Source of the DNA: Enoplolaimus lenunculus
Taxonomy: Eukaryota; Nematoda; Enoplea; Enoplida; Thoracostomopsidae
DNA length: 64,000 nucleotides
Direction of reading: 5' to 3'
NCBI GenBank assembly: GCA_030248215.1
Contig: JASANG010002614.1
Location: 93,385-157,384 of the forward strand
Shown here: positions 1-64,000 of the stretch, in pieces
Numbering within the stretch: position 1 is the stretch's first letter
How the letters are laid out: each line of letters starts with the position of its first letter
Notes under the pieces: generated by a model
Database searches by the model: none
What the model was told of the DNA's origin: nothing
Seen by the model: only the letters and a program-made list of their open reading frames with translations
Made by a program: the position numbers and the translations under genes

Positions 1-20
1 TTAAGTATATGTTTTCTCAC

Positions 21-3000
21 TTTAATGTCTCGATGGGCAACGTTGATCCTATGCAAATGTTGTATAGCCGAAGAAATATTGAATATAATAGAGGCTGCTT
101 CTGAAAAGAATGAAACATGCATTAAACTTCTGTTGCAGTGTTATCAAGTTATATAGCTGATACACTTATTTCTACCATGTAAGTGGAGGACATAACTACT
201 TTGGGCGAGATTTCTAAAAAGTTTAGCATGAACTAATCCACAACTTCCTCAAGTGAACATACGTATATGTAAAAATAACTAAAACATGCAATAACAACAC
301 TAAAAATAACTCAAAAACCAAACGTTTATATACCTCGTTCGGTAAAGGCGTTTTGTGCTCGTTCTTGAATCCGAGCAAACAGCTCTCCACCTTCCATGCT
401 AAAATATTACATAATTCAAAAGAATGAGTATCCAACCAAACGTCATGTTATCTTAATACATGGTCACGAAACTAAGATCGTGCGCTGCCGTCTTTTTCAG
501 TAATACCACACATCTGAAATAAGCATACGTGGATTATCAATTCAAATTACACGTGTGGTCACAAAAGTAAACGCGATAGAAAACCCACAACTCTTCTTAC
601 TTACTTGATATTAGAAACTAATATAACAACTGGATGCGTTTAAACTGTGAAGTGCCCCGGGTCCAAGCCCCTGCTCCGGTAACAGTCGTGAACCCGGGGC
701 AGCTCTAATGTACCGGACCTGGCAAGCATCCTTGGGCCCTGGCCCATGGAACTGCAGCTCGACCCCGAGAAGCCTCTAGCTGTCGACGCAATCAAAGTTG
801 ATGATGATGATGATAGCCCTCTTTGAAGCTTCCTTCCTATATTTGGTATCCCAGATGCTTGGCGACGGCAACTGGGTCTGTCCACAGAGATTCTTCCGTT
901 AGGTTTGTTGGTTTTGCTGCGCAGTTAAAGATATGGGCGGTATTATGTGGCCCGACGTTGCAATCTGGGCAGACGTCGACGATCTGATTATTGATCCTTG
1001 CCAGGTACGAGTTCAGATGTCTGCTGTAGCCGGATCTTAGTTGTGCGAGGTGGGTTCTCACTTGGCGGGGAAGAGATTCTTCAGTTGAGCAGATCGGCGG
1101 AGGATATCCCCCCAGGACGAGATTCTGCTTATACCCGTGTTTTGCGCTCTCCACAGCAGAAGAATGGAGTGACTTAATCCCGGCCTTGAGATTTTCATCA
1201 TCGAGACGACCCTCCAGGGGCAGCAGGTGAGTATATTCAGCAGAGTGTTTGTACCAAACCGTAGGTTTCATATTTGGTCTTGCTGGAACTTGTTTGATAC
1301 AACTGTCATGGCATGGGTGTGCGGGGTGGTGGCTGGAGAATGCGAACTGGCGGGCAATAAGCTGGTTGTGCTTCTTTACGGGCAGTTCTTTGGCCTCGCG
1401 ATGAAGGTCATCGATGTCGGTCATTTGCATGCATCCGATGGCAATGCGCAGTGCAGTATTCTGCGATCTTTGTAGGCGTGTCCAGTGTGTTTCCGTGAGG
1501 ATTGGTTCCCAGACGGGACAACAGTAGCTTAGAATCGATCTGCTAATAGCTCTGTATGACAGTAACCAGGGTGCGACCAGATTTAAAAATACTGGAGACG
1601 GAGGATCTAATATCCGGCCGGAGCCGCTTAATCAATTCAATCTAACACTAGATGGCATTCAAATATCAGAACGTAGCTGACAATTCTGCCTTCCTTGGCC
1701 TAAGGTATCTGAACTGTTTATGTGATAAAGCTTAACTTCTCACGCGATGCATTTTTAACACTTTAATAACGATCCTATTCCATTACTCTATTTTTTGTAG
1801 CGTTGCGTTCAGTTACAATATTTGTTTGGCCCGTGTTACTTTTAAGAACATCCAGTTTTTCCTAGGTATATACGGGCTGGGTTCCTGAAAACCCTACTTA
1901 AGTAACACTTGGTACTTAAGTATGTGCTAAGTTTAAGCAATTTATCGTTTTTAAAAGCGTACTTAAGTTAAGTAAATACTTAAGTCTCTGACTAAATCTG
2001 ATAGATTACAAATTAACCGTTCAGATATACAAACTTTGATTTAACTAAAATTGCAGATTCGTGGTATGACAATGGCTCACATTTGGCGTTTACCTGTTTT
2101 GTTCGAAAAGTTAAGTATTTACTAAAGTCGGTGAGTTAATTAATTACTTTAGTATAACTTAAGTAAACTAAGCTAAGATTTTTGCTTAGGCTGACGCTTA
2201 GTTATAGACTTATTTTTACGCTGAACTTTAGGCTTAAGCTTAGAAACAGGAATACTGCGAAATACTGTTACGCCCTTTAACAAAAGCGGTACCGTACTCT
2301 CAGTCTCAGGTACATGCTTACGCAAAAGGTACATACAATTTGAAGTTTAGTGTATTTTGCTGGCCCAGGCCTCGGATGAAATCCTGGTCCCGGGACATCT
2401 CTAACATGTATGACAGAAGAGTATGTAAAAGTAAGTCAATCAGTTCCATGACAGAAGTCTTATATAAATACAAATGATGGCTTCAATTTTTTGAAGTTTT
2501 AAAAAACATCCGGAAGCAAGTTCAAATACCGGAGCCGGATGTACATTTTTAGCCGGGGACGGAGCCGGTTATGGGGTCGCACCATGGCTATTACGTAGCT
2601 AGTTGAGATTTTGAAAATTTTTAACTATGCGGCTGAATTCTAAAAGGTTTGTTGAGTATATATACGTACTTACCACTCCATAACAACCAATAAGCATTTA
2701 ATACCGTTGTATACATTTTCATAGACTTCATAAATCGCTACAATATGACGATTGTTACTTGACTGCCAATGAATCTCGACCTCACGACGAGCTTTTGGCA
2801 CATCACGCAACACCTGCAGAGGCAAAAGAGCGACATACTAAATGTATATACGTGCTTAAAAGATTATAAAGACAGACAGTCTTAGAACAAAGCGAGCATT
2901 AGTAAAGGTAGCCAAAGCCGAAATGTATTTTGATGGATTGGATCTTTTATAGTCCAAATGGTTCGGATATTTTGTACTCCATATTATTTACTAATGGTAT

Positions 3001-4726
3001 ACGCGCATACACACATTAGTAGAGATCGAAGAACGATTGCTACTTGACTGCCAATGAATCTCGACCTCACGACTAGCTTTTGGCACATCACGCAACACCT
3101 GCAGAGGCAAAACAGTGACATACTAAATGTATATACGTGCTCAAAAGAATATAACGACACACAGTCTTAGAACAAAGCGAGCATTGGTAAAGGTACCCAA
3201 AGCCGAAATCTTAAATCTTCCAAATTCATTTACCCTACAAGAACAAAAAAAAAAATAATACAAATATATGAAGATAATTATATAAGTGATCTGCCGGATG
3301 TCGATTTTTCCAAATTTTGCTAACGCCGAACGAGCCGATCCAGAGGATGCCGGGGCCATATACCATCATGGACGGTACAAAAAAACAATATCCCGTGGAA
3401 CAATTTAGCCGGAATCCGAATGCAGAACAGAAAGTTTATTACATTGCCACAGGCAAAATGTCGCAAGACGCGATATGGCAAATAACAAATGCATTAATAA
3501 CACCAACTTCGCAACATGAAACTGTCAACAAAAAGTCGCGTGATGCGTGACGCGATATGATAAAAACGGCAATCAAACGCACTGATATACAACACAAATG
3601 AAATTAATTTCATTCCAACTCACCGTTAAGTGCAAAAAGTATCGGTAAAAATCAGAAATTTTTTGCAGTACTGATGTTGAAGTGACGATATTACCAGGGT
3701 TTAACCCGATCTCCTGTTCCGGTTTAATATCCGGCAGAAACAAATATCCTTATACGGTAACGGAGTTCCAGTATAAACCTAACGGATACTCAAGTTTCGA
3801 TACGTTTTCAGCAACTTGTAAGCCAGTGAGGGTTTAATGCATTTTTGCAATAATTTCAGTATAAAAAGTTCAATATTCGTACTCGGTATCCGATTAATTA
3901 ATTACCGATGCCGATTAATCGGCATATCTTTAATAATAATTAATAATCAAAATAAACATAATAATTCGAAGCAACTTATATTAATGAGAACTTACTTTTA
4001 GAGCATGTCTTTCTCCTGTGTTTCGATTAATACATGCGACCACTTTTCCGTTCACACCAACACCAAGGACCTAAAACATATAAATCGGTTCGTTCCAAAT
4101 CAATGCAATAACGAAAATTAGACACGAGAAAAGAAACACCACCTGTTTACCTCATAAAAACCCCAGTCTTGTTAAATCACTTCTCATCTCAACAAGCTGT
4201 CTGTGATAAGTTGCGTAGACGGTACGACGGTCTTTAGGTGTGAGTTGACTTCTTGCAGCTAAAAATGGGGGCGTTTTCACCAGGTTTCTATCCCATGACC
4301 GACAGATTTTCAGTCTAACGTGCTACCGCTGAGCCACTCCGCCTCACAATCAGATGCTGAGTTTTCAGGATTTTATGCCTTATAACACCCATTTCAGTAC
4401 TGCTGCATATGAAGGCACTACATATGCATAAATGTTTTGACCGATGTGCAGCATCAGCATGAGTTTTTATTTTGCCTCAGTGCATCCGCATGTCCCAACC
4501 CAGGTTTGTCAACAAGAACGCTTTTGTCCTCCAACTTAGGTTTTGTTCTAGCGCTATGTCTGAAAAAAGCAGGTTCGATTATTATTATACATTTGCTCAC
4601 CGATTTACTGATTTTGTAATCGTCAGTGATCGGATTGGTTTTCGGAGTCAAACCAGAACGAAGAAACGGTGAATACTCGAGGCCCTGTCCTGGTTGAACT
4701 TTACTGGTCGATTGAACGTCTCCCAT
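21..4726 (-). CDS. MAPKAPK2: MAPKAPK2-like serine/threonine kinase, N-terminal 162 residues (3' end outside window)
   Basis: Five exons: 4601-4726, 3996-4070, 2674-2813, 334-398, 21-100; all introns GT-AG and all phases agree (486 nt). The start is the ATG at 4724-4726 (MGDVQSTSK). Visible kinase elements are the glycine loop [11 protein letters not shown] (residues 43-53), the ATP lysine in HALK (K67), the alpha-C glutamate in ARREVEIHW (E78), the hinge VVMECMEGGELF and the catalytic-loop start AHRDIK (D160). PKARREVE and [11 protein letters not shown] point to the MAPKAP kinase 2/3 group, effectors of p38 that phosphorylate small heat-shock and mRNA-binding proteins; this role is known from the family, not from the sequence. 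The activation loop, docking motif and C-terminal half lie beyond base 1. Intron 3 holds a LINE remnant and a hAT-like element, and part of exon 3 is duplicated upstream. MK5 is less likely because the hinge and alpha-C segments match MK2/3 better. Confidence 0.95.
600..1566 (-). mobile_element. Non-LTR retrotransposon (LINE) 3' fragment in MAPKAPK2 intron 3
   Basis: On the minus strand an open frame runs from about 1580 to 837. It holds a reverse-transcriptase 'thumb'-like segment ([14 protein letters not shown], then [17 protein letters not shown]) and a C-terminal Cys/His cluster (VCPDCN, then HNTAHIFNC). This arrangement is typical of jockey/R1-type LINE ORF2 C-termini. After the stop there is a GC-rich 3' UTR with a GAT run near 800, ending in a short AAGTAAGTAAG tail near 596-606. 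The catalytic RT domain is missing; the element stops where a hAT-like end begins at 1567. It lies in the same orientation as the host gene. It is a dead fragment and its base composition is much more GC-rich than its surroundings. Confidence 0.8.
1567..2586. mobile_element. Putative hAT-like element abutting the LINE fragment
   Basis: The left end reads CAGGGTGCGACCAG followed by GGAGACGGAGG. The right end reads CCGGTTATGGGGTCGCACCATG, whose reverse complement starts CATGGTGCGACC. These form imperfect terminal inverted repeats similar to the 'CAGGGTGCAACC' ends at 18733. No transposase frame is present. The interior includes CTTAAGTA-rich sequence (1880-2170) and a degenerate stretch resembling family B hexamers (about 2180-2290). 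I could not find a clean 8-bp target duplication, so this is either an old insertion or two unrelated ends. Confidence 0.4.
3033..3209 (-). pseudogene. Partial duplicate of MAPKAPK2 exon 3 plus its acceptor and upstream intron
   Basis: Bases 3033-3209 repeat 2748-2924 at an offset of 285 with few differences. The shared segment covers the first 66 nt of exon 3 (2748-2813), the CTCTGCAG acceptor and about 110 nt of intron 2. The copy keeps the acceptor and an open frame (one Arg becomes Ser in the ARREVE region). It lacks the rest of the exon and a donor, so it cannot replace exon 3 as it stands. Confidence 0.85.
3210..3995. other. MAPKAPK2 intron 2, no supported gene
   Basis: A 77-codon open frame lies on the plus strand at 3317-3550 (it ends VNKKSRDA), but it has no ATG at its start and resembles nothing I recognise. 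The rest is AT-rich intron with a TTAATTAATTA-type stretch around 3890-3960. Confidence 0.5.
4269..4343 (-). mobile_element. tRNA-Phe-derived SINE head or tRNA pseudogene
   Basis: The reverse complement starts GGCGGAGTGGCTCAGCGGTA, a D-arm/A-box sequence. It continues with GTTAGACTGAAAATCTG, an anticodon arm carrying GAA in the loop (phenylalanine-type). The T-arm is degraded (CATGGGATAGAAACC rather than a GGTTCGAATCC-type B box) and the acceptor stem pairs only partly. It sits in MAPKAPK2 intron 1 and may be followed by a SINE body to about 4140. A working tRNA is unlikely. Confidence 0.55.
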
Positions 4727-7147
4727 ATGAAATTTATTAAATAATAAACGTTTTTAATGAATTTATACTATACGAATGAAAATTAAATTTACAGTAGTGA
4801 GGGACGTTAGAATTAAAGCGCACGTGCTTTACACGCATAGCTTTTTGTGTCACATATACGAATTGTGATACCAGTCTCGATTTCAACAACAATTTCCGCC
4901 TTAGATAGTCTCTTTCTGCTCTTCAGAATGCATGCAAACCAAACGATTTTTTCAGATTCAAATATGACGTAAAAAGAAAAAATTGCATGCATGACTACTG
5001 ATTACCCGTATCCCTCGAGAACAATTTTTGGTCTCTCATTCTTACGTAATACGACAAAAATATAATTCTCATACTCAGAGTAGCTACGTTATTAAGAGGA
5101 CTCCCATTAATGTTTGAACGAAATCTTTTTTAACACAAGCAACAGGTTGAAATAAAACGTAGCGTAGTAACGACGTTTTAAAACCTGAACTACATTAACT
5201 GAGTGTGAAAACTTGTGACGCAATAGCGCAGACCTTATAAAAATTTGTTCAGTGTCTAGATGCGCGAATTTTCCCGGTCACTGCCTTCGGATGTTTGAGG
5301 ACTAAAATCTATTTATACTGAAAGTTTCGTCGCAATTTATAAGAGACGTCGGAAATTGTTCATGCAAGCATATGAAGCTCTTCGTGTTTTAACAATACAG
5401 GTGAACTTCCGTAGAACGCCTTAAGGTTTCGAGCATTGGTTTACACTTTGTGCACACGGTGCAACAGAACACAAATTTTCTCTGTTTTTAGGAGAATATG
5501 AGATCCTAAAGCATATTAAAGTTCTTATTTAATTTTTTGTTGTCATAACTCATAATTGATGTTGAATTTAATAATTTTAAAGTAATCTACAGAAAGCTTA
5601 CCACCTAGTGGCGGATCCAGCGAGTTCGAAATAGCGGGAGGTATAAATATCGTCGTGGAAAAACTTTTAGGGGAAGCGAGCAAATAGTCCAACGCAATTC
5701 ATTGTTTACCTTTAACACAAAATTTTGGTTTGACCACTGTTACTAGGAAAACCCTACCCAGAGTAAAAACTGGCAGGAAAAAGTTTGTCACTTCCCGTAA
5801 AATTCAGACTTATTTTGTGCAAATCGTTTTAATAATGAACGCTTGTTTGCGTCAGGCTAAAAATTTGTGTATTCCGGTTATAAATTTCTTCACAGGACAC
5901 AACGTTTACGCTTGTTAGCGCACTGTCGTTTAGAGAATTTGAGCGACATACAAATATTGCTACGATGAGACTGCTTGCATATTGCACTAGATTGAGTTTG
6001 CAGGATATGTTTTTATATATTTAGCGTCTTGTGTTCAACACTATCCAGCTTGCTTCTCTCAATGCTTATATTATAAGTTTGTTTGAAGTGCTAAAATAGC
6101 GTACAGGACACACCGTGTATTTCGCTTTGTTTTGCATACAATTTATCAATCTGCAACGAATGCAGTTATGTGTATTTTGTAGCTATTTCTAACGAATTAA
6201 TATGAAATAGGATTCGTCTTGCCACAAACTTAAGCCAGCGTTTGGAGGGAGGTGCATTTTTTCTTAGGATCTGTGAAAAGTAAATGCAGCTGAAACCGAA
6301 TGATTTGTCAAAATCCGGTATAAATGGACGTCCATTTCCGTTGCCATTTCCGTTTATTAAACACCGGAAATTCCGATATGTTTTGATGAAAGTTTTTTAA
6401 AATCACTTATTAAAAAATATTCAGATTTTCAATAAAAATTATTGCAATTGGTCAATAACAACAATAAAACAAAATTTAATCCACAATAAAACAAGTTTCG
6501 AGGTGATTTCGCTATTTTTTAATAAATTTTGTTTAGTTAGCCGGGCGAAAAATTGTACACCTCAAGTTGTTTTGTTATAAAAATAGAATATGATTATAAC
6601 TTCTGTAACTAAAGATTGATTTTCCATTTCCGTCTCCGTTATCTTTCACAATGTGTCTCTGTTATTTTTACTATCCGTTCACACCCTGGCGCTTTGTGTT
6701 TGGAATAATGCTCAAAATATCGAACTAAATTCCTTACGATTTTTTTTGAGTAAATTTGGTTTTTCGTATAATTTGGCGTTTATGGTTACCTATTTGGTGC
6801 AGCTATTCATGACATTCTGTGGCGATGACAGTGCATTCGTGCCTTTCGCTAGAAACGCCACCACCACCGCCACCAGTTTATAACGCAAGGCTTGCGTTAA
6901 ACCATGTAGTCTCCATAAAATACGAAGATATTCTATACATTTTTGCGTTTATGGCGCCCTAATGTCAGTTATTTGCTTTTATCGGAAGCAAAATTGTTTT
7001 GCAAAACCGACAGAAATTTTATCCTATACGTCAAAATGTTAACAACTGGAAACCCGTCCTATTTTCCGACAGTTTGTTTTGTTGTTGTCCAGATACAGTT
7101 TCCAGGAAACTATATGGCGTCCTCTAATAGCGATGTTTCTTACCACG
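4727..7147. other. Intergenic region between the divergent MAPKAPK2 and LHFPL genes
   Basis: I find no gene. A relic of a family F end lies near 5610 (GTGGCGGATCCAGCG). The rest is AT-rich. The short open frames at 5730-5918, 6653-6883 and 6943-7191 have no recognisable similarity or exon structure. Confidence 0.6.
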
Positions 7148-7570
7148 GTGACCCGAATAAGGGGGTAATGAGAGAGGGGTTCCCATCCTGAGTCCCAATC
7201 AATAGGAGTCTGTATCCCTAATAAGATTCCGCGGGATAGAGCCCCTAAACCCTAATTGGAGTCCATAAATGTCAATTATCCCTAATTGTAGCGCATAAAT
7301 AGCTACAGGAGAAAACAAGGTTGAGTTCAAAACTTTAAAGCATACTTAAGTTTTGAATGTAACATTGCAAAGTAACCTTGCATTATCGCTCAAGCTTTTG
7401 ATGCAAGGCAAAAACATTTAATTCAACGGATAGCTGCAATACCGATATATATCAGTAACGAAGAGTGGCGCATGGCAGGTTGAAAATAAATAACAGTCCG
7501 TAAGCGAATAACAGGAGGGACCCTCTGTAGAGACCAAATAAATATCAATCCCCCCTATGATTCGGGTCAC
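7148..7570. mobile_element. MITE family E, copy 1 (full length, 423 bp)
   Basis: It begins GTGACCCGAATAAGGGGG and ends with ATTCGGGTCAC, an inverted repeat. It matches copy 10072-10503 in inverse orientation over its whole length, including the GAGTCCCAATCAATAG block near one end and the ACGGACTGTTATT block near the other. There is no coding frame. Other copies are flanked by TA, so a Tc1/mariner-type origin is possible. Confidence 0.8.
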
Positions 7571-7928
7571 TACTAGCAACTAGTTAACTATCAACGACAC
7601 AGTTATCTTACTGTTGGATGTTCGTGCATCACTACATCTCGTACTAATCGTATAACGTGTGACCGACATAAGCTCGGCCCTAAGCAGTTTCATTCGTTTG
7701 ATGGAAAAAGCTTCTTAGTCTAGTTTTAATCAAAAGTAATTCAAAATTTAACAGTAATTTAGGTATGCTAAACCATCATCCACTGCAAAAAATGACGCAA
7801 ATCAACTCAGCTCTTCGCTATTACACAGTAACTTATGTATACCTAAGTACTCATGAAAAAATTATAAATTTCTGAACTGTTGATAATACATTTCTGGTTC
7901 CGCCTTATTAAAAATCACAAAAAGAGAA

Positions 7929-8180
7929 CACTTTAAATTTCAGTGAGTTGATTTTAATTCAGAATGAGTTGAATCACTCAGTCTGAGTTAGGACTATCAG
8001 AACTCAGAATTTTGAGTTGATTTAATTCATTCGGAGTTAATTAATCAACTCACCCAGAGTCAACTCAACTCAGAGTGAGAATTGATTAAACTCAGAGTGA
8101 GTTAATGTTTATTGATATTAATTCACAAATAACCAACTGGCTAGTTGAATTGATTAATCAACTCATTGGAATTTACAGAG
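7929..8180. mobile_element. MITE family D, copy 1
   Basis: The left end is CACTTTAAATTTCAGTGAG and the right end is CATTGGAATTTACAGAG, inverted copies of one another. The interior is built from GAGTTGA/TCAACTC motifs, so the whole element is near-palindromic. It differs from the copy at 48320-48571 at only about seven positions. Confidence 0.85.
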
Positions 8181-8885
8181 AAAGTATATATTCGTCTTAA
8201 AAAAATTAAGTTCGACTGAAATCATCAAGGTAGATTATGAAGAGCCAAATCGGCATTATGTGTTGATACCATAAGACTAGAGCCGGTCCTGAAGATTTGG
8301 ACCAATATTAGTTGTAGCGATTTAGCAACCAAAATATATTCTTAAGTTTAAGCATTCTAGCGTAATATTCACAAGTCTAAAACAAAGCTTAAAGCCTTGC
8401 CCAAGCGAAAAGCAATTTTTACAGGAAACGGAAACGGAAAGAGATACCCGGTACAGTCTGACGCTCCAGCCGACAAGAAACACATACGATCGTATATAAT
8501 TGCACTGTACAAAATCTGTGTAAATGATTTTTGCTATTTTTTATTCATTTTAAAGTACATTTATTAATGCATTTGACACAATGTAATTTTTAGTAATTTT
8601 TAAACACTTTTTCAATTTTTTATGCTCATCAGTCTCCGACATTTGACCTTTTATGCATTGAGTGATTTAATACACAAATCACAGTCTCATGCTGTTTTCT
8701 TACGCATTTTTTTTTTATTAAAATAACAATACTTCTTGCTTTGTTGAAATAAATGCCGCCCTGTAAATCCCGAATAAAAAGGGGATAAAGCTCCCTATTT
8801 TGAGTCGACTACAAAACGAGTCCGTATCCCTAACAAGAGTGTGTAAGAGTCGGTAAACGTTAATTGTTCCTATACTGTACATTAT

Positions 8886-9030
8886 TTTTTGGGAAATTTC
8901 TTGAATTCCTTTCTGAAACTTGTGACGAAAAATAAAACGAAACGCACTAAACAGATAAAATTTTGCTAAATTATGCAAAATTTTACTACCGAAATGGCCG
9001 GAACCTACGACAAGCATAAAATTCCTGGTT
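8886..9030. repeat. Repeat shared with 15555-15680, directly upstream of LHFPL
   Basis: The blocks CATTCCTTTCTGAAA, CACTAAACAGATAAA, TTTTGCTAAATT and TTTTTACTACCGAAAT occur in the same order in the element at 15394-15900. This copy ends about 100 bp before the LHFPL start codon, so it is likely part of the promoter or 5' UTR. A decayed family E piece (8760-8870) lies just before it. Confidence 0.65.
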
Positions 9031-9128
9031 GTACTCGCCACACCACCCATTAAATATAGTGAAGTCGCTTTTAGCGTCTTGTTTCTCACTTATTTCTGAA
9101 AACTAGCAAACATACTTGTACTTTTATC

Positions 9129-11933
9129 ATGAATTCATCATACGACTACCACCATGAGCAAACTGTAAAAGCTTATTCGTCGTTTGTTCGAAATTCGCGA
9201 GCAATCGGAGTAGTTTGGGCAATTTTGTCCGTCTGTTTTGCAATAATAATCGTTTTGGTGTTCATTCAATCCCAATGGATTTCTCATACCGAATTGTCGC
9301 CAACACAAGGATACGCTGGACTTTATCGGCATTGCTACGACTCGGGCACCGGCGTTGATGGTCAAGTTTGCGTTGGCAGTTTGGGCGAATTTTCAAAGTT
9401 GCCTTCGGACGCGAATAAAGCTGCAACGGTGTTCATTGGCTTAGCGGCAATATTTACACTTCTGGCAATTGCGTGCATTGCGCTGTTCGTTTGTGTTCCG
9501 GCAAAAACTGTATTTCTATTGTGCGGATCAATACAATTTTTAGCGTGTAGGTTTTAACTTATTAGTTATAGAAATGTGTACCTATATGTTTCTAGTTACA
9601 TACAGCTCGTAACAACCGGGTCATAACAGTATTATAAGCATATTATTAAGCCTAGCCTAAGCCTAAGCAAAAATAAATGTAAAGCTTAAACTTTGGCAGT
9701 GCTGCAGAAAAACGATATGCCTCTGATCTTTGCATGATAAGAGTCCGTAAGTGGATAGAGTCCCTAAACCCTAATTCGAGGCCATAAATGTCAATATTCC
9801 TGTTTGTAGCGCACAAATGACTCCAGGACCAAATAAAGTTGGGTTCAAAACTTTAAAGCGGTCTTGTACATTCCTAGGTATAACCTTGCATTATCGCTCA
9901 AGCTATTGACACATGTCAAATAAATGTTTAATTCAACGGATAGTTGGAATGCCGAATATATCAGTAACGAAGGACGGCGGAGGATGGGTTAAAAATAAAT
10001 ATCAGTCCCCCCTCCTTTTCGTGTCACTGCATTAACTAATTTGTGCCTAGACTAGGTTACGGTATCCTGTAGTGACCCGAATAAGAGGGGTGGACTGATA
10101 CTTATTTGGCCTTTCCAGAGCGTACCCCCCTGTTATTCGGTTACGGACTGTTATTTATTTTCATCCCGTCCTCCGTCACCCTTCGTTTTACTGATATTTG
10201 TCCGGTATTGCAATTATCCGTTGAATTAAACATTTATTTGTCTTGTATCAAAAGCGTGACCGATAATACAAGGTTATACTGAGGAATTACTTTCAAAACT
10301 TGAGTACGCTTAAAGTTTCGAACTCAACTTTATTTGTCCTAGAGTCATTTATGCGCTACAATTAGGAATAATTGACATTTATGGACTTTAATTAGGGTTT
10401 ACGGACTCTAGCCGCTTACGGACTCTTATTAGGAATACGTACTTCTATTGATTGGGACTCAAAATAGGGACCCCGTCTTATTACCCTCCTATTCGGGTCG
10501 TTACAGTAGTGTTTTAATTTCATACGGAAACATTAACTATTTTAGTTATTTGCATTTTGGTTGGAGTCCTAGTGTTCCCTGTTACATGGTCAACTGATGT
10601 TGTTCGATTGATTTGTGGTCAGAATGCAGATGCATATGAATTGGGCTCATGCGCTGTTCGATGGGCGTATATTTTGGCGATAATTGGCGTTTTTGACGCG
10701 TTACTGCTGTCAATTTTAGCGTTTATTTTATCAGTGAGGCAGCCAAAGCCTGTTCTAACCACGAATGGTAAGCAGGATGTAACCGAATATCCGTTTCCGG
10801 TGGACATCAGAATCTGTTCCGCTTTAAGTAAAAAATTAGTGTCTGGTTTGACGCATTATTGCTTTCGATTTTAGCATTTATTTTATCAGTGAGGAAGCCC
10901 AAGTCTCTTCTAATCACTAATGGTAAGCAGGATTTCACCGAATATCCAATTCCGGTGAACATCAGAGTCTGTTCTGTTTCAAGTAAAAAATCACTGTCTG
11001 ATTCCGTATCCGGTAAAAATCACTGTCTGATTCCGTATCCGGTAAAAATCACTGCCTTATTCCGTATCCGGTAAAAATCACTGTCTGATTCCGTTTGCGG
11101 TAAAAATCACTGTCTGATTCCGTATCCGGTAAAAATCACTGTCTGATTCCGTATCCATTGCTTTTAAAATTCGTTTACACCCTGAAAGTGATATGACACT
11201 CACGGGTCAAAAAAATTGAATACATTTACAATAGCACAGGGGTATTCGAGGTATTAGGTTTGAAACCAGAGCGGAACCACAGTGTCCATCACAGCAGAGA
11301 AATAGTGTAGTTATACCAGAATCTCCGGCAAAACGTCTGCCAGAGCCGGCGGTAGACCTCGGTTGTACCAGTATTGTGCTATTTTAAGCAAAATTAGTTC
11401 AAAATTAATTATTTTTCGTTTTTTCATCCAGTTGCTAACATTTTACATTGATAAGCTGTTTAAACTCGATTTCTTTGTCAGTTGACCACAACGATAGAAT
11501 ACACTTCTAAAAATCATAAGCAATGTTTGAGTTTCACAATTCGACTACAGTTATTTCTGCAGGCTACGACATTTTTTGCGACAATTGCAGTTTGTTGCTT
11601 TAAAGTGTTCTGATTTCATTAATTAGTTTTGCTGTTACGCCACGAAAATTGTGCATACCCAATAAGACTTGTTGTTTCACAATCTCAAATTTGGCTAAAA
11701 TTTCAGCTTCAGTTACCGGTGGAGGTCATGCAAACACGGCGTACACTGAATCGCTAACACGCGATGGTCGAATCAGCGGTGCAATGGTGTTCACCGGCCA
11801 AACTGGCGGAACCCCTGCGTCTCCTCACGCTCTTGCAGCGTCTGAATCACAGTTTTCTGCGGCAGACTTGTCTCAAAGCGGTATCGGCTCCCAACAGTAT
11901 TTAGGAGGATACGTGCGAAATTATGAAGCTTAA
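9129..11933 (+). CDS. LHFPL: LHFPL3/4/5-type tetraspan membrane protein, 288 aa
   Basis: Three exons: 9129-9546, 10546-10767, 11707-11933; GT-AG introns, both phase 1, total 867 nt. The start is the first in-frame ATG (MNSSYDYHHEQ). SRAIGVVWAILSVCFAI (TM1, about 25-47) is the LHFPL signature. The first extracellular loop has GYAGLYRHC (C69) and C81, followed by TM2 (about 98-122), TM3 (about 126-150) ending VFPVTW, loop cysteines C163 and C175, and TM4 from VRWAYILAIIGVFDALLLS. Known relatives act in hair-cell mechanotransduction (LHFPL5) and GABA-A receptor complexes (LHFPL4); the role here is not shown. The cytoplasmic tail of about 85 residues is Gly/Ser/Thr-rich and longer than in vertebrate paralogues. 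Intron 1 holds inverted family E MITEs, intron 2 a partial exon-2 duplication, and a MITE begins about 18 bp after the stop. Confidence 0.94.
9738..10026. mobile_element. MITE family E, truncated inverted copy in LHFPL intron 1
   Basis: The sequence from GAGTCCGTAAG to TTTTCGTGTCAC matches family E in the orientation opposite to the neighbour at 10072-10503. The end carrying the GAGTCCCAATC block is missing. Confidence 0.75.
10072..10503. mobile_element. MITE family E, full copy in LHFPL intron 1
   Basis: It runs from GTGACCCGAATAAGAGGGG to CCTATTCGGGTCGTTAC. The inverted repeats extend outward as CTGTAG...TTACAG. It ends about 40 bp before the exon 2 acceptor at 10545. It has no coding capacity. 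Confidence 0.8.
10695..11004 (+). repeat. Tandem 155-bp duplication of LHFPL exon 2 3' half plus intron 2 start
   Basis: Bases 10850 to about 11004 repeat 10695-10849 with scattered differences. Both copies encode the end of TM4 (LLLSILAFILSVR) and keep the donor AATGGTAAGC (10768 and 10923). The second copy has no acceptor of its own. Using its donor by read-through from the first copy would meet a stop (at about 10874) before reaching it. Confidence 0.88.
10985..11157. repeat. 29-bp minisatellite in LHFPL intron 2
   Basis: At least five copies of a unit of the form TCCGTATCCGGTAAAAATC plus ACTGTCTGAT follow directly on the 155-bp duplication. The unit resembles the tail of that duplication (AAGTAAAAAATCACTGTCTG), so it probably grew from it. 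Confidence 0.85.
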
Positions 11934-11950
11934 TTACGAAACATTAATAA

Positions 11951-12158
11951 CTAGTAAAAAATGGTGAGTCAAATTGTCTATCTCCAAAATAGGCTGTACG
12001 ACTACACACAAACTGAGTCAAATTCGACTGTGCCAGAGTTAAATTCGACTCTGTGCGTCGCACGTTTGACTCTGGCGGAGTCGAATTTGACTCAGTTTGT
12101 GTAGTCCCGTAGAGCCTTTTTTGGAGAGAGTCAATTTAACTCATTATTTTTTGCAGGG
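11951..12158. mobile_element. MITE family C, copy 1, just downstream of the LHFPL stop
   Basis: The left end TAGTAAAAAATGGTGAGTC and the right end AACTCATTATTTTTTGCAG are inverted copies. The interior has GAGTCAAATT/AATTTGACTC motifs and a GTGTAGTCC block shared with 38067-38271 and 51257-51471. It lies about 18 bp after the stop codon, so it is probably transcribed in the 3' UTR. Confidence 0.8.
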
Positions 12159-12307
12159 TAACAGTGTCCCGATCTGGTCATATAAAATGATGTTTCTGGT
12201 TCATTGTTTAGATAAATACTTATTTGTGTGCAAGCGCATAAGGTTTTTATAACTCAGGTTAATTAACTAAAGGTTCCCAACCTAAATTTATGTCTGTCTT
12301 AGATGCG

Positions 12308-12374
12308 TTGTTTGTTTGCTTGTTGGTTTGTTTGTTTGCTTGTTGGTTTGTTTGTTCGTTCGTTTGTTTGTTCA
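12308..12374. repeat. TTTG/TTGC-type simple repeat
   Basis: A run of TTTGTTTGCTTGTTGG-like units, low-complexity only. Confidence 0.85.
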
Positions 12375-12571
12375 TGTTTGAAAAAATAGGAAAACTGGGT
12401 TATATATTATTTATTAAGTTAGAACTTTTTTTGCTCTAAATTTTTATTTTCATGGTGAGTGTATACTCTTTTTTCGAAGTTTAGTGCATTGGCAAATCGA
12501 ATATCACACTAAAAAAGCCAAATTGATTGTTGTCATAGAAGGTTGCGAACATATTTGCGTTACGTACTTTA

Positions 12572-13378
12572 GTGACCCGAATAAAGAGGGGGACTGATAT
12601 TTAGTTGGTCTCTTCCCTGTTACTCGGTTACGGACTGTTATTAATTTTTAACCCACGCTCCGCCACCCATCGTTACTGGTATATATCCGATATTGCAACT
12701 GTCCGTTGAATTAAACGTTTATTTGTTTTGTATATCAAAAGCTTGAGCGATAATGCAAGTTTAGACAGGAATGTACTTTCAAAACTTAAGCATGCTTTAA
12801 AGTTAACTCAACTTTAACTTAGGAATGTACTTTAAAAATTTAAGTACGCTTTAAAGTTGCGAACTCAAATTATGTATCCGTAATAAGATTCCGTAAGCGG
12901 ATACAGTCCCTAAACCCTAATTAGCGTCCACAAATGTCAATTAACCCTAATTGTAGCGCATAAATGACTCCAGTACCAAATAATTTGAGTTCGCAACTTT
13001 AAAGCGTACTTAAATTTTTAAAGTACATTCCTAAGTATATACAACCTTGTATTATCGCTCAAGCCATTGACACCAGACAAATAAACGTTTAATTTAACGG
13101 ATAACTGCATTACCGGATATATATCAGTAACGAAGGGCGGCGCAGCGTGGGTTAAAAATATATAACAGTCTGGAACCGAATAACAAGGGGGTTCCCTCTG
13201 GAAAGGCCAAATAAATATCAGTCGCCCTCTTATTCGAGTCACTACAGTATGCACTACAATTAGGGATAATTGACATTTATGGACTCTAATTATGGTTTAG
13301 GGACTCTATCTGCTTGCGGACTATATTTGAAATACAGACTCCAATTGATTGGGACTCAAAATGTGGACCCCCTCTAAA
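12572..13378. mobile_element. Nested family E elements: one copy inserted inside another
   Basis: The left part (12572 to about 12868) and the right part (about 13252-13378) match the two halves of a family E element in the orientation of 10072-10503. Between them, about 12869-13251, is a truncated family E copy in inverse orientation ending TTATTCGAGTCACTACAG. The result is a palindrome of about 0.7 kb with arms near 280 bp. Confidence 0.7.
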
Positions 13379-13439
13379 AACTAACAATTTCATAAGCAGA
13401 CTGATTTTGTGGACATAAAAATCACTCGATTTATCAAAC

Positions 13440-13558
13440 TTCGTTACTTTTTGGTTGGGCTTAGGCTTAGGAATATGCTTTTGAAATGCTTAAGGCTTAG
13501 GTTAAGGCTTAGGAATACGCTTAACCTACTGTTACGGCCCTAAAAGTAACATTGACCA
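13440..13558. mobile_element. MITE family B fragment
   Basis: It contains GGCTTAGGCTTAGGAATA hexamers and ends CTACTGTTACGGCCCTAAAAG then TAACATTGACC, the family B right end. The other end is missing. Confidence 0.65.
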
Positions 13559-13627
13559 AGGTAACGATCAAAGAATTACATTTGGTTGAAGACTTCAAAT
13601 AGTTTTAACTCAGGTTTACCATTGAGC

Positions 13628-13800
13628 TGGGCCATGTATATATAGAACAGGGCCGGAACAGTAGTATAAGCATATTCCTAAGCCTAAGCCTAAGCGTATG
13701 GATAAGCCTATTCCTATTCTTAAGCCTAAGTCTAAGCCTAAGCCTAAGCGTATGGATAAGCCTATTCCTATTCTTAAGCCTTTGCGTGCATAAGGTACGG
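13628..13800. mobile_element. MITE family A copy
   Basis: It starts GGGCCATGTATATATAGAAC and runs into CAGTAGTATAAGCATATTCC, then AAGCCTAAGCCTAAG hexamers with an internal repeat of about 58 bp. The far end is lost. Confidence 0.7.
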
Positions 13801-13824
13801 TACGCATTTTGAAAAGACGATATT

Positions 13825-13910
13825 TTCTTGTCAAGGAATATCATAGCGCAAACAGAAAGCTCATAGGTTAGGGGAGGTTCGATTCCCGAACCGGGACGAC
13901 CTTGTGTAAA
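13825..13910. other. Possible tRNA-like 3' segment
   Basis: GGTTCGATTCCCGAACC (13880-13896) matches a B-box/T-loop consensus. No A box or acceptor stem is clear. It may be a SINE remnant. Confidence 0.3.
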
Positions 13911-14016
13911 AAAGAAACGCACGTATCCAACAGTTTAATAGTCAAAACTAATAATAATTATTATGACGTCGCAATTTTAGGAAAGTACCTAAAGCATGTA
14001 GAGTTCATCCCAACTC

Positions 14017-14150
14017 GGGCCCATGTTACTGTTAGGGCTGTCTTTATTTGTGGTGAGTCTGGTAAGGAGTAGGCTAATATTCTGGTCATTTTTTGCTTAG
14101 GCATAGGCTTAGGAATACGCTTAATCTACTGTTACGGCACTACAATTGGC
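14017..14150. mobile_element. MITE family B copy
   Basis: It runs from GGGCCCATGTTACTGTTAGG to AATCTACTGTTACGGCAC and ATTGGCCC, inverted ends around a short TTAGGCATAGGCTTAGG core. Confidence 0.7.
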
Positions 14151-15245
14151 CCCAAACGAGCATGTTTCGTAGCCGTAGCTTTACAACAAGCGACTTTTAA
14201 GGTTTTGGATAAATCTTGTAAATTTTTGTTTCATTTCGAATAATTGCAGCATATCTGCAATGAAAATAGCGTAAAACAGAGCTTTCGTTATTCCTATAAA
14301 CGGAAATAGATGCAGATATTTTACCAAAAACAGATATCCGGTTATACCCTGCAGCATAGTCGGGAAATTGGAGTCACTTTTTAGAAATATGAGTTTGATT
14401 CATTCAGAAAATCAATTCATGGAAATCAGAAATCTATCTCAGAATATTCAGTTATTTAGTTCACCCTATGTTAGTTGGACCAAACCCATTCTTTTATTTT
14501 CCTTTTTGGGCAGAGAGAGATTATACTTCGAAATTTAAAATAGTAGCATACACAAAACTAATAGGAAAACTATCCGACACGCACATTTCATAATGAGATT
14601 AAAGGAAAACATCACAATCGTTTAACGAAAATTTTTATTTGTGGACTGAGCCATAACAAACATGCGCATAAAACGAAAGGCTCTCACTTATTCTTATACG
14701 GCATACGCTACAAAAATCTGCAGTTTTGAAAACCGTTGTGGGCAAAATTTCGAACCCATTCTCTTCTAACTCAACTCGGAATATCCAAATTGAATATATA
14801 GGATATTGTACAACATAATTTTCATCACGACGTGATTTTATGTTCGTAAACAGTGCTTTATGTTTTCAGAAAAATCGCTTTTCCTACATCCCCATCAACA
14901 AATTTCGCTTTTGACCATTCCCAAGATACTCAAGAATTTATATACTCTTCTGCTGACGTTTGGTTTTGAAAATAGCCGTTTTTCATACGTTCGTCATATG
15001 ATGTTATAGATGAGGGGCTGACCGTCTTTCCGCGCGACCGCAAAAGCGTTCACTAAAGCTTCAGAGTAATTTTTTGTGCTAATGGTTAAAGTTCCGAGCA
15101 AAACTTATCTGCGGAAACACGAACAGACAGATAGAACTTTATTCAACAGTAGAAAAACATATCATGTCACTCTGTAAACAATTGGCAGTGTTCTACAAAC
15201 ATGGGTCCGTCGACTTGATACACTCTAAACCGTAAGCTTATTACA
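14151..15245. other. Intergenic stretch, no supported feature
   Basis: AT-rich sequence between the convergent LHFPL and MRPS18B genes. I see no open frame with gene-like features and no clear repeat. Confidence 0.6.
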
Positions 15246-15393
15246 ATGCAAATTTATTGAGTTGATTAATCAACTCTGCTAGCGAGTTAGTTATTGCTGA
15301 GTTAATAACATTAAATATTAACCCATTCTGAATTGGGTTGAGCAACACTCTGAAGTGAGTTGAGCCACACTATGAAGTGAGTTGACCCACACC
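15246..15393. mobile_element. Degenerate MITE family D
   Basis: It has GAGTTGATTAATCAACTC, GAGTTAATAACATTAAATATT and three GTGAGTTGA-type units, as in family D, but no intact ends. Confidence 0.55.
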
Positions 15394-15900
15394 CAGCATG
15401 GTGCAACCGATGAAAAATACCGGAGCCGGAGGTCAACGAAACTTGCCGGAGCCAGAGGTGAGGCGAAATTATGTAGTAAAAACTATGGTTAATTGGTTAA
15501 TTTTAGCCGATATCTGCAAATCGTTGTTAAGGTATTTGGTTTTACGTTAATTTTCTGGAAATTTTCGGACATTCCTTTCTGAAAATTGTGGCAGAAGTAA
15601 AGCGAAACACACTAAACAGATAAATTTTGCTAAATTCTGCAAATTTTTACTACCGAAATTGTCGCAACCTCCGGCAAAAATTCTACCGGAGCCGGAACCC
15701 GATTTTCAGCCGGAGCCGAAGGCAGACCTGTCCGATGCGTTTGGCTTTATTTTTTGTACAAGTTTAAGGAATTAAATGCCTGATTTGCTCAAAAATAAGC
15801 TTAAAATCAAAATTTTTTGACAACACTTTAATTCCGCTTCAGTTCCGGCAAACTTTGTTGGCCTCCGGCTTCTGTATTTTTCATCTCTGTTTGCACACTG
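15394..15900. mobile_element. hAT-like element with GATGAAAAATAC-type ends
   Basis: The left end is CAGCATGGTGCAACCGATGA followed by AAAATACCGGAGCCGGAGG. The right end is CCTCCGGCTTCTGTATTTTT followed by CATCTCTGTTTGCACACTG, which inverts to a similar sequence. The core (15555-15680) is shared with 8886-9030. There is no coding frame. Confidence 0.6.
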
Positions 15901-16061
15901 CCATCTTAAAATTTATCATAAACCATGGTTATCCCAACACTTACGACCCACTGAATTGAAAAGTGATCGATTAGATGCAGGGTGAGGACCAGTCGTAGCG
16001 TCCTTGACAATGTCACACCCACGAGTTATTCAGCAAGGCGCTCGGTTCAATATAATCCACT

Positions 16062-19000
16062 CTAAGTCTTATCACTAGCGTCATTAGACTCATTATCATA
16101 ATCATCATCATCCAACCGAAACGAAATCGGTTCAAAAACGTCTCGTTCACGTTGTTCTCGATTATGTGTCGGATAGACGACCAATGGTTTCGTCCGGGTT
16201 GATGTTAGCAAAGTTGGTTTTTCGGACACTTCCACTGTGTCACCTTCCCACCATGGATAATACTGTTTGTAGTCGTAATTTCGAAATGGAACGTTGAATG
16301 TTAGATAACCTAAAACAACGCTAAACTATTCAAAGTATTTTGCAGCTGCAAGTTTCAAGTAATTGTAGTGTAAGGTTTTTAGATTTGCGCTTAAACAAAA
16401 TTCTTCTTAAAATAAAATAACGGGTAAATAGTATCCAATAACGTTATAAATAAAACAAAAAATAACGACATAATTCAGCAGTTTGGTTGTATAGTTACTA
16501 TTTATACTTCCAACCTACCGTAATGGATTAAACATGCATTCGCAGACACAACAACAATGCACTGCACAGATTTTAAGCTTCAGTTCTACATATTACTTTG
16601 TTCTGGCAAAAATATCTCTATTTGGCAGTCGGTCAGTTATTTTTTGACATAATATGCTTCACTTGTTAGTTAACCGTAACAGAATTTTCAATACAAACTG
16701 CACTTCTCCGAGAAAAAACTAACTATGCATAATGCAGTATAATTTACGTTACACCATAAAAACTCCATAAAAGCAAGACTACAGTGCAAACGGAGATTTC
16801 GTTTAAAATACCGTTCAAAAACCAGATCTGATCCAGACTCAAATCTGGTTCAGTTCCGTTCGGCACCCTGAAATTAACTTACCCAAATCACGAGCTTTTA
16901 AAGTTTCGACTTCTAAATTGAGATATTGTCTTCTGCAAAGCCCTGAAAACTTCGAATCAAGTTTTAGATTATGTTTCGGCAAATTAGCAATGAATTCGGA
17001 TACGAATTCAGTTAAATTGGGGTTTCGGTGTCACTTTGGCACTCAGTCCTTTCTCATGTGAATATTATTTTCTATTTCATCTGAGACCTACTTTACTGCT
17101 AGGATTCGAACCATTGCGACTGGAGTGGGAGGCGTTTACCATCAACACAATAGGAACTTGCCGCTCGAACCCAAGGGTCGCTCTCAAGTCTTGTAGTGAT
17201 TTAGTACTACGTATACATGTTGGAGTGCACATTTTTTAATACACACATTGCGCTGAGTTGCTAATAGTCAGTTCTATGTGAGAAGGCGAAAAAGACATTA
17301 AAAGAAACCGACTTAATACCCACTATATACTGCATGCAAAAATTATTTAAAATAATCAAATGTCTAAGTAAAAGTTTAAAACTGGCAACCGCCAATGCTT
17401 CCAAAATTGAAACATTTTCTACGAAATTAATATTTCGTCCTGATATTTCAGGTAGAATTGTTGTAACACTCAACATTGCGATATGAACCACAAACAAGCA
17501 ATCGCTTTAAATTGAAATTTCGGTTTTCTAACGGGTCTCGTTTGTAATGATCCTGCTAAATTTTGCTCATGCAAAAGACATTATGAAAACAGTAACGGGA
17601 CTGATTAATAATTTAGTATTATTTACCAAACATTCTTAAAAGTTTCCTTTCCTAACTCGGGATTGAAAGGCACTTTAATAACGTACCAAGTCGTTTTATA
17701 GGATACAATTGACCAGTTACAGGATTGATAAACTGTTTCAACAAATCTGGATTCTGAAAACAATGTAAAATTGACAACAGTAACATTCAAACACCATCAA
17801 AATTGTGTTCTAATATTGCTGTAATAATGCAACTGAGAACGTTTCACGCAAAAGAATAGTACATAGAGCACGTTGTGTCCTACTTCACAATATTAATGGG
17901 TGGCAAAATTTAAATTTCAATTAAGTCAGCTTATTTTTTCAAAATATATTTTGTAAGCTTCAAGCAACAACTGCACTCAAAGTTAGGCATGGTCAAACAA
18001 ACACACACCGCGTGCTTTTACATACTGTGCTGCGTAAAAATAACATCGAAACTGCATTTTAATTCCTAACTAAAGAGTCATCAGCGACAATTGTTTATGT
18101 TGAATCGAAAAGCAAACAATTGTTATATTAACTCGTGTTTTAGTCAGGGTTTCCACGCAATTTTAGAACATATCCCGGATTTTCAGGTAATTGGGCACAA
18201 CTAGTATTTCATTTCGCGACGATAATGTCATGTAAATATATTTTGCGAGCAAAGGTAGCGAACGACAAAAATTTGTCAATCTCCCGGATTCAACCGATTA
18301 TTCGAAAGACTGTAGAAGAGTGTTTTTCTGTTTGTTTACAAATTTCAAAAACGGATATATCTTCCATATCCCCTTCCGTGTAAGGGTATTAGGCATATTT
18401 TCGTCGAAAATTTCCTGGTCCGGTTTTGGCTTTGAAAATACCGGGTACGGGTTTTCACTCAAATATTTGTCAAAGCCCGAGTCGGGATATTGCAAAACTT
18501 ATCTGACAAAATACCCACAACAGAATGATTTAGTGCAAAATATATGCGTACATAATATGTGTTTCTCAATATGGTTAAGCTCGAAATTAAAATTTTGCAC
18601 CACAATGCGTTAATGCGTTTCTTCCTGCTCACTTCGCTCGTGAAGTTCGTTCCAACTAGTGCTTATGTGTGAACGGTATGAGCAAACCGTCAGCCCTTAT
18701 TTATATGTGTATACATGTTTCCATATTATTATCAGGGTGCAACCGGAATTCCGGTTCCGGCATTTTTTCACCTTCCGGTTCCGGTTCCGGAAAATTTTTA
18801 CCGGATTTAAAAATTCCGGTATTATAATTTGGCCGTTTTCTTAACTTTGCTAATTTTTAAGAATCTCTTTTGAAAGCCACTTGTACTCCGAATATAAGCC
18901 ATTGATGGTGGATTTCACTTCAGTCGATGATGAAAATCTAAAATACAACAAATAAAATAAATACCTATGTTCGACTAAGGTTATTTCACAAATAATAGAG

Positions 19001-21842
19001 CAAAAAATAAGATTAAAATGAAGTTTTTGGTGAAATGCATTTTTCACTTTCCGGTTCCGGTTCGGGTAAAATTTTCAAATTCCGGTTCCGGTTCCGGTAA
19101 ATTGTAATTCCGGTTGCACCCCGATTATTATATATTCATATGTAAATGTACATGTATATCTGGGCTGCCGATTGCTGACAATGCTTCTTTGAGTCTCAAG
19201 GAGCCTCCGGTTTGGGAAAAGTACAAATCGAAAATCGAACCTGTCTAAATGTTTAACGCCATCCTTGGGGCCCATCAGTTATCGTTTGGAAAAGTATAAA
19301 TCGAAAATCGAACCTGTCTAAATGTTTAACGCCATCCTTGGGACCCATCAGTTATCGTTTGGCAGGCTTCCGCGGCTTATATAACCCATTGCCCTATTCC
19401 ACAATTTTAAATCAGTGTTCAAATTTCCGTTTTAAAAAATTTTGGATCTGAGTCTTGTATTTTAGAAATTCCGGGTCTGGTCCCGGGTTTTGGTATTTGT
19501 TTGAAATGTTACAACTCAACTCTCGTGCAAAGTAATTTGCCTACTTACACGATAATCTAACACCAAATATTCGTCGCGACATATTGGACACGGCCAATTG
19601 GTTGTGAACTTTCCTGTGTTGGGGTTCTGAAATGAACACAATTTGCATTAAACATCGAAACGCAGCTTAGTAGTGTCTGTGCACAAAAAAATTGTCAGTA
19701 TTCAGTCATAATAAGCACCATTTCCAACAGATTGGTGCTTCAAGGTTATGTCATTGCTGTTCATAGGTATAAAGCTACCAGACTAGTTTTTTTAACCAAA
19801 AGCCCATTAGGCAACATAATATCAATCAATAAATGTCATACAAGTCATATACAATAACATTCGGGGAACATTTTGCTAGCCGTCACTCCCACGATGATTT
19901 TATTATTGGCTATTGGCTTGCACCAAATCTTGCGACAGAAATACTTTCACTGAGCAAAAATACTTCCATTAAACTAATGAAATCAGAAACCGAGAACACA
20001 CGATCTTTTTCTCAAATACATGCTTCATCAGAAATTTATGCGATCTTTACAGCGAAGACAACGCAAAACTAACTTACAACACACGACTTTGACGTCTTGC
20101 TTTGCACGTACCAGATCTGTGGGCCATGGATATTCCGACGGTAACGTTCCCACACTAACACACCCTTGCCATAAACATCGACGTATGCTATAAAATGTAT
20201 GTAATTCTAAATTAGTGCAATGCTATATAGAGTCATGAAAAAAATCAATCTGCTGCAGTTCCAGTGAGACATGTATCCGCGACGTACAGATTACCAATCC
20301 GATGCTCCGGCAGATTAGCAAGTTCAGCGCTCAAGTGTGGCAAAGTTATATACATCTTGAAATTTAAAATTGGACCATGATAAAATTTATAGTAAATTCT
20401 AAATTAGTGCAATGCTATATATAGAATCCATAAAAAATCTGCTGCAGTTCCAGCGAGACATGTATCCGCGACGTACAGATTACCAATCCGATGCTCCGGC
20501 AGATTAGCAAGTTCAGCCCTCAAGTGTGGTAAAGTTATATACATCTTGAACTTTAAAATTGGAGCATGATAAAATTTATAGTAAAACTTTAAGTTCACTT
20601 GAGCTACAGTAATTAAAGCTGTTATGCGTCTACAATTCTGTTGTGATACATCGGGAACAATTGTAACCACCAGCTTCAAAGTGAAACGTATTTGTATTGC
20701 ACGAGTGCTTTCAAATAACACAGTTGATCAACAAAACAAAATTACAAAAGATGTTTTAAGGCAATTTTCAGTCAATGATTTTACTTTTGCTATTCATATA
20801 CGATTTGCTTGTTTCCCATGAATGCACCGGTCGCAATAATCCTTTTCGCCTTTCAACAGTGTTATAACCAATTTGCGTCTCTGCAATATCAACAAATGGC
20901 AATGCGTATCTGTACCAATAACTTGGACACACTATCTCGCAGTATTCCAAATATTATTATGAGAGGCAAACACAAGAATCACATGTTCGACTACTTTGCC
21001 TACCACACTAAACTTTTATAAAGCCAATATAAATATTTCTAGAATATCACGCAAAACTGAAGCATTGTCAAACGAATAAAATAATTTGGATAGAAAATGG
21101 AGAAAACACGCCGTGTGCTGAGCACATTTTCACACGATGCACACAGTTAAAATAAATTTGTAAGGTTATTACCAAGACGAGTGGATATATAATGCATATA
21201 TATACTTTTTAGACGAGAGTATATTATGAAACTGCATACATTCTGTGTAGAAAATAATGTACTCCGCAAGCGTTGTGTTTTTGCCAGACCCCCTCATTTA
21301 CTGGCATTATTGGGGGTGTAAACTCGAAAGAAGCGAAATCCCAAATATAGTAAAAATGCATCTTTAATATTCTTAAAAATCAAGGTGTTTAGAAACGTGT
21401 TATATATACATGCGACATCGATCCAACCAAAGTAAGGATGGGGATGGCGAAAAAAGGAATGCGGGTACATTTCGTATTCCGCAAATCCCATCAAGTTGCA
21501 TACTCTTGTCTAAGAGTGACTATTCAGTATTGTTATTACCAACTAACGATAGATGCTACATGAATTCAGATATGAAACAGTGCCCAAGTGCTTACCGTCA
21601 ACTACGGCACCCTCATCGGAAGACGACTGTTGGTTATCGTGGTCTCCACCGTCTTCATCCGTACCATTGTTACCGTACGAATCATCCAGTTCATTGAGTG
21701 GCCCAGTATCCATTCCTTGTTGAGTTGAAAATCGATTAGACGGCAAAATTATGCAACAACTCTCTGCTGGTGCAATGCTTACGACTCGCGATTGCAAACA
21801 ACCAGTTGCGGCGACAGTACTCAATCGATTTGCGTAAAATTT
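16062..21842 (-). CDS. MRPS18B: Mitochondrial ribosomal protein mS40 (bS18 family), 5' end unresolved
   Basis: Exons 16062-16309, 16883-16942, 17687-17753, 19549-19626, 20078-20187 and 21596-21842 (first exon boundary inferred); phases match at every junction (810 nt, 269 residues). Conserved core: VWERYRRNIHGPQ, the zinc-ribbon half NWPCPICRDEYLVLDYR, NPDLLKQFINPVTGQLYPIKR, GLCRRQYLNLEVETLKARDLG and YYPWWE, which matches the WYPWYNW region of MRPS18B. The protein is a small-subunit mitoribosome component with an N-terminal import signal. The C-terminus is acidic (DDDDYDNESNDASD). The first coding exon has no upstream in-frame ATG before a TTTTAG acceptor-like site at 21843. Either the start codon lies in an unseen upstream exon or translation starts at the in-frame Met about 43 codons in (MDTGPLNELDD); the former fits an import signal better. 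MRPS18A/C are less likely given YYPWW. Confidence 0.9.
17048..17287. mobile_element. MITE family G, copy 1, in MRPS18B intron
   Basis: It starts CCTTTCTCATGTGAATATTA and ends TATGTGAGAAGG. It shares GACTGGAGTGGGAGGCG, TAGTGATTTAGTACTA and TGCGCTGAGTTGC with 58605-58868. It is older than that copy and no target duplication is visible. Confidence 0.75.
18733..19123. mobile_element. Non-autonomous hAT element with 8-bp target duplication
   Basis: The left end is CAGGGTGCAACCGGAATTCC and the right end is GGAATTACAATTTACC (as reverse complement) leading to GGTTGCACCCCG. It is flanked on both sides by the 8-bp direct repeat ATTATTAT (18725-18732 and 19124-19131). An 8-bp duplication with CAGGG-type ends is diagnostic of the hAT superfamily. 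The 391-bp interior has CCGGTTCCGG blocks near both ends and no transposase. It lies in the MRPS18B intron between 17754 and 19548. Confidence 0.88.
19209..19376. repeat. Tandem duplication, about 74-bp unit
   Basis: The stretch from AAATCGAAAATCGAACCTG to CCCATCAGTTATCGTTTGG occurs twice in a row with only a few differences. Confidence 0.85.
20205..20585 (-). repeat. 193-bp tandem duplication with an open frame, in MRPS18B intron 1
   Basis: Copies at 20205-20397 and 20398-20585 are nearly identical. Both keep the same minus-strand frame, MYITLPHL followed by AELANLPEHRIGNLYVADTC. The repeat begins 18 bp upstream of the exon 20078-20187 acceptor. I do not recognise the peptide. There is no good donor, so it is not an evident alternative exon. 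Confidence 0.8.
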
Positions 21843-23194
21843 CTAAAATTACGAATAGTTGCTGCATAGTTATTACTAGTAATCCAAAGTTAACACGCAT
21901 GTGCAAGTTTCTTGGCATATGTTTAAAAGGATTTGTTCAAGCATGTCTGTTCTTAATCCTTGAAACTTGATCGACAATTGAAAAAATAACATTTCACTTT
22001 CAATGTTTAGAACATGTTAACAGGATTGTAGCGGAATGGATTAACATTTCATGAAATTTGGAATTAAACATGTAGTTCTAAAGCTAATAAAAGCACCTAT
22101 TTTGTCGGGAAGGAAAATATTCTCTTAACCTTGTCCTTGTATAGCCGCGCTGTGGGAAAGATCGGCATACCGGGATGCCATTGAGAACCGTACTGGATAC
22201 AGTGTCAATACATTAACATGGAGGGTAATATGTAAGGAACTCTATTTGGACATTTTTTATATTTGACTTTGTGTCAGGGTGCATCCGAGCTGAAATCAAA
22301 GATAAAATCCCAACATTATGTATATATTCAATTCAATTCCAAATTTTTACCAAATTGATCCCAGCTTAAAATTTTTGACTTAGAAGTATAAAAGCAAATT
22401 TGCATATGGATATGTAAATCTGCTGGACAGCTGTTCACAATACTTATGTGGGGCGTTCCAGCTTTAATATAGATTGTCATTTTTGGAAAAATACCAGGAA
22501 CTGCAGACCAATGAAACAAACAAACAATTTACATTAAAATGTTCACACAGAAAATTTCGGCAACAAGCGTTTGATAACGAAAATACCACGACAGACTTGC
22601 AAAATATGTATTAAGATAGAACGATAGTATTAAGACAGTATTTCATGCCACAATGCCGCCCATTTGTAATAAACTGACCGTTATATTTCACACAAATTAC
22701 GCTGACAACTTGAAGATTTTAACCTTCAAATTTACAGCCTCATTAGTTAAACAGTTCGTCCTTCGCTTTCAACTTACCTTACTGCAACCTCTGACAGCAG
22801 CTCGTAAGCAAATGTTCATTTGTGACATTATTAACTCCAATGTTATATATAAATGATTGTATGAAAACAAATATAGCAGAGTAAAACAAACGCAATGGTG
22901 TCTAAAACACTACAATCAGTATTCAATATTAAAACCAGCGGTATTCATTGAATTCAATATAACTGAAACGACAGATGAACCAGTTAAACATATACGAAAC
23001 GCAACTCTGAATTTTGTTGTCTTCACGGATATTTAATGCAAAAGGTATCATATAAATCTATATCACACTATTATTTGTGACCAAAATTACAACATTCTCA
23101 CTCATCAATTAAAGTTCTATGTCCACCATTCGAGAAATTAACGTGCTCGATTGTGAGTAAAAATTCAATAAAACCCTAAAGTTTTACGCATTTT
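21843..23194. other. Intergenic region between MRPS18B and the BOP1 3' end
   Basis: No gene is supported. A repeat copy lies at 22385-22475 (minus) that resembles 56583-56665. A CAGGGTGCATCC hAT-like end relic lies at 22276. Confidence 0.5.
22385..22475 (-). repeat. Interspersed repeat encoding KAGTPHI...PADLHIHMQICFY
   Basis: On the minus strand KAGTPHISI is followed by CPADLHIHMQICFY. The plus-strand copy at 56583-56665 reads KAGTPHIRI then VPADLYIHMQICFY. A third partial copy (GCTGGAACGCCCTACATACG) lies at 47451. It is probably a transposon end. Confidence 0.6.
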
Positions 23195-23362
23195 GGCCGA
23201 TGTAAAGATCAGAGGCGGGCTGTTTTTCGTGGGACAACAATAGAATAAGCTTAACCTTTACACTAATTTCTGCTTCGCTTAGAGCTACGAACAGGCTCAT
23301 TCTTACGCTTAGGCTTAGGAATAAACTTATACTGTTCCTCCGCTGTTCCTTACATTGGCAAC
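23195..23362. mobile_element. MITE family A copy
   Basis: TGGCCGATGTAAAGATCAGA and CCTCCGCTGTTCCTTACATT are inverted ends around TTACGCTTAGGCTTAGG hexamers. Confidence 0.7.
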
Positions 23363-23995
23363 CATTTTCATGGTTAACAATAAAGGCAGTCGCACTGTAT
23401 CAGCTCTGATTTTCTAGGCACAAAATATAGCAACTTTAAACGATTAAATTTATTAAAAAGATTTAACAGTAATAAAGAAGAACTAAAAACTTCCGCTATT
23501 GTAACACCCTGCTGTAAGCGAAATATTTTTCCTGTCTAGTAAGTACAACGAATTCGACCAGATTATTAAATTCATTTTCTTAATTTGTAATATATACATT
23601 GGTTGACTGAAATTGTTTTACAATTGTTCGCGAGTTGAATTTATTGCATCATTTCGCTAAAACTACTGGTTTTACTATGTAACGCAAATTCCTTTCATAT
23701 TGAAATTTTAACGTAAACATAACATACTTTTAATTCTGCAATAAGCCCATATTTTATATTAAAACATGATGATACGCATAGAAAAGAGTTTGCATTCTGC
23801 GCTTTAAATCAACCAATAAGGAACCTTATTGTTTGAAAACCATTCAGAAGCAAAACAATAAACTGCAACAACTTTACAAAATTTAACAAAAACTATAACA
23901 AACACTCTGCAACGTACGTCAAACATGAGCCTAAACCTAGCCAAACAGTAAATTTCGTTTTTTTTCTGATGAGTGCGAGCCCGGCAATATATTCA

Positions 23996-24120
23996 TCAGG
24001 GCCGTAAAAGTTGTATGAACATATTTATAAACCTAAGCCTAAGTGAAGGACAAGACTACATACACCTAAGCATAAACAAATAGCAGTCCCACTGAAAACC
24101 GGTCCGCCCCTGATTTATAC
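23996..24120. mobile_element. MITE family A fragment near the BOP1 3' end
   Basis: It starts near AGGGCCGTAAAAGTTG, has AACCTAAGCCTAAG hexamers, and ends GTCCGCCCCTGATTTATAC, the family A right end. Confidence 0.6.
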
Positions 24121-24362
24121 GTGACGCGTGAGTCCGAAGACTGGTTGAGAATCCCGGCCTATGCTAATTATACGGGCCTACATCCGAAGCCAGCCAAGTC
24201 TAAACTTAATTATACACCAAAGCCTAAGCCTAAATATAAACACAATCATATACACTTAAGCTTCATAGTTATTAAGGATACAGGTCTCCATGTCTCAATG
24301 TACAGTCCTCTACAATTAACATGGGCTGCAAAACACGCTTCAGCAGAGAATGCATCTCTGTA

Positions 24363-27300
24363 TCAAATAAATAATCTAATTTCTCCATCGGCACCCGCCG
24401 TAAACACCCACGGTTGAGTTGGATGAAAACTACAAGCTGTCACTCCAAGACCGTGCAGTTTGGAGTGTCCTCGAAGAACTTTGACTGGCACAATCAGAGG
24501 GTTTTGAAAATCACTAAAAATGTAGATCACTACTAAAATACTATGTAACTACAAATTTATTAATACGGTTGATATGATATAACAAGCATTTCTATACTCA
24601 AAACTGAGGCAGTGGCTGTTTGTTACTAATAACACCGACCTCAATATAAACTTATTAGCATTCCAAAGATTACTAAAATTGGTAATAAACTAGAAAGTCC
24701 AAATTAAGTAAACATCTATTCACTCTCTCAAATACGGCAAGCAATAAAATATATTTTAAAACAAAACTTTCGAGGGCCAAAGTACAATATTCAAAACCCT
24801 GCCATTTATATGTAGTAGAAAAACAAAGTTTCTACAATCCAAGCCAGGTCCCATATTCTGAAATGCGGATAGCCTCTATTACCAGATGGCGATAAATGTT
24901 CAAACGGACGATTCCAGCAACTGCGGGTATTAAAATTTGTACAGAAAGAGGAAAAATCAAATGCGAAAAATGTGCTGAATTTCGAACCTCACCATACACG
25001 GGTTCAGAAGCTACAAGACCATCACTAACTGTAAATAGCTGCTATACACATCTTAGAATACGGACCCTGATTGAAATGTCGTAACTAACCTGTAGGCTTT
25101 TCCATGCGACACAACCACAGATCCATCGTCAGAAGCAGAAGCAAAAAGCGGGAAATTACGATGAAAAGCAACACTTCTAATCGCTTCTTTGTGATACCTG
25201 AAACGATTGAAAAAAGTTTTATGCAAAAATTATAAAATTTTATTAAAAAGTTAGTTTTTGCTGGTTAGACAAACGCTGTCAAAAAATGTCGCTAGACTGC
25301 AACGAATTATATACGCAACACTATATGTACCTTAAAGCCTGTCATTCCAGTTCAAACGAACAACTAAGTTACCTAAATGCCTAACTATATTACGCACACA
25401 ACTTCTGCCGCTCCCTTCAAGCATAACGTACTGGTCAGCAAATTGAGAACCTCATTTAATTTTAATCTAGGATATCCACAGTGGGGAAAAGTACCCCACC
25501 CACATTCGAGCTTCCTCCCAGCCCAACTTCTCCCCACACTTTTTCAACCTCCCCCGTGCCAACACGAAAATTATCTACAGTTTTCAAATTTTAAAAATGA
25601 AGTAGTTTTGACGTCGCACAAGAATTTTAAGTCCAAATCTGTTTCCTAAATTGCAAATTTTTCCGCCATATACTAGACACATACGTATCAAAAATTTCAA
25701 AGAGTAAACAAGTGATTTTAAGGTACAAAAATTTGCTTATCTATTCACACACTTTTCGTATTATTCCAGCTCCTCTCCCTGGCAGTGCAGGGGCTTGCTC
25801 CGACTCGCCAGAAGGCAACAGAAACCGCCACCGTTCTATGCTATGTCAAAACGATTCAAGACCTAGCCGCGTTTTAATATTCACAATTTACCTGAGTGTC
25901 TGGTATGGCTTAACGCTCAAATCAACATCAAACCAGTTCAGTTTACTGTCATAGCTTCCTGTGATAATATGGTCTCCTAAAATGTAACATAAATGTAATT
26001 ATGTATAACTCAAAATATGGCTCAACATCAAGTAGTGTTCCAAAAAACAAGATTCTATGTAGAACATGCAATACATATAAATTAAGGCACCGGTTAAAAT
26101 TTTTTGCTTAAGTAAGATTGCAGTTACCTATTCAAATGTCGAAGAATCTCACTTTTTGAGATACTGCTGCGTTGATTTGTAGAATGTAGTACAACGAACG
26201 TACGAATTTGAGTTGCTAAGAATTGCAGCAATTTACTGGCGTTTGCTGCCTGTTGCTTTTCACGAAGTTTTAGACAGACATTTCAACCATTCTCATGTCA
26301 TTTTTGGAGTAGTTAAACAGCTTATCGAAAAGTAGTCCAAGCCATTTGCATTAACTTTAGCATAACGCGCTTTATTTTACCTGTACTGTGCAACGCCATA
26401 CATGATATATGTTGACAATTTGCCATTAGTTTCTTCACCAACTGCTGTTTGACCAAATTGTATATTCTAACGTGACGTTGACTCTAAAAAATTAAAAATA
26501 TTTATAATTCACCAAACCGATATTATTTAGGTCACTACTTTCCACCATATTCTAATAATTTTGAATTTCCGCCTTGATCAAGGCAAACAGTTTTAATATC
26601 AATTAAACTAAATTATGCAAAGTGCGCCATCACGCATTATCCGTAAGCAACTTGCATATATACACCAAGTCGCTAATTTTTATTGAGTCGTATACATGGC
26701 AGACAAAAATTTTGGGAGCAGTACATGACAAGTACAAACATGCACATACAAAATGAAACGAGGTGTACGCAAGTAATACAATATATCTGTGGCAGCCAAG
26801 GCACCAATTTAGCCATGGCACCAAATGCAACAGTGCTGTAACCACCGTAGCAACAGTGCCCAATTTTTTAATCTGTTGGCAAATCACAACATTTCTCATA
26901 ACAGCGCGTAGTGTATAGGGCCATTAAAATATAAAAGACTATTGAAGTTAGCAAAAACACTACATAACTAAGAAATCATTGACGATATATTATACTGCAC
27001 AATATGGAGCAATCACATTATTATAGTGCAGGCATTTGGTTGATTATTTTTCACCAATCAGGAGCCGCTCCTGTGGTGGCCAGCCACACTGACAATTGGC
27101 GTCGTGGCTTACAATATTGGCGATATGGCTAAATTGGTGTCGAGGCTGCTACATATACAAACTGAGCTACTTACCGCAACGTAAAATAGCGGCTGAGCAT
27201 AGTGAAAAAGAACACACTGAACGATGCCTTTGGATTTCGTAAATGGTGTCTATAATCAAATAATAGTGCAATTCCATTTTATTAACCAAGTACAGTTCAC

Positions 27301-30300
27301 GGAAATAAAATTACATTTTTCAAATCTGATTGCAAAAAAGTGCACATAGCTTTATGTGCGCGTGATTGTCGTTCTTCTTAAACAGTCGTTAAGAGTATTA
27401 GTACAAATAAATTTTAAAATCTTGCAAACTTAATCTTAAGCTTCGAAATATACCAAATTTGCTTACCTGTGAGCGACATTTCGACAGCTGATGAACATAT
27501 ACAGAGGAAGATCCGGTTGTATCGCATAACGTTGTCGCCAAATAATCACCCTTTGAATGCCACGTTACATGTTTAATTTGCTGAAAACGTAACAGACCAC
27601 GATTTAGAAATATTGCTAGTTTATTTTGTTTAAACTTTATTTATCATTTACTTAAATAAAATTACGTTAACGTTAGTACTGCTTACACCAGTCCACAAAT
27701 ACTAGCTTAACACTAGGGGGTTTTAAACACAGGAATTCTGGTTGCGCAAATTTCGGATTAAACTTCTGAACGAATTGAAGGTTCAAAACGAAAACTGAAA
27801 AGCCGAGTTCAACAAAGTTTTGCAGCGCTTCTTGTGTATACGGAAAGCTAAAATGTTTTAAAGAACATACTTAACTATTTTTGTGTTGATACCACATTTT
27901 TAATACCTTTGGATGCTCTATCTGTCCCCATAGCAGCTCGCCAGTGTTAGATTCGTTACGTCTAGAATGCCACGTCCATTGGAGACCCGATCCAGAGCTT
28001 TCTGAAACGACAAAAACAATAAATGCTGTTTACAAAACAATGAAAAGCGGTGTTTGCTTAAAATAAACACATCGTCGCTATTTCTACAAAACTAGTGCAG
28101 TCCGACTGTTTGTCACACTTTTGCGCGTTTCACTGGCTGCTACAAGAGCGTTAAATACTCGTGAAACCAATTACCCACCAAAATTAAATTATATTTCGTA
28201 TCTACACAAATGTTTTGAAACTAAGCCAACCATTATCACAATGAAATTACCGTTTGCCGTCTTGGCTTGCATTTGAAGGCTAGACATCAGGTTGTGCGTT
28301 TCAGAGACAACCATTTTATCACCAACATCCGCATTCAGTAGCCACAGTACCTTATCACTAAAAACCAAAAAAATTGCACGCTGGTTAGCTCACCTTTGCC
28401 GATGAAGCCTAAAAAGGCTATTTTAGAACATCGAACCTTACATAAGAAAATTATTAGAAAGCAATAAACGATTCAAAAATTTCACTTAGCTTTTTGCAAT
28501 TGTTCAGAATAACTAAATCATTAAAGGTTTTGGTCAGTTTGTCGGCAACTGCCGTTTACAGTATGCATCACACATATCAACAGGTCAGTGCAACTACATC
28601 GGTGCTTGAATCGTTTTACTTAGCTATGAACGTCGGGAATAATCAATGCGTTTCAAGCACATTCACACTGAAATTATAAAGCTTATCAATCTTACACAGC
28701 GGCTGCGATTAACGAAACGCTTTTATTTGGACACCAAGACATTGAGTGACAAATACCGCTTGTTGCTATTGTCCGAACACAACGTCCAGTCGAAATTTCC
28801 CAAATTTTAATCGATTTGTCATCACATCCTAAAATTTAACAATGGTAACCTAAATTCCAGTTCCGGTTTACAAATCCCACATTTATTTCAAAATTTGGGC
28901 ATGATTCAGCGTTGGCATGCGATTGCTCCCTAAAATAGATTTTCTCTAAAAACAGCTTCATTAGCTTGGTATTTGAGTTTCCCTAATATAACAGACACTC
29001 AATTATTGTCAATCGCCAAAGTTAATTAAATTTCGACTTTTTAGCTTAGCTTAAACTTAAAACGTAGGCAGAGATATATGATATTTACTGCGGACTAAAT
29101 TGAAACACAGCACCTATTCATGCTATACATATTGACATATTAATTACGTAAACCTGTTATAAAAGGCATGACTAACAAGACACTGAATTGAACGGCCGTA
29201 CAACAGTTATAAACATACCAGATGCCAAATATTGACCAAACGGTTCAACACACACTGTCCGAATAATATTTGAATGGCCTTTATATATCTGAAAACAAAC
29301 AAACAATAACTCATATATCTTTGGAACTAAAATTAAATGCAAAAAATACAGCATGCAGCCACAATGCCTACAGCGTGAATACTAAATAAGTACAGCGGAA
29401 AGCTACTTCAAAAACAAAAAAAAGTTGAAAAATCTTAGCAAATTATTTGCGCTGCGAACTTAATTCATCCAAACCGTATAAGTAATCATTAACTAAGAGA
29501 AACCTTACAATAGCTAACATAGATGGAAACGGTCTTAATTCTTCTGGTTTGGGCAACTTCGGCAGCAGATCTTCAGGGTTCACGTTAAGCTGAAAAATAT
29601 ACATCAGAATTGTAGACGTTTAAGTAAAGCTCTGGCTTAGCGCAATCTGAACCTATAACACCTGTTAAACTATTTATATCACAGTACACAAATTTTCTGC
29701 CGTTTGCAAATCAGCTGACTTCTCCACAGCGGGGGGGCGGGGTGGGCAGCAATTTTCGATCTTTTCATTTTTCCCCCGGCGAAAATTTTGCGGCCCCCAG
29801 GAAAGGCCCCCGGCGAATTTTCGGCCGCCCCCCAGCAAATTTTTTTGCTGGGGCCATCAGGACTTTTCTAGGTCAAAAATTTTCAATGTTAAAACGTAAA
29901 GACCTGGACTTCTTTTGAGGCGGACAATCGGCAAAATATGATTTATATTACGCTGAATACTCATAATTTTTAATAGCGTTACAAATACCCGTAGTAATTA
30001 ATACAATTCAATAATGCACTGAAAAAGCACAATTATATAAAGACCGTTTCAGGGCATACAGCATTCGAAAGTACCTTGCAGCAGCAAGTTCAACCCGCCT
30101 GAGCCTTATGATAAATTGAAGTTGTGACTAACATACAAAATATATATTAATCACAGTTTCAATTATAGATTATCTATATTTTATATAATTGTGCTTCTTT
30201 CAACTTCTGGTTAAGTTGTCAGTATATACGTAATATTAGTTAAAATTATTGTTATTAGCGTTTGCGAGAAATTTTTGTCATGTTGAGCGATGAGTAATCT

Positions 30301-33300
30301 TACGTTGAGTTGGAAACACGGTCTAGAATGAAAAAATGGTCCAAAAAGTCGGTTTGCAAAATTTTAAGCCTGCCCCCCATGCCCCCCCAGATCATCTGGG
30401 GGCCCCCAAGAAAACTGCCCCCAGCAAAATCAGCTGCCCCACGCGCCCCGGCGGAAATTTTTAAGCTGCGGAGAAGCCAGATCAGTAAACGGACAGTTGC
30501 ATAAAATGTGACTAGCAGTGTTGCAAATTACTGTAGACTGTACATTTAGATACGACTAACCTTCATTTTCCGCTGTCTCGGAGCGAGGTACAAATCCATT
30601 AGTCGTTGAAAACGTTCTTGAACAAACGTTGCATACGCAGGCACTTCACGCAAGCTGCGATACTTTTGCGGAATAAAGTCCAGCGAGCGTTGTTCGGGTT
30701 CTTGTTTATGCCATTTATTTTCCTGAAATAAACTTTGGTAATTTTGTATAACCCCCTACAATAAAGTTGCTGCGCCATAAAAATCCAACATGAGATTTTT
30801 AAACTTCCACTAATGTTGCAAAAAAGTTACTATGTATAAATTTCTAAATATTACGTTTACTTAAGCCAAAGACATAAACTCGCAACACTCCTTTCATTTT
30901 AAATAAAAGGAGTGCTCAATCTAACCAGCCGTACTTTTTTGCTTTGCTTTCTCACCAATTATATAACTTGTGAAATTATTTGTTTAGCGGAATTGCTGCA
31001 TAAGCTGGGAAGGCATTACCTCATCATTATCAAATAAATACTCAGCCGGTGGATTGTAAGACTCTTGATGTCCAGGAAGCTTGAGTTTTGGTGCAGGAAT
31101 ACTCATCTTTAATCGATCAAGTTGCGATTTAGATAATGCATCCTAAACCCAAAGTGTTTTTAATGTAGCATAACATGCATCGATGCTTAATAGAAAACAA
31201 AACCGATTGATAGAACCAAAAGCCGATAATGATTCTGGACATAAGAATATCCAACTTGTCAAAACTCGTGTGGTACAAAGAGTAGCAGCGCACATTGCAT
31301 TTTCCGTCTACCCCTACCGTCATTTTGAGGATCGATCTTATGTTCAGTCAATGTAACAAATCGCAATAGTTCTACATCATAAACGGAACATTTTTAGTAG
31401 TCTGTAAAGTGCGGTCAGTTGTCAGTTTTTGCACAAATTGTACTTCCATGCGCGCTGAATACATTGTCTTCTACACTACTACACAAAAGGTACGATTGCA
31501 TATTTTTGTTAAACAGTGGTCATCAAGTCTTAGTTGACAATTGAATCCCGGCTTCATTTTAGAAGCCTGCAAACTGTGATGTAATGGCCAGGAACTCATA
31601 TCTTAACTGTGGATAACAATCTATAAATTCAATTCAGATAGACGACTAATTACAACTAAACACACCTACCGTAAACAAACGCCGGACCCTGCAATACTAA
31701 CAATCATTTTTATAAAACTAGTTATTATTTTTGTTTCTACTAATTCAGTTTTGGTATTAGCCTCAGCAAACTTACCGTATTAGTATCTTTCCAAATATCA
31801 TAGAAAACAGGTTCTCGGTCGGTTAATTTCTTAGGTTGCCTAGGTTTGATCCAGCCCATTTTAATCGCGTGTACCATTTTGCTCACCTGCAAACGATAGT
31901 GGAACAACTGTGAAATATGCTATAGGTTGTTCCAATCAACAGTCACAAAACCCGAAAATGGTTCAACTGGTCGCAGACGACACTTCCAAGACTACGGGCA
32001 GGGTTTTTTAGTTTCCGCCAAAACAAACATACCTACATTGCGCCGAATCCAAAATGACGATAAGCAACTATTTTAAAAATCTCTAGCAATATATACATAT
32101 GTACGTGTAGACCACTGTATTTCATCATCGTCCGCTATGATGACACCATTTTAAGTTCGAATCGTGCTCACACTAATATATTATGCAAACGGAGGTTTCT
32201 GATTATTTCTTGAGAATGTTTAAAAAATTCGAAAAAAATAATTAAAAACGCTTCTATTGCGCATTTGCGCAGGGTTTTGCGCAAAAAACCCTGATACACA
32301 CAATTCTTATGAAAGTAGCTGGAGCAATTAGCAAAGCCGTCAGTGATTTTATATGTGTACCATGGCACATTTGATATTCGTAACTGATAATGCGGCTGAT
32401 TATTCAATGGCGCAAGGCATCAGAACTTCTCAGGATCAAAAATACTGTGTTTTGCTTACCATTTGCTTTTCGATTTTCGACGGAATAAAACTTCTTTTAT
32501 GCTCAGGACGGTTTGTCACTGGATGCAGCATGACTTCGTTTGTGAAAAAATCAATAAAAGGCTGAAAGGTAAAACCAAAGATACATCAAAATCGTGAAAA
32601 ACACCTAAATATAAACTTGACAAACATTAGCAGTTTAAAAATGAGTGATTGCAATATTTTAACATTTAGCATCTGCGGTGGTTAAAATTTTATAACATTC
32701 TATAAAGAAATGGTAAAAAGTAACGAACATATTTGAGTAATCCTGGTCGACAAATTATTCAAATTCCCATAAAACCAAAAATATCAGACACGAGGTCACA
32801 CTCATTTGGTCCTTAACCTGATACGGATTGTATCCAATCTCAGGAAACCGAGCACTCTCGACGTTTGTCACAATCCCAACATCTTCGTCAGTTAAAATTC
32901 GTTCGCCACCTGTTTGTGGATCGCGAACCCGTTTCCTAAACAGAACTTGATGTCATAGATCAAAATCAATCAATTAGTTGACCTAAAATCAATCAATTAG
33001 TTGACCTTCTGACATAAATTTATACGCAGCCAAAATATTTACGCGCTTGAATCTTCTAACATTTCATGCCTATGCACAGTTTAAATTTTAGATATCTCCC
33101 TTGTTACCTATAAAATTTTGTCATTTCTATACTATCTATAATGGTTGCGCTATATTTTTTGACGTAAGGCCCCGTCCGGCGCCGTTCGTTACCCGCACGG
33201 TACCGTCCGGCATAATCCGTCAACCGTGCGACGCCGTCCGTCACCGTTTGCTATCGTACGCAAATAACTGACGTACGATAACGTATGGTGACGGACGGCG

Positions 33301-34911
33301 CCGTACGGGTGACGGACGGCGCCGGACGTCAAGTATAGTGCAACCCTAAAAGAAGGGATCAACCGGATATTAATTTTACCGGATAGCGGAACCGGAGCCG
33401 GATAGTGGATTTCGTATCGGAACCGGATGTTAACCGGATATAGGATCCAAATTGGAACACTTTTGGAAGTATTTGAGTCGAACAAAAATGTGTATTTATG
33501 GAGTTAAGTTTAATTTTTGGTTTGAATTTTTCATTCCATGTCACAGTCCATTCATGAAGTGCTCGGAATAGCAGTCGCTTCAAAATATCTAGTATTTTGA
33601 CGTGCAAAAACAGTTTTATATTTGAAACCACAAATATCCGGTATCCGGTATGTTTATACAGGATACCGGAACCGGATACGGATGTCGGAATTTGTCAGAT
33701 ATTAAACCGGAACCAGATATCCGGTCGATACCAGCCTAAAAGGTAGACAAGATAAAACAAGTAACATTTATGTATATCTAACACATATCAATTACAGAAA
33801 CCAAATCAACTAAGCGAATAATGGCCGTAACCAAACAACAAGTGACTTCCGTACCAAAACTCAGGATCGTCCAGACGTGCCATAAACTTTTGGATTTCAG
33901 TTTTCTGCTCCGGTTTCTTGATGGTATCACCAGCCCAGTTATAACCCACATGTTCATACTCATCATACCATTTAATGGGAATGTTGCCAATCGTATTCCT
34001 CGCGTCCTAAAGTACGCAAAAAAAGAAACAACGCATTATTAAAAATTAATTTTGCAACAATGACCACAAAAATTTCTAAAACCTAACTTTCACTTGCAGA
34101 CTCCAGGCAAACGGCAGCTGGTTAAACGTGACAGCGCTCCCCATGAAACTTTAGAGAAAAAGTTAATTTAATTGTTTTAAAACAAGTACTTCGCGCAAAC
34201 GCAGTTATATCAAAAATAACGATCACCAAATTGCGGATTGCCTTACACTCTAAGTAGAGGTCTTAGCTTAACTAACCTTACGTAGAGATATAGATATATG
34301 AGAGTTCTTTCAAACAGCGAAAGGCGGAGTGAAGCCCAACCGAACATTAACAATATATTCAGTTTTGGTCTGTTGTTGTACCAAATGCTTCGCGTAATCA
34401 CTTATATATACCTCCTCATCTGATGAATCAAAATAATCAAAATCATCTCTGACATCACGGTTTAATTCGCGTGTTTGGTCTTCACCATCTGATTCTGACT
34501 CGTACGCTGAACTACTGCCGCCACTAGTTGACGCATTGTCGTCGCAAACATCAGCCTAAACAATGTGTTCCAATAAAAATTTAGCAACAAAACAAAAGCT
34601 AAAACAAAATTCGACCTAGCACGTAAATCATACATCTGAATCCTATTCAAAACTGTTTCTCCACCATATGCTTTAAACTTGAAAATTTGCCAAGAGCATG
34701 CTACTTTGACATGCTAACAACAACGCTTGGACGTAGTAAACAAAAATATACTCTGTTATATTCTTGAATGTAGGGCGCATTGTGCAACTATGCAGAAATC
34801 GCGGTCATCGAACGAAACATATACGATACACGACTATACACTGACCTCTATACTATCAGCAGCGTTAGCACAATCGTCTGGTGATTTATCGTGCTGAATA
34901 GTTTGGCTCAT
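24363..34911 (-). CDS. BOP1: BOP1/Erb1 ribosome biogenesis protein, 699 aa, 19 exons
   Basis: Exons: 34846-34911, 34412-34555, 33855-34006, 32818-32935, 32460-32561, 31776-31886, 31020-31142, 30561-30722, 29509-29589, 29219-29288, 28696-28828, 28251-28357, 27907-28001, 27467-27580, 27175-27249, 26381-26483, 25892-25976, 25090-25197, 24363-24513. All introns are GT-AG; the total is 2100 nt in frame. An acidic N-terminus (residues 23-70) precedes the BOP1NT domain ([80 protein letters not shown]). From about residue 354 a WD40 propeller follows ([49 protein letters not shown]; end [20 protein letters not shown]). In animals BOP1 joins PES1 and WDR12 (PeBoW) in the nucleolus for 28S/5.8S processing. 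Length fits the family (human 746). The gene looks functional. Confidence 0.98.
29715..30480. mobile_element. GC-rich foldback element in BOP1 intron 8
   Basis: The left end is CTGACTTCTCCACAGCGGGG and the right end is GCTGCGGAGAAGCCAG, an inverted repeat. It is flanked on both sides by ATCAG, a possible 5-bp target duplication. The ends are extreme in C/G (CCCCCGGCG blocks) and the middle is AT-rich. The superfamily is unclear. Confidence 0.65.
33138..33347. mobile_element. GC-rich palindromic MITE in BOP1 intron 3
   Basis: The left arm (GGTTGCGCTATA, then TTGACGTAAGGCCCCGTCCG) is inverted at the right (CCGGACGTCAAGTATAGTGC, then AACCCTA). The interior is full of CCGTCCGTCACC and its complement, with a short loop near 33260. 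The stem would be strong. Its right end overlaps the target site of the next element. Confidence 0.7.
33353..33734. mobile_element. hAT-like MITE with 8-bp target duplication, BOP1 intron 3
   Basis: It runs from AAGGGATCAACCGGATATTA to CCGGTCGATACCAG. The direct repeat CCTAAAAG flanks both sides (33345-33352 and 33735-33742). It contains CCGGATAGCGGAACCGGAGC and related blocks at both ends. It has no coding capacity. Confidence 0.8.
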
Positions 34912-37539
34912 AGCTAGGAACTACTAACTAAAAAAGATCATGTAATTAGTAGGATACAGAACGCGACCGGATATCCGGCTCCGACTCCGGCACAAAAATC
35001 GACATCCCGCTACGATATGTTAAGTTGCCGGATGTTTTTAAACGTGAAAAATTACACGAAACTGAATGACCAACCTTTATATATTCTTCTGTCATACATG
35101 TGTTGTAAATCTTGTGATGTGCCTGTGTACGTTCAAATCTTTATCGTGTTACAATACAGCTGGAAACCCTGATACAAATAACCAGTGTTATTTTAGGAAC
35201 TAACAGTATATAACTCAGTAAATACCGATTCCCAAGCGTAACCTTCAGCGAATCATAGGTCATAAACTAACCTAAGCCAAGTCTAAGCGAAAATAGTGGC
35301 CTAATGCGAAATCGCCTCTATTTTACACTACTTCGGGAAAATTGGGTGCTTTTACAAGTAACATGAACCCAAACAAATCTTGCAACTGAATGCCACACAA
35401 CAAAAGCGTAAAAGTATTAGATGTCAATTAATTATCCGGCTCCGGCCGAATATTGAATTATTCGGCTCCGGCCGAATATTGAATTATTCGGCTCCGGCCG
35501 AACATTAAATTAGCCACAATACCGGTTCCAGTATGGAAACATCAAGTATTTTCGGTCATCAGTCTTGATATTGAAAACTTAGCGAATTCATGTATTTTTA
35601 TATAGCTGTTATTTTCTACTTTCATCGGAACTTTTCTTTTCTTGATTTACTTAGTTTACGGAATACGGCGTTAGAGTTATTATATATTTGCGGAGTCATT
35701 GAATGAATTTAGAATTTGGTTGAACTTCTTCGGGCACAGTTGTGTTACTTGGGGTGTTGCGCAGGTTGCGGTAGGCAACACACGCTGCGGACACGTTCCG
35801 GGGAAATTAACGTAACCGGAGTTGTTTTATTTGGAGTTGCACTGGAGTTATTCGGAGTTTAGGATTTAAGGAAATAGGAGTTACTGGAGCATTGTAGTAT
35901 TACTGGAGTATATCGGAGTTGTTCTTGGAGTTTTTATTGTATTAGTATTAGAGTTTGGAGGTTAGTAGAAGTTGTTGATAATATTTAATATTAGCGTAAG
36001 TTTAGCCACTGCGTTAATATTTACCAGCATAACACTTGTCATTCTTGTTTAGTAAACTGTTACAACGGCCGCGTCTATATCAGAGCGTTGAGGATTCCCA
36101 CAAGCCGCATTGTATTACGGACACACACAGAATACCTTGCAAATCCGACAAATACCATATTAAAAGTTTTGGATCTACATGGTCTGCAACACCCCTGTTC
36201 GGAATTTTGCCCAATGTTAAGGGCCACGCCGCGAATAGAATGTCGGGCCTCTTGTTTTAGAATCAAGCATGCTACTACTACACCATGCAGCCGATTTCGA
36301 CAACATAAAGCTCGGGTATGCGCATATGTATGGCAATCTCTTCGTTTTACATACACCTACCCAGCGCATGTACCGACAGCCAGTATATATATCCCTTGCG
36401 TTTACCTTGCGTTTAGTAGAGGGTTACAATCGGCCGCGTCAATACTGAAGTTAGGTTTCCGTAACACAACTCGCAATTGTATTACAGCCATTCACACAAC
36501 TAATACCATGTAAATCCGATGTTACAGTGTGCAAAAAGCAAAACTAAACCATAAAGAAACGGTATCTAACTGTTTTTACATTTGATTCTTTTTCCACAAT
36601 AGAATTTCTATTCGCTCAAAAATGTTGTACTATTTTTTGAGAGCGCTAAGATAGAACCTTGACCTACTCGGCGCAAACTAATCATTATGATGCACAATCA
36701 GGATTTTTTGGTAGAGAGGATAGTATAGTTTACAGTATTTGTTTATATAAACATGTTTCACCTTCAGCTAAATATGCAGTTTAGGAGTCATTTTAACAAC
36801 AAACCTAGGATTCCCTTATTCCCCACTGTCCTAGCTATGGCGTTTGAGGTTAATAGTACTCAGAGACAAAAAAATTAAATACTCTAAAAGAAATAGTAAT
36901 CCATAACGACGATCGGAGACGAAAAACCAAAACCAAAGTCGGATACAAAAAATCAACAAAGCTTGTCAGAGCCGGAAGCAAATCAAAATTATGTAACACA
37001 AGTAACTTGAATCCGGAAATTTAACAATAAAACTTGCAAACTAGTATCAAAAGTCGTTTAAACGATTTTTTAAGAAATCTGTGCAACTATAACTTGCAAA
37101 CTGAATCAAGTTAACAACGCAACCCAGTTAAAGGGCCTAAGATTTGCAAAAATACAAAAAATTTCTTATTAAATATGCCCTGACCTCCAGCAGAAATTCC
37201 ACTTGTGAATGAGACGCAACATGGGCTCCATTTCAAGAAAGGGCCTGAGCTGGAAACAGACCTCCGATTGCACCCTGGTGAATAATGATCAAACCACCGT
37301 TAATGTGGCTCAACTTTGCCGCTCAGCCATATTTTTACTACTTTATACGCATTCTAAATGCTTGAACGTATAAATTAATACTCTTAAAAATCAAAATTGT
37401 CACGGTTGGCATTGTGATTTTGGTATTTTGTCTAAAAACGAATTCGTAGATTTCTAGTTTACCTGGTTTAATGCTGGTACGATATACCGTTTGTGTTACC
37501 AAAAATTTGAGGGATTATTGGCGATGGTTTATTGCGTGT
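34912..37539. other. Upstream flank of BOP1, no supported gene
   Basis: It holds a CCGG-type hAT relic (34975-35040), a small triplicate repeat (35430-35510), GGAGTTnnTGGAG-rich sequence (35810-35960), a possible degenerate tRNA-derived SINE (about 36195-36300, minus), a repeated GTTACAAnGGCCGCGTC segment at 36060 and 36424, and a decayed hAT-like element (36905-37277, ending GATTGCACCCTGG). The BOP1 promoter should lie just above 34911, but I see no defined motif. Confidence 0.5.
35437..35513. repeat. 29-bp palindromic unit, three copies
   Basis: TCGGCTCCGGCCGAATATTG repeats three times, with the palindromic core CGGCTCCGGCCG. Confidence 0.85.
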
Positions 37540-37747
37540 TGGGCCAATGTAAAGAACAGAGAAGGAACAGTACTTAAGCGTATTCATTATTTTAAGCCTA
37601 AACCCAAGCCTAAGCGTAAAGCGTAAAAAGAATGAGCATATTCGTAAGCCTAAGCATAAGCCAAGCCAAAAAATTCGTCTAAAGCTTTTAAGCCTACTCT
37701 TTTCTAGTCCCACAGAAAAACACTTCGCCCCTGATGTTCAATGGGCC
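37540..37747. mobile_element. MITE family A copy
   Basis: GGGCCAATGTAAAGAACAGA at the left and CGCCCCTGATGTTCAATGGG at the right are inverted ends. CCTAAACCCAAGCCTAAGCG hexamers and an AAATTCGTCTAAAGC block lie inside. Confidence 0.75.
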
Positions 37748-38800
37748 GCTAGTTGGCAGTTTGTATTGGTTACTTTGGTTGTTAATAATTTTAGTTTGCA
37801 TAGTCCTTCGGTCTTTCATACAATCAGCAAGTCGTGTCTTGAATGTCGCCTATGCAGGACTACCTGTGGACGGTATGGTCGACACGAATGACAGCGAATC
37901 TAATTTTCTTAGAATTACCACTGTAAAAGTTTTTGCTGATGTGTTTAGCGAACGGGTTTATAATTTGCGTTTCAAGAGCGTGATGTATGCTGGTTAATGC
38001 ATCAAAACTTAAATTACAATTTGTCATCGTTAGGAAATCGACTTGAGATTGCTGAACAAACTAGTACACTGCAATAAAAACGGTGAGTCAAATTGACTCT
38101 CTCCGCAAATAGGCTTTTCCTGACAACACAAACTGAGTCAAAATTCGACTCCGCCTGACTCAAATTCGTCTCAATTTGACTCTTTAACGAAGTTGAATTT
38201 TGACTCAGTTTGTGTAGTCCGGAAAAGCCTATTTCGGAGAGAGTCAATTTGACTCACCATTTTTTGCAGTGTAGAACTAGAAGATTATAATAGATCAAGG
38301 TATAATATTACAAAATCGACAGCGCCAAGCGTTAAACGCATAAAAAGAGGTTATTGAGGCTGACCAAATTACTAGTATTGACTTTAGTGAATAATTCTTG
38401 ACGGCAGAAACTATTTTAGCGAAACTTGCGGACTACAGATTGCGAATTGCAGCGTTTAATGATGAAATTTTGGTGAGTGCTGGGCTGATCAGGATGTTTC
38501 TGGTAAGGTTCTCAAGCTGCAAGTGGTGCAGACGATTTGATACTAGAAATGAGTGCCTTGTCTAACGATATCCTTTGTCACGTGTGCACCAGCGACCGAT
38601 CAATAAGAGTTCGCTTCAATCGAAACTGGATATTATTTGTTGTTTTTACGACAAATTGACCAACGGCACCAATCATATCGTCTGAAAGTCAATTCGCTGC
38701 TGTAAGATAATCCCACCCAAATTCGTATCTCGGTATATTCTAACAGTGGCCAATTTCCGTCAGAATGGGTTTCTCGTGGTCCAAAAGTGAACGTAGATAT
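37734..38800 (+). pseudogene. Decayed coding-like region interrupted by a family C MITE
   Basis: An open frame at 37734-37997 starts with a hydrophobic stretch (LYWLLWLLIILVCIVL) and continues YAGLPVDGMVDTNDSESNFL. After a stop, short frames look coiled-coil-like: GNRLEIAEQTS before the MITE (38067-38271), ELEDYNRSRYNITKS after it, and AETILAKLADYRLRIAAFND near 38405. These lie in different frames with stops, so the region is dead if it ever coded. I do not recognise a family. A retroelement or large DNA transposon origin is possible but unproven. Confidence 0.35.
38067..38271. mobile_element. MITE family C, copy 2, with TA duplication
   Basis: CACTGCAATAAAAACGGTGA at the left and CACCATTTTTTGCAGTG at the right are inverted. 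The element is flanked by TA on both sides. The interior is palindromic with GAGTCAAATT-type motifs. Confidence 0.85.
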
Positions 38801-39456
38801 TGTTACCTACTAATCAAATGGCGCCAAATTTATTAGTTTTGTCTAGTATAGCTTGCACAAAACATATATTTTTGACTGTGGAGTGGAGTTTGAGAAGTGG
38901 TCGGCAAAGGTACAATCGTTCTCATATCCTTGGGTTGCAATTGCAATGGATAACCAAATCGTTGCTCAACACTGAAGCCCTATTCAAAAGTGCAGCAAAA
39001 ACTTGCACGTGCAACTTGTATGCGCAAGCTTGGTAAAGCAGCTTCGAAGTCCTTGCAGCTCCAAATAATTGACCGAAATTCATCATATTAAATTTAATTC
39101 ACACGTGTAAACGAAGTTGCAAGTCGCTCGAATTTCGAATTTTTATTGCTCAATCATATGAACACGATAGTGTTCATATATATGATTCGCGCATCTCAAG
39201 CGCGTATTTCCAGTTTAGTTCGCATGTTGGTGCCCAAGTAATATCAGACCTGTATCGTTTAAATTTTGTACACTGGTATCCTGGTACGTAGGGAATATTT
39301 GTGCCAAAGGATTTTGTAAACCAGTGTGGTCTTCAATAGTTACGGTCAAAAAACTCCATACAGAAAGTGCACGAAATTTTTCATTTTGGTTCAACACTTT
39401 TTACACGTTAGCTATGTAATTTTACGATTATAACTTTCACCACTTTATAGAGTTTA

Positions 39457-41605
39457 CGGTTGGTTTCACCCCAACGGTTGGTTTCACCCCAACGGTTGGT
39501 TTCACCCCAACGGTTGGTTTCACCCCAACCGTTGGTTTCACCCAAACGGTTGGTTTTGCCCCAACGGTTGGCTTCAGCTCAACGGTTGGTTTCACCCCAA
39601 CGGTTGGCTTCACCCCAACGGATGGTTTCACCCCAACGGATGGTTTCACCCCAACGGATGGTTTCACCCCAACGGATGGTTTCACCCCAACGGATGGTTT
39701 CACCCCAACCGTCGGTTCCACCCCAACGGTTGGTTTCACCCCAACGGTTGGTTTCACCCCAACGGTTGGTTTCACCCCAACGGTTGGTTTCACCCCAACG
39801 GTTGGTTTCACCCCAACGGTTGGTTTCACCCCAACGGTTGGTTTCACCCCAACGGTGGGTTTGTCGCCAACGGTTGGTTTCACCGTCCCCAACGGTTGGT
39901 TTGCCCCAACGGTTGGTTTTGCCCCAACGGTTGGTTTTGCCCCAACGGTTGGTTTCACCCAACGGTGGTTTCAGCTCAACGGTTGGTTTCAGCTCAACGG
40001 TTGGCTTCACCCTAACGGTTGGTCTCACCCCAACAGTCGGTTTCACCCCAACGGTTGGTTTCACCCCAACGGAAGGTTTCACCTCAACGGTTGGTTTCAC
40101 CCCAACGGTTGGATTCACCTCAACGGTTGGTTTCACCCCAACGGTTGGTCTCACCCCAACAGTCGGTTTCACCCCAACGGTTGGTTTCACCCCAACGGTT
40201 GGTTTTGCCCCAACGGTTTGGTTTACCCCAACGGTTGGTTTCACCCCAACGGTTGGTTTCACCTCAACGGTTGGCTTCACTGGTTTCACCCCAACGGTCG
40301 GTTTCACCCCAACGGTTGGTTTTACCCCAACGGTTGGTTTCACCCCAATGATCGGTTTTACTCCAACGTTTGGTTTCACCTCAACAGTTGGTTTCACCTC
40401 AGCGGTTGGCTTCACCCCAACGGTTGGTTTCACCCCTACGGTTGGATTCACCTCTACGGTTGGTTTCACACCAACGGTTGGTTTTACCCCAACGGTGGGC
40501 TTCACCCCAAAGGTTGGTTTCACTCCAACGATTGGTTTCACCCCAACGATTGGTTTCATCCTAACGGTCGGTTTCACCCCAACGGTTGGTTTCACCACAA
40601 CGGTTGGTTTCACCCCAACGGTTGGTTTTACCCCAATGGTTGGTTTCACCCCAACGGTTGGTTTCAACCCAACGGTTGGTTTCACCCTACACAGTCGGTT
40701 TCACCCCAACGGTTGATTTCACCCCAACGGTTCGTTTTACCCCAACGGTTGGTTTCACCCCAGCGATCGGTTTTGCCCCAACGGTTGGTTTCATCTCAAC
40801 GGTTGGCTTCACCTCAACGGTTGGCTTCACCTCAACGGTTGGCTTCACCCCAACGGTTGGTTTCACGTCAACGGTTGGTTTCACACCAACGGTTGGTTTT
40901 ACTCCAACGGTGGGCTTCACCCCAACGGTTGGTTTCACTCCAACGATTGGTTTCACCCCAACGATTGGTTTCATCCTAACGGTTGGTTTTACCCAAATGG
41001 TTGGTTTAACCCCAACGGTTGGTTTCACCTCAACGGCTGGATTCACTCCAACGGTTGGTTTTACCCCAACGGTTGGTTTTACCCCAATGGTTGGTTTTAC
41101 CCCTACGATTGGTTTCACCACAACGTTTGGTTTCACCCTAACCATTGGTTTCACCCCAACGGTCGGTTTCATCCCAACGGTTGGTTTCAACCCAACGGTT
41201 AGTTTCAGCCCAACGGTTGATTTCACCCAACGGTTGATTTCACCCCAACGGTTGGTTTTATCCCAACGATTGGTTTCACCCCAACGGTTGGTTTTACCCC
41301 AACGGTTGGTTTCACCCCAACGGTCGGTTTCATCCCAACGGTTGGTTTCACCCCAACGGTTGATTTCACCCCAACGGTTGGTTTCATCTCAACGGTTTGT
41401 TTCACCGCAGTGGCTGGTTTCACCCCAGCGGTTAATTTCACTCCAGCGGTTAATTTTGCCCCAGACGTTGGTTTCACACTAACGGCTGGTTTCACCTCAA
41501 CGGTCGGTTTCAGCCCAAGGGTTGGTTTTACACAAACGGTTAGCTTCACCGCAACGGACGATGTCACCCCCATCGTTTGCTTCGTCCCAACTCTTGGTTT
41601 CATAC
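39457..41605. repeat. 18-bp minisatellite, about 2.15 kb
   Basis: About 119 tandem copies of CGGTTGGTTTCACCCCAA, all in one orientation. The centre (39720-39860) is nearly perfect and the right edge (after 41400) is degenerate. The period is a multiple of three, so long open frames appear on both strands (VKPTVG on minus; FTPTVG, VSPQRL and HPNGWF on plus). Each unit contains the near-palindrome CCAACGGTTGG. I call this satellite rather than a gene: frames are open in all phases, breaks occur at array irregularities and there is no flanking exon structure. Confidence 0.95.
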
Positions 41606-41753
41606 AAATACTTTGATTAGGCGCTTGTTGCCATGACAATAGTTTCTTTCAACCAAGCTATCTATTTAAACTCAGTACTTACTTTAATCAGTCCTCTCAT
41701 TTTTCATAACCTGGATTGGTGGATTAATGCAGCAGCTTGGTAAAGCGGTTGAA

Positions 41754-42653
41754 ACTAGAAAAAAATGCTCAGCACTTGAGCAAAAAGGGATATGTTTCAT
41801 ATTCCTATTAAAAGTATGGTAAACTAGATCAGCACATTCGCTTGATGTAACCTGGAAAAGTATTAAGAAACAATAGCGGCCAAAATCATGTTAATTATTA
41901 ATTTTTCTGAAACATATTGCGGACAGCAAAATTTCTGTAATATTTTTTGTAAGAAACAGATGCTTTTCTTGAATGCAAAGCGAAATTATTTCTAAAATGT
42001 AGACAGATTTAGCTTGGAATCCATGAATGTATATTGAAGTTCTCTACAAAACGTATTAAATTTACCTATGGCTTTGTATTACCATAGTTAATTGAATTTC
42101 ATAAGAGCATTGTGTGGCGACATAATGGCTGTTAGATTTTTGATGACCAATTTTGTTAGATACTTTCTTAAACAGACGTCACAAAACGAATCGCAATTGA
42201 TGCTTTAAAAAGGCTCCAGTTATAAGTGACTTTTGAGTTTACTCGATTTTTTATTTTTGTGACTAATTATATAAATGCGCATTTCCCACCCGAGTTATTT
42301 ATCTGTTTCACTGCATAGTCACAACTATAGAAGCTCACAAATCGCACCGTATTCTGGCAACATCGATTAACTTGCAAAATCAAAGAACGGTGTACCTCAG
42401 CCATGTCTCTGCGACCCTAACGAATTTTTGAAAATTCCTAACAAATCCTGTCAAAAACTTAAATGTTAGAAATAGATTTGCTGTCCGCAAGATGTTTCAG
42501 AAAAATTAATAATTAACATGATTTTGGCCGCTATTGTTTCTTAATACTTTTCCAGGTTACATCAAGCGAATGTGCTGATCTAGTTTACCATACTTTTAAT
42601 AGGAATATGAAACATATCCCTTTTTGCTCAAGTGCTGAGCATTTTTTTCTAGT
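41754..42653. mobile_element. Foldback element with ~178-bp inverted repeats
   Basis: The arms 41754-41931 and 42477-42653 are near-perfect inverted copies, starting ACTAGAAAAAAATGCTCAGC and reading inward to TGCGGACAGCAAA. The central 545 bp is AT-rich and non-coding. No target duplication is obvious. Confidence 0.88.
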
Positions 42654-45600
42654 GTAAAATTGTGTTGCTGTGCGTTTTGTGAATTAAGAGTTTAGAATTT
42701 ATTCAACAAACTTGAATCAATGAAATATCAAACTTGTTTGTTATGTCACGGTCTATGAAGATGGCGACGTGATTTGTTTTGCATTTTTAAGCACTAAATA
42801 GAAAGTGTAAAGGTATGAAAGCGTTTTGCAGCTGCAAGTTTTGTTAAATTCATTCTGAGAACTTTCAGCTGCAAATTGTTCATGATTAATATACGCTAAG
42901 ATATAATTCATAGGTATGAATAGCCTTGCATATAGAATCAATCATCATCACTTGCTGAGAACTGATAATTTATGGCTTCTGCTTGATAATTATTGCAATT
43001 GTCTGCAAATTCTTCATCTGAATTTTTGTCAAGGTTTACAATTAAAGTGATGTACCCTTGCAAACTCTTGCAGCTGCAAGAGATTTGGTCAAGTTGCAGT
43101 TGCGAGTTCTCGCTGCTAAAACTTGCACGTCTGAATACGGCTTAACGTCATTCTATTCGCCATCTTATGGTTAACCTGCCAATCAATATCCCTTCTGTCA
43201 AACAAGTTGCGGAATTTTAAAGTTTTGTGCATGCTCGACTACGGAGTCTTGCGATTCTTCTGTGTTAATCGGTCGGCTCAAAGAAAATAATACCATGCGC
43301 TAGAGCGTCGTATTCTGCCAAATTTCGTTGATCAACGCGGATTTCACGTTAATCCTGCCCCGTTTCATGAGTTATGACGTGAGAGGTGTCAAAACGAAAT
43401 TGAGAATTAATGTCAATTCTGTATGGTTGACGAAACAAGATCAAAGATATCGTCGATTTGGAAACCCATGGAGGCTTTCGATTTAAATAAAGCGCACAAA
43501 ATGTTTCGTGTAAACGTTTCGTCAGCGAACGGATAATAACACTAGTTTCAAGGTTAGTTAGCGGTTCATGCTGAAGCTGATATGTAATTCTTTTCGCGGT
43601 CATGGAACTGAAGAAACTGATGAAACACGATGAAACAAACGGCAAAATATGAGGTAAAGACGTGTTCTGTAGCTCCGGAGTGTCACGTTTCGCCCGGTGT
43701 TTCAGGTATTATAGCTAAAAACCAGTTGGTAGGTTAGTAATTTGCACAACAAACCTGGTTTAGTGCAAGTAACGAAAGACAGATTTTGTATACCGAAAAC
43801 TTGCGGTATTTTGACGAAAGTAATTCGTTGCTTGTTGATTTTTTTGGTTTGCTTGTTGTTAATATTTTAATTTACAAATACATCAGTAGACCAGTTAGCA
43901 ATTTACTTTTATGGCAGTAAACAGTAGATTAAGCATATTCCTAAGCCTAACCCTAAGCGTTGAAAAAAACTGTATTCCTAAGCAAAAAGCTTAAACCTAA
44001 GCCTACGTCTAAGCAAAAAATGTAGTCAATCTAACAGTATTATTATATTCGTAGAGGCTGTAGTAAAAATTATACTTAAAACATTTAAAACAATACAAAG
44101 GTTTGTTTAACCCAGCGTAAATATATTGGGGTTAAACGCCCTGGAACGAAATTTTAGAACACTGATATTAAAACCTAATTTTTAACAAAAGTTATAGTTG
44201 ATAATTAATGTTATACGAGCACACGAGTGGTTATGTAATATTTGTTTTCTTCGTTGGTTTTGTTCACTACTGTACTGTCCTTACTATACTAAGTAATAAT
44301 ATTAACTATTGTACTTTCGCAACCACCAGAACGGTTTCTGCTGAAGGCTTAACTCTCAATTCGTGCGAAATATCGTTTAATGAACAGTAGAACTGATCGC
44401 AAATTTTAAAAGCAAGTCAACGTTGAACTGTGTTATCTTGTTGTTTGTACCGCCTATCAACGCACTTATTTTACTGCAATTAACTGAATTTGTATTGTCA
44501 AGTACAATTTGAGCATATTTTTGAATATTATTTGAACATTAAGGCCTAGATTAAAATACTAGTAAAACAAACGTTAAACGAACCCGTATTTTGAGTTAAA
44601 CACAGTCATTGCAAGGTACCCTAGTAGTCTTTAACCTAAAAATAAGCAAGTTCTTTACAGAATACATTCAAGAAAATATTCTAAGTTAACATTTGACTAA
44701 GCCCGTCCTTTAAAAGCGCCCTTTCTCTGACAGATATTTAACCACAGCTTATATTTACTCTGCTACAACTGCAAAATGTATAGCTTAAAATGCTTTCTGC
44801 CACCCAATTTCTCGCACTTTTTGTTAATCCAGTAGCAGTTACGTATTGCTTATAGTTATCCTGGCTTCCACCCAGAATATAAACCCCCTCCCATCTATAA
44901 TGTGAGCACCTGTTTATTTACGTCATAGCCTCGATGTACCGGCAATTAATATATATATAAGTCTGAGCGTATAAAAATCAACCTCATTTTGCGCACAAAC
45001 TGTGTTAATACATATGCAGACTGAAAACATTGATGTGACGTTAAACGATATGTGTCAACGCAATGGGGGGAGAGATTTCAGTGTGACACCCACATCGTGT
45101 ATAGAAACTTACACCCTAGTGGCCAATTTGATTACTGTTCACATTTTCCCACGCCGAAACCATAAACGACTAGATCGATTTCGCCAAAAAATTCTCACGG
45201 TCCATAGTAAGAAAACTTGTTGACGTTTTCTCTGCCCAGTGTCACAGCCTATAGGCACGAATCGGGAATTCAGAGCTGTTAACTTTAGCAGCGGGTAATG
45301 CAGGCATACAGGCGTGGTATCGAACTATCGGCTTATGAATCACTTAGATTGGCACCTCTCTTTACCATTGATCCGCTCAGCCCGTCTGTTCAACTGCTTT
45401 TATAATCGACTATATTTGTCGATAAGTATGCTTAAAACGGCTAGCATATATCACTGTGGATTGCATATACTGCATATGCGCCGGGATAGGCATGGCTCAC
45501 ATAATTACATCCAATTGTATGGAAGTTCATAGGTTTAACGGGAACCCAATCCTTGGTTTAACAAAATTCAGCTAAAGGATGTCGCCTATCCTGAATTGTT

Positions 45601-46240
45601 CGTTTTCCAGTCGGATGTATTTTAAAATTTCAAAGTAATTGGTGGTTTTATGCTTCTACTTGTGTTGAAATCTTTGTAATGCTGGTTTCTAATTCTATTT
45701 CGACGTTGGTTTTTGTTGTGTAATTTTATCAAATTTTGTTTTCATGAGCATCAAAGAATAATGTTATCGAAAAGTGTAAATCCACGTACAACAACATATT
45801 ACCGAAACGCTACGTAAATGTAAAGCCTAAAGCCAAAGCAAAAGATTAAATCCAAAGACCTGAAGGATTAAGACTTAGGCGTACAATTAAGCTTAAGAGT
45901 AGACTTCAGCTTAACCTTCAGTGCCGGCAACTGTCTTGTAACAAGTTGTACGGCGACGAAATGTTGTCGATTCAAAAGTTGCACAATGGCGAACGCAACT
46001 TTTGTTGCAGAATATGTTTTGGTTCGTTTCGAACGAGCAACTTTTGAACGCCAGCAAAAATTCAGTTTGACTGCAGTTTTGTATTAATTTATTTTTTGTT
46101 TGTGTTGTGTTTTTGTTCTTTTTTGTTTTTAGCACTGCAATACATCCATTAATAAAGATGATACATTTGTAGTTAAGGCTTGCACTTGCAATCTCGCAAG
46201 TTTAAATACACTGTTTCAAGCATAATGCGATAATGTTGCA
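42654..46240. other. Gene-poor stretch
   Basis: Short open frames only. A family B hexamer relic lies at 43905-44040 (CAGTAGATTAAGCATATTCC, then AAGCGTTGAAAAAAAC). The stretch 43290-43700 is less AT-rich and has broken frames on both strands, possibly an old coding element that I cannot identify. Confidence 0.5.
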
Positions 46241-46397
<157 letters not shown>

Positions 46398-46816
46398 TAA
46401 GCTACACTTTTGAGGGATGGGGGGTATAGCTTTTTTGTGTATATTGAAAGCTAACTTGGTGAGTGTTATTTGGTTCATATGAGGTCCCTTTCTCTCCTTG
46501 TTTTTGCTCTGTTTTTGAGTGCAATTCACCCCCCATTCCGTGAGTTTCTATGTGTTATGATGCCTCAGTTTATGTGTATGACGTCAATTGTCCAAAAAAA
46601 CTTGTGTTTAGTTTGTTTTAAAGGGTTTTAGCGTCAATTTTGAATTCTCAAAGTGTACCTATCATTGGTTATCGATACGGTTTTATGATTTAAAATAACT
46701 GTTTTTTGGGCCGTAACATTAGCCTAAGCCTATGCCTAATTATAATAGCTCAAGACAGAGCTTCAGCGTTTAGATTATATTCACAAGAAGTGAGTTTAAG
46801 CCTAAGCGTATAGATT

Positions 46817-46992
46817 TGTTGGCCCATGCAAAGATCAGAGGCTGAACGTTTTTCTGTGGGTCTGGAAAAGACTAAACTTAAGCTTTAGACTCATTTTTTG
46901 CTAAGGTTTAGGCATATACTTAGACTTAGGTATTAGCTTGATCTTACGCATAGGTTCGGTTTATACTACTGTTCTGCTTCTGTTCTATACAT
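46817..46992. mobile_element. MITE family A copy
   Basis: It starts TTGGCCCATGCAAAGATCAG and ends CTTCTGTTCTATACATTAGC, with GACTTAGGTATTAGC-like hexamers. More hexamer sequence follows at 47190-47330. Confidence 0.7.
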
Positions 46993-48319
46993 TAGCCAAT
47001 TTGTCAATAGTCGAAGACCACGCTTACTACAAGTATTTTCACGGGTGTGCCCTCAAATTTTGCATGTGCCCCCCTATAAATTGAATCAATCTAAAAGTAA
47101 GCAATCTTGAGTTGCAATTGCACGTGCGCCCTAAAGGTATACTATGCCGCATAGCCCCCAAACATAATTTACTGCGGAAGCCTCTGACTATGTTCCTAAG
47201 CCTAAGCCAAAGCCTAAATCCTAAATCCTAAGTCTAAGCCTAAGCGTAAGAATGAGATTACATCTGAATCTACCACCAAAGCCTAAACCTAAGCCTAAGC
47301 AAAAAGTTAGTCTAAAGCTTAAGCTGAAAAAGGTAACACCCCCTTATCTTTACAACAGCCCACTTAATCATGCTGTGTAGTGAACATTTTCTAGCAATCA
47401 TCTCGATACGCCATATCATGTATTACGTACGTTTCATTTATATTGTTGAAGCTGGAACGCCCTACATACGTATTTTGGTCAGCTTTTTAGCTTTCTTCCA
47501 TGTTTTGAAACACAATACAAGAAACACAGTATACAAATATGCTAATTAATTTGCGAAACTACGATTATATACCGATAAAGTAGATGCGAACCTGTTTCAA
47601 ATTTTAACACATTTTGGCTTCATTGTCAAAAATTCTCGTATCCGCAGAGAGACCCTGGTGAAAACACAGACCGACCACATCAGATGCTTTGGGTCGACGC
47701 AGCGTCCTCGATTTCGCCCCATTTTAAGACTTGAGACTGTTGGTCCCAGACACGGATCCGCCCATTACGTTGAAAAAATTATTTACACTCCCTGTCGATT
47801 TTAAAACATCTTCAAACCCCCAGGTGCCACTAGGATCGTTTTAGGTTATGCGTTCCCCAGCACTGGAAATACAACATGCGAAACCCAATATCATTCATTT
47901 TAACTCTTTCTTCTTTGCTATTTCGTACTTTACAGATACTGGATTTGTAGTTTTAGCTCTAATTTGAAGGATTTTGCTTTCAACATTTATGTTTATACTT
48001 CATAAATAAATACAGCACAACTTTGAAGCGTCTACGGTTTGCTGTCTGTACCACAACGGTTTCTGTCTGTTTGTAGTTAGAGGCATTGAATGAAAACAAA
48101 AACGGAATGAATTTCCTCAATTTCCGACAGTTTAACTGCGGATTAATTATCTTTACATCCGGTCGGTTTAGTTGGTTTGTGATAGTGTCAGAGTGACAGT
48201 GGTGTACCGACGGATATACACTGGTTGCGAGATGACATCGAACACAATCACAGGTATATATATACAAGGCAACGGATAGACGAGGTATATTACTAGATCC
48301 AATGAATGATAAACTTTTA
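46993..48319. other. No gene supported
   Basis: It contains AAGCCTAAGCC hexamer debris (47190-47335) and a partial repeat at 47451 shared with 22385 and 56583. Open frames are short and unconvincing. Confidence 0.5.
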
Positions 48320-48571
48320 CACTGTAAATTTCAGTGAGTTGATTTTAATTCAGAATGAGTTGAATCGCTCAGTCTGAGTTAGGACTATCAGAACTCAAAA
48401 TTTTGAGTCGATTCAATTCATTCGGAGTTAATTAATCAACTCACCCAGAATCAACTCAACTCAGAGTGAGAATTAATTAAACTCAGAGTGAGTTAATGTT
48501 TATTGATATTAATTCACAAATAACCAACTGGCTAGTTGAATTGATTAATCAACTCATTGGAATTTACAGAG
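48320..48571. mobile_element. MITE family D, copy 2, with TA flanks
   Basis: The left end is CACTGTAAATTTCAGTGAG and the right end TTGGAATTTACAGAG, with TA on both sides. It is nearly identical to 7929-8180. Confidence 0.88.
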
Positions 48572-49279
48572 TACGCCATGAACCCTTCCGAATTGAAATT
48601 ATAAATGTAGGCCTGAACCAAACGGCCTTCGCTCATGCGGTTGAGTTCAACTTTCGTATGTAAGAAAATGAAATTTGTTAACCAATCAAAGCGGTCCGTT
48701 TGACTTGCCGTGGTAAAACATAGTTATGAAACACTTACAGAATTCTTTTATCTTTCTACTGCAAGTGTTGATTCATATATGTACGTCGGTCAAAACACAA
48801 ATGACGGTATCGAGTTTAAATTTACAAAATTGCAAAAGATTTGAAACAATTGAGTGCACGCTTGCATCTAGGAATTTGCTAGTAAAGTGAACAGAGATAC
48901 TTGTAGATGAAGCAAAGCTTTTATATACAATTTTTTTAATGTTTTCGACAAATTTCTTCAGTCAGGGGCAACAAAGATTTGTCTTCGGGCGGAGTGGCAC
49001 CCACTCGGCCCCCCTTCTTTGTAGTTCCGACCCCGAAGGAGGATCTATCTTGGAAACTCCAATATTTTGTAGGAATTTTATTAATTATAAGCCTCAAAAA
49101 CTTTGCGCATGTTTTTAAAATTTGGTTGCGATAAGTCGTGTGGTGTCTGCGTTTGATTCTTGAGATAGAGCCTAAGTCTTAGTGTGAATCAAGTAGTCAA
49201 TTCAACATTCAAGGTTAAGCGCAAGCGTGCACACAAAAAAGTATTTATGAATTTATTCAGAAAAGTATTTTTTTTCCGG

Positions 49280-49394
49280 AGGGCTATAATAGAGTCAGTT
49301 TAAGGTTTAGACTAATTTTTTTGCTTAGGCTTAGGCTTAGTCTTGGGAATATGCTTATACTACTGTTCCGCCCCTGTTCTATACATGGGCCACT
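49280..49394. mobile_element. MITE family A, right half
   Basis: GGGCTATAATAGAGTCAG, then GCTTAGGCTTAGGCTTAG hexamers, then CTGTTCCGCCCCTGTTCTAT and ACATGGGCC. Confidence 0.7.
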
Positions 49395-49527
49395 TCACCT
49401 AATTTCATGTCTGTCCACCAACGTTCGATAGCTGCAACGGAGCCTCTTGCAGTTGGGTGCATTTCTTTTTACGTTTAGGCTTAGGCTTGGGTTCATTGAA
49501 TGACTCTCCTAAGCCGTATCCGAAGCA

Positions 49528-49680
49528 TTTTCGCCCAATGTAAAGAACAGGGGCGGAACAGTATTATAAGCATATTCCTAAGCCTACGCCCAAGCCTAAG
49601 CGTAAGAACGAGCATATTCCTAAGCCTACGCGTAAGCCTAATGTCAGTTCCACGGAAAAACGTCCGCCCGTGATTTTTAT
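49528..49680. mobile_element. MITE family A copy
   Basis: The left end is GCCCAATGTAAAGAACAGGG and the right end is AAAACGTCCGCCCGTGATTT. CCTAAGCCTACGCCCAAGCC hexamers lie between. Confidence 0.75.
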
Positions 49681-49749
49681 ACCGGCCGCATTTTCTTATA
49701 CCTAATGCCGAAGTCGAACACTTACCCTTGACATTAATTTTATGTGAGG

Positions 49750-50010
49750 GAAGTCTACAGAAGATCCGTAGCAGGTACAATTTTCGGATACCGTATCCAC
49801 ATCGAGAAACTGGGGGAAGTCTACAGAAGATCCGTAGCAGGTACAATTTTCGGATACCGTATCCACATCGAGAAACTGGGGGAAGTCTACAGAAGATCCG
49901 TAGCAGGTACAATTTTCGGATACCGTATCCACATCGAGAAACTGGGGGAAGTCTACAGAAGATCCGTAGCAGGTACAATTTTCGGATACCGTATCCACAT
50001 CGAGAAACTG
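49750..50010. repeat. 66-bp tandem repeat, four copies
   Basis: Units start at 49750, 49816, 49882 and 49948 with GAAGTCTACAGAAGATCCG and are virtually identical. The period equals 22 codons, so frames stay open on both strands (minus FLDVDTVSENCTCYGSS or VSRCGYGIRKLYLLRIF; plus SLQKIRSRYNFRIPYPHRE). There is no spacer variation, so it is not CRISPR-like. It appears to be a recent amplification. Confidence 0.92.
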
Positions 50011-50187
50011 AGGCTTTATCATTAAACATCTTGCAACGGTGAAAGTTTTATCGTAAACCTCACAAGGTTAAATGTTAAGAGAAAAGAAAGCGGAAGATAA
50101 ACATCAAATCTACTCGCTTCAAAACATTAATGTTTTTGAGGGTTTAGCTAAAAAATACACAAAACGGGTGCACTACAGTTCGGCCAA

Positions 50188-50524
50188 TAGCGGATCCAGG
50201 GGCGTGGGCGGGTGTTCCGTACGCACCCCCGTCAGAATTTTTTTGTGATAAAATGGTAAGGTCCCCCTATCTTACAATTTTCGTCCTCAAAATTTTTTTT
50301 GTAAAAAATACAATTTTTACCCTCAGAAATTTTTTAGTGATAAAACCTTTTTCTGTTACAAATTTTTGGCGATAAAATGATAAGGTCCTCTCACTACCTT
50401 ACATTTTTCCGTAAAAATTCATTCTTTTTCGTTAATAAAGTGATAAGCGGCCTAGATTACAATTTTTGCGTTTCATAACATTTGCCAACCCGCCACCGCC
50501 GTCAGAAATTATTGGATCCGCGTC
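50188..50524. mobile_element. MITE family F, copy 1
   Basis: It starts AGCGGATCCAGGGGCGTGGG and ends GTCAGAAATTATTGGATCCG, an inverted pair. The interior repeats GATAAAATGGTAAGGTCC-type modules. Confidence 0.75.
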
Positions 50525-50984
50525 TGAGTTCAGCCACAGATTTTTAACCTCAAAGTAGAGCTGTTTTTTTGTTCCGACGTCACAAATTTGTCTGTTTTTA
50601 CTAGCAATTTCTTGACGACAATAAGATGACATTTTGTGTTTTCAAAGCTGGTTATTTAAATGTATATATACACACAGTCGTTTGCTTTTTTTTTTATTTT
50701 TCCTTTATTCTTGTTGCAGTTGCACTGCTGGTGGTAAAGTAAACTGAATCGTATTCGCCTGGCAAAACATCTGTCAAAAATTAACCAGAAACCCGTAAAT
50801 TTTCGCCTCGAAATTTAATAAGTTTCGTACACACGTTGGTTTGTGTCGCTCAAACTATTAAACGTTCGTATTCTCAAATGTGTATAGCACCTATATTGTT
50901 TAGTTCGTTATAAATTAAGCCATAAAACAAATTTCTACATTTTCAAAGTCATTTTCGCTTAATCGAAACTTTCCTTAGTTCAAC

Positions 50985-51189
50985 TGGCCCATGTATACAA
51001 CAGGGCTGGAACGTTTTTGTGCGGGGCTGTAATAGAGTCAGCTTAAGCTTTAGACTAACTTTTTTGCTTAGGCTTAGACTTAGGCTTAAACTTAGAAATA
51101 GGCTCATCCTTACGCGCAAGCTTAGGCTTAGGCTTATGCTTAGGGATATCATTATCCTACTGTTCCGACCCTGTTTTATACATTGGCCG
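50985..51189. mobile_element. MITE family A copy
   Basis: GGCCCATGTATACAACAGGG and CTGTTTTATACATTGGCC are inverted ends. The core is TTAGGCTTAGACTTAGGC-type hexamers. Confidence 0.8.
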
Positions 51190-51256
51190 TTCATCTTTTT
51201 AATCTATAGATCTATTGGTTTAGTAATTTATCCAGTGTGTACAACTTTTACGCCTA

Positions 51257-51471
51257 CACTGCAAAAAATAGTGAGTCAAATTGACTCTGTCCGAAATATG
51301 CTTTTCCGGACTACACAAACTGAATCAAATTCGGCTCCGCCAGAGTCAAGTTTGACTCACCCGAGTCGCTCAGTTAGTCGAATTTGACTCCGGTCGAATT
51401 TGACTCTGTTTATGCAGTCCCGAAAAGCCTATTTCGGAAAGAGTCAATTTGACTGATCATTTTTTGCAGTG
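51257..51471. mobile_element. MITE family C, copy 3
   Basis: CACTGCAAAAAATAGTGAGT at the left and TGATCATTTTTTGCAGTG at the right are inverted. The interior resembles 38067-38271. Confidence 0.85.
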
Positions 51472-51671
51472 AAATGATTAAGATTAAGGCTAAGTTTATG
51501 CCTGTACCGTTAATATTAGCGAAATAAACTGACAAATTTGCGCTTGCATATGCGTCGTTTACAATTTTCCCGCTTAAAATTTTCCCTCAATTTCAACAAT
51601 GAGGAATATATGCTTAATCACCCAGGTCTATGTATTACACAGTCTCTTCAACGACTTTCTAGTTAAAAATC

Positions 51672-51905
51672 GGCCCATGTTACTTTAAGGGGCGTAAAGG
51701 TTTCTGGTGGGCCTATAAAAGAGTGGGTTTAGATTCTAGATTACAATTTTTTGCTTAGGCTTAGGTTTAGGTTTACGTTTAGGTTTAGGTTTGTGCTTAG
51801 GCTTACGCTTATGTTTTAGGCTTAGGAACACATTTTTGCACCGCTTAGGCTTAGGTTTAGGAATACGCTTAATCTACTGTTACGCCCCTAAAAGTAACAT
51901 TGGCC
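51672..51905. mobile_element. MITE family B copy
   Basis: It starts GGCCCATGTTACTTTAAGGG and ends CGCCCCTAAAAGTAACATTG, inverted. TTTCTGGTGGGCCTATAAAA precedes a long TTAGGTTTAGGTTTACG hexamer core. Confidence 0.85.
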
Positions 51906-52324
51906 AAAAAAATCTATAGCCAGCAGTGCAACACGGCCCTCCTGTCATGTTTTATGAGTTTTCCTTATGCGAGAAACCTGAAGCTTATTTTTGTTTATTT
52001 CCTTAAAAGCACTGAAAAGAACTCTTTTATCAGTGCCAATTATTGACCGTTTAAAGCTTGTTTAGTGACATATTCTCGTCAACGGGTGGGTTTGGTGCCA
52101 AAAGTAACAGTTTGATGGGTTTGTTTTCAAATTGGTCTTTCAAACTCTACCGGTTTGAGCGGTTGTAAGTTGAACTTTACTTACTTTTTGTGCATTAAAT
52201 TAATAAAATTAATCTGGCAAAAGTCATTGTTAATGTGGTATCGCAACTTACGTTGCGAACAGGGAAATTTAAGCACATATATAACCTAAGTTTGAGAACA
52301 CTGTATAAAATTATATATATGTAT

Positions 52325-52440
52325 CAGGGTGCAACCAGAATTCTGGTTCCGGTATTGAAATGCGGTATTTTTCACTATCCGGTTCTGCTACTAAACGCGG
52401 TATTTTTTCACCGGAATTTTCCGGTATTCTCGGTATTTGA
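52325..52440. mobile_element. hAT end fragment related to 18733-19123
   Basis: CAGGGTGCAACCAGAATTCT is followed by CCGGTATTTTTCAC-like blocks. The opposite end was not found. Confidence 0.55.
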
Positions 52441-53241
52441 AATTTTTCTCATTCGAAAATTTAAGGCAATTTGGCATATTATCCAAACTTATTTTTCCAA
52501 AAATTCCTGAGTGTGTATTGCCAAAATTTTGTATTTGTGTCATACTCCATATTTTGTTATACGTTTTCCAGCTACTGCATTTGTTTCAACATTTTGGCAT
52601 TCTCAATGGTCTGTTTACGCATAGGATTTCAATTTTCAATGATGTTCGAGTAGACAGAAGAAAAACCAAATGTCTCATAAATATATGACCCCCCGATTAG
52701 GACAAACGCTTCAACCTAATGTCTTCAAAATTTTTGAGTTAATTTTGGAAGTTCTGGGCGAATTTACGGACTATTCTGTACTGGACTAGAATGCTCGTGG
52801 CCATTGAATTAACTAAGATTCTCCGAACTTCACTAAACATACATTGAGGACGGCATTTAGCTTCTGTTGAAAGTGGGAATCTATAAAATACAAAAATTAC
52901 GTTAAACTTTTACTCCGTTTCGCTAAACCATTTTTCCATTAAAAGCTTTTGTAAAGAATCGTTGTTTGCTTGGATAAAGCGCGGATCGGATAAAAAAAAT
53001 CCTTACCCACTTCCCACTCTGATTTGTGAGATAAAACTAGGCGAAAAATTCACAAAGCAGACCGCGGCAGCAGTAAAATTTTTAGGCGTCGAAATTTTAC
53101 AACGTTAAAGCTCATTTTGGAAATATTTCCAAAATATAAGGCACAAAACCTCTGATCGGCGCGTACGCCAATCCGTGTTTGGATCTGCCACTGTAAGTCA
53201 GTTCACCCGCATTTCTGGCTTACGTCTTGCTGATGTTGCAG

Positions 53242-53410
53242 GCCAATGTATAGAAGAGGGCCGTAAATAGCAATATAAAGATATTTATAAGCCTACGCCT
53301 AAGCCAAAGCCTAAGCGTAAAAATGAGCTTATACATATGCCTAAACCTATGCAAAAAATTAATCTAAAGTTTAGTGTTACAGAAAAACGTTCCGCCCCTC
53401 ATTTTACAGG
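53242..53410. mobile_element. MITE family A copy
   Basis: The left end is GGCCAATGTATAGAAGAGGG and the right end is AAAACGTTCCGCCCCTCATT. AAGCCTACGCCTAAGCC hexamers are inside. Confidence 0.75.
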
Positions 53411-53810
53411 GGTCACTGTCGCTTAAATATTAAGGTTTAGCTTGAAAAATCAAAAACATAAACTTAACCATATTTTCAGCCTTCTTCACTAAACTATCAC
53501 TTACTTACGCTTTGTCACAATGTTTGACACCCAGGTTTTTGACATACTGTTTTCACCATTTTATTGCCAAACATTTCCCTAAAGATCGTCAATAAAGTTC
53601 ACTTATGGTTGACTTCCAGCCCCAAATTTTACGGTTAAAAATGGATGAACAGGCTCGGCTACTTTTAGCTTGAATATATAAGACAAATCGGTTTGGTTTT
53701 AGTTTGTTGTATTTTATTTTTTCACAGGATAAAAACAATCAATTGAACGACGAGAAATTGTCATTCATAAGTGCTGAGAAATTTTTGCGGTGCCAGTTTT
53801 GAGTTTTTTA

Positions 53811-54051
53811 CACTGTAAAAATAACGATGCGTTGATTAATCAGCTCAGAAAAGCAATTAGTTATTTGAGTTAATAACAGTAAACATTTGCTAACTTTGAG
53901 CGGATTTAATTCTGGGTTAGTTGACCAATTAACTCAGAATGAGTTAAATCAATGCAAAATTCTGAGTTCCGAAAGACCTAATTCCGAGCTCAGACCTCTT
54001 AGTGGCATCAACTCATTCTGAGTTAAAATGAACTCACCAAAATTTACAGTG
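53811..54051. mobile_element. MITE family D, copy 3, with TA flanks
   Basis: CACTGTAAAAATAACGATGC at the left and CACCAAAATTTACAGTG at the right; TA on both sides. Confidence 0.8.
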
Positions 54052-54740
54052 TATGCTAATATCTATCTACTATTTCGAGCATTATAATTTCTTTGCCTAA
54101 AAGTAAGGTCGGCGTTAGAAAAGTCGGGGGCCCTTCAAACAGGTCCGAGGGGAGTCCTCCAAAAAATGTTTCAGCGCTCTGTAACTTCGTGGTCCGAGAA
54201 AATGATTTTAGTTTGCCAAGGTGGGGGCCTTCTAGGGTCGGGACCTAAACATTTCGAACAAAATCGCAGGCTTTAGATTTCTGTTTAGGTTTAATACTCA
54301 GCTGACGCTATAGTTTACCCAGCTAAATTAAGCACGGACTGTACCTGACCAGAAACAAAACAAACAGCGTAGGTATTCCACTTTAAAACTTAAAAGATTT
54401 CCGCGGCTAAAAACTGCGATTTTATACCCACGTCATAAAAACCTTTACCCGCGGGTATACCCGCGCCTGAAATTCTTTACCCAATCCACGTTTACATGCG
54501 GATACCCACGGGTTATATCCCACTCTGTTATAAATATTTTGAAGATACCATTCGAATGGCAGGCTTTTAGCAATCAAACCAATCACCACGCGAACACACA
54601 GTAAGCAGACGTAGCTTACATCGAATACTGTTTAAATATTTTGCAAATTTCACCGCCATGGATTGAAAGTTACAAGATCTATTTGTCCAACCTGTGACTG
54701 ATACTACATACTTTTAACGAATCTCCAACAATTCATCATC

Positions 54741-55825
54741 CGACAACTTGTCGCCCAACAGTGTCCTAAATCCTATGAATACATTTGAGTATAATCATGT
54801 GTGTAATCCTAAGCCTAAGCCTAAGCATAAACATAATGATGGTCGACGAATGATCGATTGGATAAAAGTTCTGATAACAAGTTATTGGTCGACGAATTGT
54901 CGGACCACGAATTATCGTGATACCCTTTTTTACGTAGTGTTCTACTGGTATACTATATTACACAGTGTGCTGGTTCAGCTGTGGGTTACACAACTTTATA
55001 CGCGGCTATCAGGAGCGGCTTCCGTGCGTTTGAACTTTAAATTGTTTGTTTTTTCATGTGAAAATAAGTTAAAATAAATATTTGCTCAAGTTTCAAAATG
55101 CTTTCCGAATAGTATTTGAAAATTTTAAAGGTGCCACACAACTGTACTGCTTTCGGGTTCCACAAACTGTACTCGGGCGGCACATGAACTGCAATTACTC
55201 GCGTACTAATCGTTTTAATACTTTAAAGCCCTATTCACACGTGCAAGTTTTTTAGCCGTTTAGGTGTGTTGTTACGGATGTTTGTTTTGCTTTACGACTG
55301 TTGTTGTTGTGTAAAACAATTACTACTTTTACTATTGGCTGGCCGGCCGGCGGCCAACGGGACGTTTGAGCTGCTGGCTGGTTGTTGGCCGCCAGCCGGC
55401 CAATATACAAAGTTTGAAAATTATCAAGTATTTTTATACTAGTATATATCGCTACGTTTCTAGAAGCTATGCTCATTATTTTAGGCTCAGTAATTCAACG
55501 AGAAACGATCTCGTTGGTTTATGGTTTGATTCCGCTCAGGCTTAGGTTTAGGTATACTCTTTAAGTTTGGCTTAGGGTTTAATTCCCACACAATATCTTA
55601 TCCTTAGATACAGATGTATATACAAAATATGGTATCACGATAATTCGTTGCCGGACCACTCGTCGACCAACTCATTTTTATCATAATTTTCTCAAATCGA
55701 CAATTCTGTATCGATCATTTTGCTTAAGCTTAGCTTTATGCTTAGAATTACGCTAAGAATATGCTTATATGTTCACCGGCGTTAGGACACCGTTGGGCGA
55801 TAAGTTGTTGGGCGACCAATTGTTG
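54741..55825. mobile_element. Foldback element with ~190-bp arms
   Basis: The arms 54741-54925 and 55631-55825 are inverted and divergent. Each carries TCGCCCAACAGTGTCCTAA-like, hexamer-like and GACCACGAATTATCGTGATA-like blocks. The middle includes a GC-rich hairpin at 55336-55405 (GGCCGGCCGGCGGCC). It may instead be two inverted copies of one 190-bp element. Confidence 0.6.
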
Positions 55826-55833
55826 TAGGTTCG

Positions 55834-56176
55834 GAGGCGGATCCAAAAATTTCTGACGGGGGGTGGGCTGGCGAGTGCTATGAAACGCAAAAATTGTAAG
55901 GTAGGAACCTTATCATTTTATCATCAAAATATTTTCTGCAGGCAAAAAATTGTGAGGTAGGGACGTTACCATTTTATCACAAAATACTCTGCGGGAAAAA
56001 TTGTAAAAAACTGTAAGGTGGACCTTGCTATTTTAACACAAAAAATTCTGCAGCAAAAATTGATTACAAAAAATCTGAGGAGAAAAATTGTAAGGTAGGA
56101 GGACCTGACTATTTTAGACAAAAAAATTTCTGATGGAGGGGCGTACGCCTCCCGCCCCCCCTCTGGAATCGCCAGT
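55834..56176. mobile_element. MITE family F, copy 2
   Basis: It starts GGCGGATCCAAAAATTTCTG and ends CTCTGGAATCGCCAGTG. Internal repeats of AAAAATTGTAAGGTAGG are visible. Confidence 0.7.
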
Positions 56177-56582
56177 GCGTATGTTCACCCAATATACGGT
56201 CCCTTCGCGTAGGTTTAATATACCAATTTAGAACCAAAAACAAATTTTAAATGTTTACAGTTATTTTTCGTTTCTGACACACAACTGCTGTGCTCCCAGC
56301 GTCGTTCTATAAATCACTATGTTTAGAGAATTTTTCGCCTCAAAAATCATGCCTAATCCTTGATCTTTGAGTCCAATAAATTCAAGTTTAATGAACTAAA
56401 CTTCAATGTGTCGCCGTTGAGCAGTTGAAATTATTAAATTCCCATTGGATTTTAATTTGGACAGATGTTGAGAATAGAAGTTAATATTTAAACTTGAACT
56501 CAGTTAAAAGTTAAAAACAGTCAACGAGTGGGCGAGACAGACTTCGATACGCAAGATTTTGTGAATTTAAATATTCCACATA

Positions 56583-56665
56583 TCAAAGCTGGAACGCCCC
56601 ACATACGTATTTTGGGCAATGTTCCAGCAGATTTGTATATCCATATGCAAATTTGCTTCTATTTT
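56583..56665 (+). repeat. Interspersed repeat, second copy (KAGTPHIRI...)
   Basis: It reads KAGTPHIRILGNVPADLYIH in the plus frame and matches 22385-22475. Confidence 0.6.
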
Positions 56666-57109
56666 GTTATTTCTGCAATTGTCAATCAAGTTTTAAAGCT
56701 TAAGTGCAGACTTGATTGAACAAATCTTTCAAAACATATGCCTAGAAAGTTGTGCATGTGTGCAACTACGGATTACTAGTCAATATTATAACCAAACATA
56801 TTTAAAGGACGTAATACAGCCAAAAATGGTTTTAGAAGAAAATTGAGCGCTAAAGTTAGTACTCGCTTCTCGTTCGTGCACGTTTTCTTTGCCCACTTCT
56901 TCAACTGTGTCGGCTTTTAACTATTCAATTATACCTATTGCTTGACATCTTGTTTGTTTTTAGTCGATATAAATGCGTTTAATTAAATATCAAAGAGCAA
57001 CAATGATAACCCATGCAAAGATGTGTCAGATCCGCCGCTGTTGTCAATTTCCGTAAAATTGTAATGCTAAAAATATTACAATGAGTTCCTACAGAAGAAT
57101 GCGATTTAT

Positions 57110-57359
57110 CACTGTAAATTCCAGTGAGTTGATTTTAACTCAGAATCAGTTGAATCCACTCAGAAGTCTGAGGTTTGAATTAGGTCTTTCCGAACTCAGA
57201 ATCCTGAATTGGTTGAACTCATTCTGAGTTAATTAATTTACTTACCCTGAAATGAATAAACTCAGAATGAGTTAATATTTATTGTTATTAACTCAGAAAT
57301 AACCAGAAAAAAAGTAATTTTCTGTCTGAGTTAATAATCAACTCATTGGAATTTACAGT
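57110..57359. mobile_element. MITE family D, copy 4
   Basis: CACTGTAAATTCCAGTGAGT at the left, TCATTGGAATTTACAGT at the right. Confidence 0.85.
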
Positions 57360-57770
57360 TAAACTGTCAAACGAAAACTTTTACCTGAACAGGAGCTGGA
57401 TAAGAATTGGATTTGTTTGATATAAAGCTTAACCCCCCCAGAATTGTGTGTAGGTTCACACACTTGTTGCTGCTCATCCCTACCGGCGCCTGTGAATATG
57501 ACAATTTATCAAATTATTATACGGCGCTATATCACATATGATTCTCAAAATAGCGTAGGGTATTAGAAATTATAGCATTTTAGTTCACAATAAGTCGCTT
57601 TGAATTAGATTTAAAGGAATCAGTAGTAAGTCTTTGCAATGCTTTTTTAGCATTAACTCTATAGTTAATTTCAGATGCATTAAAAACTTATACGCAGTAT
57701 GCAGGTCTAACAAAATATAAGCATAACCATGATATCGGTTTGAGCTGTACATAGTTTGTGTTTACATCAC

Positions 57771-58290
57771 TAGCGAATTCAGACTGGGGGAAGGTGTAAC
57801 AACCACCCTTTGTTAGAATTTTTTTGCGATAAAATGGTAATATCCCTACTTTACAGTTTTCCGAATCACAACACGGGCCGGTAGCCTAGGGGGGGGGGGC
57901 ATGGGGGGGCTTAGCCCCCACTGAAAATTTTTTGGCTCCCTCTAGAAAATTTTCAATCTTGGTTATAAATCAACGAAAACCCTTGTAAGTCCCCCTGATA
58001 ATTTTTTGGCTCCCTCTAGAAAATTTTCAATCTTGGTTATAAATCAACGAAAACCCTTGTAAGTCCCCCTGATAATTTTTTGGCTCCCTCTAGAAAATTT
58101 TCAATCTTGGTTATAAATCAACGAAAATCCTTGTAAGCCCCACCTGAAAATGTTTTAGCACCCCGTAGCCAGGTGAGCTGGCTACGGGCCTGTCAGACAA
58201 CTGTCACAAATATAGCATTCAGTAAAAATAGCGTTTCATGACTTTTGCCAGCCCGCCTTCTCCGTTAGAAATTTTTGGATCCGCCGCTGT
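57771..58290. mobile_element. MITE family F, copy 3, interrupted by another element
   Basis: The F ends lie at 57771 (AGCGAATTCAGACTGGGGG) and 58290 (GTTAGAAATTTTTGGATCCG). Between them is an insertion at about 57872-58193 with ends CACGGGCCGGTAGCC and GGCTACGGGCCTGT. Confidence 0.7.
57927..58140. repeat. 74-bp tandem repeat, three copies, inside the inserted element
   Basis: TTTGGCTCCCTCTAGAAAAT recurs at 57931, 58005 and 58079 with near identity. Confidence 0.9.
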
Positions 58291-58604
58291 TCAACAAGTA
58301 TTTATTTGCAGAAGTAATGTTTCGAAAACAATCGGTGATGCATCCTGATACGCCCCTCTGACTATTTCAGTAGATCACGCCAGCATAATGCAGCGTCGGT
58401 CGGAAGAAAGTAATATCTGTATGGCCCCTACTATACGCTGATTGCTTATTTGACGAGGACCTACCCACAGTAGTGATAACGAAAAATTTGAGTTGACTTA
58501 ATAGTTTTCCACGTAACATATAATTTTAACTACTGCAAAGGTTTTTAGTGCCGAAAATTACCTCAAACTTCTATGTTAAGTAAAACTGCGTCAATGACTT
58601 TTAA

Positions 58605-58868
58605 CCCTTTCTCACATGAATATTTTCTATTTCCCTTGAGATCTACTTTTATGCTATAGTATTCGAACTCCAGTGACTGGAGTGGGAGGCGTATATCATC
58701 ACCACTCAGATATAGGAGCTTGACGCTCGAGCCCGAGAGGGCTCTCACGTCTTGTGGTGATTTAGTACTATGTATACGTGTTGCAATTGTTAAACACGGT
58801 GCGATATATATTATTTAACGTATATACACTGCGCTGAGTTGCCTATAGGCAACTCAATGTGAGAAGGG
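58605..58868. mobile_element. MITE family G, copy 2, TTAA-flanked
   Basis: It starts CCCTTTCTCACATGAATATT and ends CAATGTGAGAAGGG. TTTAA occurs immediately outside both ends. CCC-type ends with TTAA suggest a piggyBac-type origin. Confidence 0.75.
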
Positions 58869-59392
58869 TTTAACAAATAAACAACACTAAAATTTGTTAG
58901 TAAAAGTGAAAACAGCTACCGCACCGGCACTGTTGAATTTGGGCGTTCGCAGTGTTTTTTGGTTGAAGCTATGGATTAGTTTCAGAATTTAGCATTTACC
59001 TACGCTGCCACGTTTTTTAAGGCCGTCGTCGTCTCTACGCAAGAGACGAAATCAGCCGTTGGTCAGCTTTTTAACCTCGTTCAATATATCGTAATGACGA
59101 CATGTCCATACTGTAATCCATGATAATTAATGAAAACTTACCGGATAACCATTAATCAAACTATTTTGGCTTCTTTCGATCAGTATTTTTGGTCTAAGTT
59201 CTGTTTCTGAAGACCTTAGGTTTAGGGATTATGTGAAATACGTCGTTTGCATAAGTATGTAAAGTTCCTGGGTTTATTTAAAAATAATCGTATTTTCGTT
59301 TAGAAAACGTAAATATTTTTAATTTTACAGTTATCGCAAGAAACAAATAATTTCAAACCGTTCAATGAAGCAGTGAGTTTGAAGACCTATTG

Positions 59393-59620
59393 CACTGTAA
59401 ATTTCAGTGAGTTGATTTTAACTCAGAATGATTTGAATAACTCAGTCTGCGTTGAGTTCATTCACTTCATTCTGAGTTAAATAACCAACCCACCCAAAGT
59501 CACCTAAACTCAGAGTTAGAATCAACTCAACTCAGAATGAGTTAATGTTTACTGATATTAATTCAGAAATAACCAACTCGCTAGTCGCGTTGATTAATCA
59601 ACTCATTGGAATTTGCAGTG
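59393..59620. mobile_element. MITE family D, copy 5
   Basis: CACTGTAAATTTCAGTGAG at the left, ATTGGAATTTGCAGTG at the right. Confidence 0.85.
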
Positions 59621-60687
59621 TACTAACTGTTGCTATATACATTTGAGAATATGGGCCGTTATCTAAGCATTAAAATTCGTTGAAAAGTTTGACTTAACTA
59701 ATTTACCATTCGATAGAACCGCTAAACTACTTAACTTGCTTGCAATTCCCTGAAAATTATGACAGAACAAGTCGTTCAATTTGACTACTATATTTTTTTC
59801 AACTGACAAATATATACATACTCGCCAAGGAAAAACTCGCTCAGTCTAAATCGAACTGAAACTAAACTGTATTTTAAACTAACACCGGCTGTGGTTGTCT
59901 AAATGATGAAAATATAGACTAAGTGACATCGTTCAACGGAACAAACTCTATAATTCCCTGTATAGCTGGGTATATCTTGGCCGTGTTCTAGTCTTATTCT
60001 CTATATTCATGACCCGTAATTCTTACAGAAACGTTTATTGGGCCTGAAAGGCTTTTTAAAGTACACAATATAGTTATCGGTTTAAGATCTGCTAATTTGT
60101 TAGTTTAGGCTCGCGACCGTATAGCCAGAATTGGGCCAGAACGCTCAACCCTCCCAACGAAACAATATTGGCGTCTGTCGAAAATTGTAAACCTTGGTTG
60201 CAAGTTATCAAAAAACCCTAGTATGAGGTTAGGCGGCAACGGGTTTTTCTAGGCTAAAAACAGTGACTGCAAGAAAAATTGTTGAAATTGCTCAAACGTA
60301 TTTCTATCGCCATCCTGACCACGCGGAAGGGTGCATTATTTTCTGACCAGCCTCCGCTGTTTGATAAGCGGTATTTTCAATGCTTTAATATTGAACAGTG
60401 TTTCAAACGAAATTTGGCGTGATAGGTAAAACCAACTGGGTCTTGAGTGTATGGTGCACGTATTCTTCAAGATTTATAGGCCAAGGGTCCTTGAAAATTA
60501 AAAGTACCCGTTCGAAAACCGCTTCTAATCACACCGGCTTCGTGCGTCATCACAGTGATAACCGGTATTATACGCGCATTTTAGCCTTGAATCGATAGAG
60601 AAACATATTTTCATACACCTTTCGTTGTAACTGTGTTAGCTGTACGTTAGAAGTTGGCCTATTGTTAACATTTTTTCGTAGCGTTTT

Positions 60688-60870
60688 GGGCTCATGTTAC
60701 TTTATGGGGCGTCCAGGTTTCTGATGAATCCATAAAAGAGTGGGTTTAGATTCTAGATTACATGTTTTTTGCTTAGGCTTAGGCTTAGGCTTTCGAACAC
60801 ATTTTTGCAACGCTTAGGCTTAGGAATACGCTTAATCTACTGTTACACCTCTTAAAGTAATATTGGCCGA
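60688..60870. mobile_element. MITE family B copy
   Basis: GGGCTCATGTTACTTTATGG at the left and TTAAAGTAATATTGGCC at the right. TTAGGCTTAGGCTTAGGC is in the core. Confidence 0.8.
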
Positions 60871-60883
60871 GTTTTCTGATCAT

Positions 60884-61092
60884 CACTGTAAATTCCAGTG
60901 AGGTGAGTTTGACTCAGAACGAGTTGATTCACTCAATCTGAGTTAGGACTATTAGACATCACAATTCTGAGTTGATTCAACTCATTCTGATTCAATTAGT
61001 CAACACCCCATAGTCTACTCAACTCTTTTAAAGTGAGAATCAAGCCAACTCTCAGAGTGAAGTTGATTAATTCAATCACTAGAAATTACAGC
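60884..61092. mobile_element. MITE family D, copy 6
   Basis: CACTGTAAATTCCAGTGAGG at the left, CACTAGAAATTACAGCG at the right. Confidence 0.75.
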
Positions 61093-61343
61093 GCAGAAAA
61101 GTTCAAAGTTGCACAAAAGTATTAGCACAGTCTTTGATAAGGCTTACCAGTTAATAGACGATTGACTACATTATCAAGCACACGTAGCCCCTATGTAACC
61201 AGCTGGCTATGACATATTAACCAATAAACTACACATTACTCATGTCGGAAATTTTGCACCGAAGTAACAGCGAATATTTACGAAAAGTGTATGAGATTTC
61301 GTAACAATAATTTATTCGTTTCAGCATAGAACCTACCATAAAC

Positions 61344-61568
61344 TTGGGTCCATGTATAGAACAGGGCCGGAACAGTAGTATAAGCGTATTTCTAAGAAGC
61401 CTAATCCTAAGCCTAAGCCTAAGCGTATGGATGAGCCTATTCTTAAGCCTAAGCCTAAGCCTAAGCCTAAGAATAAGGCTAAGCAAAAAAAATTAGTCCA
61501 AAGCTTAAACGGACTCTATTATAGCCCCTCTGGAAAACGATCCGGCCCTGTTCTATACTTGAGCCCAA
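61344..61568. mobile_element. MITE family A copy (best preserved)
   Basis: The left end is GGGTCCATGTATAGAACAGG and the right end CCTGTTCTATACTTGAGCCC, near-perfect inverted ends. Two hexamer runs (AAGCCTAAGCCTAAGC) lie inside, one of four or more perfect units. Confidence 0.85.
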
Positions 61569-61796
61569 ACTTGTGAGAATTGATTCAGACAGTTGTAAAT
61601 GCTGTCGATAATCAAATGCGTAGCAAGGAATTTTATGGTTTGTGAAGGGCCACAGTAAAAGTATAAGTTATTACAGTTTTTACCTGAAACAATTGAGTTT
61701 TCGTTACCTTCGGAGGACAGTACGTGCCTATTGGTTCGCTTACTGGATGCGCTTTGGATTTCAATGTAATGACATAATCAATCTGATACTAACTTT

Positions 61797-63256
61797 GGCC
61801 GATATTACTTTTAGTGCTGTAACAGTAGATTTTAAGCATGTTCCTAAGCTTAAGCCTAAGCGTTGAAAAAGTGTATTCCTAAGCCTAAGCGTTGAAAAAA
61901 GTGTATTCCTAAGCCTAAGCCTAAGCGTTGAAAAAAGTGTATTCCTAAGCCTAAGCCAAACCGTTGAACCTAAGCCTATGCGTTGAAAAAAGTGTATTCC
62001 TACGCCTAAGCCTAAGCGTTGAAAAAAGTGTATTCCTAAGCCTAAGCCTAAGCGTTGAAAAAAGTGTATTCCTAAGCCTAAGCCTAACCGTTGAACCTAA
62101 GCCTATGCGTTGAAAAAAGCGTATTCCTACGCCTAAGCGTTGAAAAAATGTATTACTAAGCCTAAGCCTAACCGTTGAACCTAAGCCTATGCGTTGAAAA
62201 AAGTGTATTCCTAAGCCTAAGCCTAAGCGTTGAAAAAAGTGTATTCCTAAGCCTAAGTGTATTCCTAAGCTTAAGCGTTGAAAAACGTGTATTCCTAAGC
62301 CTAAGCCTAAGCGTTGTAAACAGTGTATTCATAAGACTAAGCTTAAGCGTTGAAAAAAGTGTATTCCTAAGCCTAAGTGTATTCCTAAGCTTAAGCATTG
62401 AAAAAAGTGTATACCTAAGCCTAAGCCTAAGCGTTGTAAACAGTGTATTTATAAGCCTAAGCCTAAGCGTTGAAAAAAGTGTATTCCTAAGCCTAAGTGT
62501 ATTCCTAAGCTTAAGCGTTGAAAAAAGTGTATTCCTAAGCCTAAGCCTAAGCGTTGTAAACAGTGTATTCATAAGCCTAAGCCTAAGCGTTGAAAAAAGT
62601 GTATTCCTAAGTCTAAGTGTATTCCTAAGCTTAAGCGTTGAAAAACGTATATTCCTAAGCCTAAGCCTAAGCGTTGTAAACAGTGTATTCATAAGCCTAA
62701 GCTTAAGCGTTGAAAAAGTGTATTCCTAAGCCTAAGTGTATTCCTAAGTTTAAGCGTTGAAAAAGGTGTATTCCTAAGCCTAAGCCTAAGCGTTGTAAAC
62801 AGTGTATTCATAAGCCTAAGCTTAAGCGTTGAAAAAAGTGTATTCCTAAGCCTAAGTGTATTCCTAAGCTTAAGCGTTGAAAAAAGTGTATTCCTAAGCC
62901 TAAGCCTAAGCGTTGTAAACAGTGTATTCATAAGCCTAAGCCTAAGCGTTGAAAAAAGTGTATTCCTAAGCCTAAGTGTATTCCTGAGCTTAAGCGTTGA
63001 AAAAAGTGTATTCCTAAGCCTAAGCCTAAGCGTTGTAAACAGTGTATTCCTAAGCCTAAGCCTAAGCGTTCAAAAAAGTGTATTCCTAAGATTAAGTGTA
63101 TTCCTAAGCTTAAGCGTTGAAAAAAGTGTATTCCTAATCCTAAGCCTAAGCGTTGTAAACAGTGTATTCATAAGTCTAAGCTTAAGCGTAAGCAAAAATG
63201 TAGTCCAGAATCTAAACGTACTTTTTTACAGACCCACCAGAAACCTGGACGAAACA
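61797..63256. repeat. TTAGGC-like hexamer array with 119-120-bp higher-order repeat in a family B MITE
   Basis: The left edge (TTGGCCGATATTACTTTTAG, then CTGTAACAGTAGATT) and the right edge (GTAGTCCAGAATCTAAACG, then ACCCACCAGAAACCTGG) match the two ends of family B copies such as 51672-51905. Between them about 1.4 kb is built from CCTAAG hexamers, AAGCGTTGAAAAAAGTGTAT spacers and AAGCGTTGTAAACAGTGTAT spacers. The latter recurs every 119-120 bp from about 62311 to 63151 (eight times). Frames stay open on both strands because 120 is a multiple of three. Confidence 0.9.
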
Positions 63257-64000
63257 TGCGTCGGTAAGTTTTATTTCAATTATTTTGCTTATTCAAATTT
63301 CTTGGTTTAATAATGTTAAATTGATTTATGTTAACAATCAAGAGTGGCAATCAATTTTTGACACAATTGTGTGTCTCAGTAAATAAATTTTAGTTTCAGA
63401 AAATTCGTAGCTTTCAGTAAAGGTTAACTGGTTTAATGAAGCGTTGATAGTTAGCAATTGGTACTGGAGGAAATTATTAAATCTGAAAGGTTATTTACCA
63501 CAGTTCATGTACCCTACTGTAAACTTAACACTCTCTGTCACGTAAACACGCTTACTTTCCTACCAAAATTACAATCACCGGAAACACACAATCCATCAAA
63601 TTTCCGAAAACACACAATAACTGAATTTTCCGAAAACACAATACATGAAATTTCTCATGCAAAACAGCCCGCAATAGCTAGCCTCTTTATCCACATCAAA
63701 AATACAAGAACTTCCCAAAGTTATTGACACACCCGAGGGCTAAAAGCCCTTCACACTCATTCAACCGCCACTCAGTACATTCGCTTGCTGACCGTCAACT
63801 TCTTAACCACCCTGCGCTGCTGTCGCAGACTATATGCAATCAATTTGAGTCCCGAATAACATAGACACCACCAGCGCCACAGCTTCCTCAGTCCGCGAGG
63901 AGTTAAATGAAATTGAAGCTCAGCGTCAAAGTCTCTCCAATCGTCACTATGACCATCATTCACCCAAAGGATTTTGCTCTAGCTCAAACCAATTCATATA
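63257..64000. other. Right edge: short repeats and an unassigned GC-richer ORF
   Basis: 63540-63660 has imperfect units of about 30 bp (TTTCCGAAAACACACAATA). A minus-strand frame at 63772-63963 (NDGHSDDWRDFDAEL, ending VVKKLTVSKRMY) is distinctly GC-richer than its surroundings. It could be the last exon or C-terminus of a gene or transposon starting beyond the window. I do not recognise it. Confidence 0.35.

Follow-up and report, generated by a model that had tools for sequence, protein, structure and literature searches.

Accounts of the route from transposon to satellite DNA usually rest on a single locus or a handful of them. Family B, a MITE family of the nematode Enoplolaimus lenunculus, resembles several of the systems described, as far as the available text of the sources presents them. 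In miDNA4, a Tc1/mariner MITE of Xenopus (Scalvenzi and Pollet 2014, cited through PMC12628747 and PMC9659126), a satellite motif lies inside the element, as in family B, either as a single monomer or as an array whose length varies; microhomology between direct repeats was proposed there as the cause, and homogenised arrays were proposed as well. In Tetris / TIR-220 of Drosophila virilis, amplification within the element seeds satellite-like arrays of up to 66 copies, and the amplified repeats, as in family B, were already part of a non-autonomous element (PMC4079207). Xstir and its MITE in Xenopus share with family B tandem repeats derived from internal MITE sequence (PMC12628747), and BrickBuilt of Porphyromonas gingivalis shares a minisatellite placed between the leader and tail segments of a MITE (PMC4596501).

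The window analysed here is a stretch of 64,000 nucleotides of E. lenunculus (assembly GCA_030248215.1, contig JASANG010002614.1), in which an earlier note had pointed to a tandem array at 61797-63256 and had read it as the birth of a satellite from a transposon core. As seen in Table 1, this array is a family B MITE whose core has expanded, bounded by a P-end on the module side and by a Q-end. On its + strand, the window has 129 occurrences of the hexamer CCTAAG, compared with about 13 expected from base composition, and 79 of the 166 hexamers counted in both orientations lie within the array. Open frames of 120-200 aa crossing the array are repeats of its period, and no gene is claimed for them.

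Table 1. Coordinates of the expanded element and of the MITEs compared with it (positions in the window)
Feature	Position	Strand	Basis
Possible left copy of a decayed 8-bp target duplication	61789..61796	+	by eye; weak
P-end (module side): terminal inverted repeat and subterminal stretch of a family B MITE	61797..61852	+	alignment to the B copies of the window
Left part of the array: irregular linker-hexamer units of 29/30, 36 and 55 bp	61853..62238	+	unit split, TRF
Eight higher-order copies of 119-120 bp, each 18+30+36+36	62239..63197	+	unit split, pairwise identity, TRF
Q-end: subterminal stretch and decayed terminal repeat	63198..63263	+	alignment; end read by eye
Short family B MITE of the ordinary one-linker form	60688..60870	-	sequence, unit split
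Second short family B MITE, used in the edge comparison	51672..51905	-	sequence
Neighbouring family A MITE, with different ends and a like hexamer core	61347..61565	+	sequence; family A end query

Other features of the window can also be recorded. A near-palindrome at 51257-51471, with 77-nt arms that are 87% complementary, CACTGCAAAAA-like ends and TCAAATTGACTC motifs, represents another foldback-like or MITE family. A 2.1-kb array of an 18-bp unit occupies 39456-41557 (117 copies, 84% match) and is open in several frames, and a 66-bp unit is present at 49748-50010 in four copies with a reported match of 100%, a recent duplication. An open frame at 9075-9554 has a match (E 6e-23) to Pfam PF10242, the lipoma HMGIC fusion partner-like family, which points to an animal. 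The Rfam search of the window returned only a weak tRNA match, far from the array. Elsewhere in the assembly, locus L079 (C2683:2261-2760) carries the 3' part of an SSU rRNA gene, the end of which is conserved and of eukaryotic type while the variable region is strongly divergent or expanded. A standard six-frame search of the genome for COX1 gave no hit.

The repeated module of the array consists of GTGTATTC, a run of CTAAGC hexamers and then GTTGAAAAA, and can be written as GTGTATTC(CTAAGC)nGTTGAAAAA; that is, a linker of 17-18 nt is joined to mostly two to six hexamers of the TAAGCC/TTAGGC type. The hexamer core has indeed grown to about 1.4 kb, as had been proposed, but the unit of growth is this module of linker plus hexamers and not the hexamer alone. 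In the left third of the array, from about 61871, modules of 29/30, 36 and 55 bp are mixed without any 120-bp period, whereas modules of 18, 30 and 36 bp recur in a fixed order from 62239 onward, the final higher-order copy running into the array edge. The 119-120-bp period of the earlier note was recovered by TRF (62180-63189, period 120, 8.4 copies, 93% matches, together with the 240-bp multiple). Cut by hand, seven of the eight copies measure 120 bp and one 119 bp, with pairwise identities of 0.90-1.00 (mean 0.95), and the copies starting at 62479 and 62838 score 1.00. TRF matches reach 93% at period 120 but 70% at period 36, and the self-match of the array is 0.76 at lag 120 compared with 0.67 at lag 36. 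It can be seen that the multi-monomer unit is more identical than its monomers are among themselves, as in a higher-order repeat.

Both edges of the array match the ends of family B, as the earlier note had stated. The left edge (from 61797) aligned to the P ends of the two window B copies with scores of 68 and 72, and the right edge (about 63195-63251) to their Q ends with 72 and 68, all far above the best of 500 shuffles preserving base composition only (24 and 25 on the left, 26 and 35 on the right). The termini of B elements are GGCC, with GGCCNATGTTAC ends, and the ends beginning GGCCNATGTTACTTT are inverted on both sides, as in the terminal inverted repeats of a MITE. The right terminal repeat of the window element is decayed: by eye, about 8 bp are apparently gone after CCTGGACG, the final bases being degenerate, which places the end of the element near 63263, an outer limit uncertain by a few bases. 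A putative target duplication, CTAACTTT / GTAAGTTT (the latter at 63264-63271), agrees at 6 of 8 positions, a weak match read by eye; the script could not place the ends of this element, and its duplication stands outside the scripted scoring. The end score of the window element, 0.62 of the maximum, is the third lowest among 33 arrays.

The ordinary form of family B is much simpler. Read on the other strand, the copy at 60688-60870 consists of a terminal repeat, hexamers, a single GTTGCAAAAATGTGTTC linker, hexamers and the second end, so that the short MITE holds one copy of the module found in the array. Across the genome the linker pattern has 4,076 matches and its reversed control none. 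Those of the first 100 matches that lie on contigs C1-C3 gave 20 regions, in which a looser linker motif defined 27 clusters. Both B ends accompany 22 of these clusters and the Q end alone 5; none lacked both. A single linker is found in 22 of the 27 clusters, two or three in 4 and at least four in 1, the largest (L072) having 17, which indicates that short MITEs are usual and arrays exceptional. This sample was chosen by linker and not by ends, so its counts refer to linker-bearing copies; B copies without any linker exist at L052 (3396) and L053 (430). Short B copies, of about 150-230 bp, are present in high copy number. A 28-mer of the P-subterminal stretch has 10,728 genome matches at up to 3 mismatches and a 52-mer of the Q-end 2,503, with none for either reversed control; these figures are not element counts, because the P stretch can itself occur in several copies at one place. 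It is tandemly repeated at C5:669369-669618, with a spacing of about 55 bp, and also at L040:3251-3520. Parts of the MITE other than the module can thus be amplified too.

Expanded copies were sought by likeness to the window array in the whole assembly (296 Mb, 3,185 contigs), with a query of which about 55 bases are P-end sequence. At least 81 matches were found, and in the 39 regions covering those listed, the window's own included, 42 clusters have four or more linkers. Both B ends are present at 31 of these arrays, the P end alone at 4 and the Q end alone at 6, and the sole array without a B end is that at L052. The origin from a family B MITE is borne out by these counts, with at least one B end at 41 of 42 arrays, and by the commonness of the one-linker form. 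It was also asked whether most loci have arrays unconnected to the MITE, and this was not found (41 of 42 arrays and 27 of 27 sample clusters have a B end); a free satellite merely touching a MITE is rejected by the same counts. The 8-bp flanks agree at 7 or 8 positions in 10 of the 17 arrays in which both termini could be placed, which indicates that expanded elements sit between true insertion marks; the corresponding figure for testable copies of the linker-picked sample is 11 of 17. The longest extracted element is 1.7 kb, in a count that arrays exceeding the examined regions, or unassembled ones, would escape. The window array is one of dozens in the genome, hence no single birth was captured. 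The earlier interpretation is in part supported: the derivation from a transposon core is better founded than was thought, and the case is less singular, with the array still internal between MITE ends.

Spacing between linkers follows a ladder. In 28 arrays, 472 of 493 linker-to-linker spacings equal 5 or 0 modulo 6, the commonest being 29, 35, 41, 47 and 53 or 30, 36, 42, 48 and 54, as results from a linker of 17 or 18 nt plus a whole number of hexamers. This regularity shows that exchange preserves the hexamer register, although it is partly expected because the search demanded hexamers on both sides. Best repeat lags in the 27 arrays with at least 6 linkers were 29, 35, 36, 41, 42, 54, 70, 71, 76, 82, 120, 158 and 159; lag 35 was the commonest, and lag 120 was confined to the window array.

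The arrays are also locally homogeneous. Among 521 linkers from 28 loci, the mean edit distance per 24 nt is 1.87 within loci and 4.08 between them, and none of 200 permutations of locus labels reached the observed value (mean 3.95, minimum 3.69). For 220 of the 521 the nearest other linker lies strictly at the same locus, for 270 there is a tie, and for 31 it lies at another locus; many linkers are of a common type, so the homogeneity is strong on average and not absolute. This greater likeness within loci points to repeated growth in place. Pairs of the 27 arrays share a median of 0.14 of their 18-mers, with a maximum of 0.59 (L022 and L047), and the window array shares at most 0.18 with any of the other 26. 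Likeness of arrays is weakly related to likeness of their ends (Spearman -0.20, over pairs that are not independent); together with the variants shared at some loci, this weak trend suggests that some expansion may predate transposition. Our reading is that the arrays grew and were homogenised independently, locus by locus, starting from a common short form, and that some shared variants are older.

Several accompanying signs were looked for. Mean edits to the nearest unit are 0.70 for first units, 1.41 for last units and 0.27 for inner units, and the greater divergence of edge units is not significant (p 0.26 and 0.10). Arrays are not simply old copies, their median end score being 0.803 of the maximum (33 arrays) compared with 0.798 for 21 short elements (p 1.0), nor is linker number related to end decay (Spearman -0.02, p 0.92). 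With neither edge divergence nor a greater age of arrays, two expected signs of slow growth driven by exchange are missing. As single-stranded DNA, the short MITE does not fold more strongly than its shuffles (z -0.34).

Building on the observed MITE edges, spacing ladder, common short form, local homogeneity and target duplications around expanded copies, we propose, with a probability of roughly 0.85, that the array is a non-autonomous MITE of family B, a family with 8-bp target duplications, and that the internal module of this element was multiplied where it stands. In the short element a single linker is flanked by short hexamer runs (CCTAAG on one strand, TTAGGC on the other), and the runs on either side are direct repeats. 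Slippage or unequal exchange between them would copy the linker with a whole number of hexamers, so that spacings would step by six, and further exchange within one copy would homogenise the array into a local type. Where a group of neighbouring modules became the unit of exchange, a higher-order repeat such as the 120-bp one of the window could arise. Such expansion would have happened separately at many loci. The molecular process may have been slippage, unequal exchange or gene conversion, and growth probably followed insertion.

It may be asked whether a few master copies were already expanded, the present arrays being their transposed descendants. Expanded copies keep their 8-bp target duplications (10 of 17 testable) and so could have inserted in expanded form, and linker variants and 18-mers are common to some loci. 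Linkers are nevertheless locally homogeneous, array periods differ by locus, and little 18-mer content is shared among arrays, by that of the window in particular, and such descent is considered unlikely. Far less probable is a chance meeting, in which the MITE captured, or inserted into, a satellite array existing elsewhere. Capture of a pre-existing repeat has been proposed for miDNA4 in the available text of PMC12628747, and the array at L052 has no B end; against this, the ordinary short copy has the module once, and all 27 clusters of the linker-picked sample have a B end. The length or order of the array might also have been made by the assembler, given that the assembly is fragmented and that the array lies near a contig end, but similar arrays, having both ends and flanked by intact target duplications, occur deep inside many contigs and point changes distinguish the units within an array, which leaves this explanation hardly any weight.

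The hexamer itself raises another explanation, in which the tracts are telomere-type DNA that telomerase, or telomere recombination acting on breaks, added or lengthened, with the MITE as no more than the site. According to the available text of PMC9071541, TTAGGC is the telomere repeat capping the chromosomes of most nematodes. In the present genome the 42-mer (TTAGGC)7 has 4,351 matches and a 120-base TTAGGC pattern 1,127, compared with none for (TTAGGG)7 and (TTAGG)8. A perfect TTAGGC/CCTAAG run of 468 bp, at L058:1347-1919 (contig C2, about 715.8-716.4 kb), lies between family A-like ends as judged by eye. In family B, however, the linker is multiplied along with the hexamers, which telomerase would not do, and the long runs listed on contigs C2, C56 and C81 are internal; this telomeric explanation of the tracts appears improbable. 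Family A, whose ends are unlike those of B, has the same kind of hexamer core and seems to grow pure hexamer tracts. A pure TTAGGC run at L012:1480-1660 (contig C1, about 396 kb), flanked by CACTACA and TGCAGTG-like sequence, is possibly a third type of carrier; it follows closely on an exon similar to a potassium-channel tetramerisation domain (Pfam BTB_2, 20.5 bits, slightly under the cut-off of 21.4). It is a rather doubtful suggestion that families A and B, with their unlike ends, spread the TTAGGC core as a generic seed of expansion, A tending to pure hexamer tracts and B to linker-hexamer modules and private higher-order repeats; were TTAGGC the telomere repeat of this animal, these would be internal telomere seeds. 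In that case thousands of internal seeds would exist as possible templates for break healing, new telomeres or breakage, and the elements would form a large reservoir of internal telomere-type DNA. The telomere link of the core is a lead only.

With respect to classification, the inverted termini, the fixed 8-bp length of the target duplication and the short, numerous copies are those of a MITE, the open frames of the window array following its period. The duplication length is also that of the hAT superfamily. Target duplications of 8 bp are found in superfamilies other than hAT as well, and hAT termini are typically CAGGG-like. The GGCC termini of family B are unlike that consensus, and the family is not filed as hAT. 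Tc1/mariner elements duplicate TA. Unlike miDNA4, which belongs to that other superfamily, family B has 8-bp target duplications. Nor is the window array a classical satellite, since it measures about 1.4 kb and a B end persists on one side or both in 41 of 42 arrays. The window array is still enclosed by MITE ends, has the size of a minisatellite and shows a higher-order period.

The literature search, whose reach took in few subscription papers, found no MITE with a TTAGGC core. Compared with miDNA4 as presented in the available text (PMC12628747, PMC9659126), family B differs in that the monomer is itself a linker with a variable number of hexamers and that a higher-order period is found at some loci. 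Tetris is foldback-like, with 220-bp repeats in its terminal repeats and free long arrays seen by FISH, according to the text available (PMC4079207), whereas the module of family B is about 30-40 bp and central and element ends are still present on nearly all arrays seen. For Xstir, the accessible text of PMC12628747 proposes a stem-loop route from two neighbouring elements, and family B needs no second element. BrickBuilt is bacterial, with 23-nt units and few copies per genome in the text of PMC4596501 at hand. The hexamer core offers a simple reason for the proneness of family B to growth. In one genome, this family presents the single-module form together with dozens of arrays at different stages, each locally typed, and comparison of its loci could measure how fast and in what ways arrays are born, units change in length and higher-order repeats form. 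Family B clearly exemplifies a route to new satellite DNA that had been described before, and its particular features among the known systems are the composite monomer and the higher-order arrays.
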